Part shown: piece by piece, positions 1 through 59,295 of the stretch
Layout of the letters: each line of letters opens with the position of its first letter
Position numbering within the stretch: position 1 is the stretch's first letter
Origin: Gammaproteobacteria bacterium
GTDB lineage: Bacteria > Pseudomonadota > Gammaproteobacteria > SZUA-152
DNA: 59,295 bases
Assembly (NCBI GenBank): GCA_032250735.1
Contig: JAVVEP010000019.1
Coordinates: 1-59,295, forward strand
Direction of reading: 5' to 3'
Program-made: the position numbers and the translations under genes
The notes under the pieces: generated by a model
What the model saw: only the letters and a program-made list of their open reading frames with translations
What the model was told of the DNA's origin: nothing
Databases searched by the model: none

Positions 1-54
1 CCCGCGACCCCCGGCGTGACAGGCCGGTATTCTAACCAACTGAACTACCACTCC
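1..54 (-). tRNA. tRNA-Asp (GTC), 3' part cut by window edge
   Basis: The minus strand reads GGAGTGGTAGTTCAG from position 54. A D-arm follows, then an anticodon stem-loop with GTC at 18-20, and then the GGGTCGCGGG variable/T-arm start. The T-arm and acceptor 3' strand lie beyond position 1. It follows tRNA-Val and hupB on the same strand and is probably co-transcribed with them. Confidence 0.93.
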
Positions 55-128
55 CCAACATAAACCTGATTCCCTAATTAACTTCAAGCTATTAACGTTT
101 AATTTATAGCCAAAGCCAATTAAAGCAA

Positions 129-204
129 TGGTGGGTGCTGAGGGACTTGAACCCCCGACATTCGCCGTGTAAAGGCGACGCTCTCCCAACTGAGCTAAGC
201 ACCC
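129..204 (-). tRNA. tRNA-Val (TAC)
   Basis: A complete 76-nt cloverleaf on the minus strand, from GGGTGCTTAGCTCAG at 204 to an encoded CCA at 129. The anticodon loop reads TTTACAC, giving TAC (Val). The acceptor strands GGGTGCT and AGCACCC pair. Its 5' end is only 13 nt after the hupB stop codon, so the tRNA probably shares the hupB transcript and is cut out by RNase P. Confidence 0.97.
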
Positions 205-217
205 CCAGGAGAGCGCG

Positions 218-490
218 CTAGTTTACGGCATCCTTCAGCGCTTTACCAGCCTTAAAGACAGGATTTTTTGAGGCCTTGATTTCAATGGCTTCGCCGGTAC
301 GCGGGTTGCGGCCGGTGCGGGCTGCGCGATCCTTCACACTGAAGGTACCAAAACCGATCATGGCAACCTGGTCCCCATTTTTTAAGGCGCCGGTAATAGC
401 TGCGACTAAACCGTCAACAGCACGACTGGCGGCGGCTTTGGAAATATCTGCACTGTCTGCAACGGCATCGATCAATTCTGCTTTGTTCAC
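218..490 (-). CDS. hupB: DNA-binding protein HU-beta
   Basis: HU is the small nucleoid protein that bends and compacts DNA as a dimer. The 90 residues span the usual HU length. The protein starts [18 protein letters not shown], has the GFGTF turn and the beta-arm motif [12 protein letters not shown], and ends [12 protein letters not shown]. The start codon is GTG at 490, preceded by AGAGAGGTG about 8 nt away. It lies downstream of lon on the same strand, the usual gammaproteobacterial order, but has its own near-consensus promoter at 609-638. The leader between that promoter and the start contains a terminator-like hairpin (see 552-589). tRNA-Val follows directly. Confidence 0.97.
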
Positions 491-551
491 GTTAGAACAC
501 CTCTCTGTGTAGTTTTTCTATGGCTTTATTAGGAGTTGCGAGTCGTCTCGC

Positions 552-589
552 AAAAAAACACCGCCTGCACGTTATTATTATCCAGGCGG
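552..589 (-). terminator. Terminator-like hairpin inside the hupB leader
   Basis: On the minus strand CCGCCTG (589-583) can pair with CAGGCGG (567-561). A run of seven T follows at 558-552, the form of an intrinsic terminator. It lies downstream of the hupB promoter at 609-638 and upstream of the GTG start, so it could attenuate hupB or end a short transcript of about 50 nt. An 18-bp palindrome (arms TTGCGAG/CTCGCAA, 536-553) overlaps its T-tract. It could instead be a back-up terminator for lon. Confidence 0.5.
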
Positions 590-608
590 CTGATGTGTGT
601 CGCCACGT

Positions 609-638
609 TTTATACCAATGGCGGTTCACCTGTGTCAA
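609..638 (-). promoter_or_regulatory. sigma-70 promoter for hupB
   Basis: On the minus strand TTGACA (638-633) is a perfect -35 box and TATAAA (614-609) a near-perfect -10 box, separated by 18 nt. The predicted transcription start is near 602, leaving a leader of about 110 nt before the GTG start of hupB. Confidence 0.75.
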
Positions 639-714
639 GGATTGTGCGGCATTTGGGCCCAATTCACCAGCCTTTTCCGGCAAATCACTCCTCCAAAAAT
701 AATAGCGACCGACC

Positions 715-749
715 AAAAAAAAGCCGCCACCGGAAAATTCCGGGGCGGC
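715..749 (-). terminator. Intrinsic terminator after lon
   Basis: On the minus strand GCCGCC (749-744) pairs with GGCGGC (728-723) around an inner CCGGAA/TTCCGG stem. Eight T follow at 722-715. It lies 22 nt after the lon stop codon. Confidence 0.88.
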
Positions 750-770
750 ATTTCAAATCAGAAATGGTGA

Positions 771-3206
771 TTAATGCGTCTGGATGGTTTTGCGTTTCGG
801 CGCTTTGCGTGTCGGTGGCACCTTGGCGCCGGGTTTACCCTGCGGCAACGGTTCCGGCATATGTTGCAAGGCCACCTGTAGCACCTCATCGATCCAGCGC
901 ACCGGCCGAATATCGAGATCCTGCTTGATATTCTTGGGAATATCCGCCAAATCACGTGTATTTTCGAACGGTATCAGCACCGTTTTGATGCCGCCACGGT
1001 GTGCCGCCAACAGCTTTTCCTTCAGGCCGCCGATGGGCAAAACTTCACCACGAAGGGTGATTTCTCCGGTCATCGCGACATCGGCACGCACGGGTATTTC
1101 CGTCAACACCGAGACCAGCGCCGTGCACATGCCCACACCGGCACTCGGGCCATCTTTCGGCACGGCACCTTCCGGCACGTGGATATGGATATCGCTCTCG
1201 GTATAAAACTCCGGGTCCAGGCCCAGGGTTTTGACGCGGCTCCGCACCACGCTCATCGCGGCCTGGACGGATTCTTTCATCACATCGCCCAGCTGACCGG
1301 TCACGCTGTGTTTGCCCTTACCTGGCATCTTCACGGCTTCGATGGTCAGCAGTTCGCCACCCACTTCGGTCCAGGCAAGGCCTGTGACCTGACCGATCTG
1401 ATCGGTCTCTTCGGCACTGCCAAAGCGGAACCGTCGCACCCCTAGAAACTTTTCAAGGTTGCGAGAAGTCACGTTAATTTTTTTGGTCTTAGGCTCCAAC
1501 AAAATTTGTTTGACGACCTTGCGACACAGCTTTGAAATTTCGCGTTCCAGCCCGCGCACACCCGCTTCACGGGTGTAATAGCGAATAATATCGCGGATCG
1601 CAGGCTCATTAATGTGAATCTCGCTTTCTTTCAGGCCCGTTTGCTCAACCTGCTTGCTCACTAGATAACGCTCGGCGATATTGACCTTTTCGTCTTCGGT
1701 GTAACCGGCAAGTCGAATCACTTCCATTCGATCCAGCAATGGTCCAGGAATGTTAAGTGAGTTCGCGGTGGCCACAAACATCACGTCCGACAGGTCGTAA
1801 TCGACTTCCAGATAGTGATCATTGAAGCTGTTGTTTTGCTCTGGATCGAGCACCTCCAGCAGGGCGGAGGCCGGGTCGCCACGGAAATCCATGGCCATTT
1901 TGTCGAGCTCATCCAGCAGATACAGTGGATTACGCGTTTCAACCTTGGCCAGATTTTGCACAATCTTGCCCGGCATCGCGCCGATATAGGTGCGCCGATG
2001 ACCGCGGATCTCGGCCTCGTCACGCACACCACCCAGAGACATGCGAATAAATTTGCGATTGGTCGCACGCGCAATGGATTTACCCAACGAGGTCTTGCCC
2101 ACACCGGGAGGTCCCACCAGACACAGAATGGGTCCTTTCACTTTTTTCGCACGCTGCTGCACGGCAAGGTACTCGAGAATACGTTCTTTTACCTTCTCCA
2201 GGCCATAGTGATCCGCTTCCAGCACTTCCATTGCCCTGGCGAGGTCGTGCCGCACCTTGGTCCGCTTCTTCCACGGCACATTGACCAACCAGTCGATATA
2301 ATTTCTGACCACGGATGCTTCTGCCGACATCGGCGACATCATGCGCAGTTTTGACAATTCCGCATCGGCCTTTTCACGGGCCTCTTTGGACATGCCGGCC
2401 TTTTCAATCTTGCTGGCCAGTTCATCCAGTTCATTATGGCCATCATCCATATCACCCAGCTCTTTCTGGATGGCCTTCATCTGCTCGTTGAGATAATACT
2501 CGCGCTGGCTTTTTTCCATCTGGCGTTTGACGCGGCCACGAATGCGCTTTTCGACCTGCAACAGATCGATCTCCGCCTCCATCAGCGCGATGATATGTTC
2601 AAGACGTTCGCGCATGTCATCAATTTCGAGAATAGCCTGCTTCTCCTCGATTTTCAGTGACATGTGCGCGGCGATGGTGTCGGCAAGACGGCCCGGCTCT
2701 TCGATACCGGCCAATGACGACAGAATCTCTGGCGGGACTTTTTTACTGAGTTTCACGTACTGGTCAAACTGTGCAAGCACAGAGCGCATCAGCACCTCGC
2801 TTTCACGTTCATCCAGTCCTTCGCTTTCGTTACCCAGCAGGCTGACCTGCGCCTGGAAATAGTCTTCGGTGCCCAGGTAATTCAACACCTTGGCGCGCTC
2901 GCTACCCTCGACCAGCACCTTGATGGTGCCATCGGGCAATTTCAACAGCTGCAGGATATTGGCAACCGTGCCGGTACGATAAAGATCATCGGGCTCAGGG
3001 TCGTCCTGTGAGGCGCTCTTTTGGGCGGCGAGCAGGATCTGCTTGTCATCTTCCATGGCGGCCTCAAGGGCGTTAATGGATTTGTCACGCCCCACAAACA
3101 GGGGGATGACCATGTAGGGATAGACCACTACATCACGCAGCGGCAGGACAGGCATGATCTGCGGCTGATCGTTGATTACATCTGAAGTTTTGTCTTTGTC
3201 CGACAT
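771..3206 (-). CDS. lon: ATP-dependent Lon protease
   Basis: Lon degrades misfolded and regulatory proteins in the cytoplasm as an AAA+ hexamer. The 811 residues contain, in order, the N-terminal substrate-binding LON domain ([20 protein letters not shown]), a coiled-coil linker, the AAA+ module with Walker [10 protein letters not shown] and Walker B LLDELDKM, and the C-terminal protease domain. The Ser in [15 protein letters not shown] and the Lys in [10 protein letters not shown] form the catalytic dyad. I chose ATG 3206 (MSDKDK): a CGAGGG box lies 9 nt upstream, whereas ATG 3215 would abut that box. The reading frame stays open further upstream without a family-like sequence. A sigma-32-like promoter lies at 3309-3336 and a terminator follows the stop. 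Confidence 0.97.
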
Positions 3207-3308
3207 TTCGGGCATCCCTCGAGTGGCATATATGAGCCGAGTATGGCACGTACCTATCAAGTCGGCAGAAATCGCGCCGGCCTTTAGTTTAATAAAGTTC
3301 AATAACAA

Positions 3309-3336
3309 TCTTAGGGCTCTGCCCCCCGACTTCAAG
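3309..3336 (-). promoter_or_regulatory. Putative heat-shock (sigma-32) promoter of lon
   Basis: The minus strand shows CTTGAA (3336-3331), then a 14-nt spacer, then CCCTAAGA (3316-3309). This is close to the sigma-32 consensus CTTGAA and CCCCATnT. lon is a classical sigma-32 gene. The match at -10 is imperfect, so this remains a prediction. Confidence 0.45.
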
Positions 3337-3410
3337 GCTTGAGTCGATATTTGATTACTTATATGTACATAAATGCCGCATACGAGTGGGTTTCAGGGGA
3401 GGCAAAATAG

Positions 3411-3437
3411 AAAAAAGCCGGGAAAACCCGGCTTTTA
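3411..3437 (-). terminator. Intrinsic terminator after clpX
   Basis: AAAAAAGCCGGG, a short AAAA loop and CCCGGCTTTTA form a symmetrical hairpin. On the minus strand it follows the clpX stop codon (3480) and ends in a T-run. It separates the tig-clpP-clpX unit from lon. Confidence 0.85.
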
Positions 3438-3479
3438 TAATAAAAATCTATGACATTCAGCCCGTTAGAGGCAGTTTGT

Positions 3480-4760
3480 CTAGTCGGAAGCAGCCCGATG
3501 CTGCTCGCCCCCCTCATAGATCAGCAGAGGTTTCGATTTAGCATTAATCACATCGGCATCAATGATGGCCTTGCTCAAACCTTCCAGAGTTGGCAGGTCA
3601 TACATGGTATCCAGAAGAATCTTTTCCAGGATGGAGCGTAAGCCACGCGCGCCGGTCTTCCGTTCCATGGCCTTTTTTGCCACGGCATGCAGGGCCTCGT
3701 CACGGAATTCCAGTTCGCAATCTTCCATTTCAAACAATTTGGCATATTGCTTGGTAATCGCATTTTTTGGCTCGGTCAAAATCCGTACCAGCGCATCCTC
3801 ATCCAGTTCTTTCAAGGTCGCAATAACCGGCAGACGACCGACAAATTCCGGAATCAGGCCATAGCGGGTGAGATCTTCCGGCGCCACATCTTCAAGAACC
3901 TCACCAATACTTTTCTGATTGGCTTTGCTCTGTACCACGGCCGAAAAACCGATGCCGCTCTTTTCGGATCGCTCACGGATCAACCGATCGAGACCATCAA
4001 AAGCGCCACCACAGATAAACAGGATATTGGCCGTGTTGACCTGCAAAAATTCCTGCTGGGGATGTTTGCGACCACCCTGTGGGGGGACCGAGGCAATGGT
4101 ACCCTCGATCAGTTTCAGCAAGGCCTGCTGCACACCTTCTCCCGATACATCGCGGGTGATCGAGGGATTGTCGGACTTGCGGGAAATCTTGTCGATTTCA
4201 TCAATATAAACAATGCCGGTTTGGGCCTTGTCCACATCATAATCGCATTTCTGCAGCAACTTCTGGATGATGTTTTCCACATCTTCGCCAACATAACCCG
4301 CCTCGGTGAGGGTGGTCGCATCGGCAATGGTGAATGGCACATCCAACAGTCTGGCCAGGGTCTCCGCCAACAGGGTTTTACCGCTACCGGTTGGACCGAT
4401 TAGCAAAATATTACTTTTGGACAGCTCCACATCGTCTTTCTTGGTGCCTGCCTCAAGCCGCTTATAATGGTTGTAAACGGCGACCGAGAGGATTTTTTTG
4501 GCACCGGGCTGACCGATGACATATTCATCCAGTCGTTGATTGATTTCACGCGGCGTTGGAAGCTTGCTATTCCCATGACCGGCGACCTTCTCCTCCACCT
4601 CTTCGCGGATGATGTCGTTACACAGCTCAACACACTCGTCACAGACAAATACAGAAGGCCCAGCAATGAGCTTCCTGACTTCGTGCTGGCTCTTTCCGCA
4701 AAATGAGCAATACAGCAGCTTGCCGCCATCATCACCCTTGTTTTGCCTGTCGTCGCTCAT
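3480..4760 (-). CDS. clpX: ATP-dependent Clp protease ATP-binding subunit ClpX
   Basis: ClpX is the AAA+ unfoldase that feeds tagged substrates to ClpP. Its 426 residues match the usual length. The N-terminal zinc-binding domain shows CSFCGKS and CDECVELC. The AAA+ domain has Walker A GPTGSGKT, Walker [10 protein letters not shown] and the pore region, and the C-terminal small domain contains [10 protein letters not shown]. It lies 116 nt downstream of clpP on the same strand and is followed by a terminator, so a tig-clpP-clpX unit is likely. The ATG start at 4760 gives the family's usual N-terminus. Confidence 0.98.
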
Positions 4761-4876
4761 GATTACCTCTGGAAATTTCTAGGGGATGGACATCCAGATG
4801 AGCCCTCACCCTTAGATAAAATATCGTCGTTAGCCGGGATTTACTTTAGCGTCACCGGGCAGACGTGGCAACCGTA

Positions 4877-5545
4877 TTAAATATCAGTCTTTTCCGGAAT
4901 GGCGCGTCGCTGCAGTACTTCATCAATTAGCCCGTAAGCCACTGATTCTTCACCACTCATGAAGTTGTCGCGATCGGTATCCTGGGAGATTTTCTCCATC
5001 GGCTGGCCGGTGTGATCCGACATGATTTTGTTCAGGCGGTCACGGATCGAGAGAATCTCCCGGGCGTGGATTTCGATATCCGTCGCCTGTCCCTGCACAC
5101 CGCCCAGGGGTTGATGGATCATCAGGCGAGAATGTGGCAGACAAAAACGCTTACCCTTGGCGCCGCCGGTCATCAGTAAGGCGCCCATACTTGCGGCCTG
5201 GCCGATACACATGGTGCTCACGTCACAGCTGATGAACTGCATCGTGTCATAGATCGCCAAACCCGCCGTGACGGAGCCGCCCGGTGAGTTGATGTAAAAA
5301 CTGATATCTTTATCCGGATTTTCGGATTCCAGGAACAGCATCTGCGCCACGATGACATTGGCAACGTGATCATCCACCTGCCCGACCAGAAAAATGACGC
5401 GTTCCTTAAGCAGCCGAGAATAGATGTCGTAAGAACGCTCACCACGTGCAGATTGCTCTACCACGATGGGAATCAAATTCAGGTTCTCAATCGGATTACT
5501 GACACCGGCCATCATTCCTGTTCCTGCGTAAGGCGAGTTTTTCAT
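4877..5545 (-). CDS. clpP: ATP-dependent Clp protease proteolytic subunit ClpP
   Basis: ClpP is the serine peptidase that forms the double heptameric chamber used by ClpX. From ATG 5545 the protein has 222 residues, starting [12 protein letters not shown] with a short propeptide. The nucleophile Ser lies in [11 protein letters not shown], the His in [14 protein letters not shown], and the Asp further toward the C-terminus. An upstream in-frame TTG at 5557 directly abuts the AAGAGAGA box and is less likely. The gene lies between tig and clpX in the conserved order. Confidence 0.97.
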
Positions 5546-5616
5546 GGGTATGTGCAATCTCTCTTATTGGCTATTGAGTCATTAGTCTATGCAGTGGACG
5601 CACCAGGCGCCATAGA

Positions 5617-6924
5617 TCAGCTCGCAGTCTGCCCCGGATTCATAAGAGCGTCAAATGAGATCGGTTGGTCGCTAACCTTGGCCTGCGCCAGTACGGATTC
5701 GACCGCCATCTCTTCCAGGGTGACATTTTCCAGCTCTTTCAAGCGGTCTTTGTCACTGTAATAATATTTCACCACGTCTTCGGGGCGCTCATAGGTTGAG
5801 GCCAGCTTTTCTACGGCCTCGCGCAGGCGGGCCGGCGGCACACTGATATTATTGGCCTTGATCACCTCCGAAAGGATCAGGCCCAGTGACACACGACGCC
5901 GCGCCTGAGTCTCAAATTGTGCGGGATCCACATCCTGCACCTGACCGGCGCCGGCATATTGCTGCAGGGCCTGCTGGCGTTGCTTCACCAGGGTATCGAT
6001 TTCACTGTCGACCAGCGCCTTGGGCACTTCCAGCAGGTCCAGACCCATCAGACCGTCGAACACCTGTTCTTTGATGCGATTATTGATAGCCTGGTCGGCC
6101 TCACGCTGCATATTGTCGCGCACCTGCTGTTTCAGGGCAGCCAGACCGCCTTCCTTGACACCGAAATCGGCCGCGAATTCATCATTCAGCTCCGGCAGTA
6201 CCGATTCTTCCACCTTACGCACGGTGGTTGCAAACGCCGCGGCCTTACCCGCCAGCTCTTTTGCATGGTAAGCCTCGGGGAAGGTCACGTTTAACGTCAG
6301 CTCCTGCCCGGCCTTGGCGCCCGTCAGCTGTTCTTCAAACCCACTAATCATGCGTCCGGCACCCAGCTCAACCGGCACCTGCTGACCTGCACCTCCAGGG
6401 AATTCCTCGCCATCGATGGAGCCAACGAAATCGATAGTCACCTGGTCGCCAGTCTTGGCGGCGCGATCCACTTCCTGCCAGGTTTTGCGTTGGGCGCGAA
6501 TGGTGTCCAGCATCTTGTCGATATCGGCATCACCGATCTCCAGCACAGGACGTTCCACTTTGATTTTGTCGAAGCCTTTTAGTTCAAACTCAGGGTAAAC
6601 CTCAAAGGTCGCGGTAAACTCAAAATTCTCAGTCGCATTACCGGGCTCGATCAGCGGCATGCCGGCGGGGCGCAGTTTTTCCTGCACCACGGCCTGATAA
6701 AAGCTGTTCTGCATGACTTCGCTCATGACTTCCTGGCTTACCGAACCGGCGAACTTCTTACGCACCACGCTGAACGGCACCTTGCCGGGGCGAAAACCAT
6801 CAATTTTGACACGCCCAGCCAGGTCTTTCAGGCGCTTTTCGACTTCGCCATCGACGTTCTCTTTAGGCACTGTCACCGTCATCCGACGTTCCAAACCGCT
6901 GGTCGTTTCAACAGAAACTTGCAT
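5617..6924 (-). CDS. tig: Trigger factor (ribosome-associated chaperone, PPIase)
   Basis: Trigger factor binds the ribosome exit tunnel and shields nascent chains. The 435 residues carry the ribosome-binding N-domain (GFRPGKVP is the ribosome-contact signature, near residues 44-51), the FKBP-type isomerase domain in the middle (DQVTIDFVGSIDGEEF, GAGRMI) and the alpha-helical C-domain. ATG 6924 (MQVSVETTSGLERRM) is the family start and has a GGGG element 9 nt upstream. It lies directly after tRNA-Leu and upstream of clpP. Confidence 0.97.
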   Translation of the reverse strand: MQVSVETTSGLERRMTVTVPKENVDGEVEKRLKDLAGRVKIDGFRPGKVPFSVVRKKFAGSVSQEVMSEVMQNSFYQAVVQEKLRPAGMPLIEPGNATENFEFTATFEVYPEFELKGFDKIKVERPVLEIGDADIDKMLDTIRAQRKTWQEVDRAAKTGDQVTIDFVGSIDGEEFPGGAGQQVPVELGAGRMISGFEEQLTGAKAGQELTLNVTFPEAYHAKELAGKAAAFATTVRKVEESVLPELNDEFAADFGVKEGGLAALKQQVRDNMQREADQAINNRIKEQVFDGLMGLDLLEVPKALVDSEIDTLVKQRQQALQQYAGAGQVQDVDPAQFETQARRRVSLGLILSEVIKANNISVPPARLREAVEKLASTYERPEDVVKYYYSDKDRLKELENVTLEEMAVESVLAQAKVSDQPISFDALMNPGQTAS

Positions 6925-6998
6925 TGCTATTTCCCCACTTAAAGATGAATTCACCCAATCAGACCAACGCGAACGCTAGCCTTCATGTTATCAAAATA

Positions 6999-7083
6999 TG
7001 GTGCCGCCCCCCGGACTCGAACCGGGACGGGTTGCCCCACCAGAACCTAAATCTGGCGTGTATACCAATTTCACCAGGGCGGC
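6999..7083 (-). tRNA. tRNA-Leu (TAG)
   Basis: An 85-nt class II tRNA on the minus strand, from GCCGCCCTGGTGAAATTGG at 7083 to an encoded ACCA at 6999. The anticodon loop CAGATTTAGGTTCTG gives TAG, and a long variable arm is present. It lies 75 nt upstream of the tig start. A 21-bp piece of its variable region recurs at 7136-7156. Confidence 0.96.
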
Positions 7084-7135
7084 GTAATAAAAATTATAAG
7101 CGCGACTTCATATCAGTCACACCTATGGGCTCTCA

Positions 7136-7156
7136 CGGGTTGCCCCATCAGAACCG
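7136..7156. repeat. Partial copy of the tRNA-Leu variable-arm region
   Basis: The 21 bp ACGGGTTGCCCCATCAGAACC match positions 7027-7047 inside tRNA-Leu with one difference. The rest of the tRNA is absent, so this is a remnant of a duplication or recombination event in the spacer before the gene. Confidence 0.6.
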
Positions 7157-7286
7157 GGTTGGGCCGAACCATGCCACCGGCCTTGAATCTGTGGTGACCC
7201 TGACCGACCCGCACTGCATTCTACCATCGCCTTGTGATGACAGAAATCGAAACCAGTGATTTTCTGTGGATCAAGCTCGCATCCAC

Positions 7287-7332
7287 AAAAAAGCCCGGCA
7301 TTTACCCTCTGGGGCATAAAGGCCGGGCTTTT
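7287..7332 (-). terminator. Intrinsic terminator between tRNA-Lys and tRNA-Leu
   Basis: AAAAAAGCCCGGC (7287-7299) pairs with GCCGGGCTTTT (7322-7332) across a loop of 22 nt. The hairpin is symmetrical. On the minus strand it would end transcription coming from tRNA-Lys before tRNA-Leu and tig. Confidence 0.75.
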
Positions 7333-7336
7333 GGAC

Positions 7337-7412
<76 letters not shown>

Positions 7413-7500
7413 AAACTGGGCACCCTGTAACTTTCCCGTACCAGGGTCAAAAACTGATGTCATTCATACCGCCTGGCGCGAATGACTTACTCATAATATA

Positions 7501-7577
7501 TGGGGTGGACGATGGGACTCGAACCCACGACGACTGGAATCACAATCCAGGGCTCTACCAACTGAGCTACGCCCACC
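7501..7577 (-). tRNA. tRNA-His (GTG)
   Basis: A 77-nt tRNA on the minus strand, starting at 7577 with the extra G at -1 typical of tRNA-His (GGTGGGCGTAGCTCAG) and ending in an encoded CCA at 7501. The anticodon loop TTGTGAT gives GTG. Confidence 0.97.
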
Positions 7578-7600
7578 ATCGGTCATCAAACCGGGCCGCG

Positions 7601-7629
7601 ATTATACATTACGCGGCAATAAAATGAAC
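7601..7629 (-). promoter_or_regulatory. Putative promoter upstream of tRNA-His
   Basis: On the minus strand a perfect TATAAT (7606-7601) is preceded at 17 nt by the weak -35 TTCATT (7629-7624). It is followed by a GC-rich discriminator CGCGGCCC, the feature linked to stringent control of stable-RNA promoters. Confidence 0.5.
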
Positions 7630-7659
7630 ACCGAGTGACGGCGAACATCTGAAAAACAT

Positions 7660-7736
7660 GGCGCGCCCGGCAGGATTCGAACCTGCTACCCTCGGCTTAG
7701 AAGGCCGATGCTCTATCCGAATGAGCTACGGGCGCA
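7660..7736 (-). tRNA. tRNA-Arg (TCT)
   Basis: A 77-nt cloverleaf on the minus strand, from GCGCCCGTAGCTCATTCGG at 7736 to an encoded CCA at 7660. The anticodon loop CTTCTAA gives TCT (Arg, AGA/AGG codons). Confidence 0.97.
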
Positions 7737-7776
7737 TCGTTTGGTCAACAGGTTGAACCGAGTGCCTCATGCCTAC

Positions 7777-7809
7777 AACTTGCCTAAAACTTGCCTAAAA
7801 CTTGCCTAC
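7777..7809. repeat. 11-bp tandem repeat, three copies
   Basis: AACTTGCCTAA is repeated three times head to tail (7777-7787, 7788-7798, 7799-7809; last base differs) between tRNA-Arg and tRNA-Pro. It lies just downstream of the tRNA-Pro 3' end on the minus strand. No function can be assigned. Confidence 0.8.
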
Positions 7810-7817
7810 AAAAAATG

Positions 7818-7894
7818 TGGTCGGGGTAGAGAGATTCGAACTCCCGACATCCTGCTCCCAAAGCAGGCGCGCTACCAGACTGCGCTATACCCCG
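7818..7894 (-). tRNA. tRNA-Pro (TGG)
   Basis: A 77-nt cloverleaf on the minus strand, from CGGGGTATAGCGCAGTCTGG at 7894 to an encoded CCA at 7818. The anticodon loop TTTGGGA gives TGG. It is the first gene of the Pro-Arg-His-Lys-Leu tRNA run on this strand. Confidence 0.97.
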
Positions 7895-7908
7895 AACTGA
7901 GGGCGGGC

Positions 7909-7914
7909 ATTATA
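7909..7914 (-). promoter_or_regulatory. -10 element of the tRNA promoter upstream of tRNA-Pro
   Basis: A perfect TATAAT on the minus strand 14 nt before tRNA-Pro is followed by the GC-rich stretch GCCCGCCC, a stringent-type discriminator. No convincing -35 box is seen at 16-18 nt, so only the -10 is given. Confidence 0.5.
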
Positions 7915-8079
7915 GCGGCAGTGTCCGACGGATGCTATCCGCAGGCGCAGACTTTTCGGTAAAATTTTTGGCCCGCGCACAATCACGACAAAAAAGGCGG
8001 GGATATTGGCGAAACAGCGAAGGCCATGCGATTATAGCGCCCCTGAAATTTCACGGCTTTACCAACCTCTGAGTCACCC

Positions 8080-8934
8080 ATGAGCGCACATATTATTGAT
8101 GGCAAGGCCATTGCCGCCGAACTTCGACAAGACATCAAGAGCCGCGTCGAGCAGCGGCTTGCCAAGGGGTTGCGCGCGCCGGGGCTGGCGGTGGTCCTGG
8201 TGGGGTCGGACCCCGCCTCACAGGTCTACGTCGACAGCAAGCGCCGCGCCTGTGAAGAGGTGGGCTTTGTCTCCGTGGCACACGATCTGCCCGCGGACAC
8301 CCAGGAGGCCGCCCTGCTGGCGCTGATCGACGCACTCAATGACAATCCGGACATCGACGGTATCCTGGTGCAACTGCCCCTGCCCGCCCACATCGGTACG
8401 GAAAACGTCATCGAACGCATCCACCCCGACAAGGACGTGGACGGTTTTCACCCCTACAACGTGGGACGCCTGGCGCTACGCCAACCCGTGCTGCGTCCCT
8501 GCACCCCGCGCGGCGTCATTACCCTGCTGGAAAAGATCGGTCAGAACCTTCGCGGCATGGATGCCGTGATAGTCGGCGCCTCGAATATCGTCGGTCGGCC
8601 CATGGGCCTGGAACTGTTGCTGGCCGGCTGCACCGTGACCACCTGCCATCGTTTTACCCAGGATCTGGAGGCGCACGTCCGTCGCGCTGACTTGCTGATT
8701 GTGGCGGTCGGCAAGATCGGTATCGTCGATGCCGAATGGATCAAACCCGGTGCAGTGGTTATCGATGTGGCGATCAATCGCAATGCGGACGGCAAGCTGG
8801 TGGGCGACCTGGACTTTGAGGCCGCCCGCCAGCGTGCCGGATGGATCACCCCGGTGCCCGGTGGCGTGGGACCGATGACCGTCGCCACCCTGTTGCAGAA
8901 CACGGCGGATGCCGCTGACCAGCTACACCGATAA
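8080..8934 (+). CDS. folD: Bifunctional methylenetetrahydrofolate dehydrogenase / cyclohydrolase
   Basis: FolD interconverts 5,10-methylene-THF and 10-formyl-THF through methenyl-THF, using NADP. The 284 residues match the family. The catalytic Lys lies in [15 protein letters not shown], the folate-site signature is [15 protein letters not shown] follows, and the Rossmann-fold signature [11 protein letters not shown] binds the nucleotide. Near the C-terminus, [16 protein letters not shown] is conserved. ATG 8080 has no clear Shine-Dalgarno sequence. It is transcribed away from the tRNA cluster and converges with cysS. Confidence 0.97.
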
Positions 8935-8953
8935 CCGGCCTAGCGCGTTAGAC

Positions 8954-10381
8954 CTATTCCCGTCGCCAGGTGGTGCCGGCGGCGCCATCTTCCAGCACAA
9001 TACCCTGTGCCGCCAGGGCGTCACGGATGCGGTCGGATTCGGCCCAGTCCTTGTGGGCGCGGGCCTGCAGGCGCTGATCGATAAGGCTCTCAATCTCGTC
9101 AGAGGACAGGCCCTGGCCTGCCGCGCCAGACCCGCCCTGTGTCTCACCCTGTAAAAATGCTTCGGGTTCACGGGTGAATAATCCCAAATAGCCACCAAGA
9201 TGTTTTAATGTTCTACCCAGTTGAGCCGCCTTTTCGGGCGCTTCATTCCGCATCCGGTTTATTTCCCCTGCCAACTCGAACAACACCGCAATCGCCTTGG
9301 GGGTATTAAAATCATCATCCATGGCTTTTGCGAAGCCTATCTCATAAAAACCCTCTTCAAATTCGGCACCGACCTTATCCTCAATTAAATCAAGACCCCG
9401 TAAGGCCATATACAAAGTGGTCAGCGCCGCCCTCGCCTCATCCAGGTGTTTGTCGGAATAGTTCAGCGGGCTGCGGTAGTGGCTGTTAAGGACGAAAAAC
9501 CGCACCACTTCGGGATCATAGCGTTCAAGCACCTCACGGATGGTGAAAAAATTGCCCAGCGACTTGGACATCTTTTCCTCATCGATACGCACGAAACCGT
9601 TGTGCATCCAGACATTGACGAACTTTTCGCCAGTGGCCGCCTCGCTCTGCGCGATCTCGTTTTCGTGGTGCGGAAACTGTAGATCCAGCCCGCCGCCATG
9701 AATATCAAAATGATTGCCCAGACAACAGGTCGCCATGGCCGAGCACTCGATATGCCAGCCAGGACGGCCGGCGCCCCAGGGCGAGGGCCAACTGACCGCT
9801 TCTTCGGGCTTGGCCATTTTCCACAGCACGAAGTCCAGCGGGTCATCTTTCGCCGCCACCACCTCGACACGCGCCCCGGATCGCAGGTCATCGGTATTTT
9901 TGCCCGACAACTGGCCGTAGGACGTAAACCGGGACACATCGTAATAGACGTCCCCGCCATTCGCCCCCTGATAGGCATAGCCCTTGTCCATCAGGGTCTG
10001 GATCATGGCGATGATCTCATCCATGTGCGTGGTGGCGCGGGGCTCCTCATCCGGGCGCAGCACACCCAGGGCAGCGGCATCGGCATTCATCTCATCAATA
10101 AAACGCTGCGTCAGGGCGCCGATGGCCTCGCCGTTTTCATTGGCGCGGGCGATAATTTTGTCGTCCACATCAGTGATATTGCGCACGTAGGTGACATGCC
10201 CATCGCCGAACACCTTGCGCAGATAGCGGTTCACCACGTCAAACACCACCAGCACCCGGGCGTGGCCGAGATGACAATAGTCGTACACCGTCATCCCGCA
10301 GACGTACATGCGCACGTTATTCGGGTCGATGGGCACGAAGGCCTCTTTCGTTTTGGTGAGATTGTTGTGAATCCTGAGCAT
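8954..10381 (-). CDS. cysS: Cysteinyl-tRNA synthetase
   Basis: This enzyme charges tRNA-Cys. The 475 residues include the class I HIGH-type motif HLGH at 37-40, the zinc ligand Cys28 in [10 protein letters not shown], further zinc ligands around HIECSAMA and [10 protein letters not shown], and the KMSKS loop in [13 protein letters not shown] 10381 ([15 protein letters not shown]) gives the family N-terminus. Only a weak ribosome site is seen. A sigma-70-like promoter lies at 10424-10452. Having cysS next to cyclophilin genes and lpxH matches enterobacterial gene order. Confidence 0.97.
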
Positions 10382-10423
10382 GATGAGATCTACAGTTGTG
10401 GTTGGTGGCGTCAATGGCGGGCA

Positions 10424-10452
10424 ATGGTAGCGAAATCCCCTCTTGACTACAA
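10424..10452 (-). promoter_or_regulatory. Putative sigma-70 promoter of cysS
   Basis: The minus strand shows TTGTAG (10452-10447), a 17-nt spacer and TACCAT (10429-10424), each matching four of six consensus bases. The ATG lies about 40 nt downstream. Confidence 0.35.
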
Positions 10453-10605
10453 AGCCGGCAATTGACCACAAGGCCGCGAATCACAATGCCATGCCGCCAG
10501 GCGCAAGCGGCCGGCGGCTTTCTCGAAGGGAACAAACCCGCTAGAATTGCCGGTCACTGCGGCCGACACCCCACCGCACCCACCGAATCAAGAGGAATAC
10601 ATTGC

Positions 10606-11223
10606 ATGAAAGCCCTGAATCGACTCACCCTGCTGTGCGTTTTGCTCGTTTTGTCTCTCGGCCAGGCCGGCGCAGACGACCAGCACCCGCGTGTGCGCAT
10701 GGTCACCACCTTCGGTGACATCCTGCTGGAGCTGGACCGCGAAAAGGCCCCCAGAAGCGTCGAGAACTTTTTGAGTTATGTGCAGGACGGTTTTTATGAC
10801 GGCACCATTTTTCACCGTGTGATCGATGGCTTCATGATCCAGGGTGGCGGCTTCACCCAGGATTTCCAAAAAAAGCCCACCCGTGCACCCGTGGAGAATG
10901 AGGCCAATAATGGGCTAAAAAATCTCAATGGCACCATCGCCATGGCGCGCACCAATGACCCCCATTCAGCGACTGCCCAATTTTTCATCAACGTGGCCAA
11001 TAACGACTTCCTCGACCACCGCTCGCCGACCCCGCGCGGCTGGGGTTACGCGGTGTTCGGCAAGGTGGTCGAGGGCATGGATGTCGTCGACAAGATCCGC
11101 CGTTCGGCCACCGGCAGTGGCGGGCCCTTCCCCTCCGATGTGCCACGCACGCCGGTCATCATTGAACGCGTCACACTGGATGCCGCAATGCCTGCCGCCC
11201 CTCCGGCACCAGTGGCGCAATAA
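10606..11223 (+). CDS. ppiA: Periplasmic cyclophilin-type peptidyl-prolyl isomerase
   Basis: This protein catalyses cis-trans isomerisation of prolyl bonds, probably in the periplasm. The 205 residues begin with a signal peptide ([19 protein letters not shown], cleavage near QAGADD). The cyclophilin fold shows the active-site stretch [17 protein letters not shown] and the core [14 protein letters not shown]. The C-terminus is rich in Ala and Pro. ATG 10606 follows AAGAGGA at about 10 nt. The cytoplasmic paralogue lies 67 nt downstream. Confidence 0.9.
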
Positions 11224-11290
11224 TTTTCGCCCGGTCTCGTTAGCGCCATAGACATCATCACACTCAATAAGCCATACAAGGAAAAAACAC

Positions 11291-11791
11291 ATGATTCGTA
11301 TGACCACCACGATGGGCATCATCGACATTGAACTCGATTTCGACAAGGCGCCCAAGAGCGCCGCCAATTTCGAGCAATATGTGAAAGACGGCCATTTCGA
11401 CGGCACCATCTTTCACCGCGTGATCAACAACTTTATGATCCAGGGTGGCGGCATGCTGCCCGACATGTCCCAAAAGAAGACCCGCGCGACGATCGAGAAC
11501 GAGGCCGACAACGGCCTGAAAAACGTCAAGGGCACCCTGGCCATGGCGCGCACCAACGACCCGCACTCGGCCTCCTCGCAGTTTTTTATCAATGTCGCCG
11601 ACAACGCCTTTCTCGACCACACCTCACCCACGCCACAGGGCTGGGGTTATGCCGTGTTTGGCAAGGTCGTCAATGGGATGGATGTCGTTGAGAAGATAAA
11701 GGCCGTGAAGACCACCTCACGCGCCGGCCATCAGGATGTACCCGCCGAGGACATCATCATCGAAAAGGCCGAAGTGATTGACGACGAATAA
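11291..11791 (+). CDS. ppiB: Cytoplasmic cyclophilin-type peptidyl-prolyl isomerase
   Basis: A 166-residue cyclophilin without a signal peptide. It has the catalytic Arg/Phe region [18 protein letters not shown] and [18 protein letters not shown] 11291 has AAGGAAAAAAC upstream. It is closely similar to the preceding gene, suggesting a tandem duplication with separate cell compartments. The cysS-ppiB-lpxH neighbourhood is conserved in Gammaproteobacteria. Confidence 0.94.
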
Positions 11792-11848
11792 GCGCCGCGG
11801 GCCTGTCTTGCCTGCGATCGCGGGTGGAAGGATCAACTGATTCAATAA

Positions 11849-11872
11849 TTGATTCAGCTCTTGATTCAGCTC
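11849..11872. repeat. 12-bp tandem repeat, two copies
   Basis: TTGATTCAGCTC is repeated head to tail (11849-11860 and 11861-11872) and followed by TTGATCC. An inverted TTCAATAATTGA lies just before it. It occupies the ppiB-lpxH spacer. No function can be assigned. Confidence 0.75.
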
Positions 11873-11963
11873 TTGATCCAAAAAGGACAGCGTACGGACG
11901 GCCATGCGCGTTAAGCCCCGCTACGTTTAACTGACCGCACAGCGCCTACAGCAAAGACCCACG

Positions 11964-12704
11964 ATGGCCACTCTGTTTATTTCTGACCTGCATCTCACGG
12001 AGGAACGTCCCGAAATCATCGCCCTGTTTCGGACCTTTCTCCGTGAACAGGCAGCGCATGCTGAGGCCCTGTATATTCTCGGGGACCTGTTCGAGGCATG
12101 GCTGGGAGACGATGCGGTATCTGCCGGCATGCAGCCGGTGCTGGATGAACTTTCCAGGCTAACGGAAAGTGGTGTGCCGGTGTTTGTGCTGGTGGGGAAT
12201 CGGGACTTTCTGATCGGTGAGCGGTTTGCAGAGATGACCGGCTGTACATTGTTGCCGGATCCCAGCGTCATCAAGCTGTACGGGACAGACACCCTGTTAA
12301 TGCACGGTGACACGCTGTGCACCGACGATGTGGACTATCAGCAGTTTCGCCGCCAGGTGCGCGACCCCGCCTGGCAAGCAGCCGTGTTGGCGAAGACCAT
12401 CGACGAACGCATGGCCATGGCGCGTGAGGCGCGGGCCGAAAGCACGCTCCGCACCCGGGAAAAATCCGACGCCATCATGGACGTCAACGAAAAGTCGGTA
12501 CTCGAGGTTTTTCGCAGCCACGGTGTCACCCGGCTCATCCATGGACACACACACCGTCCCGCCATTCACCAGCTATGGGTGGATGAGACAGCGGTGACGC
12601 GCATTGTGCTGGGCGACTGGTACGATCAATCCAGCGTGTTATCCGTCAGTGAGGACGGTGTGGAGTTGACCAGCCCGGCACCCACACAGACCGACCAACA
12701 CTGA
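11964..12704 (+). CDS. lpxH: UDP-2,3-diacylglucosamine diphosphatase
   Basis: LpxH hydrolyses UDP-2,3-diacylglucosamine to lipid X and UMP, step four of lipid A synthesis, at the inner face of the cytoplasmic membrane. The 246 residues show the calcineurin-like metallophosphatase motifs in order: FISDLHL, LGDLFEAWLGDD, LVGNRDFLIG, HGDTLCTDD and RLIHGHTHRPA. It follows ppiB on the same strand after a 172-bp spacer. The ribosome site is weak. Confidence 0.96.
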   Translation: MATLFISDLHLTEERPEIIALFRTFLREQAAHAEALYILGDLFEAWLGDDAVSAGMQPVLDELSRLTESGVPVFVLVGNRDFLIGERFAEMTGCTLLPDPSVIKLYGTDTLLMHGDTLCTDDVDYQQFRRQVRDPAWQAAVLAKTIDERMAMAREARAESTLRTREKSDAIMDVNEKSVLEVFRSHGVTRLIHGHTHRPAIHQLWVDETAVTRIVLGDWYDQSSVLSVSEDGVELTSPAPTQTDQH

Positions 12705-12710
12705 CACCGG

Positions 12711-13532
12711 CTATTTCGGTTCCGCCGGTTTCTCAGCGTCGGCAGCCAGCATATCGCCCACCGAATAACGCTCATAGTCCGGCGGCAGATCAAAGGCACC
12801 TTCCGAGGCCTGCAGGTTTTCACGATAGTCTTTCAGGAAACGCCGGTAGCCGTGCCGGTCCCATTCGCGGATCGGCAGGCCATGATCCATATGCTGGGTG
12901 GCGTGAAAGATATTGACCGACAGATCACAGGCGTCGAGTAATGACTTGGGTGTGAGGTGCACCGTGGTCGCGTGCTCACCAGCCAGCACCTCGCGAAATT
13001 CGCGCATGGCCGCTACCACGTCCGGCATGAACGCTTTGGGCATCACCACCGCGTCATAACAGTGTTCGCCATTCGCCGTGTACAGGTAATGCGTGGCCTG
13101 CTGACCATTAATTTTGGGGATCGCGCCAGAGGGTTGCGACTCTTCCTGGTAATCCAGTTCGATGGGCGAGGCGACATTCACCGGCTTATCCTTGATCACC
13201 AGGATGGTTTTATCTTCTGCGGTGACGTTATAAATGGTCCTCTCGCTGCGATTAAACAGCATATAGTCGGCGGGTGAGCGATTGTCGGACATGTGCAGAT
13301 AACCCTCGTTGACGAATATCCGGGTGGTAAAGGTGGCATCACCACCCTCGCTCTCCACCATGATCAGCAGGTTACCCGGCATGGCCTTTAGCTCTTCAGC
13401 CGTTTTTGGCGGGGCGCTCTGCAGGGTGCTACACGCCGCCAGCGTGACCAGCAGGCCCGCTGCAACTCCCCGCATACTCCGCCTCACCAATATCGTCGCT
13501 GCCGTCTTGTCTCGCTGCACACATTTCACCAT
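12711..13532 (-). CDS. Predicted lipoprotein of unknown function
   Basis: I do not recognise this family. The protein has 273 residues from ATG 13532, which has AAAGGA at 6 nt. It carries a hydrophobic stretch ending in the lipobox LAAC (Cys34), so it is probably lipidated and exported. A second ATG at 13475, with GAGG at 6 nt, would give a more standard 15-residue signal peptide. The mature part has about 240 residues, mixed charge, no membrane segment, and a Pro/Glu/Lys-rich end. The DUF455 gene lies just upstream on the same strand. Five tandem hexamers (13547-13576) occupy the leader. It converges with lpxH. Confidence 0.75.
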   Translation of the reverse strand: MVKCVQRDKTAATILVRRSMRGVAAGLLVTLAACSTLQSAPPKTAEELKAMPGNLLIMVESEGGDATFTTRIFVNEGYLHMSDNRSPADYMLFNRSERTIYNVTAEDKTILVIKDKPVNVASPIELDYQEESQPSGAIPKINGQQATHYLYTANGEHCYDAVVMPKAFMPDVVAAMREFREVLAGEHATTVHLTPKSLLDACDLSVNIFHATQHMDHGLPIREWDRHGYRRFLKDYRENLQASEGAFDLPPDYERYSVGDMLAADAEKPAEPK

Positions 13533-13546
13533 TGCTTTTCCTTTAC

Positions 13547-13576
13547 GCTTTTGCTTTTGCTTTTGCTTTTGCTTTT
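13547..13576 (-). repeat. Hexamer tandem repeat (5 x AAAAGC) in the lipoprotein leader
   Basis: Plus-strand GCTTTT is repeated five times without error. On the minus strand it ends about 14 nt upstream of ATG 13532, just before the Shine-Dalgarno sequence, and begins 22 nt after the stop of the upstream gene. Copy-number change would alter leader length in steps of six. Confidence 0.9.
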
Positions 13577-13597
13577 TAGTTAACAGATATCTGCCCA

Positions 13598-14401
13598 TCA
13601 ATTCCCTTCCAGAAAGGCCAGTTCATTTTCGCTGAAGCCGGCGGCGAGCCGGGCATCACGGTGCAACGGCCCGGAGGCGCGCCCCCTGCCCACACCCCCC
13701 ATATATGCCTCATAGAGACCCCGAAAGGTCGCCTCGGGTTCCAGACCGCGGGCGGCGCAGAGATAATGAAACCAGCGGGTGCCGATTTCCACATGCCCCA
13801 CCTCATCCCGCAGGATGATCTCCAGCACCGCCACCGCCGCCTGATCGCCGTGATCGGAGAGTTTTTTCATGATGCCTGGGGTGACGTCCAAACCCCGCGC
13901 CTCCAGCACGCGAGGCACCAGGGCCATGCGCACCAGGGGGTCGTCTGCGGTCTTCTGCGCCATCTCCCACAGGCCATCGTGGGCATCAAAATCCCCGTAA
14001 TCATACCCCAGGGTGTAGAGATGATCGCGCATCAACTGAAAATGATAGGCCTCCTCATCCGCCACGCGCATCCAGTCGTCGTAATAGGCCGCCGGCATGT
14101 CACGAAAACGGTACACCGCATCCAGGGCCAGATTGATGGCATTGAACTCGATATGGGCAATCGCATGGATCAGCGCCGCGTGGCCCTCGGGCGTGTGCAG
14201 GCTGCGACGGTGGAGCCGCTTTGGCGCCACCAGAGCGGGTTTTGCGGGTCGCCCCGGCGTACCGATCGGCTCGGGATCACCTCCCAAAACCAGGGGTATC
14301 TTCCCCGCCCGCCACTGCCGCGCAGCGGCACGGGTTTCAGATGCCTTTTCCTGCGCATCACAGCGCGCCAAACACCGCCAGACCGTCCCCATTAAGCCCA
14401 T
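13598..14401 (-). CDS. DUF455 ferritin-like protein
   Basis: A 267-residue protein of the DUF455 / ferritin-like family, a helical di-metal fold related to MiaE-type oxygenases. Candidate ligands lie in HAIAHIEFNAINLALD, ADEEAYHFQLM and RDEVGHVEIG, which contain the repeated Glu and E-x-x-H pattern of di-iron carboxylate proteins. The substrate is unknown. I chose ATG 14401 (MGLMGTVWRCLARCD) because GAGG lies 5 nt upstream; the open frame upstream is Gly/Arg-rich and looks non-coding. It is followed by the lipoprotein gene on the same strand. Confidence 0.85.
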   Translation of the reverse strand: MGLMGTVWRCLARCDAQEKASETRAAARQWRAGKIPLVLGGDPEPIGTPGRPAKPALVAPKRLHRRSLHTPEGHAALIHAIAHIEFNAINLALDAVYRFRDMPAAYYDDWMRVADEEAYHFQLMRDHLYTLGYDYGDFDAHDGLWEMAQKTADDPLVRMALVPRVLEARGLDVTPGIMKKLSDHGDQAAVAVLEIILRDEVGHVEIGTRWFHYLCAARGLEPEATFRGLYEAYMGGVGRGRASGPLHRDARLAAGFSENELAFLEGN

Positions 14402-14737
14402 AGCACCTCGCCCACCCCATGAATCAACCCTGACACACTCCCGCGGGAGACCGCCCCAATCCACAACCGTCGGATTATCTTACGCCCTGAAACCATAATA
14501 GGTTATTGATTATATAGAAATAATGATCCAGACGCTGAGGCGATCCCCTTGCGCCCAGACAGAAACCCACGCTTTCATCCTCACGCGCTGTCGATTTTCT
14601 TTACATCGCACTGATCCATATCCCGAAGACCATCAATAAACACTTTAATTTCAATCAATTATTGATTTTGGCCCGATACCTGCTTACGGCCTGGAAGCGA
14701 CAGTCGATTTTATAGGGTTTTACCTGAGGTAGTTGTA
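14402..14737. other. Divergent intergenic region (336 bp)
   Basis: This region lies between the DUF455 gene (minus) and the PEP-CTERM gene (plus). It is more AT-rich than its flanks and contains TTATTGATT elements near 14507 and 14660, the second one part of an inverted repeat. A sigma-54-like promoter lies at 14669-14684. I see no gene. Confidence 0.7.
14669..14684 (+). promoter_or_regulatory. sigma-54 (-24/-12) promoter of the PEP-CTERM gene
   Basis: TGGCCCGATACCTGCT matches the RpoN consensus TGGCACG-N4-TTGCW at all but two positions, and the GG and GC dinucleotides are 10 nt apart as required. The start codon lies 54 nt downstream. PEP-CTERM systems often include a PrsK/PrsR kinase and sigma-54 activator, which supports the reading. 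An inverted repeat, AATCAAT/ATTGATT, just upstream could bind an activator. Confidence 0.6.
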
Positions 14738-15376
14738 ATGAAAAAGATAGTGATGAAAAAGTTATTGGTATTACTAGCACTGCTCATTCCCGCCTATGCC
14801 GGCGCGACGGTCATTTCGTACGACCTGAATGTGGAATTTAGTGGCGCCTATGCACCCGGGGGCGCCACACCCTGGGCCACCGTGGTGTTCGATGACGAAG
14901 ACAGCGCAGGCACGGTCAGACTGACCCTGACCACGGTCAATCTGTTGCCAGGTGAACATATCAAGAACCTGTTCTTTAACATGGAACCCTATTCCGCATG
15001 GTCAAGCATTGGGCCCTTTTTGAATGCCAGCCTCGATACTAACGAAAATGCCCACAAGGCCGATGGTGTCGGCGGCTGGTTCGATTTTAAATTTGATTTC
15101 ATCAATAGTCTGCAGCAGGGCGATAGCTTTAGCACGCTGATCACCGGCACCGGTATCACTGCGACCAACTTTGCCTATGGCAGCCACAATAACAATGGCG
15201 CCTACGATTACCATGTGGCGGCACACATTGGCGGCATTGGCACTGACAACGAGTTCAGTGGCTGGGTCACCGCGAGCGGCGATACCACCACCGTGCCAGA
15301 ACCTGCCTCGCTGGCGCTGATGGGCCTCGGTCTGCTCGGCATGGGTGCCGCAACGCGCCGCCGCAGACAGGCATAA
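14738..15376 (+). CDS. PEP-CTERM sorting-domain protein
   Basis: An exported protein of 212 residues. The N-terminal signal peptide is MKKIVMKKLLVLLALLIPA, cleaved near YAGA. The C-terminus (186-212) is a textbook PEP-CTERM tail: VPEPASLALMG, a hydrophobic helix, then RRRR. Such tails are recognised and removed by exosortase during export to the surface or exopolysaccharide matrix. No exosortase gene is in the window. The middle is rich in Gly, Asn, Asp and Thr, probably beta-rich, with no recognised domain. ATG 14738 follows TGAGGT at about 9 nt. A sigma-54-like promoter lies upstream and a strong terminator downstream. Confidence 0.93.
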   Translation: MKKIVMKKLLVLLALLIPAYAGATVISYDLNVEFSGAYAPGGATPWATVVFDDEDSAGTVRLTLTTVNLLPGEHIKNLFFNMEPYSAWSSIGPFLNASLDTNENAHKADGVGGWFDFKFDFINSLQQGDSFSTLITGTGITATNFAYGSHNNNGAYDYHVAAHIGGIGTDNEFSGWVTASGDTTTVPEPASLALMGLGLLGMGAATRRRRQA

Positions 15377-15392
15377 ACCGGACGGTTGGTCA

Positions 15393-15427
15393 CCAAAAAG
15401 GCGCCCTTCTCACAGGGCGCCTTTTTT
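15393..15427 (+). terminator. Intrinsic terminator after the PEP-CTERM gene
   Basis: AAAAAGGCGCCCT and AGGGCGCCTTTTTT pair around a short loop, with a T-run on the plus strand, 17 nt after the stop codon. It is symmetrical and may also serve amrS transcription from the other side. Confidence 0.9.
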
Positions 15428-15508
15428 ATTGCGTGCGATTTATCGCCTACGTTCTACTGAGCGCATTGTATTGCACGCAACTTTCGCCTCCGGCACGCCC
15501 CAGCCTTT

Positions 15509-16627
15509 TCATCCTTCCCGTTCGTAATCGGCCAATCTTACCGGCTGTCGCCGGGGCCCCCAGTCACCGGGCGGGCCGTCGAACACCCCTGCGCAGGCGG
15601 TGCCACAGGCGGTACAGTGACCGTCATCGGTCAGGTGCCACTCGGATAACACGTACCAGTCTCGGCCGATCACCTTCGTGCCACAGTGGTGGCAGTAGGT
15701 ACTCTCTCCCTTCGCATCATGCACGTTGCCGGTGTAGGCATAACGCACGCCATTGTTGAGCGCAATCTCGCGGGCATGCACCAGGGTCTCCAGGGAGGTC
15801 GGCGGGACGTCCTGCATCTTCCAGTCCGGGTGAAAGGCGGTGAAGTGCATGGGGACATCGGGGCCCAGTTCCTTGACCACCCACTTCGTCATCGCGTCGA
15901 TCTCGGCGTCGGCGTCGTTATAGCCCGGGATCAACAGGGTGGTGGTCTCCAGCCAGACAGCGGTTTGGTGTTTGATGTATTGGAGGGTATCCAGCACGGG
16001 CTGCAGGTGGCCGCCAGTGACCTTGTGATAAAAGTCCTCGGTGAAGGCCTTGAGATCCACATTGGCAGCATCCATATGTTCGAAAAACTCGACCCGCGGC
16101 TCCTCGCAGATATAGCCGGCCGTCACCGCCACGTTTTTGATCCCCAGCTTGCGACATTCCCTGGCCACATCCACGGCATATTCCAGAAAGATCACCGGGT
16201 CGTTATAGGTATAGGCGATGCTGCGACAACCCAGCTCCTTGGCCGCCCGGGCCAGGGTTTGCGGCGCGGCACTATCCGCCAGGGTGTCCATCTCGCGGGA
16301 TTTGCTCATGTCCCAGTTCTGGCAGTACTTGCAGGCCAGGTTGCAGCCGGCGGTGCCGAATGACAGTACCGACGTGCCCGGCAAAAAGTGGTTGAGCGGC
16401 TTTTTTTCGATGGGATCGATACAAAAGCCGCTGGAGCGGCCGTAGGTGGTGAGTACTATCTGGTCACCCTGCCGGGCCCGCACAAAACAGAGCCCCTGCT
16501 GGTTGTCATGTAATTTGCAGAACCGCGGACAGAGATCACACTGCAGTCGGCCATCGTCCAGCCGGTGCCAGTAGCGGGCCGGCACCACGGTGGCGGATAA
16601 GGCTGCTGAGTGTTTTGCCGCGGTCAT
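15509..16627 (-). CDS. amrS: AmmeMemoRadiSam system radical SAM enzyme
   Basis: A 372-residue radical SAM protein of the family found with AMMECR1 and Memo proteins. The 4Fe-4S cluster cysteines are C95, C99 and C102 in GCNLACKYCQNW. The family resembles pyruvate formate-lyase activating enzyme, but its reaction is unknown. The N-terminus has a Cys-rich motif (CDLCPRFCKLHDNQQGLC). The C-terminus has two CxxC pairs (CHHCG and CTACGTAC) that could bind zinc or a second cluster. ATG 16627 has AAAGGA at 8 nt. It is divergent from amrB-amrA over a 115-bp spacer with a palindrome, which suggests joint control. Confidence 0.93.
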   Translation of the reverse strand: MTAAKHSAALSATVVPARYWHRLDDGRLQCDLCPRFCKLHDNQQGLCFVRARQGDQIVLTTYGRSSGFCIDPIEKKPLNHFLPGTSVLSFGTAGCNLACKYCQNWDMSKSREMDTLADSAAPQTLARAAKELGCRSIAYTYNDPVIFLEYAVDVARECRKLGIKNVAVTAGYICEEPRVEFFEHMDAANVDLKAFTEDFYHKVTGGHLQPVLDTLQYIKHQTAVWLETTTLLIPGYNDADAEIDAMTKWVVKELGPDVPMHFTAFHPDWKMQDVPPTSLETLVHAREIALNNGVRYAYTGNVHDAKGESTYCHHCGTKVIGRDWYVLSEWHLTDDGHCTACGTACAGVFDGPPGDWGPRRQPVRLADYEREG

Positions 16628-16708
16628 GTGGGATTCCTTTTCACTTAAATCATTCTCAAAATGTCATTTGGGTTGCCTACACGGTTACTTGAGATCACCG
16701 AGGCCAGC

Positions 16709-16724
16709 CTATACTTCAGTATAG
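16709..16724. promoter_or_regulatory. Palindrome in the amrS-amrB divergent promoter region
   Basis: CTATACTTCAGTATAG has 7-bp arms and a 2-bp centre. It lies 19 nt before the amrB start and overlaps TATACT and TATAGT sequences that could serve as -10 boxes, so it could be an operator for both directions. The cognate regulator is unknown. Confidence 0.45.
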
Positions 16725-16742
16725 TAAAGGGGAGAAGAAGAC

Positions 16743-17561
16743 ATGACGCCTGTCCACACCGCCGCGCAGACTACCATTCGACCACCCGCCGTGGCCGGTA
16801 TGTTCTATCCCGCTGATCGCCAGCAGTTGCATGACGATGTGACCGATTATCTGGCATCGGCCGTCGCTACGCGCCCCAATGCGCCGGTACCCAAGGCGAT
16901 TATCGCGCCGCACGCCGGTTATGTTTACTCCGGCCCGGTGGCCGCCAGCGCCTACGCGCGTCTGCTGCCGGCGCGGGATCGCATCCATCGGGTGATCCTG
17001 CTCGGCCCCTCGCACCGGGTGCCGTTTCGGGGCCTGGCCAGCAGCAGTGCCGACGCCTTCACCACCCCGCTGGGGCAGATTCGTCTGGATCGCGCCGCCA
17101 TCGACAGCCTGGCCGACCTCCCCCAGGTACAACGTCTGGACGCGGCTCATGCCCAGGAACACAGCCTGGAGGTGCATCTACCGTTTTTGCAGGAGGTGCT
17201 GGATGACTTTCAGCTGGTACCGCTGGTGGTGGGTGACGCCAGCCCCGCCGAGGTCGCCGCCGTACTGGAGCGGCTCTGGGGCGGGCCGGAGACGCTCATC
17301 GTGATCAGCTCCGACCTCAGCCACTACCACGATTACACCACCGCCAGGCGCCTGGATCGCCACACCTCCAATGCCATCGAGGGGCTACGGGCAGAGGCGG
17401 TGCATTCGGAAGATGCCTGCGGCTGCGTGCCGGTCGCCGGCCTGCTGTATCTGGCCCGCGAGCACGGCCTGCAGGCCAGCACCATTGATCTGCGCAATTC
17501 CGGCGACACCGCCGGCCCCCGGGATCGGGTGGTGGGATACGGCGCCTATGTCTTTAACTGA
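16743..17561 (+). CDS. amrB: AmmeMemoRadiSam system protein B (Memo family)
   Basis: A 272-residue Memo-family protein, structurally related to LigB-type extradiol dioxygenases. Characteristic stretches are the N-terminal RPPAVAGMFYPAD, then IAPHAGYVYSGPVAASAY with a conserved metal-binding His, LLGPSHRVPF, AQEHSLEVHLPFL and ISSDLSHYHDY. Human Memo is reported to bind metal; the bacterial role is unknown. A strong ribosome site (GGGGAGA) lies before ATG 16743. Its 3' end overlaps the amrA start by 14 nt, indicating translational coupling. Confidence 0.94.
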   Translation: MTPVHTAAQTTIRPPAVAGMFYPADRQQLHDDVTDYLASAVATRPNAPVPKAIIAPHAGYVYSGPVAASAYARLLPARDRIHRVILLGPSHRVPFRGLASSSADAFTTPLGQIRLDRAAIDSLADLPQVQRLDAAHAQEHSLEVHLPFLQEVLDDFQLVPLVVGDASPAEVAAVLERLWGGPETLIVISSDLSHYHDYTTARRLDRHTSNAIEGLRAEAVHSEDACGCVPVAGLLYLAREHGLQASTIDLRNSGDTAGPRDRVVGYGAYVFN

Positions 17562-18168
17562 TCCCTACTTCGCTACTAGCACCAGTACGACTGGCAGTAG
17601 TGACGCAAAACCCACCGGCCTCTGTGAGGAAGAACATATTCTGCTACATCAGGTCGCCCGCAAGGCGGTGGAACAGGGGCTGCGCCAGGGCGGGCACCTG
17701 GTCGTCGACACTCCCTACTACCCCCGCCCGCTGAGAGAACCGGGCGCGAGTTTTGTCACCCTCAAACAACACGGTGAGCTGCGCGGCTGCATCGGTTCGC
17801 TGGAGGCGCGCCGCCCGCTGGTAGAGGATGTCGCCTACAACGCCTATGCGGCGGCCTTTGCCGACCCGCGCTTCCCCCCGCTCACCGAACAGGACTTTTC
17901 GGAGGTGGATATTCAGCTGTCGGTATTGAGTCGGGCCGAGCCGATACAATTCGATGGTGAGGCGGATCTGCTGCGCCAGTTACGACCGGGGATTGACGGG
18001 TTGATACTGGAAGACGGGCGGCATCGGGGCACCTTTCTGCCCGCGGTGTGGGAATCCCTGCCCCAACCGGCAGCCTTTTTACAACATCTAAAAATGAAGG
18101 CGGGATTGCCGGCGGATTACTGGTCGGACACCCTTAAGGTTTCACGCTATACCACGGAGTCCTTCTGA
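17548..18168 (+). CDS. amrA: AmmeMemoRadiSam system protein A (AMMECR1 domain)
   Basis: A 206-residue AMMECR1-domain protein. The family signature LRGCIGSLEARRPL is present, as are FADPRFPPL and a C-terminal GLPADYW segment. The function is unknown in all domains of life. The start is ATG 17548 inside the end of amrB (overlap 17548-17561); the same frame is open further upstream, but only within amrB coding sequence. Together with amrB and the divergent amrS this forms the full three-gene set. It converges with the pentapeptide-repeat gene. Confidence 0.93.
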   Translation: MSLTDPYFATSTSTTGSSDAKPTGLCEEEHILLHQVARKAVEQGLRQGGHLVVDTPYYPRPLREPGASFVTLKQHGELRGCIGSLEARRPLVEDVAYNAYAAAFADPRFPPLTEQDFSEVDIQLSVLSRAEPIQFDGEADLLRQLRPGIDGLILEDGRHRGTFLPAVWESLPQPAAFLQHLKMKAGLPADYWSDTLKVSRYTTESF

Positions 18169-18217
18169 TACGGCAATAAATCATTTCGTAAACCGTATCG
18201 TAACCCGCACCGCCAAA

Positions 18218-19180
18218 CTACTTATCGCACTTGCCCACCGAACCCCGGGCGCAGATACGCCCATCCAGCCAGATGGCCTGGTCCAGGATGGCCCCAGTCA
18301 GATTGGCCGTGTCCAGCGTGGCGCCCTGTAGATCGGCGTTCGTCAGATTGGCATGACTGAGATTGGCGTTGCGCAGATCCGCCTTCTGGAGAATCGCGTA
18401 GGCGAGATTGGCGCCGGACAGGTCGGCGCTGGCCAGATTGGCGTTACGCAGGTTGGTTCCCAGCATCGTCACCTGGTGCAGCTCGGCCCCCGAAAGATTG
18501 GCTCCCACCAGACTGGTGTAGGCGATATCGGCGGCGGACAAATGCGCCCCGCGCAGATCGGCGCCGGCCATGTTGGCATTACGCAGCTGCGCGCCGCGCA
18601 GATCGGCGGTCACCAGTTTCACGCCCTCCATCAGGCAGTTATTCCAGTTCACCCAGGGCTGGGGGACGGCGTTGCAATCGGTGGTTTCCTGATTCTGCCA
18701 GGGCTGGAAGTACCAGGCGGCCACAATCACACTGGTGAGAAACAGGGTCGACACGACCCCGCGCAGAAAATAGTGCTGTTTGCGTTGCAGGGCGGCCTCG
18801 GCAATGGCGGTCTTGATCTCGCGGTGGCGAATCATCGCCTCCTCTTCCGACTGCCGTCGGCCCGGGTCATTGGCCCGGCGCTCCTGTTTCGGCTGCCCCG
18901 GTTCATCCCGATCCCGCCTGTCCCGGGCGTTACGCTCATCCTCCCGCATGCGGGCGATCTTCAGGCGTTCCGCCGCCTCCGGGTCGTGCAGGTCGGCCTT
19001 CAGTTCCTCCGGCAACAGGATGGGGATCTCCGTCACCTTCTGCCAGTGGCGCTGATCCGTGCTCAGCTCATCGCTGTCCTGGATTCGTCCCAGCAGGATA
19101 AATCGCGAAATCTGTGGCGCCGGAAATGGCCCGCGAATTTGATCGCCACGGCGGGTGTACCAGCGTTGTTTTATCTGCAT
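18218..19180 (-). CDS. Membrane pentapeptide-repeat protein with GYF_2-like N-terminus
   Basis: A 320-residue protein in three parts. Residues 1-60 (RWYTRRGDQIRGPFPAPQI) resemble the GYF_2 type of protein-interaction domain. Residues 70-130 are a highly charged Arg/Asp/Glu-rich helix. A membrane segment follows near 139-158 (FLRGVVSTLFLTSVIVAAWY). Residues 185-305 hold about 20 pentapeptide repeats of the A(D/N)LxX form (ADLRGAQLRNANMAGADLRG), which fold as a right-handed beta-helix. The topology suggests a cytoplasmic N-terminus and an external helix. The function is unknown. ATG 19180 follows AGGA at 7 nt. Confidence 0.85.
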   Translation of the reverse strand: MQIKQRWYTRRGDQIRGPFPAPQISRFILLGRIQDSDELSTDQRHWQKVTEIPILLPEELKADLHDPEAAERLKIARMREDERNARDRRDRDEPGQPKQERRANDPGRRQSEEEAMIRHREIKTAIAEAALQRKQHYFLRGVVSTLFLTSVIVAAWYFQPWQNQETTDCNAVPQPWVNWNNCLMEGVKLVTADLRGAQLRNANMAGADLRGAHLSAADIAYTSLVGANLSGAELHQVTMLGTNLRNANLASADLSGANLAYAILQKADLRNANLSHANLTNADLQGATLDTANLTGAILDQAIWLDGRICARGSVGKCDK

Positions 19181-19454
19181 TCGTGTTCCTAGTGGCTGTC
19201 CGCCGCTGCCATCAATGATCGATTGGCCTGGATGATTCGGCCTGGGAGCCGGTTGGATTCAGGGTCACTCACCGCACGTACCGCTGTTGCGGCCCCGCCT
19301 TCTGAGGGCGGCCGGATCCCATAGAGATGTTCGGCCGTTTGGGCAAAAATTTTAGCGGCATCTTTACCCTTTCGACGGAAAATCCCGTATGTTATGAAAA
19401 ATCGATGACCCCGACCGATGACCCCGAAACAGGTTATCCCACGATCAGGACTGA

Positions 19455-20972
19455 ATGGACATCTCCGGTATCCAGAACACGCTCAAGCTGGATCTGCTCG
19501 CCAGATCCCCACAGGCCGTGGTGGATGCCTGGAAGGTCGGTCAACTGGTCACGGCAACGGCGGTAACGACCCCCAGGCATGGACAGGCGACCCTCACCAT
19601 CGGCGGTGCCCTGGTCAGCGCACAACTGCCCGCGCAGACCCCGTTCGGGCTGACGCCGGGGCAGCCCCTGCAACTGGAGGTCAGCCGACTCGCGGAGCTG
19701 ACGGTGTTACGGCTCATCACGCAGACCGCCAACGCGGGCCGACCCGAGGCGGCGGCGCCGATCACCATCAGCCTGCTGCCGCAGCCCGGCTTGATCCGAC
19801 AATTGACGCCGGGCCAGCAATTGATGGCCCGCTTGCAGATCCCGCTCGAGCAACAGCCCACCCGCGCCATACTGGAGTGGGCTGGCAATCGTATCGCCGT
19901 GCAACTGTCGCAGGCCTTACCCGCCACAGTCAACCAGCCACTGAAACTGGAAGTCCTCCACCCGGGGGCCATCGCCGCGCTGAAGATACTCACCCCCGCC
20001 ACTACCGCCAGCGACAGCATTCCCCAGGCATTACGCGCCACCCTGCCGCGTCAGGCCCCGCTGCCGCCGCTGCTGTCCAATCTGGCGCTCATCGCCGGCG
20101 ACGGCCGTTACTCCTTCCTGCCCAACGCTCCCCGACCGGCTCCCGCCTTGCCCCCGGCCGTGGTGGAACTGAGCCGCGCCATCATCGAGCGCCTGCCGCA
20201 GCCGGCGACACTGGGTACCGCGGATGGCGTCAGGCAGGCGGTGGCCCAGTCCGGGCTGTTTCTGGAGGCCCGACTGGCGCAGGCCCTGCAGCAGTCGCCG
20301 CAGCAGAACCTGAACCCCCTCGCGGCCGCGATCCCAATCGATTTCAAGGGCGGACTGCTCGGCCTGTTGGTGACCCTGCTAGGCCTCATAAAATCCAGCC
20401 CGGCGACGCCGACGCCTGCCACACCGCCGATACCCACCCACGCCCCGTCGGCAGCTCCGGCCGCAGGCCAGGCCACCCTGAACCCGTCCATGGGCCTGCA
20501 ACAGGCATTGGCGGAACTGCTGCGCAGCGTGGAAAGTGGCGTCGCCCGATTGCAGCTCAACCAACTGGTCTCCAGCGCCCCGGAGGAAGAGGGAAAACGG
20601 AGCTGGGTGCTGGAACTGCCCGTCCGTGGCGAGGGGCACATCGACCTGATCCGGTTGTGCATTGATCAACAGCGCCCACCACAGGGCAAAAAGGACACCG
20701 CTTTCTGGACAGTCACCCTGTCACTCAGCCCCAAAGGGCTGGGACCCGTGCAGGTCCGTGTCAGTCTGGTGAAGGGGACTATCCACACCCGCTTCTGGTC
20801 GGAAAATCCGCACACCAGCGACTTCATCCGCGATCACCTGCCGCTGCTGAAACAGCGGTATCGCGAGGTCGGACTCAGCATCGGCCAACTCCAGGCGCAC
20901 CAGGGCAAGGCCCCCGGTCCCAGCTCGGCTGATGATTATCTGCACCCCGCACTGCTGGATGAACAGGCATGA
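19455..20972 (+). CDS. FliK-like hook-length control domain protein (second copy)
   Basis: A 505-residue protein whose last ~120 residues match the FliK C-terminal (Flg_hook) domain: SLSPKGLGPVQVRVSLVKG, then LPLLKQRYREVGLSIGQLQ. The N-terminal half is rich in Pro, Ala, Gln and Leu, as in export rulers, but unlike the fliK at 43480 it has an ordered-looking start (MDISGIQNTLKLDLLARSP). It overlaps flhX by ATGA. The pair faces the chemotaxis operon. FliK normally switches the export gate through FlhB, so pairing with an FlhB fragment is meaningful. The start has AGGA at 6 nt. Confidence 0.85.
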   Translation: MDISGIQNTLKLDLLARSPQAVVDAWKVGQLVTATAVTTPRHGQATLTIGGALVSAQLPAQTPFGLTPGQPLQLEVSRLAELTVLRLITQTANAGRPEAAAPITISLLPQPGLIRQLTPGQQLMARLQIPLEQQPTRAILEWAGNRIAVQLSQALPATVNQPLKLEVLHPGAIAALKILTPATTASDSIPQALRATLPRQAPLPPLLSNLALIAGDGRYSFLPNAPRPAPALPPAVVELSRAIIERLPQPATLGTADGVRQAVAQSGLFLEARLAQALQQSPQQNLNPLAAAIPIDFKGGLLGLLVTLLGLIKSSPATPTPATPPIPTHAPSAAPAAGQATLNPSMGLQQALAELLRSVESGVARLQLNQLVSSAPEEEGKRSWVLELPVRGEGHIDLIRLCIDQQRPPQGKKDTAFWTVTLSLSPKGLGPVQVRVSLVKGTIHTRFWSENPHTSDFIRDHLPLLKQRYREVGLSIGQLQAHQGKAPGPSSADDYLHPALLDEQA

Positions 20973-21271
20973 ACGAGCCGCACGACACCCCCACCACCGC
21001 CGTTGCCCTGCACTATGACGGCAAGAATGCGCCGCAGATCACGGCCAAAGGCACGGGTGAACTCGCCGAAAGGATCATTGCCCTGGCGAAGCAGCATGGC
21101 ATCCCCCTGCAGCAGGATGCGGCGCTGATTGGGCTGTTATCGAAACTGGATCTGGGTGACGAAATCCCCCAGCCACTGTACACCGCGGTGGCCGAGGTGA
21201 TTGCCTTCGCCTATATCCTGAGCGGCAAGCGGCCGGAGGGATTTGAGCCAACGCCCGACGCGCCGGAATAA
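20969..21271 (+). CDS. flhX: FlhB C-terminal-domain homologue (FlhX / FhlB)
   Basis: A 100-residue protein similar to the part of FlhB after the autocleavage site. ALHYDGKNAPQITAKGTGEL aligns with the FlhB strand following NPTH, and GDEIPQPLYTAVAEVIAFAY aligns with the FlhB C-terminal helix. There is no membrane segment and no NPTH site, so it resembles a pre-cleaved FlhB-CC. In some bacteria such proteins partly replace the FlhB C-terminus. It overlaps the upstream FliK-like gene by 4 nt, which implies translational coupling. It is convergent with the DUF2802 gene, 28 bp away. Confidence 0.88.
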   Translation: MNEPHDTPTTAVALHYDGKNAPQITAKGTGELAERIIALAKQHGIPLQQDAALIGLLSKLDLGDEIPQPLYTAVAEVIAFAYILSGKRPEGFEPTPDAPE

Positions 21272-21299
21272 AATCGGGGAGCTCGGATGATCGGAGAAA

Positions 21300-21692
21300 C
21301 TAGGAGGCCTTCTTGATACGCTCCGCCAGGGCCACCAGCTCGGCCTCGCCACGGGCGATACCGCAGTCGGCCATCACCTCTTCCAGCTCCGCACCCTTGT
21401 GCATCATCTTCCTGGCCTGGCGGTAACTCTGCGAACCCGAGGCATTCATCTCCAACTGATCCTGACGCTGTCCCAGGCGATGGGTACGCTGTTCCATATG
21501 CGCCAGATGCTCCCCCAGCTTAACGGCACCGGCGCAGACGGCACGGATATCGGATTGCAGGGTAGTGATGGTGGTTTGCTGCTGTTCCAGCAGTGAGCGC
21601 AAGCGGGCGTGTTTTGAAAAGGCCATCAACAGGGTCACTAGCGCCGTGACCAGTGCGGCTATGGCAATTACTTCAAAGGAGATGTTCATCAT
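21300..21692 (-). CDS. DUF2802 protein at the end of the chemotaxis operon
   Basis: A 130-residue protein with one N-terminal membrane helix (residues 4-24, EVIAIAALVTALVTLLMAF) and a coiled-coil region after it (LRSLLEQQQTTITTLQSDIR). Its C-terminus (SYRQARKMMHKGAELEEVM, CGIARGEAELVALAERI) looks like a small helix-turn-helix fold. DUF2802 genes sit after cheW in Pseudomonas-type clusters, but no function is known. AAGG lies 8 nt before ATG 21692. It is the last gene of the long minus-strand run. Confidence 0.82.
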   Translation of the reverse strand: MMNISFEVIAIAALVTALVTLLMAFSKHARLRSLLEQQQTTITTLQSDIRAVCAGAVKLGEHLAHMEQRTHRLGQRQDQLEMNASGSQSYRQARKMMHKGAELEEVMADCGIARGEAELVALAERIKKAS

Positions 21693-21760
21693 GGTATTAC
21701 CTTTCTTCGTCAGTCAGCGGGTTATTCACTGCACACGCCAGTTACCTTCAGCGCCGGTAC

Positions 21761-21925
21761 TCAGGCATATTCATCAATACCGGGTCGGTCATCATCTTTG
21801 TTCGGTTTTTTGGGTACGGGAGGTTTGGGCTGTCGTTTGGGCTGCTGCTTATCGGACGGCACGGAATGAGGCTTTGGCAACGGCTGGCTGATGCCAACGG
21901 GGGGTATGAGTGTCGAGTCCGCCAT
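21761..21925 (-). CDS. Small Pro/Lys-rich protein between cheW and DUF2802
   Basis: A 54-residue gene, MADSTLIPPVGISQPLPKP at the start and RPGIDEYA at the end, with a Lys/Gln/Pro-rich middle (PKRQPKPPVPKKP) and an acidic patch (DDD). ATG 21925 has one of the best ribosome sites in the region (AAAGGAGAGG, about 6 nt away). It fills the gap between cheW (38 nt upstream) and the DUF2802 gene on the same strand. It looks disordered, with no membrane segment. I do not recognise the family. Being translated within the operon is an inference from the ribosome site and spacing. Confidence 0.72.
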   Translation of the reverse strand: MADSTLIPPVGISQPLPKPHSVPSDKQQPKRQPKPPVPKKPNKDDDRPGIDEYA

Positions 21926-21963
21926 TCGCCCTCTCCTTTTTCGCGAAGATCACCCTGCCCATC

Positions 21964-22449
21964 TCAGAGCAGCATATCCGCCCATTCTTCATCACTGAGC
22001 AGTTTGTTCAGGTCCACCAGGATCAGCAGCTCGCTATCGTGGCTCGCCACCCCCTGGATAAACTTGGAACTCTCTTCCGTGCCCACATTGGGCGCGGTCT
22101 CGATTTCAGAGGCCTTCAGATCCACCACCTCGGCAACGCTGTCCACCAGGATGCCCACCACCTGCTCGTCGGATTCAATGATCACAATCCGGGTCGAGTC
22201 ATCCAGCTCCGCCGGATTCAGACCAAACCGACTGCGGGTATTGATCACTGTCACCACATTGCCGCGCAGATTGATGATGCCCATCACATAGCTGGGGGCG
22301 CCGGGCACCGGCGCAATCTCGGTGACCCGCAACACCTCCTGCACCTGCATCACATTGATGCCGTATTTTTCATTCTCCAGCCGAAACGTGACCCAGCGGA
22401 GGTTTTCATCATCGGACTTTTTATTGGTGTTAGTTGCTGTCGTACCCAT
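21964..22449 (-). CDS. cheW: Chemotaxis coupling protein CheW
   Basis: CheW links chemoreceptors to the CheA kinase under the membrane. The 161 residues are a single CheW domain: WVTFRLENEKYGINVMQVQE, PGAPSYVMGIINLRGNVVTV and VDSVAEVVDL. ATG 22449 (MGTTATNTNKK) follows AGGTGG; the open frame upstream of it has no family similarity. It is followed closely by the 54-residue gene and preceded by a second CheW-domain gene, an order seen in Pseudomonas. Confidence 0.95.
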   Translation of the reverse strand: MGTTATNTNKKSDDENLRWVTFRLENEKYGINVMQVQEVLRVTEIAPVPGAPSYVMGIINLRGNVVTVINTRSRFGLNPAELDDSTRIVIIESDEQVVGILVDSVAEVVDLKASEIETAPNVGTEESSKFIQGVASHDSELLILVDLNKLLSDEEWADMLL

Positions 22450-22636
22450 TATGGCTTCCACCTTACAAGTTAAATTTCCGTCACGCCTGGCCCTGAAACA
22501 GGTCCCTATACCCGTTGCATAGCAGTCACGTGTCAATTCATTGTCGTTTCGCGATCAACGACGGCCACTGGTTGCGCGTTGTGAAGATAAATGCAGGATT
22601 CATACCACCCTGCCAGATCACCTGCCAGAGTCTGTG

Positions 22637-23371
22637 CTAAGCACCCTTCAGGCCGGCGCGCAGCTGCACGCACAGCTGCTCCATCTCTAACAGGGCGCAC
22701 ATCCGATCAATCACCGTGCCCGCCAGCCACGGGCGACGCTGCTGGCTGCCGCGCCAGCGCACAGCCGCGCGATCCAGGGTGAGGACCTCGGAGATGCTGT
22801 CGGCGGCCAGGCCAAATTTTCCACCGGCTATCAGCACCAGATATTTGACCCGCTCATGGGCGGGCGGCAGCGCCGCACGGCGCTCATCCGGCATGATGAT
22901 CTCCGCGATATCCACCACCTGGACGTTTTGCCCCCGATGCGGCAACAGGCCCAGCACCCAGGGGGCATAGCCGGGCAGCTCGGTGATGGTCTCCTTCAAT
23001 TCCACGATGCCGTCCAGCGCCTCCAGTGGCGCCGCCAGGGTCACGCCCGCCACCTGAAAGCTGAGACACTGAAAGCGACCCTGCGCCCAGTCCGGATAGC
23101 TAACGTCCTCCGGCTCGGCCACAGTGGAGCTAGCGTCGCACGGATGATCTGCCGCCGCACTCCCGGCAAGCGCCGGCGCTGGGCCTGGATCCGGCTGCGA
23201 CACAGGCACCACCGTGGCCGCCAGGGCTTCGGTCATCACCGCGCCCGGAGCCCGCGCCGCGTCTTCCGCGGCGACCACAGCAGAGGCCTCACACAGCAGG
23301 GCATCCAGATACACCCGTAAGGCGCGGCTCGGTTCGTCCAGGGTGTAGGTTTCGAACGGCTGTTTTTTCAT
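22637..23371 (-). CDS. CheW-domain protein (second CheW-like)
   Basis: A 244-residue protein with about 95 low-complexity Ala/Pro/Glu-rich residues, then a divergent CheW domain (FQCLSFQVAGVTLAAPLEAL, LPHRGQNVQVVDIAEII, LVLIAGGKFGLAADSISEVL). In the Pseudomonas cluster the equivalent gene lies between parA and cheW, as here. A scaffold role linking the polar ParA-like protein to the chemosensory array is likely but inferred. A 187-bp spacer without visible features separates it from cheW. Confidence 0.85.
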   Translation of the reverse strand: MKKQPFETYTLDEPSRALRVYLDALLCEASAVVAAEDAARAPGAVMTEALAATVVPVSQPDPGPAPALAGSAAADHPCDASSTVAEPEDVSYPDWAQGRFQCLSFQVAGVTLAAPLEALDGIVELKETITELPGYAPWVLGLLPHRGQNVQVVDIAEIIMPDERRAALPPAHERVKYLVLIAGGKFGLAADSISEVLTLDRAAVRWRGSQQRRPWLAGTVIDRMCALLEMEQLCVQLRAGLKGA

Positions 23372-23412
23372 CGTGGATTTCAGTGTGAGTTTCAGTATGA
23401 AAAGGAATCGTC

Positions 23413-24219
23413 TTACCGAGTGGCCATAGCCATCGGCAGATGCCCCTGTATCGCAGGTTCCAATAGATCGTTGAGCAATTCCGCATACGCCAGCGAGCCG
23501 CGATCGTTCGGTGACTTGATGGTCAGCGGCACGCCCAGTCGGCTGGCCTCACGAAACTGGGTGTCGACAGGAATCACCGAGCGCCACAGGGAGGTCGCGT
23601 GGCGCTCGCGCAGCAGGCGCAGCGTGGAAACAGACGCGCGGGTGCGGCGATCAAACATGGTCGGCAAAATCGTGTACTCGGGCACCCGGTGATTGGCGCG
23701 GCCGATCATGCTCAGGGTGCGCAGCATACGTTCCAGCCCCTTCACCGCGAGAAACTCGGTCTGTACGGGAATGATCAGATGCTCACAGGCGGCCAGGGCA
23801 TTCACCATCAGCACGCCGAGCAAGGGGGGGCAGTCGATCAGCGCATAGTCATATTCGGCAGACAGGGCCGCCAATGCCTGTTGCACCACCAGACCCATTC
23901 CATTCGAGGTACCCAACTGCCGGTCCAGCGTCGCCAGCGCCGTAGAGGCCGGCATCAGGGACAGGTTTTCATAGTCGGTACGATGTATCAGATTCTGCAG
24001 CGGAACCGTCACCGGCGACTGTTTATTCTGAAACAACCGATACAGGCTGTTTTCGATGTGATCCGGGTCCAGCCTGAAATAGGAAGACATTGAACCATGC
24101 GGATCCATGTCCAGCAGCAGGGTGCGATAACCCCGCGCCGCCAGCAGACCACCCAGACTCACCACCGAGGTGGTTTTTCCGACCCCGCCTTTCTGGTTGG
24201 CGACCGCCCAGACCTTCAC
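23413..24219 (-). CDS. ParA-family ATPase of the chemotaxis cluster (ParC-like)
   Basis: A 268-residue ParA/MinD-type ATPase. The deviant Walker A KGGVGKTTS lies near residues 10-18, Walker A' is LLLDMDPHGS, and Walker B is YALIDCPPLLG. In polar-flagellated Gammaproteobacteria such a protein (ParC) places chemosensory arrays at the cell pole and ensures their inheritance. There is no parB partner nearby, which fits that role and argues against plasmid or chromosome partition. The start is GTG 24219, directly following the motD stop (TGAGTG). Confidence 0.92.
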   Translation of the reverse strand: MKVWAVANQKGGVGKTTSVVSLGGLLAARGYRTLLLDMDPHGSMSSYFRLDPDHIENSLYRLFQNKQSPVTVPLQNLIHRTDYENLSLMPASTALATLDRQLGTSNGMGLVVQQALAALSAEYDYALIDCPPLLGVLMVNALAACEHLIIPVQTEFLAVKGLERMLRTLSMIGRANHRVPEYTILPTMFDRRTRASVSTLRLLRERHATSLWRSVIPVDTQFREASRLGVPLTIKSPNDRGSLAYAELLNDLLEPAIQGHLPMAMATR

Positions 24220-25143
24220 TCAGGAACCTCCGGGCGATTGGCGTGCCGGGGGCAGGATATTGATCGGCGGATTTATCACTGACACGCCGGGCGTGGATTT
24301 TTCCCGCTCAATGCGCCGCTTTGCGGAAACGGTGGCATCCAGTTGTTCCGCGCGACTGGTCCGGCGCGCTATCGCATCCGATAGGACAACAATCTTGACA
24401 CGACGGTTTTCACGCCGACCCTTGGCGGTAGTGTTATCAGCCACAGGCTTGAATTCCGCATATCCAACCGCCGACATTCTCTGGGGCTTCACCCCGTTTT
24501 GCGCGAACAGGTGAACAACGCTGGCGGCTCGCGCTGCGGACAACTCCCAGTTAGAGGGGAACTCGTCAGTACTAATGGGAATGTCGTCGGTAAATCCCTC
24601 GACCTGCACCTGGTTGTTAATGTCGCTGATGATGGTCGCGACCTTGCGCAGCACAGGCACAGCCTGCGATTCAAGCTGCGCCTTGCCACTGGCGTAGAGG
24701 ATACTGGAGTTGATCTCGATCTCGATCCACAGATCATTTTTGGTAACCTTCACCAGTTCCTTGTCAATCAGCGGCGCAAGGCCTTTTTCGACAAGGGAGG
24801 AGATCTTTTTAAGAGTAACCTTATCCTCCTCGCTGGCATCCACGCCGCCATAGGCAGAGGGATTGAGATTTTGCGCACTCTCCGCGGTATCCGAACTGGA
24901 GCGTACCGGGCGCGAAACGATAGGGGCCTTTAACGGGTTATTAAATTTAATCGGCAGGCCACGCTCCGATGGATCGAAGGCGGATGAGATGGAGTCGGAA
25001 AGGACGCGATATTTACCCTCATTCACCGAGGATATCGAGTACATAACCACAAAAAAGGCGAACAACAGGGTGATGAAATCGGCATAGGACACCAGCCATC
25101 TTTCATGGTTTACATGTTCCTCTTTTTTCTTTTTTCTGGCCAT
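24220..25143 (-). CDS. motD: Flagellar motor stator protein MotD (MotB family)
   Basis: A 307-residue stator subunit. The single membrane helix holds the proton-channel Asp in SYADFITLLFAFFVVMYS. The plug region follows. The C-terminal OmpA/MotB peptidoglycan-binding domain has VQVEGFTDDIP and NWELSAARAASVV. It works with the preceding MotC as one of the proton-driven stator units. A Pro/Arg-rich tail of about 60 residues follows the OmpA fold. The gene order cheB-motC-motD-parA equals the Pseudomonas cluster. Confidence 0.94.
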   Translation of the reverse strand: MARKKKKEEHVNHERWLVSYADFITLLFAFFVVMYSISSVNEGKYRVLSDSISSAFDPSERGLPIKFNNPLKAPIVSRPVRSSSDTAESAQNLNPSAYGGVDASEEDKVTLKKISSLVEKGLAPLIDKELVKVTKNDLWIEIEINSSILYASGKAQLESQAVPVLRKVATIISDINNQVQVEGFTDDIPISTDEFPSNWELSAARAASVVHLFAQNGVKPQRMSAVGYAEFKPVADNTTAKGRRENRRVKIVVLSDAIARRTSRAEQLDATVSAKRRIEREKSTPGVSVINPPINILPPARQSPGGS

Positions 25144-25181
25144 AACTAACTACCACCGTCGTAGAGGAATCCGTTGCTGGA

Positions 25182-25922
25182 TCAACTCACGAAGCCTCGT
25201 AGCTTGGTCTCGATGTTGCGAGGGTTCTCACCCTCGGCAATGGAAATGACGCCTTCCACGATCATCTCGTGCAGCTGTGTCTGGGCATGCACCTGTGATT
25301 TCAGTTTTCCCGCGATGGGCAGGAACAGCAGGTTTGCCAGACCGACGCCATAGATAGTGGCGACAAAGGCCGTAGCGATACCGGAACCCAGCTTGGAAGG
25401 ATCGGCCAGGTTCTGCATCACATGGATCAGCCCCATAACGGCGCCAATAATGCCGATGGTCGGACTGTAGCCACCCATATTCTCAAACACCTTGGCCGCC
25501 TCGGTGCCGAAGTGTTCCTTGGCATCCAGTTCCACTTCCATTACGCGGCGAATAATCTCCGGCTCGCTGCCATCCACCAAGAGCTGCAAACCCTTTTGTG
25601 CAAAAGGATCGGTTTCGTTCTCAGCGACATCCTCCAGACCCAGCAGCCCTTCCTTTCTGGCGATATTGCTCCACTCCATGATTTTCTGGATCGCCTCTTC
25701 GCTGCGCAATTTTGGCGGGAACAGGGTCCACATCATCATCTTTATCGATGACATGAATATGCCGAACGGCGTCTGCAACATCACCGCGCCGACGGTTCCC
25801 CCCAATACAATCAGACATGCCGGGCCATTAACCAAGGACCCGATATGCCCGCCTTCCAGGAACTGGCCGCCGAGGATTGCACCAAAGCCGACGATTAATC
25901 CAACGAGACTTAAAATATCCAT
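25182..25922 (-). CDS. motC: Flagellar motor stator protein MotC (MotA family)
   Basis: A 246-residue protein with four membrane helices. The first is MDILSLVGLIVGFGAILGGQ, and the last pair includes GYSPTIGIIGAVMGLIHVM and the conserved TAFVATIYGVGLANLLFLP. The cytoplasmic loop carries the charged residues that contact FliG. ATG 25922 begins one base after the cheB stop codon (TAGTATG), so translation is coupled. Confidence 0.95.
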   Translation of the reverse strand: MDILSLVGLIVGFGAILGGQFLEGGHIGSLVNGPACLIVLGGTVGAVMLQTPFGIFMSSIKMMMWTLFPPKLRSEEAIQKIMEWSNIARKEGLLGLEDVAENETDPFAQKGLQLLVDGSEPEIIRRVMEVELDAKEHFGTEAAKVFENMGGYSPTIGIIGAVMGLIHVMQNLADPSKLGSGIATAFVATIYGVGLANLLFLPIAGKLKSQVHAQTQLHEMIVEGVISIAEGENPRNIETKLRGFVS

Positions 25923-25923
25923 A

Positions 25924-27039
25924 CTAGATACTGTCAGCCAATGACTTGCCAACATTGTCCAGCGGCAAAATCTGATCAGCCAGACCCGCATCGATGACGG
26001 CCGCCGGCATTCCATAGACCACGCACGACGCCTCGTCCTGCGCCCATATTCTGGAACCGCCCTGCTTGATCAACCTTGCGCCTTCCCTGCCGTCCGCGCC
26101 CATACCGGTGAGCACAATCGCCAACACCACGCCCGGATAATTTTTGGCCACCGAGGTGAAGGTGACATTGACACAGGGTTTGTAATTCTGCCCCGGCTCA
26201 CTGTCGGTGATCTTCACAAAACCACGACCACCGCGTTTCTCCACGATCATCTGTTGACCGCCTGGCGCCAGTAGTGCCAGACCCGGTTCCAGTTCATCTC
26301 CATCCTGTGCCTCGCGCACAGTGATGTCGCATAAACCATTCAGGCGATCGGCGAAGGCCTTGGTGAAACTGCCCGGCATATGCTGGATCAGCAGGATAGG
26401 TACCGGAAAATTCGCCGGCAGTTGCTTCAGCACATTCTGCAGGGCCACGGGGCCACCGGTTGAGGTGCCGATGGCAACCAGCTGTATGCTGCCTTTTGGA
26501 AAACCCGCCCCGGATGATCTGTGCACCGGGGTTGGACTTGTCGATAACTTTTGCTGACCTGAGGTCAATGCAGCACCCGGCACGGTTCTCGATGGAACGG
26601 GACGCGCCGGGGTCGCAGCTGCGGTCGAAAAAGAGGGACGGCGCCGGGTACCCACCGCCCGCACGCGCTCGCATAACAGCCGCCGCGCCTCATCACGATC
26701 ATTGGAGATATCCTCGAAGCGTTTCGGCAGAAAATCGACGGCGCCCGCCTCCAGCGCATCCAGGGTTGATTTGGCGCCATCGGTGGTCAGCGAGGAAAAC
26801 ATCAGAATGGCGGTGGGACTCGCAGCCATAATCTTGCGGGTCGCGGTAATGCCATCCATGACGGGCATTTCCACATCCATGGTAATCACATCCGGTTTGA
26901 GTCGTGATGCCTTGCTGACCGCATCCAGACCATTTTCCGCCGTGTCGATCACCTTGATCTGCGGATCGGACTCCAGCATCTCGGTAACGCGGCGCCGGAA
27001 AAATCGCGAGTCATCGACCACCAATACACGCACGGTCAT
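25924..27039 (-). CDS. cheB: Chemotaxis response regulator protein-glutamate methylesterase CheB
   Basis: CheB demethylates and deamidates chemoreceptors for adaptation. The 371 residues have a receiver domain ([18 protein letters not shown], acceptor Asp in [13 protein letters not shown]), a flexible Ser/Pro/Thr-rich linker, and the esterase domain. Its catalytic triad lies in [12 protein letters not shown] (Ser), [13 protein letters not shown] (His) and [13 protein letters not shown] (Asp). ATG 27039 follows CAGGAT; a TTG two codons upstream is less likely. The gene stands between cheA and motC. Confidence 0.96.
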
Positions 27040-27177
27040 CAGCAACGATCCTGCAGTGTTGCAGAGATATTCACAGCGGGCGTATTAACGGCGCGCGCCA
27101 TGCATCGGTAGTAAGAAAATGGCTGTGAAATAGTTTTCATTATTATCAATTTTCATTGAATTCCTGAGTAGGCCTGG

Positions 27178-29283
27178 TTAAAGCCTCCGGGCATACGTCT
27201 GCATCAGGCCCGGGATATCCAGAATCAATGAAATACGGCCATCGCCGGTAATCGTGGCGCCGGCAAGGCCTTTCATTCCATGCAGCAGGGCACCCAGTGG
27301 CTTGATCACCACCTCTTCCTGACCGATCAACTGGTCCACCACAAAACCGACCCGCTGTGCGCCGATACTCACCACCACCACATGACCCGCCTTAGGCAGC
27401 TCCTCATACTGGGCACCCGCCACCAGCCAGCGACGCAGATAAAACAGCGGCAGCGCCTTGTCTCTCACCATCACCACCAGCTGACCATCGATCACATTGG
27501 TACGGGTCAGATCGAGATGGAATATTTCATTCACGCTGGCCAGCGGTAAGGCAAAAATCTGTTTTTCCAGCAGCACCATCAAGGTCGGCATGATGGCCAG
27601 CGTCAGCGGCACCTGAATCCGAATGATGCTGCCACGACCCTCTACCGAATCGACATCGACCGTACCGTTGAGCTGACTGATGCGGGTTTTCACCACATCC
27701 ATACCGACGCCACGGCCGGACACATCGGAAATCTCTACCTTGGTGGAAAATCCCGGGGCGAATATCAGGTTGTAACACTCTCGGTCTTCAAGCCGATCCG
27801 CCGCCTCCTGATCCATCATCCCCTTGGCGACCGCGGCCTGACGGAGATTGTTCGGATTCATTCCCTTGCCATCGTCCTGAATCATCAACAGGATGTGATC
27901 GCCTTCCTGTTCGGCGGTCAATACCACCGTGCCGGTGCGCGGCTTGCCGGCGGCCTCGCGCTGATCGGGCATTTCAATACCATGGTCGACGGCATTGCGC
28001 ACCAGATGCACCAACGGGTCCGCCAGGGCCTCGACCAGATTCTTGTCGAGATCGGTTTCCTCGCCCCGTAATTCGAGATTCACCTCTTTCTTGAGGTTGC
28101 GCGCCAGATCACGCACCACGCGTGGAAAACGACCAAATACCTTTTTGATGGGCTGCATGCGGGTCTTCATCACCGCGGCCTGCAGGTCGGCCGTCACCAC
28201 ATCCAGATTGGCAACCACCATCGCCATTTCATCGTCACGCTTGGCCAGGCCGAGCGTGGCAACGCGATTGCGCACCAGCACCAGCTCACCGACCATATTC
28301 ATGATGTCGTCCAGGCGTTTGGTGTCGACACGCACCGTGGTTTCTGCCTGCGGCGGCGGTTCTTTCACGGCCGTTGCGGCGACTGCCACCTTCTCTGGTG
28401 CCGCTTCCGGCTTTTCGGCCGGTGTACGGCTGGCGGTGACGGGTGCTGGAGTGTCGGCCTTCGCCGCGCCGACCTTGTCCTGCGCGGCCGGTGTCGCCTT
28501 TACCGCAGCCGCGGGCGCCGGAGCTTTGCTGCCGGTCGGTTTCCCGCCACCATGCAATTGATCCAGCAGGGCCTCGAATTCATCATCGGTGATCTCGCCA
28601 TCGTCTGCCGCTGCCGGAGCGCTAGTTTTTGTTATGTCCTTGTCGGCGGCAGGTTTACCGGCCGGCTTTCCGCCACCGTGCAGTTGGTCGAGCAGCGCCT
28701 CGAATTCATCTTCGCTGATTTCATCGCTGTTCGCCTTAGGGGCAGGAGCGGCGGATTGGGCCGCATCGATAATGGCCTCAAACTCGGCGTCCAGTGAATC
28801 GGCGCTGGCTGGTTCTGCCGGCGCCGCTTCCTGTGGCGCGTCAGCCGCGGGACTATTGTTCGTTGCGGCACTGTTGTCGGGCTCGGCCTCTGCGCTGGGG
28901 TGTAGCAAGGATTCAAGCTGCGCCATCAGTGCAGGTTCGGCGGGCGTCGGCTCCTCGCCGGCCCGGATCTCATCAAACTGATGATTGACCACGTCCAGCA
29001 CCGGCAAGATCACGTCCATCAATTTCGCGTCGACCTTGCGCTCGCCATTACGCAGCGCATTAAACACGTCTTCCGCCCGATGACAGACCTCAACCAGCGC
29101 AGTGAGGCTCAAAAAGCTGCCACCACCCTTGATGGTGTGAAAACCTCTAAAAACCGCATTCAGCAGTTCAGAGTCATCCGGTCGCTGCTCCAGATCGACC
29201 AATTGCTCATTTAATTGTTCAAGAATCTCTCCGGCCTCAACCAGAAAATCCTGCAACAATTCTGCATCATCATCCATTGCCAT
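27178..29283 (-). CDS. cheA: Chemotaxis histidine kinase CheA
   Basis: A 701-residue soluble kinase. P1 (HPt) has the phospho-His at 49 in RGFHTIKGGGSF. Residues 130-310 are a long Ala/Pro linker that replaces a clear P2 domain and contains two near-identical 22-residue repeats (189-210 and 231-252, core DEFEALLDQLHGGGKP). P3 dimerisation follows from about 315, the P4 kinase has HLVRNAVDHGIE, IQDDGKGM and GRGVGMDVV, and the P5 CheW-like domain ends the protein. AAGGG precedes ATG 29283 at 6 nt. It lies between cheZ and cheB. Confidence 0.97.
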   Translation of the reverse strand: MAMDDDAELLQDFLVEAGEILEQLNEQLVDLEQRPDDSELLNAVFRGFHTIKGGGSFLSLTALVEVCHRAEDVFNALRNGERKVDAKLMDVILPVLDVVNHQFDEIRAGEEPTPAEPALMAQLESLLHPSAEAEPDNSAATNNSPAADAPQEAAPAEPASADSLDAEFEAIIDAAQSAAPAPKANSDEISEDEFEALLDQLHGGGKPAGKPAADKDITKTSAPAAADDGEITDDEFEALLDQLHGGGKPTGSKAPAPAAAVKATPAAQDKVGAAKADTPAPVTASRTPAEKPEAAPEKVAVAATAVKEPPPQAETTVRVDTKRLDDIMNMVGELVLVRNRVATLGLAKRDDEMAMVVANLDVVTADLQAAVMKTRMQPIKKVFGRFPRVVRDLARNLKKEVNLELRGEETDLDKNLVEALADPLVHLVRNAVDHGIEMPDQREAAGKPRTGTVVLTAEQEGDHILLMIQDDGKGMNPNNLRQAAVAKGMMDQEAADRLEDRECYNLIFAPGFSTKVEISDVSGRGVGMDVVKTRISQLNGTVDVDSVEGRGSIIRIQVPLTLAIMPTLMVLLEKQIFALPLASVNEIFHLDLTRTNVIDGQLVVMVRDKALPLFYLRRWLVAGAQYEELPKAGHVVVVSIGAQRVGFVVDQLIGQEEVVIKPLGALLHGMKGLAGATITGDGRISLILDIPGLMQTYARRL
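28528..28719 (-). repeat. Two coding repeats in the CheA linker
   Basis: The segments 28654-28719 and 28528-28593 encode ISEDEFEALLDQLHGGGKPA and ITDDEFEALLDQLHGGGKPT. They differ at few residues but at many silent positions, so the duplication is old and kept by selection. A third, weak relative (LDAEFEAIIDA) lies at residues 164-174. Confidence 0.8.
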
Positions 29284-29326
29284 GCTTAACCCTTTGCTCG
29301 CCTATTCGTTACTTTGATTAGTCGCA

Positions 29327-30088
29327 TCAGAATCCAAGGCTCGACAGCAGGTCATCAACATCATCTTGTCCGTTGACAACCTTGTTGTCACCCAGGCCAG
29401 GGACATGCGGACCCTCGGCCTTGATTGCTTCTGCCCGGTCATTATCATTCGTCGTCGAGGGCGTCTTACGCACGCCGGTCAGGCGAACCAGTTCGACAAG
29501 GTTGCCTTCAACCTCTTCAACCAGCTCAATGACACGGGTGATAATCTGTCCGGTCAGGTCCTGGAAATCCTGGGCCATCATGACCTCATTCAGGCCGCTG
29601 CGGATGGCGGAGGTTTCCTCCTCGGCCTCACTGAAAAATGTCTCCAGTTTTGTACTCAGCTCACGAAACTGCTCTACCGACATCTCGCGGCGCTTGAAAT
29701 TCTGCCAGGCCTTGCCCAGCTCACTGATCTTGCCGGACAGTTCGTCACAGCGAGGCAAGGTATTTTCGACGGCGGTCAGCGACCGATCGGCCGATTTCTG
29801 CGTCAGGGTAATCACATGACGCAGACGCGATCTCGCATCAGGAATTTCATCCTCCGCCAGTTCATCAATGCGCGTCTCTGAACAAAATGTGTTTAACGCA
29901 TCGTGCAGGCCACGGGCCATTTTCCCGACTTCGTTATACAGTCCGGATTCACGGGCACTGGATATGTACTGCAACAGCTCACCTGCCTGCCTGTCATTAC
30001 CCTCCTGCATCGCCCGCACCATTTCCTCGGCACGATAGAGGATATCCTCATCCACTCCCTCAATATTTTCCTGCACATCGCCCCCCAT
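29327..30088 (-). CDS. cheZ: Chemotaxis phosphatase CheZ
   Basis: CheZ dephosphorylates CheY-P. The 253 residues form mostly helices. The catalytic region MMAQDFQDLTGQII contains the conserved Asp and Gln that position water at the CheY phosphoryl group. The C-terminal peptide QDDVDDLLSSLGF is the CheY-binding tail. The start lies 2 nt after the cheY stop, so the two are coupled. The presence of CheZ supports a gammaproteobacterial-type system. Confidence 0.95.
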   Translation of the reverse strand: MGGDVQENIEGVDEDILYRAEEMVRAMQEGNDRQAGELLQYISSARESGLYNEVGKMARGLHDALNTFCSETRIDELAEDEIPDARSRLRHVITLTQKSADRSLTAVENTLPRCDELSGKISELGKAWQNFKRREMSVEQFRELSTKLETFFSEAEEETSAIRSGLNEVMMAQDFQDLTGQIITRVIELVEEVEGNLVELVRLTGVRKTPSTTNDNDRAEAIKAEGPHVPGLGDNKVVNGQDDVDDLLSSLGF

Positions 30089-30090
30089 AA

Positions 30091-30471
30091 TCAGCCCCCG
30101 CCTTCAATGCGCTCAAAAATCTTATCGATTTTTTCCTTGAGTGTTTGTGCCGTGAATGGCTTAACGATGTAGCCATTAACCCCGGCCTGTGCCGCCTCGA
30201 CGATCTGTTCGCGTTTTTGTTCTGCGGTCACCATCAACACCGGAAGGCTTGCCAGACTGGCGTCTGCCCGGACCTCTTTGAGCAGCTCGATCCCCTGCAT
30301 GCCGGGCATGTTCCAGTCGGTCACCAGGAAGTCAAAATTGCCACCCTTCAACATCGGCAGTGCGGTCAGGCCATCATCCGCCTCCTGGGTATTGGTATAA
30401 CCCAGGTCGCGTAGCAGATTTTTGATAATGCGCCTCATTGTCGAAAAATCATCCACAATGAGGATTTTCAT
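30091..30471 (-). CDS. cheY: Chemotaxis response regulator CheY
   Basis: A 126-residue single receiver domain. Phospho-acceptor Asp52 lies in [10 protein letters not shown], the acidic pair is D7-D8 ([11 protein letters not shown]), with Thr82 and Lys104 (VKPFTA). ATG 30471 (MKILIVDDF) gives the usual polar-flagellum CheY start, with GGAT about 7 nt upstream; an upstream TTG at 30483 is possible. It is followed directly by cheZ and lies downstream of fliA. Confidence 0.97.
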
Positions 30472-30535
30472 GTTGTTATCCAAGACATCCTCCGGTTCCA
30501 GATCTGTTTTGCTTCTTCATACATAGCGACAGAAA

Positions 30536-31291
30536 TCAGTCGCCATTGACCCAATGCGTCATTCGTGACTGGAGACGAATCACCGCCTGGCTGTGAATCT
30601 GGCAAACACGCGATTCACTCACGCCCAGGATCGAGCCAATTTCGCGCAGGTTTAACTCTTCATCGTAATACAGGGTCATCACCAGCCGTTCGCGTTCCGG
30701 CAGGCCGGCAATCGCATCGGCAAGGCTGCGTCTGAAATCTTCTGTTTGCAGCCCTTCCAGGGGACCCGATACCTTTTGCGTTAGGGATTCCGCGCCACCA
30801 TGCGACTCGACATCCAGTTCTTCATAACTGAACACCCGGTGACCGCTGGCCTCCTGCAATAACCGATGGTATTCCTCCAGCGACACATCCAGTTCCCTGG
30901 CGATTTCCTGGTCGCGGGCATCACGTCCGGTGCTGTTTTCGATATTGCGCACCACCTCGGCCACCATTCTTGCCTTGCGATGCACGGAGCGTGGTGCCCA
31001 GTCATTCTTGCGAATCTCATCCAGCATGGCGCCGCGAATACGGATGCGTGCGTAGGTCTGGAAACTGGCCCCCTGGGTGGCATCATAATTTCGCAATGCC
31101 TCCAACAGGCCGATCATCCCCGCCTGGATGAGATCATCCTGTTGCACGCTGGGTGGCAGGCGTGCCATCAGGTGATACGCAATGCGTTTCACCAGTGGCG
31201 CATACTGTTTTACCTGTGAGTCAAAATCTATGCTCTGATCAAAGGGTTGATCATAAGCTTGTGCCTCGGCATACATAACAGCTCCACTCAT
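30536..31291 (-). CDS. fliA: RNA polymerase sigma factor for flagellar genes (sigma-28)
   Basis: FliA directs late flagellar and chemotaxis promoters. The 251 residues show region 2 (QYAPLVKRIAYHLMARLP, DDLIQAGMIGLLEAL, FQTYARIRIRGAMLDEIR), region 3, and region 4 with the helix-turn-helix (NLREIGSILGVSESRVCQ). The ATG at 31291 overlaps the flhG stop by 4 nt (ATGA). No FlgM anti-sigma gene is in the window. Confidence 0.97.
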   Translation of the reverse strand: MSGAVMYAEAQAYDQPFDQSIDFDSQVKQYAPLVKRIAYHLMARLPPSVQQDDLIQAGMIGLLEALRNYDATQGASFQTYARIRIRGAMLDEIRKNDWAPRSVHRKARMVAEVVRNIENSTGRDARDQEIARELDVSLEEYHRLLQEASGHRVFSYEELDVESHGGAESLTQKVSGPLEGLQTEDFRRSLADAIAGLPERERLVMTLYYDEELNLREIGSILGVSESRVCQIHSQAVIRLQSRMTHWVNGD

Positions 31292-32172
31292 ATCGACGCT
31301 CCTGTTCCGTGCTGGCTGGCCATAATTAGCCTCTCAACAAAAAATTCCAATTGACCGCCAGCACTCGCAGGCACTGGCCAACTATCGACTCTACTGGCAA
31401 GTTTCTTGAATGCCAGTGCTGATTTACTGCGCGGGTAGGCTTCTACCACCGCTCTTTGCTTCTGTACTGCCTTACGTAAAAATTCATCAAACGGGACAAT
31501 CCCCATGAAATCCAGGGCCACATCCAGATATCGATCCGTCACTCGCAGGATTTTGTTATACAGCGCGCGTCCGTCCTGTGCGCTCTCCACCATATTGGTG
31601 ACCACGCGAAAGCGGTAAATGCCGTATTCACGATTGAGGAGTTTGATCAACGCATAGGCGTCGGTAATGGAGGCCGGCTCATCACACACCACCACCACCA
31701 CTTCCTGCGCGGCGCGTGAGAAGGTCACCACGTTATCCGAGATGCCTGCCGCGGTATCCACGATCAACACGTCGGGTGGGCAACTGATTTCACTAAAGGC
31801 GCTGATCACGCCGGCGTGTTGCACGGTGCTCAGCTCCGCCATGGCCTGAATGCCCGACGAGGCAGGAACCAGTTTTATGCCCTGGGGTCCGGTGCACATC
31901 ACCTCATCCAGGGTGCGTTCGCCGCTTAACACATGCGACAGGTCGTATTTCGGCTGTAGACCTAACATCACATCCACGTTTGCCAGGCCCAGATCGGCAT
32001 CCATCAGCATGACGTCCTTACCCTGACTGGCGAGGCTGATACCGAGATTGACGGAGACATTGGTTTTACCCACGCCGCCCTTACCACTGGTTACTGCGAT
32101 CACTCGCACCGGTTGCGGTTTTACCATGCGGCGCAACCCTGCTGCTTGATCAATTGTTTCAGCCATGAGCAT
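31288..32172 (-). CDS. flhG: Flagellar number regulator FlhG (FleN, MinD-like ATPase)
   Basis: A 294-residue MinD-type ATPase that limits flagellar number at the pole together with FlhF and the regulator FleQ/FlrA. The deviant Walker A is TSGKGGVGKTNVSVNLG, switch I is LMDADLGLANVDVMLG, and Walker B is DVLIVDTAAGIS. The N-terminal helix with DQAAGLRRM is the FlhF-activating element. It overlaps flhF; ATG 32172 (with GGGAT upstream) or ATG 32166 may start it. Confidence 0.96.
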   Translation of the reverse strand: MLMAETIDQAAGLRRMVKPQPVRVIAVTSGKGGVGKTNVSVNLGISLASQGKDVMLMDADLGLANVDVMLGLQPKYDLSHVLSGERTLDEVMCTGPQGIKLVPASSGIQAMAELSTVQHAGVISAFSEISCPPDVLIVDTAAGISDNVVTFSRAAQEVVVVVCDEPASITDAYALIKLLNREYGIYRFRVVTNMVESAQDGRALYNKILRVTDRYLDVALDFMGIVPFDEFLRKAVQKQRAVVEAYPRSKSALAFKKLASRVDSWPVPASAGGQLEFFVERLIMASQHGTGASI

Positions 32173-33604
32173 TTGCCACCATCCCGCTAAACGCTAGATT
32201 TAAAGATTCCTGTTTCAGGGCCTGGTTGGTCTCCTGTGCGATCAGCACCGCCTGATTGATCAGGCTATGGCCTCGCGCAATATGAATATCCTCCGGCACC
32301 CGCTGTCCGTCACTCACGTACGCGACCGGCAATTCGTGTTCCATCACCGCAGACAGGGCGCCACCCAGGCTGGTGGTCTCGTCCAGTTTTGTCAGAATGC
32401 AGCCGTCCAGTTTTGCCTCACCGAAGGCGGTGGTGATTTCACGCAGCCCTGCGCGGTGGGTGGTGCTGGACAATACCAGATAGGTCTTGATGCTCGGCGC
32501 GCTCTTCTGGATGAGCTGGAACTGCTCGGTCAGGCGGATATCACGCTGGCTCATGCCGGCGGTATCCACCAGCACCAGATCGCGGTCCGACAATAGCTTC
32601 AATGCCTCCACCAGTTCATCGTGGTTGTTGGCGATGCGCACCGGGATATCGAGAATGCGGCCATAGGTGCGCAGCTGTTCGTGTGCCGCGATGCGATAGC
32701 CGTCGGTGGTGACCATGGCGACGCGCTCGCTGCCATGACGCAGGGCATAGCGTGCCGCCAGTTTGGCAATGGTGGTGGTTTTGCCGACGCCGGTGGCGCC
32801 GACCAGTGCCACCACGCCACCCTGCTCCAGAAAATCGGTGCTGTCGACGGGCAGGCTATGGGCCAGGATGGCCAGCGCATGCCGCCAGGTGTTATCGAAG
32901 TCTGCATGCTTGCCGGCGGCGTCCGCGACACGTTCGCAGATGGTGGGGCTCAGGCCCAGTTCCAGCAGGCAGCGGGTCAGCTTTGCGCGTAGCGGATCAC
33001 GTCGCGTCAGCTCGCCCCAGGCCAGGCCGGACAGCTGCTGCTCCAGCAGGCTGCGCATGTCCTTGAGTTCATTTTTCAGTTCCAGGATGGCCGGATCCTG
33101 CGACCACTCGATGCGTTCATAACCGTGGCCAGCGGCCTTTGCCGGTCGGTCGTGGTACGTCGTTGAAGAGGTAGATGAAGAGGTGGCTGATGCGTTGTCT
33201 GAGGGTGCTGATGCGTAACGCGAGGCCAGGGAGGGTTGATCAATGCTATTGCGGGGGATCTCGCCCAGCGCGTGTTGCTGCTCACGCAGCGTGGAAAATT
33301 TCAGCTCGGGCAAGGCGGCGCTACTGATCGACACGCTGTCCGCTGCCAGCGACGACTCAGCGGCGAAGGGATTCGCCCTGGGCGCTGCCTTTTTGCCTGC
33401 CGGCGCACTCGCCGGGTTGCTCAGCACATCCTGCCCCACCGTCTCGGCCTGCAGCAGTGATTCGTCGTAATCCACCGCGGCCACGATCTCCACACCCCCG
33501 TTGACCCGCGTATTCGATAAAATGACTGCGTCGGCACCCAGTGCTTCACGCACCTGGCGAATCCCCTGTCGCATCTCCTTCGCAAAAAAACGCTTTATCT
33601 TCAT
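32159..33604 (-). CDS. flhF: Flagellar biosynthesis GTPase FlhF
   Basis: An SRP-type GTPase that marks the pole for flagellar assembly. The 481 residues have a basic N-terminal B domain (MKIKRFFAKEMRQGIRQVRE), a Ser/Ala-rich linker and the NG domain: G1 VGATGVGKTTTIAKLAARYA, then VTTDGYRIAAHEQL, DTAGMSQRD and LTKLDE. ATG 33604 has AGAGGT at 8 nt. The flhF-flhG pair predicts a polar flagellum. Confidence 0.97.
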   Translation of the reverse strand: MKIKRFFAKEMRQGIRQVREALGADAVILSNTRVNGGVEIVAAVDYDESLLQAETVGQDVLSNPASAPAGKKAAPRANPFAAESSLAADSVSISSAALPELKFSTLREQQHALGEIPRNSIDQPSLASRYASAPSDNASATSSSTSSTTYHDRPAKAAGHGYERIEWSQDPAILELKNELKDMRSLLEQQLSGLAWGELTRRDPLRAKLTRCLLELGLSPTICERVADAAGKHADFDNTWRHALAILAHSLPVDSTDFLEQGGVVALVGATGVGKTTTIAKLAARYALRHGSERVAMVTTDGYRIAAHEQLRTYGRILDIPVRIANNHDELVEALKLLSDRDLVLVDTAGMSQRDIRLTEQFQLIQKSAPSIKTYLVLSSTTHRAGLREITTAFGEAKLDGCILTKLDETTSLGGALSAVMEHELPVAYVSDGQRVPEDIHIARGHSLINQAVLIAQETNQALKQESLNLAFSGMVANAHG

Positions 33605-33640
33605 CTCTAACTACCTCTGGTGATCATTGCCGACAACCTT

Positions 33641-35716
33641 CTAGGCGCCCACCGTGGCCATGATCTTGACCTGTTTGTTGTCCGGTATTTCGTTAAATGC
33701 CAGTACATGCAGATTCGGTATGCTGTGTCTGACAAAACGCGCCATCAGTGTCCGAACCGCCTGCGACACCAATAACACCGCCGGGCGCCCCGCTGCTTCC
33801 TGACGCTGGGTCTCTTCGACCAGGGACCGGTGCAGTTTTTCTGCCAGCCCCGGCTCCAGTCCACCACCCTCTGCGCCGCCGTGCAGGGTCTGATGCAATA
33901 TCTGTTCCAGAGTTGGGTCCAGGGTGACAACCGACAGATCGGCCCCCATTCCACTGATCTGCTGAACGATAGAGCGCCCCAGAGCGACCCGCGAGGCGGC
34001 CGTCAATGCGCCGGCGTCTTGACTCATGGGCGCGTGTTCCGCCAATGTTTCGGCGATGGTGCGCATATCGCGGATCGGGATCTTTTCCTGCAACAGGCTC
34101 TGCAGCACCTTCAACACCGTCGCCAGCGACAGCTGTTTGGGCACCAGATCTTCCACCAGCTTGGGGGCGGACTTGCTGAGCTTGTCCAGCAGCTGCTGCA
34201 CCTCTTCATGGCCCAGCATCTCGGCGGCGTGCTCCTGCAGGATGTGGCTGAGATGGGTCGCCACCACGGTGCTGGAATCCACCACCGTGTAGCCGAGGCT
34301 CTGCGCCTGATCGCGCTGGGCCGATTCGATCCACACCGCATCCAGGCCGAACGCGGGGTCCTTGGTCGGCGTGCCCGGGATGGAACCGAACACCTGGCCG
34401 GGATTGATGGCCATGTCGCGCTCCGGCTGGATCTCGGTCTCACCCACGGGTACCCCCATCAGGGTGATCCGGTAGGCATTGGGGGCCAGGTCCAGGTTGT
34501 CGCGGATGTGCACCGAGGGGATCAGGAAACCCAGCTCCTGCGACAGTTTCTTGCGTACGCCCTTGATGCGGCCCATCAACTGACCACCCTGACTACGGTC
34601 CACCATGGGGATCAGCCGATAGCCCACCTCCAGGCCGATCATGTCGACGGCCTCGACGTCATCCCAGCTCAATTCGCGGCTCTCCTGGCTGGGCACCGGC
34701 GCCGGCGCGGCCAGCGGCTGGGCCTCGGCCCTTTTGTTGCGCTGCGCGATCCAGTAGGCGGCGCCACCGGCAAGCGCGGCAAACGACAGAAAGGCCACAT
34801 TCGGCATACCCGGAATCACACCCATGACAGCCAGAATACCGGCGGTGATGGCCAGCGCCCGGGGATGGTTGAACAGCTGCGCCAGCACCTGGCCGCCCAT
34901 ATCGCTGGAGGTCGAGGCCCGCGTCACCATCAGGCCCGCTGCGGTCGATAACAGCAGGGCGGGAATCTGGGCCACCAGGCCGTCACCGATGGTCAGCAAG
35001 GTGTAGTTATGGGCGGCGTCGGCGAGGCCCATGTCGTGCTGTAACATCCCCACCGTCAGGCCGCCGATGATGGTGATCACCAGGATCAGGATGCCGGCCA
35101 CGGCGTCACCACGGACAAACTTGCCCGCACCGTCCATGGAACCGTAAAAATCCGCCTCCTGCGAGACCTCGTCGCGGCGCGCCCTGGCCTGCTCCTGGGT
35201 AATCATCCCGGCATTGAGGTCGGCATCGATCGCCATCTGCTTGCCCGGCATGGAGTCCAGGGTAAAACGCGCACTCACCTCCGCCACGCGGGTGGCGCCC
35301 TTGGTAACCACCACGAAGTTGATGATCACCAGAATCAGGAACACCACCAGACCGACGGCGGTGTTACCGCCCACCACAAATTCACCAAAGGCCCGAATCA
35401 CCTGGCCCGCCGCATCGGTGCCGGTATGACCTTCCAGCAGCACCACGCGGGTCGAGGCGATATTCAGGGCTAACCGTAACAAGGTAGCCAAGAGGATCAC
35501 CGTGGGGAAAGCGGCAAAATCCAGCGGCCGCTTCACATACACCGCCGCCAGCACAATGATCAGGGCCAGCGAAATATTGAAGGTGAAAAAGATATCCAGC
35601 AGGAACGGGGGTAATGGCACCACCATCATGCCCAGTAGCATCATCAACAGAATGGGCGTGCCCAGGCCGTTCTTCAATAGGCGCTGTGCCGATGCGGTAA
35701 ATTCAGTAAAGTTCAT
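33641..35716 (-). CDS. flhA: Flagellar export gate protein FlhA
   Basis: The largest type III export gate component, 691 residues. The N-terminal half contains about eight membrane helices. The conserved FHIPEP stretch lies in the cytoplasmic loop (RFTLDSMPGKQMAIDADLNAG is its core; the loop continues ARRDEVSQEADFYGSMDGA). The C-terminal half is the cytoplasmic ring that docks chaperone-substrate complexes. The start lies 2 nt after the flhB stop, so translation is coupled. Confidence 0.97.
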   Translation of the reverse strand: MNFTEFTASAQRLLKNGLGTPILLMMLLGMMVVPLPPFLLDIFFTFNISLALIIVLAAVYVKRPLDFAAFPTVILLATLLRLALNIASTRVVLLEGHTGTDAAGQVIRAFGEFVVGGNTAVGLVVFLILVIINFVVVTKGATRVAEVSARFTLDSMPGKQMAIDADLNAGMITQEQARARRDEVSQEADFYGSMDGAGKFVRGDAVAGILILVITIIGGLTVGMLQHDMGLADAAHNYTLLTIGDGLVAQIPALLLSTAAGLMVTRASTSSDMGGQVLAQLFNHPRALAITAGILAVMGVIPGMPNVAFLSFAALAGGAAYWIAQRNKRAEAQPLAAPAPVPSQESRELSWDDVEAVDMIGLEVGYRLIPMVDRSQGGQLMGRIKGVRKKLSQELGFLIPSVHIRDNLDLAPNAYRITLMGVPVGETEIQPERDMAINPGQVFGSIPGTPTKDPAFGLDAVWIESAQRDQAQSLGYTVVDSSTVVATHLSHILQEHAAEMLGHEEVQQLLDKLSKSAPKLVEDLVPKQLSLATVLKVLQSLLQEKIPIRDMRTIAETLAEHAPMSQDAGALTAASRVALGRSIVQQISGMGADLSVVTLDPTLEQILHQTLHGGAEGGGLEPGLAEKLHRSLVEETQRQEAAGRPAVLLVSQAVRTLMARFVRHSIPNLHVLAFNEIPDNKQVKIMATVGA

Positions 35717-35718
35717 GA

Positions 35719-36855
35719 TCAGGTATCTCTTCTAAGGTCATCAGGGATGGGCACATCAGAATTAAACTTGGGTGACAGACCCCCTTCCCGCTCGTAATGA
35801 CGCAGTTGATAGACATAGGCCAGCACCTGCGCGACGGCGAGGAACAGGCCAGTGGGGATTTCATCATTCAGCTCACAGTTGTGATAAAGGGCGCGCGCCA
35901 GCGGTGGCGCGGATAAGATCGGCACATCGTTGGCGAGTGCAATGCGACGGATATGACCCGCCACCTCATCGGCGCCGGAGGCCACAATAATCGGTGCGCC
36001 CATCACCGACTGGTCGTAACGTATGGCCACGGCGTAATGGGTCGGATTGGTGATGACCACGTCGGCCTTGGGCACCTCCTGCATCATGCGCCGCTGCGAT
36101 ATCTCGTGCTGCTTCTGCCGCACCCTGCCCTTCATCTCAGGGTTGCCATCGGTTTCCTTGTGTTCGTCCTTGACCTCCTGGCGGGTCATCTTCTGCTTAC
36201 GGCTGTGATCCCACAGCTGAAACGGCGCATCTGCCGCGGCGACCAGCAACAGGGCGCTACTCAGCAGAATGAAGGCCCAGATCAGTTCGGAACCCAGTTG
36301 CGAAAGTCCCTGCTCCAGATTCTGATTACTGAGGCCCAGGAAGTCGTCCAGCTTTCCCTGTAACAACCAGTAGCCAACCGCGCCGACGAGTAGAAATTTG
36401 GCCAGCGCCTTGACCAGTTCCATCAGGCCCTTGACGGAAAAGACCCGTCCCATGCCCTTAATCGGATCGAGTTTCTTGAGATCCGGCGTTATCGGTTTAA
36501 GGCTGAACGACCAGCCACCCATGGCCATCGGCGCAATGACCGCGGCAATCACCAGCAACAGAAACAGCGGAAATACGGCCGAAATCGCCGTGTGCACGGT
36601 ATCCAGAAACAACACGGGGTAGGTGCCGATATCGAAGATTCTGTCGCGCTCGATGCTCAGGCTGTCACGCAGGATCTGCATCAGGTCCTTGATCAGGCCA
36701 CTGCCCAGAAAAAAGAAACCGCTGCCCGAGACCAGCAACAGGATCACCGTCGTCAATTCCTTGGAACGCGCAATCTCGCCCTTGTCGCGCGATTCCTTTT
36801 TGCGTTTCTCCGTCGCCTGTTCGGTACGTTCCTGACCGTTCTGATTCTCAGCCAT
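35719..36855 (-). CDS. flhB: Flagellar export switch protein FlhB
   Basis: FlhB (378 residues) sets export specificity. It has four membrane helices and the cytoplasmic domain with the autocleavage site NPTH at residues 270-273 (VVITNPTHYAVAIRY). The C-terminal part after cleavage (LNDEIPTGLFLAVAQVLAY) is the region mimicked by the separate FlhX at 20969. The N-terminus is charged (ERTEQATEKRKKESRDKG), typical for the family. Confidence 0.97.
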   Translation of the reverse strand: MAENQNGQERTEQATEKRKKESRDKGEIARSKELTTVILLLVSGSGFFFLGSGLIKDLMQILRDSLSIERDRIFDIGTYPVLFLDTVHTAISAVFPLFLLLVIAAVIAPMAMGGWSFSLKPITPDLKKLDPIKGMGRVFSVKGLMELVKALAKFLLVGAVGYWLLQGKLDDFLGLSNQNLEQGLSQLGSELIWAFILLSSALLLVAAADAPFQLWDHSRKQKMTRQEVKDEHKETDGNPEMKGRVRQKQHEISQRRMMQEVPKADVVITNPTHYAVAIRYDQSVMGAPIIVASGADEVAGHIRRIALANDVPILSAPPLARALYHNCELNDEIPTGLFLAVAQVLAYVYQLRHYEREGGLSPKFNSDVPIPDDLRRDT

Positions 36856-36870
36856 AGTCGTCTGCCTCCC

Positions 36871-37650
36871 TTAAATCCCACCCGCCAGCGCGCGCATAAA
36901 TTCAAAGGACGCGGCCAGCTGGTTATTGATTTGTGGAAGCAGCACCGAGAGTGTCGCCATCATGATAAAAAATCCGGCCACCATGATCACCGGAAAACCG
37001 ATCGCAAAAATATTAAACTGTGGCGCAGAACGGGTAACCACGCCGAAGGTGAGATTGATCAGCAGCAGGGATGCAATGGCGGGCAAGGCAATCTGCACCG
37101 CGCCGGCATACATGTTGCCGCCCCATAACACCAGCTGCCACATACCCTCTCGGGTCAGACCATTGATGCCGATGGGCAGGGTGCGGAAGCTGTCCACCAC
37201 CACGTCGATAAACACCAGATGTCCATCCAGTGCCAGAAACACCAGGGTAAGAATGATCACGTAAAACTGACTGATCACCGGCACCTGGGTGCCGGAGCCA
37301 GGATCCACCATGGAGGCGAAGCCCAGCCCCATCTGGAAGGCGATGATCTGGCCGCCGACAATAAACATGGCGAACACCAATTGCAGTGCCAGACCCATGG
37401 CCGCACCGATTAACAGCTGGTTGAGCACAATCAGAATCGCTTCGCCACTCAGGGGATCGACCACCGGCACGGGCGGCATGATCGGTACCACGATCATGGT
37501 CAGTACGACCGAGAAGGCCAGCTTTGCGGTGACGGGAACGGTGCGTGCGCCAAACACCGGCGCGGCCCCCACCAGGGCCGCGATGCGAAACAGCGGCCAC
37601 ATGAAGGTTCCGACCCATGACATGATTTCTGAACTGGCAAGGGTCATCAT
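36871..37650 (-). CDS. fliR: Flagellar biosynthetic protein FliR
   Basis: A 259-residue export gate protein with about six hydrophobic helices (FRIAALVGAAPVFGARTVP, LQLVFAMFIVGGQIIAFQMG). FliR combines with FliP and FliQ in the helical core complex of the export gate. Two ATG codons in a row (37650, 37647) could start it. It lies between fliQ and flhB. Confidence 0.95.
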   Translation of the reverse strand: MMTLASSEIMSWVGTFMWPLFRIAALVGAAPVFGARTVPVTAKLAFSVVLTMIVVPIMPPVPVVDPLSGEAILIVLNQLLIGAAMGLALQLVFAMFIVGGQIIAFQMGLGFASMVDPGSGTQVPVISQFYVIILTLVFLALDGHLVFIDVVVDSFRTLPIGINGLTREGMWQLVLWGGNMYAGAVQIALPAIASLLLINLTFGVVTRSAPQFNIFAIGFPVIMVAGFFIMMATLSVLLPQINNQLAASFEFMRALAGGI

Positions 37651-37675
37651 TTAGATCACATCCTGGGTATTGTTG

Positions 37676-37945
37676 TTAGCCGATAATCATGGGGATGTCG
37701 GTGATCAGGCGTTTGGTATAGGTCATCAGCAACTGCAACAGCCACGAACCGGCCACCAGCAGGGTCACGAAGGTGATGCCCAGCTTCGGGATAAAACTGA
37801 GAGTCTGTTCGTTCAACTGGGTGGCGGCCTGGAACATACTCACCAGCAGACCCACCGCCAGTGCGGGCAACAGGATCACCGCCGTCATCAACAGCACCAG
37901 TTCGAGGGCCTGCTTTGCAACCGTCATTACCATTTCTGGAGTCAT
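37676..37945 (-). CDS. fliQ: Flagellar biosynthetic protein FliQ
   Basis: An 89-residue protein with two membrane helices (ALELVLLMTAVILLPALAVG and FVTLLVAGSWLLQLLMTY) joined by the conserved loop QAATQLNEQTLSFIPK. It is part of the FliPQR gate. Unusually, 187 bp separate it from fliP; the spacer holds a large palindrome. Confidence 0.96.
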   Translation of the reverse strand: MTPEMVMTVAKQALELVLLMTAVILLPALAVGLLVSMFQAATQLNEQTLSFIPKLGITFVTLLVAGSWLLQLLMTYTKRLITDIPMIIG

Positions 37946-38008
37946 TTTCGTTATCCGTTAAAAGCCGTGTTCAAAACGCGCGGCGGCATTACACATACTA
38001 ACAAGGCG

Positions 38009-38115
38009 CATGGAAAGGATGCCCTTCAATCAAGACCGTCAGCAGCAGGATGCTGCTGTCGAGCGTACACGGATGTATTTTCAGCGCGTCTTGATTGAAG
38101 GGCATCCTTTTCATG
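38009..38115. repeat. 107-bp palindromic element between fliP and fliQ
   Basis: The left arm (38014-38036) and right arm (38088-38110) are perfect 23-bp inverted repeats with the core GGATGCCCTTCAATCAAG. With one G-T pair the stem extends to 28 bp (38009-38036 with 38088-38115), bounded by CATG on both sides. The 51-bp centre contains a second hairpin, CAGCAGCA-GGA-TGCTGCTG (38040-38058). No T-run follows on either strand, so it does not look like a terminator. It resembles a REPIN- or MITE-like insertion, or an RNA-processing element of the operon transcript. Confidence 0.85.
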
Positions 38116-38132
38116 TGACTTAATAATAAAAA

Positions 38133-38915
38133 CTACACATAAAAACTGGAGGCCAGCGTTCCCATCACCATTGCCCAGCCATCAACCAACACAAACAGCA
38201 TGATCTTGAACGGCAGTGAAATGATCATCGGGGACAGCATCATCATACCCATCGCCATCAGCACACTGGCGACCACCAGGTCGATGATAAGAAAGGGAAT
38301 AAAAATCAGAAAGCCGATCTGGTAGGCCGTTTTCAGTTCGCTGGTCACGAACGCCGGCATCAGCAGTGTGAAGGGAATATCGTCGGCGGTATTGATCTCA
38401 CCGACGTCGGCAATCTCGGCAAACAGGCTCAAATCCTTTTCGCGTGTTTGCGCCAGCATAAATTCCCTGAAGGGCCCGGCCGCTTTATCAAACGCCTCCC
38501 CGGCCTGCAGCTTTTCTTCCAGATAGGGATTGATGGCATCCTCGTAGACCTTGGTAAATACCGGCGACATCACAAAGATGGTGAGAAACAGCGCCAGCCC
38601 GATCAAGATCTGGCCGGACGGTGCCTGCGGCATACCGACGGCCTGCCGCACAATCGACAACACGATAATGATGCGTGTAAATGAGGTCAGCATAATCAGC
38701 GCCGCCGGTAGCAGGCTGAAGGCCGTCATCAGGGCCAGCACCTGCAGGCCCATGGTATAGGTCTGGCCACCATCCGCTTCGGTGGTTACCGACAGCACCG
38801 GCATACCCGGATCAGCGGCAAGCGAGATTGACGGGAAAAGTGCCAATAACAGAACCGGGGTTAACCAGGCCATGGTCGCGGCGATGCATCTAAATCCTGT
38901 TAGCTTGCCTGCCAT
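38133..38915 (-). CDS. fliP: Flagellar biosynthetic protein FliP
   Basis: A 260-residue export gate protein with a cleavable signal peptide (ending near SISLAADPG) and four further hydrophobic helices. Family motifs are [39 protein letters not shown] and the C-terminal [17 protein letters not shown]. It overlaps the fliO stop by ATGA. Confidence 0.97.
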
Positions 38916-39439
38916 CAGTTTTTGCCAGCCGATTTATCCACCATCGAGTCCCTGCCGACAGTGCGTTTCGCCACATGCCGGGCCATGGCGGATTGCAGCT
39001 TCGAGGAGAAACTCGTGGCGGAGTCACCGTCAGCATCGACCGGCAGAGGCGTATCCAGCACATGCAGGGTCTGTATCTGGCCGGGCGCCACGCCCACCAC
39101 CAGCTGCGTATCGCCGACCTGCAACAACACCACCCTTTCGCGGGCACTGAGCGAAATGCCACCGACAATCTTCAGTTTTCCCTGCACGCCGGTCTGAAAA
39201 TTGCCAAACCGTTTGAATGCCCAGGCCGCCCCACCGATCACCGCCAGCACCACCAGCAGACCCAGGGTGGTCTGCAGCAGACTGCCGGCCATATTGGGAT
39301 CGGATAGACCGCTACCCGAAAGCGGTTTTGTTTCGGCCAGTGATTCGGCCAGCTTTCCCGCACCGGACTCAACGACCGCATGCACAAGACTACTGGCCTG
39401 CATCAGCAGCATAAAACCGGATATTCGGAGGGTCATCAT
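38915..39439 (-). CDS. fliO: Flagellar biosynthetic protein FliO
   Basis: A 174-residue protein that helps assemble the FliPQR core. It has an N-terminal signal-like segment, a membrane helix ([20 protein letters not shown]) and a conserved cytoplasmic part ([37 protein letters not shown]). Weak sequence conservation is normal for FliO. Two adjacent ATG codons lie at 39439 and 39436, without a clear ribosome site. Confidence 0.92.
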
Positions 39440-39452
39440 ATGAAGGTATCTG

Positions 39453-39914
39453 CTATTTCAGTTTCTGAATGCGTTCAGCCGCGCTAATCACATCCGTCAG
39501 GCGAATGCCGTATTTCTCGTTCACCACAACCACCTCACCATGCGCAATCAGGGTGCCATTGACCAGGACATCCAGCGGTTCGCCCGCCAGCCTGTCCAGC
39601 TCTACCACAGAGCCCTGATTGAGTTTGAGAAGGTTTCGTATGCTGATTTTGGTTGAACCAATCTGCAACGCGATCGAAATGGGGATATCAAGAATGGCAT
39701 CCAGGTTCCTGTCACCGATATTGCCAGCACCACCCTCATCCACAAGATTCTGCATCGCCACCTGTTCAACACCCTTAGATTCGGCCATCTCCTGCTCTTC
39801 AAGAGCAGCACCCCAGTCGGCATCAGCAGATGACTCTGCCTCGCCCTGCTCATTCAGGGCATCCGCCCATTCATCTGCAACACTTTCATTGTCAGCACCC
39901 GTTTCATCAACCAT
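39453..39914 (-). CDS. fliN: Flagellar motor switch protein FliN
   Basis: A 153-residue C-ring protein. The N-terminal 70 residues are acidic and Glu/Ala-rich. The C-terminal SpoA domain has LDAILDIPISIALQIGSTKI, LNQGSVVELDRLAGEPLDV and GEVVVVNEKYGIRLTDV. It overlaps fliM by 8 nt and has GAGGTGA before ATG 39914. Confidence 0.97.
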   Translation of the reverse strand: MVDETGADNESVADEWADALNEQGEAESSADADWGAALEEQEMAESKGVEQVAMQNLVDEGGAGNIGDRNLDAILDIPISIALQIGSTKISIRNLLKLNQGSVVELDRLAGEPLDVLVNGTLIAHGEVVVVNEKYGIRLTDVISAAERIQKLK

Positions 39915-40923
39915 GGGTCACCTCTTTACCAGTTGTTTGAGCCTCGTGACTCGAAATTGAAACCTGTTCCCTGATTTTCACCGCCATATTGCCGCGAGAA
40001 ATACCGTACTTGCCTCGAAATACCGGCACGCCCTCCGCACACAGGGTCACCAGGTCAGGAATATCCAGCGGAATAATGTCGCCCTTTTTCATCTCGACGA
40101 CATCACGCAAACTCAGCTCGGTGTGCGCCAGGGCGCAGGAGAGGGCGACATTGGAACTTTTCACTTCTTCCCGTAACGAATGCACCCAGCGATCATCCAT
40201 ATCATTACGATCGCTTTGCACACCCGCACCCAGAATTTCACGAATCGGCTCCAGCATTGCGTAGGGCATGGTGATGTGGAAATCGCCACCACCACCCTCG
40301 ATCTCGACATGAAAGGTGTTTACCACCACCACTTCGCTGGGGCTTACGATATTGGCGAACTGCGGATTCACTTCCGAGTTCAGTTTCTCGAAGGCCAGTT
40401 TCATGACCGGCGACCAGGCCTCTTTCAGATCCACGAACACCTGCTCGAGAATCATGTCCACAACGCGTAATTCCGTCGGCGTAAACTCCCGGCCTTCAAT
40501 CTTTGCGTGGAAGCGGCCATCGCCCCCAAAATAATTATCCACTACGGTGAATACCAGGCGTGGATCCAGCACGAACAAGGCCGTGCCGCGCAATGGCGAG
40601 ACACGCACCATGTTCAGGCTGGTGGGGACGAACAGGCTATGCACATATTCTGAAAACTTCAGCATCTGCACACCACCCACGGATATTTCCGCACTGCGCC
40701 GCAGCAGATTAAAAATACTGATGCGGAATAAACGGGCGTAACGCTCGTTGATCATTTCCAGCGTGGGCATGCGCCCACGGACAATACGGTCCTGCGTGGT
40801 GAAGTCATAGGTTCTGGCTTCACCATCTGAAAATTCATCAACGTCGGTATCAATATCGCTACTGGAAACACCATGTAGCAAGGCATCAATTTCGTCTTGA
40901 GATAAAAGGTCGTTAACTGCCAT
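39907..40923 (-). CDS. fliM: Flagellar motor switch protein FliM
   Basis: A 338-residue C-ring protein. The N-terminal CheY-P binding peptide is LLSQDEIDALLHG. The middle domain includes RIVRGRMPTLEMINERYARL, and the C-terminal SpoA-like domain contacts FliN. It receives the CheY signal that switches rotation. It lies between fliL (67 nt upstream) and fliN. Confidence 0.97.
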   Translation of the reverse strand: MAVNDLLSQDEIDALLHGVSSSDIDTDVDEFSDGEARTYDFTTQDRIVRGRMPTLEMINERYARLFRISIFNLLRRSAEISVGGVQMLKFSEYVHSLFVPTSLNMVRVSPLRGTALFVLDPRLVFTVVDNYFGGDGRFHAKIEGREFTPTELRVVDMILEQVFVDLKEAWSPVMKLAFEKLNSEVNPQFANIVSPSEVVVVNTFHVEIEGGGGDFHITMPYAMLEPIREILGAGVQSDRNDMDDRWVHSLREEVKSSNVALSCALAHTELSLRDVVEMKKGDIIPLDIPDLVTLCAEGVPVFRGKYGISRGNMAVKIREQVSISSHEAQTTGKEVTHG

Positions 40924-40990
40924 GTCGTCAATGCATCTCTAGTTAAGGTTAGTCATCATCAAGTACGGAATGGGCCAATCGACACATCGG

Positions 40991-41557
40991 TTACTGCATC
41001 ACAAAACTCGTGAAATAGACGGCTTCGATACCGGGATCGCCGGTTTCCTCTTCCAGGATTTGCTGCACCACTTCCAGCGACTCTTCGCGCAGCGACTCCT
41101 TGCCTTCCAGGGTGCTCACGGTGTCGTAGGTCTGGGTGCTGAACAACAGCATCAGATTGTTGCGGATCACCGGCATGTGTAACTTGACCTTGTCGGGCAC
41201 CGTCGCATCACGGGTCATCACCTCGACGGTAATCTGCAGGAAGCGCGCCTTGCCCTGACTGGCAAAATTCACCACAAAGGCCGGGTCTATAGGCATATAC
41301 ACAGCGGGTCCCGTATGTTCCACCGCTTCACCGCCCTCTTCGCCATCACCCTCCTCGCCATCCTCGCCCTCGCTGTCGGCCGCCACCGTCGTCGCGTTGT
41401 CAGCCGCACCGGGGATGACGCCGGCAATAAACAGGCTGCCAACCACCAGAATCGTTCCCGCCATCAATGGCAACACACCAAACAGCAAGATCTTGGTGAT
41501 CAGTGAACCCTTTGGCTTTGCTGGTGCCTGTTCGTTCTCGTCTTCATCAACCATCAT
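40991..41557 (-). CDS. fliL: Flagellar basal body-associated protein FliL
   Basis: A 188-residue single-pass membrane protein associated with the stators. A basic N-terminus precedes the helix ILLFGVLPLMAGTILVVGSL. An unusually acidic stretch follows (Glu/Asp/Gly-rich, near residues 60-80), then the periplasmic domain (FVVNFASQGKARFLQITVEV). AAAGGA precedes ATG 41557, which is followed directly by a second ATG. The leader contains four copies of an octamer and the gene has its own sigma-54 promoter (41647-41662). Confidence 0.94.
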   Translation of the reverse strand: MMVDEDENEQAPAKPKGSLITKILLFGVLPLMAGTILVVGSLFIAGVIPGAADNATTVAADSEGEDGEEGDGEEGGEAVEHTGPAVYMPIDPAFVVNFASQGKARFLQITVEVMTRDATVPDKVKLHMPVIRNNLMLLFSTQTYDTVSTLEGKESLREESLEVVQQILEEETGDPGIEAVYFTSFVMQ

Positions 41558-41571
41558 TATTTCCTTTCAAT

Positions 41572-41621
41572 ACCTGTTTGCAGTACCTGTTTACTGAAGG
41601 ACCTGTTTGCAGTACCTGTTT
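41572..41621. repeat. Direct repeats in the fliL leader (four AAACAGGT octamers)
   Basis: A 21-bp unit, ACCTGTTTGCAGTACCTGTTT, occurs at 41572-41592 and exactly again at 41601-41621. Each unit holds two ACCTGTTT octamers, at 41572, 41585, 41601 and 41614 (spacing 13, 16, 13). They lie between the predicted start of transcription (about 41636) and the fliL start codon. Confidence 0.85.
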
Positions 41622-41646
41622 GCGTAAGGCGCCTACGCACACTTGT

Positions 41647-41662
41647 AGCAAATGCTATGCCA
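41647..41662 (-). promoter_or_regulatory. sigma-54 (-24/-12) promoter of fliL
   Basis: The minus strand reads TGGCATAGCATTTGCT. It matches TGGCA at -24 and TTGCT at -12, with GG and GC 10 nt apart. The predicted transcript starts near 41636. It would drive the fliL-to-DUF2802 run. FleQ/FlrA-type activators use such promoters in polar flagellar systems. Confidence 0.7.
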
Positions 41663-41814
41663 GCACCGACGTGATTATATTAACGAATATATTCAATGAG
41701 TTAGAAATGCTCTGGGCGAGGTTGCCGGTTTTTTGACTGACTGGGCCGCCCTCCGCAGCCGGGATTCCGTCAGACACTCCAGCGCCTCGCGCGCTACGCA
41801 GCACGGTTTGCCGC

Positions 41815-41842
41815 TCGACACCCCGGGTCGCTCAGGTAAAAT
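41815..41842 (+). promoter_or_regulatory. sigma-70 promoter of the peroxidase gene
   Basis: TCGACA (41815-41820), a 16-nt spacer and TAAAAT (41837-41842) match five of six bases at each box. The ATG lies 37 nt downstream. Confidence 0.5.
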
Positions 41843-41878
41843 GCGTGGCCCACACGACCCGCACACACTGGAGAAAAA

Positions 41879-42919
41879 ATGGCTCGGTTGACCCATTTCA
41901 CTGTCACGGCATTAGTAACGGCATGGCTATGCCTTTTGCTGACGAGTCCGGCACTGGCCTTTGATTACCTGCAGAGCCTGCCGGAAACGCCGTCCTTCCC
42001 GGCGGACAATCCCCCAACCCCCGCGAAGATCGCCCTGGGCAAACGCCTGTTCTTCGACCAGCGGCTGTTGGGTGCCGGTAGCAAACTATCCTGCAACAGC
42101 TGCCATCAGCTGGCCAAGGGCGGCGATGACAACCGGGCGCTCGCCATCGGCCAGCATGGCAAAACCAGCCTGCGCTCGGCACCCGGCCTCTGGAATATCG
42201 GTTTTCAAACCGTGTTGTACTGGGACGGGCGCGCCACCAGCCTGGAGGCACAGACGCTGGATCATCTGCGCGACCCGGTCATTTCCGGCTGGCCAAACAT
42301 CGGTGCGCTGGTGCTCTGGCTCGGCCAGGACAGCGAGTACCAAAAGGCCTTTAGTGCGGCATTTCCGGCGGACAGTGGGGTTTTCTACGGTATCAGTGGG
42401 GACAATATTGCCCGCGCGATCAGCAGCTATGAACGGACCCTGCTGGCCCGCAATAGCGCCTTTGACCGCTATATTGCCGGCGACGAGGCGGCGATTTCCG
42501 CGGCGGCCAAACGGGGGATCGAGGCATTCAACGAGGCGGGCTGTCTGGCCTGCCATTTTGGCGCCAACTTTGCGGGACCGGCACCGGGGCCGGCATTGAA
42601 AATGGGGGATGGTTTTTACGAGCTGTTCCCCAATAACCTGGGCTCACATTACGACCGGCAATACCACCTGCTCGATGATTTAGGGCGATTTGCCCACACG
42701 GGCGATCCGCAGGAGCGTTACCTGTGGCGGGTTCCGCCGCTCAGAAATATTGCGCTGACCGCGCCCTATTTCCACCATGGCGCAGTCGACACGCTGGAAG
42801 AGGCAATACGGGTGATGGGGAAGACTCAGTTCAACAAGCCGCTGTCAAAAGCGGCGGTCAACGACATTGCGGCCTTTTTGCGCAGCCTGACGGGGGAATT
42901 GCCACCGCAGGAAGACTAG
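41879..42919 (+). CDS. Dihaem cytochrome c peroxidase / MauG family protein
   Basis: A 346-residue periplasmic protein with a signal peptide (cleavage near SPALAFDY) and two c-type haem motifs: CNSCH (Cys72, Cys75, His76) and CLACH (Cys222, Cys225, His226). Family stretches are KIALGKRLFFDQRL, LWNIGFQTVLYWDGRATSLE and LRNIALTAPYFHHGAVDTL. It probably reduces hydrogen peroxide with cytochrome c electrons; a MauG-like oxidase role is possible. GGAG precedes the ATG at 6 nt. It sits, oppositely oriented, inside the flagellar cluster between fliL and fliK, with its own promoter. Confidence 0.92.
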   Translation: MARLTHFTVTALVTAWLCLLLTSPALAFDYLQSLPETPSFPADNPPTPAKIALGKRLFFDQRLLGAGSKLSCNSCHQLAKGGDDNRALAIGQHGKTSLRSAPGLWNIGFQTVLYWDGRATSLEAQTLDHLRDPVISGWPNIGALVLWLGQDSEYQKAFSAAFPADSGVFYGISGDNIARAISSYERTLLARNSAFDRYIAGDEAAISAAAKRGIEAFNEAGCLACHFGANFAGPAPGPALKMGDGFYELFPNNLGSHYDRQYHLLDDLGRFAHTGDPQERYLWRVPPLRNIALTAPYFHHGAVDTLEEAIRVMGKTQFNKPLSKAAVNDIAAFLRSLTGELPPQED

Positions 42920-42959
42920 CCTGAAAAGCGGCCGGCAAATGAAAGAGTTCGCAAACGCC

Positions 42960-43262
42960 CTATTCGACGATGAACATCTTGTCCAGGTTCGATATCGAGA
43001 GGATCTTGCGGACATCGGGTTTGCAGTTTTGCAGGCGGATACTCTCCGTCTTCTCGCCGACATGCTCCCTGAGCAGCAGCAACATGCCCATCGCCGAGCT
43101 GTCCATAAAGGTCGCCTTGCCCAGGTCAATCACGAACTTTGTGGTCGCCGGCAGATCCCGGTAGGAATTGCGAAATTCCGAATGGATATTAAAATCGAAT
43201 CGCCCTTCAATCGCCATCGTCAGCAGGCTGCCGTCGCTCGATAAATTTGCACTAAATCCCAT
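42960..43262 (-). CDS. STAS-domain protein (anti-sigma factor antagonist type)
   Basis: A 100-residue single STAS domain: LTMAIEGRFDFNIHSEFRNS, then KFVIDLGKATFMDSSAMGML. Ser55/Ser56 in DSSAMG is the site phosphorylated in SpoIIAA-type antagonists. No anti-sigma kinase is adjacent. It lies between fliK and the peroxidase on the flagellar strand, so a link to flagellar or c-di-GMP regulation is possible but unproven. TGAGGTGA precedes ATG 43262. A weak sigma-54-like site lies at 43299-43314. Confidence 0.88.
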   Translation of the reverse strand: MGFSANLSSDGSLLTMAIEGRFDFNIHSEFRNSYRDLPATTKFVIDLGKATFMDSSAMGMLLLLREHVGEKTESIRLQNCKPDVRKILSISNLDKMFIVE

Positions 43263-43298
43263 ATCTCACCTCAAGTTAATCAGTTTTCGTCCCTGCCA

Positions 43299-43314
43299 TG
43301 CGCCAAAATTGCCA
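43299..43314 (-). promoter_or_regulatory. Weak sigma-54-like promoter of the STAS gene
   Basis: The minus strand reads TGGCAATTTTGGCGCA. The -24 TGGCA and the GG-N10-GC spacing fit, but the -12 part (GCGCA) departs from TTGCA. The start codon lies 37 nt downstream. It gains weight only from the good RpoN sites in front of the neighbouring flagellar genes. Confidence 0.3.
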
Positions 43315-43479
43315 CCGCCTGGCGGCCAGTGACGATAAAACGGGCATCAGCAATGATTCCATTCCCGAATACTATCGAGTCCTGACTGCGAAACTTTAGT
43401 GGCGTGGATCACGTGACGGGACGGATCGGAATTATAGCCTGGCGGGCCTGGCCTGGTCGCCTCCCGCTGCGAAGAAGTA

Positions 43480-44943
43480 CTAGGCGTAGGCGTCGAGCAT
43501 GCCCCTGCCCATCAACAGGACGTTCGACACTGTGGCCTGTTCGGTGAGGCTATCGACCTCGCTGGACCAGGTACCGGGTCGCGGTGCCGTATCGCCTTCC
43601 TCACCCTGCTGCTGACGCTGATCCGCAAAGGAGTGCTGGGAGATATTCGCATCCGCAAGGGTCAGCCCCTGCTGTTCAAACATTTCACGCAGCCGCGGCA
43701 GGGCGGCATCCAGCGCCTCCCGTGCCAGCGGGTTGGCGGCGGTAAAACTGACATTCAGCTGCTGCTCGTGGCCATAGGCAATGCGCACCTCAACCGGACC
43801 GAGACTGCGGGGGTGAAGTTGCAACTGCGCCTCCCGCAGCTCGCCCTGTGCCAGCCAGGCCACACGTTGCCCCAGCTCGTTCGCCCACCCCGCCTGCCCA
43901 ACCGGCGTAGAAACCGGCAGCGTCGGCATAAAACCGGCGCCCAGGCTACTGCTGCTACTCAAGGATGCTCCCAGGGGTAACAGACTACTAATGCCCTCGG
44001 CGCCACTGGCCGTGGGCAATGGGGTCACTGCGCTGAACGCCGCCGGCTGAGGCGCCACAAGGCGGCTGGCTGCGCCGGGTTCAAAACCCTTGGCGGACAC
44101 CGCCTGGGGTGTCATCCCCGCCCACTGCATGGCGGCCATCAGCCCGTTGGGTAAGGGTGCAAGGCCCGACTGTCGTGCGTTGAGGGCCGGGGAGGCCTCG
44201 GCCTGACCCGCCGCTACGGGCGCAACCCGCTGGCCCAGACCGGCCTCGTTCATCGCCAGCACCAGGGCCCGGTGGGCGGATTCGGAGACGGGTTGGGCCA
44301 GTAAGGCGGGGGTGATATTGAGCGCCTGCATCCGGCCGTTATCCGGCCGGGCATCCTGTTTCTCCGCCGCAAGCCCCTGGGGCGCGACCGGCAGGAATGG
44401 CCGTGCAAGACCCGCTGCGGTGTCCAGTGGTGCTAGCACGGCGGCGCCCGTCGGCTGGGCGGTCGGCAGCACCGTCTGCCCAGCCGGCAGCGTGCCAGAC
44501 AGCGTGTTAAGCAAACCGTCCGCGGCCAGCACCTCGGCAGTCGCCGGCGTCTCCAGGGAATCGGCCGTTGCCACCGTCGTCGGCTGGGCGCGTGGCGCAG
44601 ATTGCGTGATCGCCGCGAGTAAGGCCGCATCGGCGGCGAAGCCAGCGGACAACGGATCCTGAGGGGACACGGCCTCGTATGCATCCAGAAGCGGCAATGG
44701 GCTGCCAGCCACCGGCGCCGCAGTGCCGCTTTCCGGCACAGGCCGGGCCGCCTGCGCCGCTGCCGGGGCGGGCCGGGCAGCCCCTGGTGGAGGGGCTTGC
44801 GACGGCCCGGCAAGCCCCGCCTGCAGGCGTTCGCCCAGCAGACCGGAGAAACCCCCGGCGGCATCCGACGACACCGCGGCAGCCCCGCGCCCGGCGGGCA
44901 ATGCGGCATCTCTGGTATCGACAATAAAGGCCAGCTCAGTCAT
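43480..44943 (-). CDS. fliK: Flagellar hook-length control protein FliK
   Basis: A 487-residue secreted ruler that terminates hook growth by switching FlhB. Residues 1-350 are low-complexity Ala/Pro/Gly/Leu. The C-terminal Flg_hook domain shows QLQLHPRSLGPVEVRIAYGH and LPRLREMFEQQGLTLADANI. A Gln-rich tail follows. It has its own perfect sigma-54 promoter (45049-45064) and a leader of about 95 nt. It lies downstream of fliJ. A second FliK-like gene exists at 19455. Confidence 0.93.
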   Translation of the reverse strand: MTELAFIVDTRDAALPAGRGAAAVSSDAAGGFSGLLGERLQAGLAGPSQAPPPGAARPAPAAAQAARPVPESGTAAPVAGSPLPLLDAYEAVSPQDPLSAGFAADAALLAAITQSAPRAQPTTVATADSLETPATAEVLAADGLLNTLSGTLPAGQTVLPTAQPTGAAVLAPLDTAAGLARPFLPVAPQGLAAEKQDARPDNGRMQALNITPALLAQPVSESAHRALVLAMNEAGLGQRVAPVAAGQAEASPALNARQSGLAPLPNGLMAAMQWAGMTPQAVSAKGFEPGAASRLVAPQPAAFSAVTPLPTASGAEGISSLLPLGASLSSSSSLGAGFMPTLPVSTPVGQAGWANELGQRVAWLAQGELREAQLQLHPRSLGPVEVRIAYGHEQQLNVSFTAANPLAREALDAALPRLREMFEQQGLTLADANISQHSFADQRQQQGEEGDTAPRPGTWSSEVDSLTEQATVSNVLLMGRGMLDAYA

Positions 44944-45048
44944 CTTTTTTTACGGGTGAAAACGCAGTGTGTGCATCATGAATTATCTCAGCCTGGGTTA
45001 TTCGGCGAGCCTTTGATGAAGAATGTCGTTAAGGGCTCGACTAGATAT

Positions 45049-45064
45049 TGCAAGGAGCGTGCCA
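45049..45064 (-). promoter_or_regulatory. sigma-54 (-24/-12) promoter of fliK
   Basis: The minus strand reads TGGCACGCTCCTTGCA, a perfect match to the RpoN consensus TGGCACG-N4-TTGCW. It lies in the fliJ-fliK spacer. The transcript should start near 45038, about 95 nt before the fliK ATG. Confidence 0.85.
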
Positions 45065-45125
45065 GACAGGCAGGATGTGCGACAGGGACTATCGCGAGAG
45101 GAGCGAGTAGGAGGGAGAAAGGATA

Positions 45126-45557
45126 TTAGCGTTTGGTGTGCTGGGCGCGGTCATCCTGATCGCCCTGTTCTTTTCGGTCGGCGTCGCGCTGCTCATCGGC
45201 CTGGAAGCGGGCCACCACCGTATCCAGCATTTTCACCTTGCCGCGGTGGCTGAACCATTCGTGGCGCTGGCGTTCGACCAGCCTGCCCGCCTGCTCCACT
45301 GCCAGGCCCTGTTCCTTGATCGCCCGATCCAGCTTCACCAGAAAGGCCCGGTAATCCAGCATTTTCGCCGCCGACATGCCCATGGCGCCGGTCGCATGGA
45401 AGCGCTGGATATATTCTTCACGGTAATGCTCCAGCTCGGCCAGCCGCTGCTGGGCCTGGGTCAGCGCCGCCTGCGCCTCACCCAATGCCTGGGCGGCCTG
45501 CTGTTCGCGGTTTTCCGCCACCTTGACTACAGGTTCAAATCGTCGTGAGCGTTTCAT
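45126..45557 (-). CDS. fliJ: Flagellar export chaperone FliJ
   Basis: A 143-residue all-helical coiled-coil protein of the flagellar ATPase complex. It is rich in Gln, Ala, Glu and Arg (AAQALGEAQAALTQAQQRLA, LVERQRHEWFSHRGKVKML). FliJ acts as the stalk between the FliI ATPase and FlhA. Its usual upstream partner fliI is absent: a GGDEF-EAL gene lies there instead, and fliJ has its own sigma-54 promoter. The start ATG 45557 has a weak ribosome site. Confidence 0.87.
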   Translation of the reverse strand: MKRSRRFEPVVKVAENREQQAAQALGEAQAALTQAQQRLAELEHYREEYIQRFHATGAMGMSAAKMLDYRAFLVKLDRAIKEQGLAVEQAGRLVERQRHEWFSHRGKVKMLDTVVARFQADEQRDADRKEQGDQDDRAQHTKR

Positions 45558-45601
45558 GGTGATACCGATACTGCGTGATAGGAGCCAGGATAAGCAAACA
45601 G

Positions 45602-45617
45602 AGCAAATTGGATGCCA
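45602..45617 (-). promoter_or_regulatory. sigma-54 (-24/-12) promoter of fliJ
   Basis: The minus strand reads TGGCATCCAATTTGCT, matching TGGCA at -24 and TTGCT at -12 with correct spacing. The start codon lies 45 nt downstream, and the predicted leader is about 35 nt. Confidence 0.7.
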
Positions 45618-45710
45618 ATAACGATCATCTATTCAGGCGGGTGGAAATCCTGGCGGAAATGACAAAAGGAAAAAACCGACATGCGTGACATGCATTGGCG
45701 CCAGACTCAG

Positions 45711-48623
45711 CTACACCAGACGAATGACATTCGTCTCGGTCCGAAACAGAACATCATCGCCCAGCAGGCGCGGGACCCCAATGTAATAACCCTGGATAAA
45801 ATCCACCCCCATCTCTTTCAGAATACACTTGGCCTCATGGTTGTCGACAAACTCCGCCACCGTATACTTGCCCATGGCATGGGCAATGTCGTTCATCGAT
45901 CGCACCATGGCCAATTGCACGTTGTCGCGATGAATATCTCGCACAAACGAACCATCAATCTTCACAAAGTCCACCGGCAGATCCTTAAGATAGGCGAACG
46001 AGGAATAACCCACGCCAAAATCATCCAGCGCCGTCTGACAACCCATATTACGCAGCCGGGTCAGGAATTCGACCGCCGGGCCCAGATTGGCAATGGCAAC
46101 GGTTTCCGTTATTTCGAAGGTCAGCGCGGTCGGTGGCACGGCGTGGCGCTGCAAGGCATTGGTGATGGTCTCCAGCATGATGAAATCGCCCACCGATTCG
46201 GCGGAAAGGTTCACCGAAAAATGTAGCCGTGGATTTCGACGCAACTGTTCGCCCAGATACTGAATCGCGTGATTGACCACCCAGGTATCGACCGCACGCA
46301 TCAGGCCAAAACGCTCCGCAGAACCGATAAAGCCCGCGGGCAAAATCAGATTGCCGATCTCATCACGCATCCGCAGCAGGACTTCCTGACGAAAGACCTG
46401 GCCGCTGGATAATTCCATGATCGGCTGACAGGCCAGACAGAAATGGTCTTCCTCTATCGCCGTTTTGATCTTGTTTGCCCAGCCCATGTCTTCCGTCATC
46501 GCGGTCATGTTTTGTTTATCGACAGTGTCATAAACATGTACGCGGTTACGGCCGGAGCGTTTTGCCAGATGACAGGCAACATCCGCCCGCACCAGCAGAT
46601 CCTCCCGACTGGTGGGTTCCTGACCAAACAGAGTGACACCGATGGAACAACCGACCTGAATAACGGAACCCTCATATTTAAACACGTAATCGTCCAGTAA
46701 TTTGCGATGCGCCTCCGCCGCCTGCAAGACCTGCTGCTCCTCAATGTCATACAACAGAATGGCAAACTCATCACCACCCAGGCGCGCCAGCAGATCGCTT
46801 TTCCGATTACGCTGCTGCAACATCCCCGTCACTTCGATGAGGACCTGATCACCGGCCATATGGCCCAGGGTATCGTTGACGAACTTGAAGTTATCGAGAT
46901 CGATATACAACAGGGCAAAATTGCGTCGGCTACCGCGACGCACATTCTCCACCACACGATCCAGCTCCGACAGGAGATACTGGCGATTGTGTAGTCCGGT
47001 CAATGAATCGTGTTCCGCCATTTCACGCAAATGTTCCATCATCGCGATGCGGCTACCGACATCCTCAACAATGGCGATATACAGAAAGCGCCCCTCAATC
47101 ATCAGTCGATTGGCCTTGATAGACATCGGGAAACTGGTTCCATCCAGGCGCACGACACTCACCGTGGTCTCCTGACTCCCGTCTTCCAATACCGGGGATG
47201 CCAGCAGATCCAGAAAATCCTTATAGGCGCTATCCTGCGGGAATCGCACCAGGGTCATGATGGAGTTACCAATGGCCATTGTGGCGTCGCAGCCAAACAG
47301 TTTCTGCGCGGCATCATTAAAGGTCTCGACAATACCGTGTTCGTCGATGGTAATGATCCCCTCCGCCGCATTGTCCAGAATCGATTCCAGGCGAATCTGT
47401 CGTGAAGTGACCTGCCCCTGCATATGCCGAAAGGCATTCACCAGGGTAGTGGTTTCCTTGGTCGGCGCTCGCAGCAGCGGGGTATAGTTTTCGCCCCGAC
47501 CGGCGGCATCCAGCGCCTTTGAGACCTCGAGCAAAGGCTGACGAATCGAAAACTCAAACACCAGATAGGCAAGCACCAGTAACAACAACATGAAGCCAAC
47601 AAAGCCCCAGATAATAGTGGAGAGTGTGTCGGCGGTGTCCAGGGTTTTCAGCACATTTTCCTGGGCCAGACCATCGAGCTCTTCCTGCATCAGCGCGATG
47701 ATCCCCCATGCCTGATCGAGGATGGGACGAATGTTGTCGCGCAGCAGGGGCAGATCGGCACGCCAATCCCTGGAAGAATAGATCTTCTCCGCTTTCAGGA
47801 AGGCATGGTCATATTCCAGCTTTGATTCCAGCAAGGTGTTTAATGACTGGGACTGTTGAAAACCGAGTTTCCCGGCATTGTCGTATTCTTTCAGTTGGGT
47901 CAGCAAAACACCCACGCGCTGCGCGTACACCTCGCGATTGGTTTTGTTCTTTTTCATGCTGGTGTCTGGCTGGCCAAAAACGCCGGAACGATTGGCGATA
48001 AAAATGCGCACTGAACTGATTTGCTGTGCCCAGGTATAACGCAGGTCTTCCAGCAGGCGCAGCACCTGTTGTTGATCGGCAGAATCGGGATAGTCGGTGG
48101 CCTCGACCATCGACAGTTCAACAGCCTGGATAAAGCGTTGATTAGAGGGTAATAACTCATCGACCAGAATGGGCGCTGCAGAATAGCGTGTCTCGACATT
48201 TGACAACACCGCTAACAGATGCCTTGTCTCTTCATCCAGACGGTTGAGCACAAAATCCAGATTGGCCGCGAAATCGCCAAACTGCTGGTGGCGATTCACC
48301 ACATAATGTTCGGTAATCTTCTGCGACTGAAATTTGGTTTCCGCAATCCTCACCAACACCTTTCGATAGGTACTATCATCAAGCAATACGGGATATTGAT
48401 AGATGGCGCTTTCCGCCACCTGTAGTGAATCTTTCAGCGAGTTCAGCACCCAGCCAAGGTCACGATGGTCCTGCACCAATTGAGAACTGTCCTGTGAGGC
48501 GTTCTGCAACTGGGACTGGGTATAAAAAACGGCAGGCAGGGCCAGCCCAATGACAACCAGGGCCGCAAGCACAAAGCGCCAACGAATACTGGTACCCTGT
48601 GGTAAATTGAGATTAGATTCCAT
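45711..48623 (-). CDS. Membrane PAS-GGDEF-EAL cyclic-di-GMP protein
   Basis: A 970-residue signalling protein. Two membrane helices (about 15-35 and 336-358) frame a large, mostly helical periplasmic sensor domain. HAMP (about 359-410), PAS (about 415-520), GGDEF and EAL domains follow. The cyclase motif RLGGDEF is intact, with a product-inhibition RxxD (RKSD) five residues upstream. The phosphodiesterase motif is QEVLLR, with FSVNLSAES, FEITETVAI, ALDDFGVGYSS, VKIDGSFV and IQGYYIG all kept, so both activities look possible. Its position next to fliJ suggests motility control. It is divergent from rluE. Confidence 0.94.
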   Translation of the reverse strand: MESNLNLPQGTSIRWRFVLAALVVIGLALPAVFYTQSQLQNASQDSSQLVQDHRDLGWVLNSLKDSLQVAESAIYQYPVLLDDSTYRKVLVRIAETKFQSQKITEHYVVNRHQQFGDFAANLDFVLNRLDEETRHLLAVLSNVETRYSAAPILVDELLPSNQRFIQAVELSMVEATDYPDSADQQQVLRLLEDLRYTWAQQISSVRIFIANRSGVFGQPDTSMKKNKTNREVYAQRVGVLLTQLKEYDNAGKLGFQQSQSLNTLLESKLEYDHAFLKAEKIYSSRDWRADLPLLRDNIRPILDQAWGIIALMQEELDGLAQENVLKTLDTADTLSTIIWGFVGFMLLLLVLAYLVFEFSIRQPLLEVSKALDAAGRGENYTPLLRAPTKETTTLVNAFRHMQGQVTSRQIRLESILDNAAEGIITIDEHGIVETFNDAAQKLFGCDATMAIGNSIMTLVRFPQDSAYKDFLDLLASPVLEDGSQETTVSVVRLDGTSFPMSIKANRLMIEGRFLYIAIVEDVGSRIAMMEHLREMAEHDSLTGLHNRQYLLSELDRVVENVRRGSRRNFALLYIDLDNFKFVNDTLGHMAGDQVLIEVTGMLQQRNRKSDLLARLGGDEFAILLYDIEEQQVLQAAEAHRKLLDDYVFKYEGSVIQVGCSIGVTLFGQEPTSREDLLVRADVACHLAKRSGRNRVHVYDTVDKQNMTAMTEDMGWANKIKTAIEEDHFCLACQPIMELSSGQVFRQEVLLRMRDEIGNLILPAGFIGSAERFGLMRAVDTWVVNHAIQYLGEQLRRNPRLHFSVNLSAESVGDFIMLETITNALQRHAVPPTALTFEITETVAIANLGPAVEFLTRLRNMGCQTALDDFGVGYSSFAYLKDLPVDFVKIDGSFVRDIHRDNVQLAMVRSMNDIAHAMGKYTVAEFVDNHEAKCILKEMGVDFIQGYYIGVPRLLGDDVLFRTETNVIRLV

Positions 48624-48650
48624 ACTGACTGATCCAAAGCATCTCTATAT

Positions 48651-48672
48651 ATTGCCGCAGAATTGCCGCAGA
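48651..48672. repeat. 11-bp tandem repeat upstream of the GGDEF-EAL gene
   Basis: ATTGCCGCAGA occurs twice head to tail (48651-48661 and 48662-48672). A reversed relative, TTTGCGGCAA, lies at 48693-48702. The cluster sits 30-80 bp before the start codon and could bind a regulator. The 251-bp spacer up to rluE shows no gene. Confidence 0.65.
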
Positions 48673-48874
48673 ATAATTTTCATTATTAAGCACTTTGCGG
48701 CAACCTCATTGCGATCCGCCTACCTTCAACCACTGTTCACCAGGATGGGGACACGAAGACATGTATTTGTTTATAATGCTATTTTTACTTATTAGCCTTA
48801 TCGCAATAGCACCCCGGCCGGCCGGGTGCTACCACTGTCCCACTGTTTTCTAATTGTGTTTGAATGTCAACTAT

Positions 48875-49516
48875 ATGTTGTTGTTGCTAAACAAGCCGTT
48901 TAACGTCCTCTGCCAGTTCACGGACAGTGAAAGCCGCCAGACCCTGGCCGATTTTGTGAGCCTGCAGGGGGTCTATCCCGCAGGCCGGCTGGACCGTGAC
49001 AGCGAAGGCCTGGTGTTGTTGACCGACGATGGCGCCCTGCAGCACCGGATCAGCCACCCTCGCCACAAGCTGGAGAAAACCTACTGGGTACAGGTGGAGG
49101 GCATACCAGATGATACAGCCATCGCCGCCTTGTGCCACGGGGTCAGCCTAAATGACGGCATCACCGCGCCGGCCAAGGCGCGGCTCATCGCCGAGCCCGC
49201 ACTGTGGCCTCGCCAGCCACCGATACGAGTGCGCGCAGAGATCCCCACCCGCTGGCTGGAACTCACCATTACCGAGGGGCGCAATCGGCAGGTGCGCCGC
49301 ATGACCGCCGCCATCGGCCACCCTACCCTGCGCCTGATCCGCTGCAAAATCGGTCCCTGGTCCCTCGACGGCCTCGCCCCGGGCGAATGGCGGGAAGGGA
49401 AAATAGGCGAGGAATGGCGTACAATTCCCGAGCATGAGATGGACACCCCGCGTCACCGTAGCCGCCATAATCGAAGACCAGGGCCGATTCCTCGTGGTCG
49501 AGGAAAGGCACGCTGA
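48875..49516 (+). CDS. rluE: 23S rRNA pseudouridine synthase (RluE type)
   Basis: A 213-residue pseudouridine synthase of the RsuA/RluE family, without an S4 domain. The catalytic Asp lies in [20 protein letters not shown]. Other family stretches are [32 protein letters not shown] and LIRCKIGPW. RluE modifies U2457 of E. coli 23S rRNA. ATG 48875 ([15 protein letters not shown]) fits the family. Its last 83 bp overlap nudJ in another frame, giving an Arg-rich tail. The order rluE-nudJ-mnmA-hflD is as in E. coli. Confidence 0.93.
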
Positions 49517-49880
49517 CAAAACGGTCGTCAACCAGCCTGCCGGGCAACTGGAAGCGGGAGAAAGCCTGCAGGAGGCGGTGATCCGCGAGACCCTCGAAGA
49601 GACCGCCTGGCAATTTCTGCCCGAGGCCATCACCGGCATCTATCGCTGGGTACACCCGGAGAATGGGCTGACCTTTCTGCGCGTCTGTTACAGCGGCTCG
49701 GCCAGCGGACACGACCCGGATCGGGTGCTGGATGAAGGCATCCTCGGCGCCCACTGGCTGAGTCGCGAGGAGCTATTGAAACAATCGCTGCGCAGCCCCA
49801 TGGTACTGCGCTGCATCGATGACTACCTGGCGGGCTACCGTTACCCCCTCTCGCTTTGCGACGACGTCATCAACCCCTGA
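49434..49880 (+). CDS. nudJ: Nudix phosphatase NudJ
   Basis: A 148-residue Nudix hydrolase acting on thiamin pyrimidine and nucleoside di/triphosphates in E. coli. The Nudix box is [20 protein letters not shown] (near residues 37-56) with the metal-binding Glu residues. The start ATG 49434 ([15 protein letters not shown]) lies within rluE. No strong ribosome site is seen, so translation may depend on the upstream gene. Confidence 0.93.
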
Positions 49881-49913
49881 TACGACACTATTTATAACGA
49901 TACTCTCGATACT

Positions 49914-49964
49914 GTGAACCCAGCGACACCGTGAACCCAACGCCACCGTGAACACAAGCACACA
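49914..49964 (+). repeat. 17-bp triplicate spanning the mnmA start
   Basis: Three imperfect 17-bp units begin GTGAAC at 49914, 49931 and 49948 (the first two, GTGAACCCAGCGACACC and GTGAACCCAACGCCACC, differ at two bases). Only the third GTG is in the mnmA frame. A TGA at 49915 closes that frame upstream. Confidence 0.85.
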
Positions 49965-51066
49965 AGCCACGCCACAGCAGCATGCGCAACACGACCCGCA
50001 GCGGATCGTCGTGGGCATCTCCGGCGGCGTCGATTCATCGGTGACCGCCTGTTTGCTGCAGCAACAGGGGCACGAGGTGCAGGGCCTGTTCATGAAAAAC
50101 TGGGAAGAGGACGACGACAGTGAATATTGCAGCGCGGCCGTCGACCTGCAAGATGCCACGCAAATCTGCACGGCGCTCGGCATCCCCCTCCACACCCGCA
50201 ATTTCGCCAGCGAATACTGGGATAACGTGTTTCACTATTTCCTGGAAGAGTACCGCATCGGGCGCACCCCCAATCCCGATGTGCTGTGCAACAAAGAGAT
50301 CAAGTTCAAGGTGTTCCTGCAACAGGCGCTGGAATTAGGCGCCAGCCACATCGCCACCGGTCACTATGCCCGGGTGGCCTATCGCGACGGCTATTACCGC
50401 CTGCTCAAGGCCAGAGACAGCAACAAGGACCAGACCTATTTCCTGCACGCCCTCAATCAACAGCAACTGGAAAAGACCTGGTTCCCGCTGGGTGAGCTCA
50501 CCAAGCCCGAGGTGCGCCGCCTCGCCGAACAGGCTCGCTTCGCCAATCACGCCAAGAAAGACAGCACCGGCATCTGTTTTATCGGCGAACGAAAATTCAA
50601 GGATTTTCTCAGCCAGTATTTGCCAGCGCAGCCCGGTCCGATGCAGACCCCCGACGGCAAGCTCATGGGCCAGCACGATGGCCTGATGTACTACACCCTG
50701 GGCCAACGCCAGGGGCTGGGTATTGGCGGGGATCGAAACAGCAGTGGCGACCCCTGGTACGTGGTGGGAAAAAATCTGGCGGACAATATCCTTATCGTCG
50801 CCCAGGGTCACGACCACCCCCTGTTGTTCCGTAACCAACTCAGTGCCGACCAGCTCAACTGGATCAGTGAACCACCTCAGCAGCTGCCGTTTCGCTGCAC
50901 TGCAAAGACACGTTACCGCCAGGCTGACCAGCCCTGCACCATCACGCAACTGGACGCGCATCAGTGCCACGTTCACTTCGACGCGCCACAACGCGCCATT
51001 ACGCCGGGACAGTCTGTGGTGTTTTATCAGGCCGATGAATGTCTCGGCGGCGGGGTCATACAATAA
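49948..51066 (+). CDS. mnmA: tRNA 2-thiouridylase MnmA
   Basis: MnmA inserts sulfur at U34 of tRNA-Lys, -Glu and -Gln. The 372 residues show the PP-loop [31 protein letters not shown], the first catalytic Cys in [17 protein letters not shown], and the second Cys in [12 protein letters not shown]. The start is GTG 49948, the last of three 17-bp repeats, with no recognisable Shine-Dalgarno sequence. An in-frame TGA at 49915 excludes a longer form. hflD follows. Confidence 0.95.
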
Positions 51067-51119
51067 CCCGGCACCTTTTTTCTTGTGCTTAACCTATTAA
51101 TAGCGATTTAAAATCACCC

Positions 51120-51764
51120 ATGACCCATACCCTCACAGACCGAACCATTGCCCTTGCCGGAATATTTCAGGCTACACAGCTGGTGCAACAGATAGCCAAC
51201 ACCGGCAATGCCGACGAACAGGCGCTGGAGGCCTGCATCCAGAGCCTGTTTCGGATCAACGTCGATAAGGCCGAAGATGCCTATGGCAATAGCGACCGGC
51301 TGGCGATCGGATTGCGCACCCTCATCGAACAGCTGGGCGGACAGTCCGAGACCGAAGGCAAAAGCAGGGATCTATATATCTCGAAATATGCCGCCGGCAT
51401 CATGGTGCTGGAACGCCGGCTGACAAAAAATCCGGGCATGCTGGAAACCATCGGCAACGGTATCGAACGTGCCAGCAGCCAGGTCGAACATTTCTCACTG
51501 CTGCATGAAAACGTCATTGCCAACCTGGCGCACATTTACTCCCAGACCATCAGCACCATTAAACCGCGCATCATGGTGCAAGGCGAACACGTTTACATTT
51601 CAAACGCCAATCTGGCGAACCGGATTCGCGCCGTGCTATTAAGCGCGATTCGCTCTGCCGTGTTATGGCGACAATGTGGAGGCACACGCTGGCAGTTGCT
51701 GCTACAACGACGCGCCATTGTGCAAGAGGCGAAACGATTATTGGAAATGGCCAACGCAGACTGA
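51120..51764 (+). CDS. hflD: HflD family protein (lysogenization regulator homologue)
   Basis: A 214-residue helical protein. Family stretches are DRTIALAGIFQATQLVQQIA, LIEQLGGQ and YAAGIMVLERRL. In E. coli HflD is a membrane-associated protein that affects phage lambda lysogeny by binding CII; its cellular role is unclear. It lies between mnmA and purB in E. coli; here acnB comes between it and purB. A terminator follows. Confidence 0.92.
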   Translation: MTHTLTDRTIALAGIFQATQLVQQIANTGNADEQALEACIQSLFRINVDKAEDAYGNSDRLAIGLRTLIEQLGGQSETEGKSRDLYISKYAAGIMVLERRLTKNPGMLETIGNGIERASSQVEHFSLLHENVIANLAHIYSQTISTIKPRIMVQGEHVYISNANLANRIRAVLLSAIRSAVLWRQCGGTRWQLLLQRRAIVQEAKRLLEMANAD

Positions 51765-51817
51765 TCATCGTCCTGTGCATTGACCATGGCGCTCTCGGCG
51801 CTTACCAAATCCAACAA

Positions 51818-51856
51818 TAAAAAAGGCGCCCTTTCCATTCAAAAGGACGCCTTTGG
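51818..51856. terminator. Bidirectional terminator between hflD and acnB
   Basis: AAAAAAGGCGCCCTTT and AAAAGGACGCCTTT form a hairpin with one mismatch. It lies between the convergent hflD and acnB genes, 54 nt after the first stop and 25 nt after the other. Confidence 0.8.
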
Positions 51857-51880
51857 CAACAGGGAATTTTTTAATCCAGT

Positions 51881-54460
51881 TTAGGCAAGCACCACCTGCA
51901 TCACCGTATCCGCTACCGATTTGTAATCCTGCATCTGATGGAAATTGAGATAGCGATAGATATCATCCGCCATCGGTTCCAGATGTTTCACCGCCGCGCG
52001 ATATTCCTCCACCGACGGCAGTTTACCCAGGCTCGCCGCGACCGCCGCCAGTTCCGCAGAACCCAGATACACGTTGGCATCCTTGCCCAGCCGATTGGGG
52101 AAATTGCGGGTAGAGGTGGAAAACACCGTCGCGCCATCGGCGACGCGCGCCTGATTACCCATGCACAGCGAGCACCCCGGCACCTCGGTACGCGCGCCCA
52201 CGCGACCGAAGATGGCGTAATAACCTTCTTCGGTAAGCTGGTGCTCATCCATTTTGGTGGGCGGTGCAATCCATAACCGCGTCGGCACCGCGCCACTCTG
52301 CTCCAGCACTTTACCGGCGGCCCGATAATGACCGATATTGGTCATGCAGGAACCGATGAAGACCTCATCAATAGGCGCGCCCGCCACTTCGGACAACAGC
52401 TTCACGTCATCCGGATCATTGGGACAGGCAACAATGGGTTGCTTGATGTCGTTGAGATCAATCTCAATGATCTCGGCGTATTCGGCATCGGCATCGGGTT
52501 CCAGCAATTGCGGATCGTCCAGCCAGGCCTGCATGGCATTGATACGGCGTTGGAGGGTACGCTCGTCATCATAGCCATCGGCAATCATCCACTTCAGCAG
52601 GGTGATGTTGGATTCGAGATATTCCTGAATCGGCGCCTTGCCCAGCCGCACCGTGCAGCCATTGGCCGAACGTTCGGCCGAGGCATCGGACAACTCAAAG
52701 GCCTGCTCGACCTTCAAATCCGGCAGACCCTCTATTTCCAGTACTCGTCCGGAAAACACATTTTTCTTACCGGCCTTTTCGACGGTGAGCAAACCCTTTT
52801 GAATCGCCACGTAGGGAATGGCATTCACCAGATCGCGCAGGGTCACGCCCGGCTGCATCTTGCCCTTGAACCTAACCAGCACGGATTCCGGCATGTCCAG
52901 CGGCATCACGCCCAGCGCAGCCGCAAAGGCCACCAGTCCCGAGCCCGCGGGAAAACTGATGCCAATGGGAAAGCGGGTGTGAGAATCACCGCCGGTACCG
53001 ACCGTATCGGGCAGCACCATGCGGTTTAACCAGGAGTGGATGACGCCGTCGCCGGGACGTAACGACACGCCACCACGGGTCTGGATAAATTCCGGCAGCT
53101 CATGCTGGAGGGAAATATCCACCGGCTTGGGATAGGCGGCGGTGTGGCAAAAACTCTGCATGACCAGGTCCGCCGAAAAGCCAAGACAGGCCAGCTCTTT
53201 CAGTTCGTCACGGGTCATGGCACCGGTGGTATCTTGCGAACCCACCGTGGTCATGCGTGGTTCACAGTAGGTGCCGGGACGCACGCCGCCAATACCGCAG
53301 GCCTTGCCCACCATCTTTTGTGCGAGAGTGTAACCCTTGCCGCTGTTAGTGGCAGAAAGGGCAGGCGCTATCGGCCGCAGGAACATATCAGAAGCAGGCA
53401 GTCCCAATTCTTCACGGGTTTTATCGGTGAGTGTGCGGCCGATAATCAACGGGATACGACCACCAGCACGCATCTCGTCCGGCATCGAGCTGGGCATAAG
53501 TTTGAAACTACAGAGTGTTTCCCCCGCCTCATTGGTAATTTTTCCGGCGAAGGGATGAATCGTAATCACCGCGCCCATTTCCAGTTTGCTGACATCACAC
53601 TGAATGGGCAAACATCCCGAGTCTTCCGCGGTATTGAAAAAGATCGGCGCAATATTGCCGCCCAGCACTACCCCGCCCTGGCGCTTATTGGGCACGAAGG
53701 GAATATCGTTGCCCATGTGCCATAACACGGAGTTGATCGCCGATTTACGCGACGATCCGGTGCCGACTACATCACCCACATAGGCCAGCGGATGTCCCTT
53801 TTGTTTCAGCTGTTCGATCTTCTGCAGCGCATCCGGCATCCTGGAATTGAGCATGGCTTTGGCGTGCAGGGGAATATCCGGGCGGCTCCAGGCCTCGGAG
53901 GCCGGGGAAAGGTCGTCGGTATTGGTTTCACCCGGCACCTTGAACACGGTGACGGTGATGGCCTCAGCCAGGGTCTCGCGGCGGGTAAACCACTCGGCAT
54001 TGGCCCAGGCGTCCACCACCTGTTTTGCATAGGCGTTGTTTTCGGCCTTGGCCACCACGTCATGATAGGCATCGAACACCAACAGGGTATGCGACAGCGC
54101 CTTGGCGGCGATGGGCGCCAGGGTCTCGTGATCCAGCAAAGTCACCAGCGGCTCGATGTTGTAACCGCCCAGCATGGTGCCCAGCAGCTCGGTGGCGCGG
54201 GTCGGATCGATCAGCGGCGAATCCACCTCGCCCCTGGCAATCGCCGCCAGAAAACCGGCCTTCACATAGGCCGCCTGATCCACGCCCGGCGGGACGCGAT
54301 GGACGAGCAGATCCCGCAGAAAATCCTCCTCCCCGGCGGGGGGCGCCTTCAACAGCTCCGCCAGCAAGACCACCTGTTCGGCGTTGAGGGGCAGTGGCGG
54401 CAAGCCATCTTCGGCCCGTTCGGCGACATGCTTTCGGTAGGTTTCCAACATTTCTATCAT
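51881..54460 (-). CDS. acnB: Aconitate hydratase B (bifunctional 2-methylisocitrate dehydratase)
   Basis: AcnB interconverts citrate and isocitrate in the TCA cycle. The 859 residues have the AcnB-specific N-terminal HEAT-like domain, the swivel domain ([14 protein letters not shown] region), then the catalytic domains. 4Fe-4S cluster ligands lie in GVMPLDMP-region sequence, [17 protein letters not shown] and [16 protein letters not shown] 54460 ([15 protein letters not shown]) has GAGAG at about 7 nt; the E. coli-type start would be ATG 54451. It is inverted between hflD and purB. Confidence 0.96.
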
Positions 54461-54568
54461 AGGTTCTCTCAAACACAGGTTGCTTTGTAAAAACGGCATG
54501 AAATCCGTACAGGGCGTTTGTGGGCCCGCTGTCGGCATTTATCCGCACGATCGCCCCCAAGGCGCCGG

Positions 54569-54574
54569 ATTATA
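54569..54574 (-). promoter_or_regulatory. Candidate -10 element of acnB
   Basis: A perfect TATAAT on the minus strand, about 110 nt before the acnB start, in a GC-rich context. No good -35 box is seen at 16-18 nt. Confidence 0.35.
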
Positions 54575-54575
54575 G

Positions 54576-56072
<1,497 letters not shown>

Positions 56073-56144
56073 TCCGCAACAAAGGAGACAAACCTAAGGT
56101 CTGTCCCCACTCCCCTTTCGGGAGACAGAGGGAAGATCATCGTG

Positions 56145-58571
56145 ATGACATCAATACGCCTGTTTTTTCTGGTCCTGCTCTACGTGCTTTGCACGGGCGT
56201 ATGCCTTGCAGAGAATACGCTGCCTCAATACAACTCTCCCAAGTTGGTACTGACGGCGGAAGAACAGGCGTGGGTCGACGCGCACCCCGTCATCCGCGTT
56301 GCTTCCGACCCCGATTACGCACCCTTTCAGTTCAAGAATGATGCGGGTAAGTCCGTCGGGGTGGCCAATGACTACCTTGAGATCATCTCCCAAAGGCTAG
56401 GAATTCGCTTTGAATATAGGCTTCCTGACAGCTGGGCACAGGCGCTGCAACTGGTGAAGAAGCACGAGGCCGATATGGTCGCGGTGGCGACGGAGACGCC
56501 GGAGCGGTTGGAGTACATGCGTTTTACCGCGCCCTATGTAGACTTTCCGGACGTGATCATAACGCGCTCGGGGGATAGTGTCTCTTCACTCGAAGAGTTG
56601 CATGGCAGGCATCTGCTTACCATCAAAGGTTTCGGCATCAACGAATTCCTGCGCAACCGTCATCCGCAAATTGAGCTTCGCTTGGTGGCGGATGTAAAGA
56701 CCCTGCTGGAAAGGGTCTCCACGGGCGAGGCGGATGCCGGGGTGCTGAATTTGGCTACTACCAGTTATGCGATCGGAAAGTGGAAGATCGCCAATCTGCA
56801 TATCAGCAGTCAGACTGGATTCTCATACAAGCTGGCACTCGCCTCGCGTCGGGATTGGCCCATGCTACAGCGCTTGTTGCAGAAGGGTATCGACTCCATT
56901 GGCGGCAATGAGCGAGAAGTTATCGCTCGCAAATGGGTTGGCTTGAAGTCCGAATCCTGGAAGCCCACGCGGGAGCAAGTCGTCGCCTTTGCCGTTACGC
57001 TGATTATTGTCGGCTTTGGTGTCACGCTGATCTGGAATAGGCAACTGAGAAAAACAGTCGAGTCCAGAACCCAGGAGCTGCGGGCGAGTGAACAGGAATT
57101 CCGGAATCTCTACAAAACGGCCCTGGTCGGCTTATATCGAACCACCATTGACGGTACCAAGGTGCTAGCCGCCAACCCGGCGGTGGCCAGCCAATTCGGT
57201 TACGATTCGGTGGACACTCTCATGGAGCACTTCTCGTCCAAAGATGTTTACGTGGAACCCGGACGACGCGAGACGTTGCTAAAGATGCTGAGGGAAAATG
57301 GCAGGGTGGATAATTTCGAGTTTCTTGGGCGCCTGCTCGACGGCTCGGTGAGAAACTTTCTGTTGAGCGGCACGCTCTACGAAGACCAGGGTTATCTCGA
57401 AGGCGCCATTCTCGACATCACGGACCGAAAACGGGCGGAAGATGAGGCCAAGGTGGCGCGTGAAACAGCGGAACAGGCAAACCGTGCCAAAACGGATTTT
57501 CTCGCCGCCGCCAGCCACGACCTGCGCCAGCCCTTGCATGCCATGAGCCTGCAGATAGGGCAGTTGAAAGAATCATTGCAGGATGAGAAGGCGGAAGAGA
57601 TCCTGACACAGATCAGCAATTCGCAATTTGCCTTGAGTGACGTCCTCAATGCCCTGCTCGATATTTCGCACCTCGATGCCGGTACCCTGAAACCCAATTT
57701 CTCCCACTTCCCGCTGGCGCAGCTGTTCACCCGGCTGGAAAATGAATTTGGCCCGCAGACGCGGGAGCGAGGTGTCGAACTGCGTCTGCGTTCGACCCGC
57801 GCATGGCTTTATTCGGATGCGACACTGCTCTACCGGGTGCTCGCTAACCTAGTGGACAACGCTATCAAATATACCGCTGCCCCTGGCGTGTTGATTGCGG
57901 CACGTAAACGCGGCGACCACTGGCGCATCGAGATATGGGATTGCGGCCCCGGTATTCCAGCGGAGCAGCAGCAGGCAATCTACGACGAATTCGTTCAGTT
58001 GGACAATCCGGGCCGTGACCGGCGCAAGGGGCTTGGCCTGGGGCTGTCCATCGTGCAGCGATTGAATCAACTGCTCGGCCATCAATTGAGCCTCATCTCC
58101 CGCAGCGGTTACGGTAGCTGTTTCAGGTTAGAGGTAGCGGAAGGGACACCGCTGCCACAACAAAACGGCGAGCCCCTCAGCCATGAGGAACGCGGTTATC
58201 GTCTGCAGGGTGCCGTCGTGCTGGTGGTGGATGATGACCCGGATGTCCTCACTGCCACCCGCGATCTGCTGACCGGCTGGAAGTGCGCCGTTTTGACAGC
58301 CGCTTCTCTGGAGGAGGCCGTGGCCGTGGCGGCAGACGAAGAGATCGACGTGATTATTGCCGACTATCGCCTCGCCGACGGCCATACTGGTCTTGAGGTG
58401 ATCGAGGTACTGAACGAAAAGCAGGGCGGAAAGAGCAAGGCGGTGATCATCACGGGAGACGTCAATGCGGAGGAGCTGAGCAGACTCCGCGACGGTCGCT
58501 ATCCCGTATTGAGCAAACCGGTGATGCCCGTTACCCTGCGCAGCACTTTGCACCAGTTAATGGTGGACTAG
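56145..58571 (+). CDS. Hybrid sensor kinase with solute-binding sensor domain
   Basis: An 808-residue membrane kinase. A signal peptide is followed by a periplasmic SBP_bac_3-type domain (VIRVASDPDYAPFQFKNDAG, then YMRFTAPYVDFPDVIITR), which suggests sensing of an amino acid or similar small ligand. Then come a membrane helix (about 284-304), a PAS domain, HisKA with the phospho-His in AASHDLRQPLHAMSL (residue 458), HATPase (LVDNAIKY, GPGIP, GLGLGLSIV) and a C-terminal receiver domain (VVDDDPDVL, IIADYRLADGH, VLSKPVMP). GTG 56142 is an alternative start. Its stop overlaps that of the convergent regulator by 4 bp. Confidence 0.93.
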   Translation: MTSIRLFFLVLLYVLCTGVCLAENTLPQYNSPKLVLTAEEQAWVDAHPVIRVASDPDYAPFQFKNDAGKSVGVANDYLEIISQRLGIRFEYRLPDSWAQALQLVKKHEADMVAVATETPERLEYMRFTAPYVDFPDVIITRSGDSVSSLEELHGRHLLTIKGFGINEFLRNRHPQIELRLVADVKTLLERVSTGEADAGVLNLATTSYAIGKWKIANLHISSQTGFSYKLALASRRDWPMLQRLLQKGIDSIGGNEREVIARKWVGLKSESWKPTREQVVAFAVTLIIVGFGVTLIWNRQLRKTVESRTQELRASEQEFRNLYKTALVGLYRTTIDGTKVLAANPAVASQFGYDSVDTLMEHFSSKDVYVEPGRRETLLKMLRENGRVDNFEFLGRLLDGSVRNFLLSGTLYEDQGYLEGAILDITDRKRAEDEAKVARETAEQANRAKTDFLAAASHDLRQPLHAMSLQIGQLKESLQDEKAEEILTQISNSQFALSDVLNALLDISHLDAGTLKPNFSHFPLAQLFTRLENEFGPQTRERGVELRLRSTRAWLYSDATLLYRVLANLVDNAIKYTAAPGVLIAARKRGDHWRIEIWDCGPGIPAEQQQAIYDEFVQLDNPGRDRRKGLGLGLSIVQRLNQLLGHQLSLISRSGYGSCFRLEVAEGTPLPQQNGEPLSHEERGYRLQGAVVLVVDDDPDVLTATRDLLTGWKCAVLTAASLEEAVAVAADEEIDVIIADYRLADGHTGLEVIEVLNEKQGGKSKAVIITGDVNAEELSRLRDGRYPVLSKPVMPVTLRSTLHQLMVD

Positions 58572-59206
58572 CCCTCAATCAGGCCCAGGCGAATCGCCTC
58601 CATCACTGTATCCATCCGATTGCCGGTCTGCAGTCGTTCAAACAGTTTGGCCAGATGTGCCTTCACCGTATGCACCGAGATATGCAGCTCGTCGGCAATT
58701 TCTTTATTGGTCTTACCTTTGGCCAGCCACACCAACACCTGGTAGGTTTTGTCGCTAATGCCGATTTGTTCGCAACGTTGTCTAATGGCCGCCTCGTCGG
58801 TTTGTGCAGTCGTTTGCATGAGTGAGTGCGGCAGGTAGATTTCACCATCGTGGATACGTTCCATCGCTTTCGCCATCTGATCCAGATCATAGGACTTGGG
58901 GATATACCCCACTGCCCCGGCGTTGATGCAGGCGTGGATGGTTTCCGGTTCTTCGCTGGAGGAAACAATGATCACCGGAATCGGTAGCTTGCGTTGTTGC
59001 AGCGCCCGCAAAAAGGCGAAGCCGTCCAGGCCGGGCATGGTGAGATCCAGCAGAATGAATTGATAATCGCGGTGGTATTCGATATGGCGCAACGCGGCTT
59101 CGGCTGAAGTGGCGGTGTCGATGCCGATATCCCGGCGCATGCGCTTGAGCAGCGTTTCCAGCGCGGTGATGAATACTGGATGGTCGTCGATTACCAGCGC
59201 TTTCAT
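58568..59206 (-). CDS. NarL/LuxR-family response regulator
   Basis: A 212-residue regulator. The receiver has the acidic pair in VIDDHPVF and phospho-acceptor Asp54 in ILLDLTMPGLDGF. The C-terminal LuxR-type helix-turn-helix reads GKTNKEIADELHISVHTVKA. ATG 59206 follows AAGGAG at 5 nt. It is tail-to-tail with the hybrid kinase and is its probable partner. The upstream gene content is outside the window. Confidence 0.93.
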   Translation of the reverse strand: MKALVIDDHPVFITALETLLKRMRRDIGIDTATSAEAALRHIEYHRDYQFILLDLTMPGLDGFAFLRALQQRKLPIPVIIVSSSEEPETIHACINAGAVGYIPKSYDLDQMAKAMERIHDGEIYLPHSLMQTTAQTDEAAIRQRCEQIGISDKTYQVLVWLAKGKTNKEIADELHISVHTVKAHLAKLFERLQTGNRMDTVMEAIRLGLIEG

Positions 59207-59295
59207 TTCACTCCTTCCATGGCGAGATCTTATACCCTCGAACACTGCTGTCCCGTTAAGAAGTAAGAAAGAAGGCCTGAAACCCAACTTGTTTT

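What the first reader, a model, noticed from the sequence alone, without database searches (positions are those of the whole stretch)
38009..38115. Large perfect palindrome inserted between fliP and fliQ
A 23-bp perfect inverted repeat (28 bp with one G-T pair), with an inner hairpin, separates two genes that normally abut. In the operon RNA it would form a very stable stem without a terminator T-run. It may be a REPIN/MITE-like mobile element, a processing site, or a brake that lowers fliQ and downstream expression relative to fliP.
Basis: seen in the sequence. Interest (0 to 1): 0.6.

Follow-up and report, generated by a model that had tools for sequence, protein, structure and literature searches.

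The report
Widespread folding repeat between flagellar genes
The palindrome between two flagellar genes is one copy of a repeated, probably mobile DNA element whose centre is shared by many gamma-proteobacteria; that centre folds into two small hairpins resembling the RNA sites grasped by the regulator CsrA, while its long arms can differ from copy to copy and still pair with each other.

Summary
The palindrome is real: 28-bp arms with one G-T pair, 23 bp perfect. It is the middle of a ~133-bp repeat (37996-38128) with 10 other near-full copies in its genome. None of 20 FliP loci from 18 other genomes holds its core, so it was probably gained in this lineage. The core (38037-38086) is shared with the Yersinia repeat YPAL/RU-2. 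A covariance model finds it in 38 of 232 sampled Gammaproteobacteria; single genomes give up to 117 hits. The core is a three-way junction: arms P1 plus two hairpins with NGGA loops, one of which (UACANGGAUGUA) nearly equals the CsrA SELEX consensus. In some genomes cores are ~91% alike while arms are ~48% alike yet ~99% self-paired. Interior mispairs of the arms are G-U rather than A-C on the GGA strand (116:23), also where neighbouring genes run antisense (34:6), so the fold of that single strand seems to be what is kept. Best reading: a YPAL-type repeat whose GGA strand is a CsrA/RsmA-docking RNA; binding is inferred, not shown, and single-stranded DNA is a serious rival. The fli mRNA carries the opposite strand, so here it is probably a stable hairpin spacer. 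Mobiliser unknown; REPIN membership not supported.

The parts
37996..38128 (+). whole repeat unit (own-genome subfamily), from TACTAACAAG to TTAATAATA, bounded by TA at both ends; strand given is the one with the GGA loops
   Evidence: alignable limits of 10 other near-full copies and their ends read by eye
38009..38036 (+). left arm of the palindrome (P1)
   Evidence: paired in the fold
38088..38115 (+). right arm of the palindrome (P1)
   Evidence: paired in the fold
38040..38058 (+). hairpin P2, stem CAGCAGCA/TGCTGCTG around GGA (this copy lacks the N of the usual NGGA loop)
   Evidence: alignment to model R1; for the loop in other copies
38066..38077 (+). hairpin P3, TACA-CGGA-TGTA; with G38065 it matches 11 of 12 positions of the CsrA SELEX consensus
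   Evidence: alignment; consensus from PMC7652899 passages
38029..38095 (+). match to covariance model R1 of the conserved core, 76.4 bits, E 9e-19
38133..38915 (-). fliP (upstream gene of the operon; its stop lies 4 nt from the element)
   Evidence: ORF; homologues
37676..37945 (-). fliQ (downstream gene; 50 nt after the element)
   Evidence: ORF; named from sequence and position

Best explanation
It is one copy of a dispersed, non-coding, probably mobile palindromic repeat whose core is that of the Yersinia YPAL/RU-2 repeat and occurs across Gammaproteobacteria. Shown: many copies; core absent from this site in relatives; a conserved three-way-junction core; arms that vary but stay paired; excess of G-U over A-C mispairs on the GGA strand. 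Inferred: the GGA strand acts as RNA, and its two (A)NGGA hairpins dock CsrA/RsmA, so copies act as dispersed CsrA ligands (a sink, or a cis site where the GGA strand lies within an mRNA). At fliP-fliQ the mRNA carries the complementary strand, so the expected local effect is that of a very stable stem just after the fliP stop: a spacer that separates fliP and fliQ translation and may offer a double-strand RNA cleavage site. Confidence by step: repeat with a YPAL-type core about 0.9; fold of the GGA strand is what is kept about 0.8; CsrA/RsmA ligand about 0.4; spacer or cleavage role here about 0.4. The figure below is for the reading as a whole.
For: 10 other near-full copies at 86-96% identity; core absent in 20 of 20 other FliP loci. 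Core within the printed RU-2/YPAL sequence (PMC2759123 passages); Rfam Ysr224 at 22-32 bits in 3 of 8 loci. Structure: 88.7% of cells paired against 69.8% shuffled, 215 double changes against 58. Arms: in G057 0.48/0.46 alike between copies, core 0.91, pairing 0.99 within against 0.57 between copies. G-U 116 against A-C 23, 80 elements against 11, held in antisense settings 34:6, P2 10:1. P2 loop NGGA in 167 of 176 scorable elements although the search pattern did not include P2. SELEX consensus RUACARGGAUGU and ANGGAN loops (PMC7652899 passages). CsrA found in 37 of 38 carriers.
Against: No binding or expression data. GGA strand is antisense to codirectional genes as often as sense (45 against 34), and antisense to the fli operon, so read-through mRNA does not explain the strand bias. 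One carrier with 9 copies (G237) shows no CsrA match, and CsrA is in 168 of 194 non-carriers too. Rfam's Ysr224 is drawn on the other strand, and the window's own locus L031 gave no Rfam hit at E <= 1. The window copy has a shortened P2 loop (GGA) and C where the consensus has A/G in P3. G-T against A-C would also be favoured in folded single-stranded DNA. Divergent-gap elements do not show the bias (2:3).
Confidence: 0.5

Rival explanations
1. The GGA strand matters as folded single-stranded DNA: a transposase or recombinase recognises it during mobilisation, and the NGGA hairpins are its recognition sites, not CsrA sites.
For: Strand bias independent of gene direction; orientation to genes near random; YPAL makes target duplications (PMC2229807 passages). 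Y1_Tnp, a single-strand transposase family, is in 33 of 38 carriers and 129 of 194 non-carriers.
Against: No mobiliser found: 6 own Y1_Tnp loci carry no copy; carriers G125 (21 copies) and G272 (at least 22) have no Y1_Tnp match. At Marinobacter sites elements seem old yet still paired, which mobilisation alone would not keep.
Confidence: 0.3
2. Passive DNA palindrome: an ordinary MITE whose arms are kept alike by template switching at palindromes; no role for the strand or the loops.
For: TA-bounded imperfect terminal repeats and many copies; arms change on both sides across species.
Against: Strand-specific G-U excess; NGGA kept in P2 loops while the stem varies; linked C-G or G-A positions, 63 and 53 of 116, none mixed.
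Confidence: 0.12
3. A regulator specific to the flagellar operon: an RNA processing site or brake that sets FliQ relative to FliP.
For: Very stable stem on the mRNA strand (241 nt: -87.3 kcal/mol, z -5.3) just after the fliP stop; Yersinia and Neisseria palindromic repeats are described as mRNA stability determinants (PMC2267715 passages).
Against: Core absent in 20 of 20 other FliP loci; 10 sister copies lie elsewhere in the genome. A side effect remains possible.
Confidence: 0.15

Closest known systems
YPAL / RU-2 repeat of Yersinia and Erwinia (Delihas 2007, PMC2759123 and PMC2229807, passages seen; De Gregorio 2006 not held)
   Same: Same core sequence and hairpins; internal inverted repeats; dispersed, intergenic, with empty sites reported
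   Different: Window unit is ~133 bp, not 167-168; arms unrelated; bounded by TA, which YPAL is said to lack; found far outside Yersinia/Erwinia
Rfam RF02770 Ysr224 (Yersinia sRNA; multi-copy in Y. ruckeri, PMC12112432, one passage)
   Same: Core aligns over the whole model in two relatives' copies
   Different: 30-32 bits against a gathering score of 70; opposite strand; no hit for the window's own locus
REP / REPIN with RAYT transposases (PMC3733652, passages seen)
   Same: Short intergenic palindromes in many copies, seldom in divergent gaps
   Different: No GTAG tag; other architecture; no copy at own Y1_Tnp loci
CsrB / RsmZ type RNAs (PMC7652899, passages seen)
   Same: Hairpins with (A)NGGA loops; longer variants seem to add more of them (by eye)
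   Different: Repeated dispersed element; no promoter, terminator or binding known

Membership tests
YPAL/RU-2 | core sequence of RU-2 | tested here: met
   Core shared; Y. similis locus L123 differs from printed RU-2 by one base, by eye; R1 fits window
YPAL/RU-2 | unit of 167-168 bp with the Yersinia arms | tested here: not met
   ~133 bp with other arms
YPAL/RU-2 | termini without TA | tested here: not met
   Most own copies bounded by TA, by eye
YPAL/RU-2 | target duplication of 3-26 bp | tested here: inconclusive
   Relatives too diverged at the site
Rfam Ysr224 | gathering score 70 bits | tested here: not met
   Best 32 bits in a relative; none for L031 at E <= 1; none in the window at gathering
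REP/REPIN (GTAG type) | GTAG tag beside the palindrome | tested here: not met
   Absent from 37996-38128 on both strands, by eye
REP/REPIN (GTAG type) | association with a RAYT gene | tested here: not met
   No copy at 6 own Y1_Tnp loci; 5 of 38 carriers without Y1_Tnp match
REP (CGTC type) | CGTC tag, 8-9 bp stem with A-T in the first two pairs, CCA-like tail | tested here: inconclusive
   CGTC does stand before P2 (38037-38040), but stem start and tail do not fit, by eye (features)
MITE | many copies, terminal inverted repeats, no ORF of its own | tested here: met
   terminal repeats imperfect; no gene of its own in 133 bp
MITE | partner transposase with the same ends | not tested
   Only Y1_Tnp loci and 12 own-genome stretches with partial or variant copies were fetched; their genes were not identified
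Intrinsic terminator | U-run after the stem in the mRNA | tested here: not met
   mRNA strand continues CATGCGCCTTG
CsrA/RsmA-binding RNA | GGA in hairpin loops, ANGGA context | tested here: met
   167 of 176 scorable P2 loops; P3 by search pattern. Window P2 loop lacks the N
CsrA/RsmA-binding RNA | transcription of that strand and binding | not testable with these tools
   No RNA or protein data

The most novel reading that the evidence does not exclude
A class-wide family of mobile palindromes that spreads CsrA/RsmA docking hairpins through gammaproteobacterial genomes: the GGA strand is an RNA kept in shape by selection, the arms are free to change so long as they pair, and with up to about a hundred copies per genome the elements form a dispersed CsrA sink, of which YPAL/Ysr224 is only the Yersinia branch.
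Probability: 0.3. Interest if true: 0.85.

Novelty: new variant of a known kind. Interest (0 to 1): 0.6.

Why it matters
It ties a little-explained Yersinia repeat and a multi-copy 'sRNA' to one structured family in dozens of gammaproteobacterial genera, gives a sequence-based sign of which strand matters, and names a protein partner that can be tested directly. If CsrA binds it, selfish DNA would be feeding a global regulator; if not, the strand bias still points to a single-strand-specific process that remains unnamed.

Tried and rejected
REPIN/RAYT reading: not supported on tag, neighbourhood and co-occurrence. Integron attC (the left end CTAACAAGGCGC recalls one): rejected by eye, the right end does not fit. 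Insertion into ready-made hairpins as the source of variable arms: at Marinobacter sites a and c the species without the element show no hairpin there (4 of 15 at each site, with one further remnant at site a, by eye), but it is not excluded, since the own genome has short hairpins made of the outer ends without a core. Plasmids: 17 plasmid and 5 E. coli records carry a core; I viewed 5 of them and did not search for empty partners; a Marinobacter core had no plasmid match.

Rows dropped and limits: one search left out 58 elements 'inside' an ORF (probably spurious ORFs), 16 at edges and 12 far from genes, keeping 129 of 215; genes there are simple longest ORFs. Arm mispairs use 170 of 215 elements, positions 7 and outward. 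A1 holds 51 of the 82 database elements with arm score 12 or more (82 of 116) plus 3 own copies, which favours paired arms but not P2. Core identity is inflated by the fixed search pattern. Hits at E <= 0.01 are rough; one search scored at most 22 candidates per genome; 34 of 397 genomes of the phylum matched, all in the window's class, but how many other classes were drawn is not told, so nothing is claimed about absence elsewhere. One record named Rhodobacteraceae (L127) carries a core; a mislabelled contig cannot be excluded. The output was cut in the middle of site b. Literature searches listed no paper that joins YPAL to other gammaproteobacteria or to CsrA; only held open-licence papers were searched and listings were short.

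Full report
OBSERVATION. The palindrome is where reported. Arms 38009-38036 and 38088-38115 pair over 28 bp with one G-T pair, the inner 23 bp perfectly. The fold is -75.3 kcal/mol, z -9.5. It lies in a 187-nt gap between fliP (38133-38915, -) and fliQ (37676-37945, -); the repeat unit ends 4 nt from the fliP stop. The operon runs on the - strand, so its mRNA holds the complement of the GGA-bearing strand.

REPEAT AND SITE. In its own genome (3.43 Mb, 61 contigs) there are 10 further near-full copies at 86-96% identity and several partial ones. Read by eye, copies run TACTAACAAG...CTCAATARTA, with imperfect terminal repeats and TA at most ends. Several contigs end within or beside a longer variant (L012, L013, L017, L018). 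By BLAST 2 of 56 other genomes, one of the genus and one of the family, have similar DNA. FliP was found in 19 of 26 genomes, the own one included. Of 21 FliP loci given to the core model only the window's own has a match. In 13 loci whose fliQ start I could read by eye the gap is about 5 to 120 nt; two more (L190, L193) have long gaps of other sequence. So the element was probably gained in this lineage; flanks are too diverged to show a target duplication.

WHAT FAMILY. Copies in the two relatives have other arms but the same core. Among 8 loci tried, Rfam gave three sub-threshold Ysr224 matches (22-32 bits) and one chance-level miRNA; the window's locus gave none at E <= 1. The two best cover the whole Ysr224 model on the strand opposite to GGA. 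Ysr224 is reported as multi-copy in Y. ruckeri (PMC12112432, one passage). Delihas 2007 (PMC2759123, passages) prints the 168-nt RU-2/YPAL repeat, which contains this core; a Yersinia similis locus differs from it by one base by eye (L123). PMC2229807 (passages) reports for YPAL target duplications of 3-26 bp, targets at or beside dyad symmetry, and empty and filled sites.

STRUCTURE. An alignment of 54 cores (A1) fits a three-way junction: P1 arms, P2 hairpin with loop NGGA, P3 hairpin TACA-NGGA-TGTA. Paired cells are 88.7% against 69.8% in shuffles, double changes 215 against 58, slid versions 26-41%. P1 was enriched for pairing by my choice of rows; P2 was not, and 6 of its 8 pairs change on both sides. 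P3 was fixed by the pattern; a relaxed scan finds a few compensated stems, TCCA/TGGA and CCCA/TGGG (overlapping loci counted). Two positions beside P3 are linked: C with G in 63 and G with A in 53 of 116 elements, mixed in none. Model R1 scores the window copy at E 9e-19; a weak second hit at 8539 (E 0.08) looks like chance.

DISTRIBUTION. At E <= 0.01 (rough) R1 gives 16 hits in the own genome, 59 and 106 in the two relatives, 117 in Marinobacter denitrificans, 84 in Y. similis, 82 in a Luteimonas, 13 in a Pectobacterium (12 genomes chosen as carriers). In an even draw of the class it hits 38 of 232 genomes, 33 of 196 genera, at E <= 1e-6: patchy, as for mobile DNA.

ARMS. In G057 (8 copies) arms are 0.48/0.46 alike between copies, cores 0.91, pairing 0.99 within a copy against 0.57 between copies; G062 (20) 0.55/0.52, 0.92, 0.93, 0.62; G012 (6) 0.37/0.35, 0.90, 0.91, 0.49. 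In G063 (15) and the own genome (10) arms are alike (0.95-0.98 and 0.90-0.92), as after a recent burst; G011 (5) is in between. Across 15 Marinobacter relatives, the same operon gaps often hold elements whose arms have changed on both sides; some gaps are empty and some hold another core type with similar outer flanks (by eye, output partly cut).

WHICH STRAND. In 170 of 215 elements, interior non-Watson-Crick arm pairs read on the GGA strand are G-U 116, A-C 23, other 58 (elements are not independent, so the p of 4e-16 is too small). By element 80 favour G-U and 11 A-C; with one element per named locus 34 against 7. The bias holds where neighbouring genes run antisense to the GGA strand (34:6) and where they run sense (8:0); convergent 21:2; divergent 2:3 does not show it. 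P2 stems give 10:1. Mutation bias linked to transcription or replication should follow gene direction, so the fold of this strand itself, as RNA or single-stranded DNA, seems to be what is kept. Of 129 classifiable elements 45 are antisense and 34 sense to codirectional genes, 41 convergent, 9 divergent (no null computed).

MECHANISM. P2 loops are NGGA in 167 of 176 scorable elements. P3 nearly equals the CsrA SELEX consensus RUACARGGAUGU, and ANGGAN loops are the RsmE target (PMC7652899, passages). Longer variants in L013, L015, L017, L084, L130 and L209 seem to add further GGA hairpins (by eye, not folded). This makes CsrA/RsmA the leading candidate. Against it: near-random orientation; a carrier (G237) without a CsrA match; CsrA present in 168 of 194 non-carriers; the window copy's shortened P2 loop and its C in P3. 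The main rival is recognition as single-stranded DNA; Y1_Tnp is in 33 of 38 carriers and 129 of 194 others, but not detected in two with many copies, and none of the 6 own Y1_Tnp loci holds a copy. In the fli mRNA the complement folds to a stable stem without GGA loops; I expect a spacer or cleavage site, untested.

VERDICT. Observation confirmed; mobile reading supported, REPIN not, brake untested. A new variant of a known kind (YPAL/RU-2 core) whose breadth, variable arms, strand bias and CsrA-like loops I did not find described in the paper searches named under Tried and rejected.

Noticed in passing
L276 2018-2070, L278 about 1976-2030, L280 about 1995-2045 (own genome C13, C35, C56): Short near-perfect hairpins made of the element's outer ends with no core between them: precursors, targets or deletion products.
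   Followed up: partly
L284 about 1870-2010 (own genome C23:22007-22074): A core in the same genome with quite different arms and a compensated P3 stem (TCCA/TGGA): a second subfamily.
   Followed up: partly
L012, L013, L015, L017, L018: Longer variants with about 45 extra bases in P2 that hold more GGA hairpins; most lie at contig ends, so no complete copy is seen.
   Followed up: no
L216 1-7601 and L260-L274: Each of four intergenic gaps of one Marinobacter catabolic operon holds one or two elements in many species, with other core types (e.g. L272-L274) at the same sites.
   Followed up: partly
L193 and L190, fliP-fliQ gap: Two other relatives have long fliP-fliQ gaps with unrelated inserted-looking sequence; the gap may tolerate insertions.
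   Followed up: no
window 1-204 and 7002-7894: Seven tRNA matches on the - strand.
   Followed up: no
L195-L214 (genome of L122, recorded as Klebsiella pneumoniae MAG): About 99 hits in a 3.6-Mb assembly labelled K. pneumoniae, which is small for that species and may be mislabelled.
   Followed up: no
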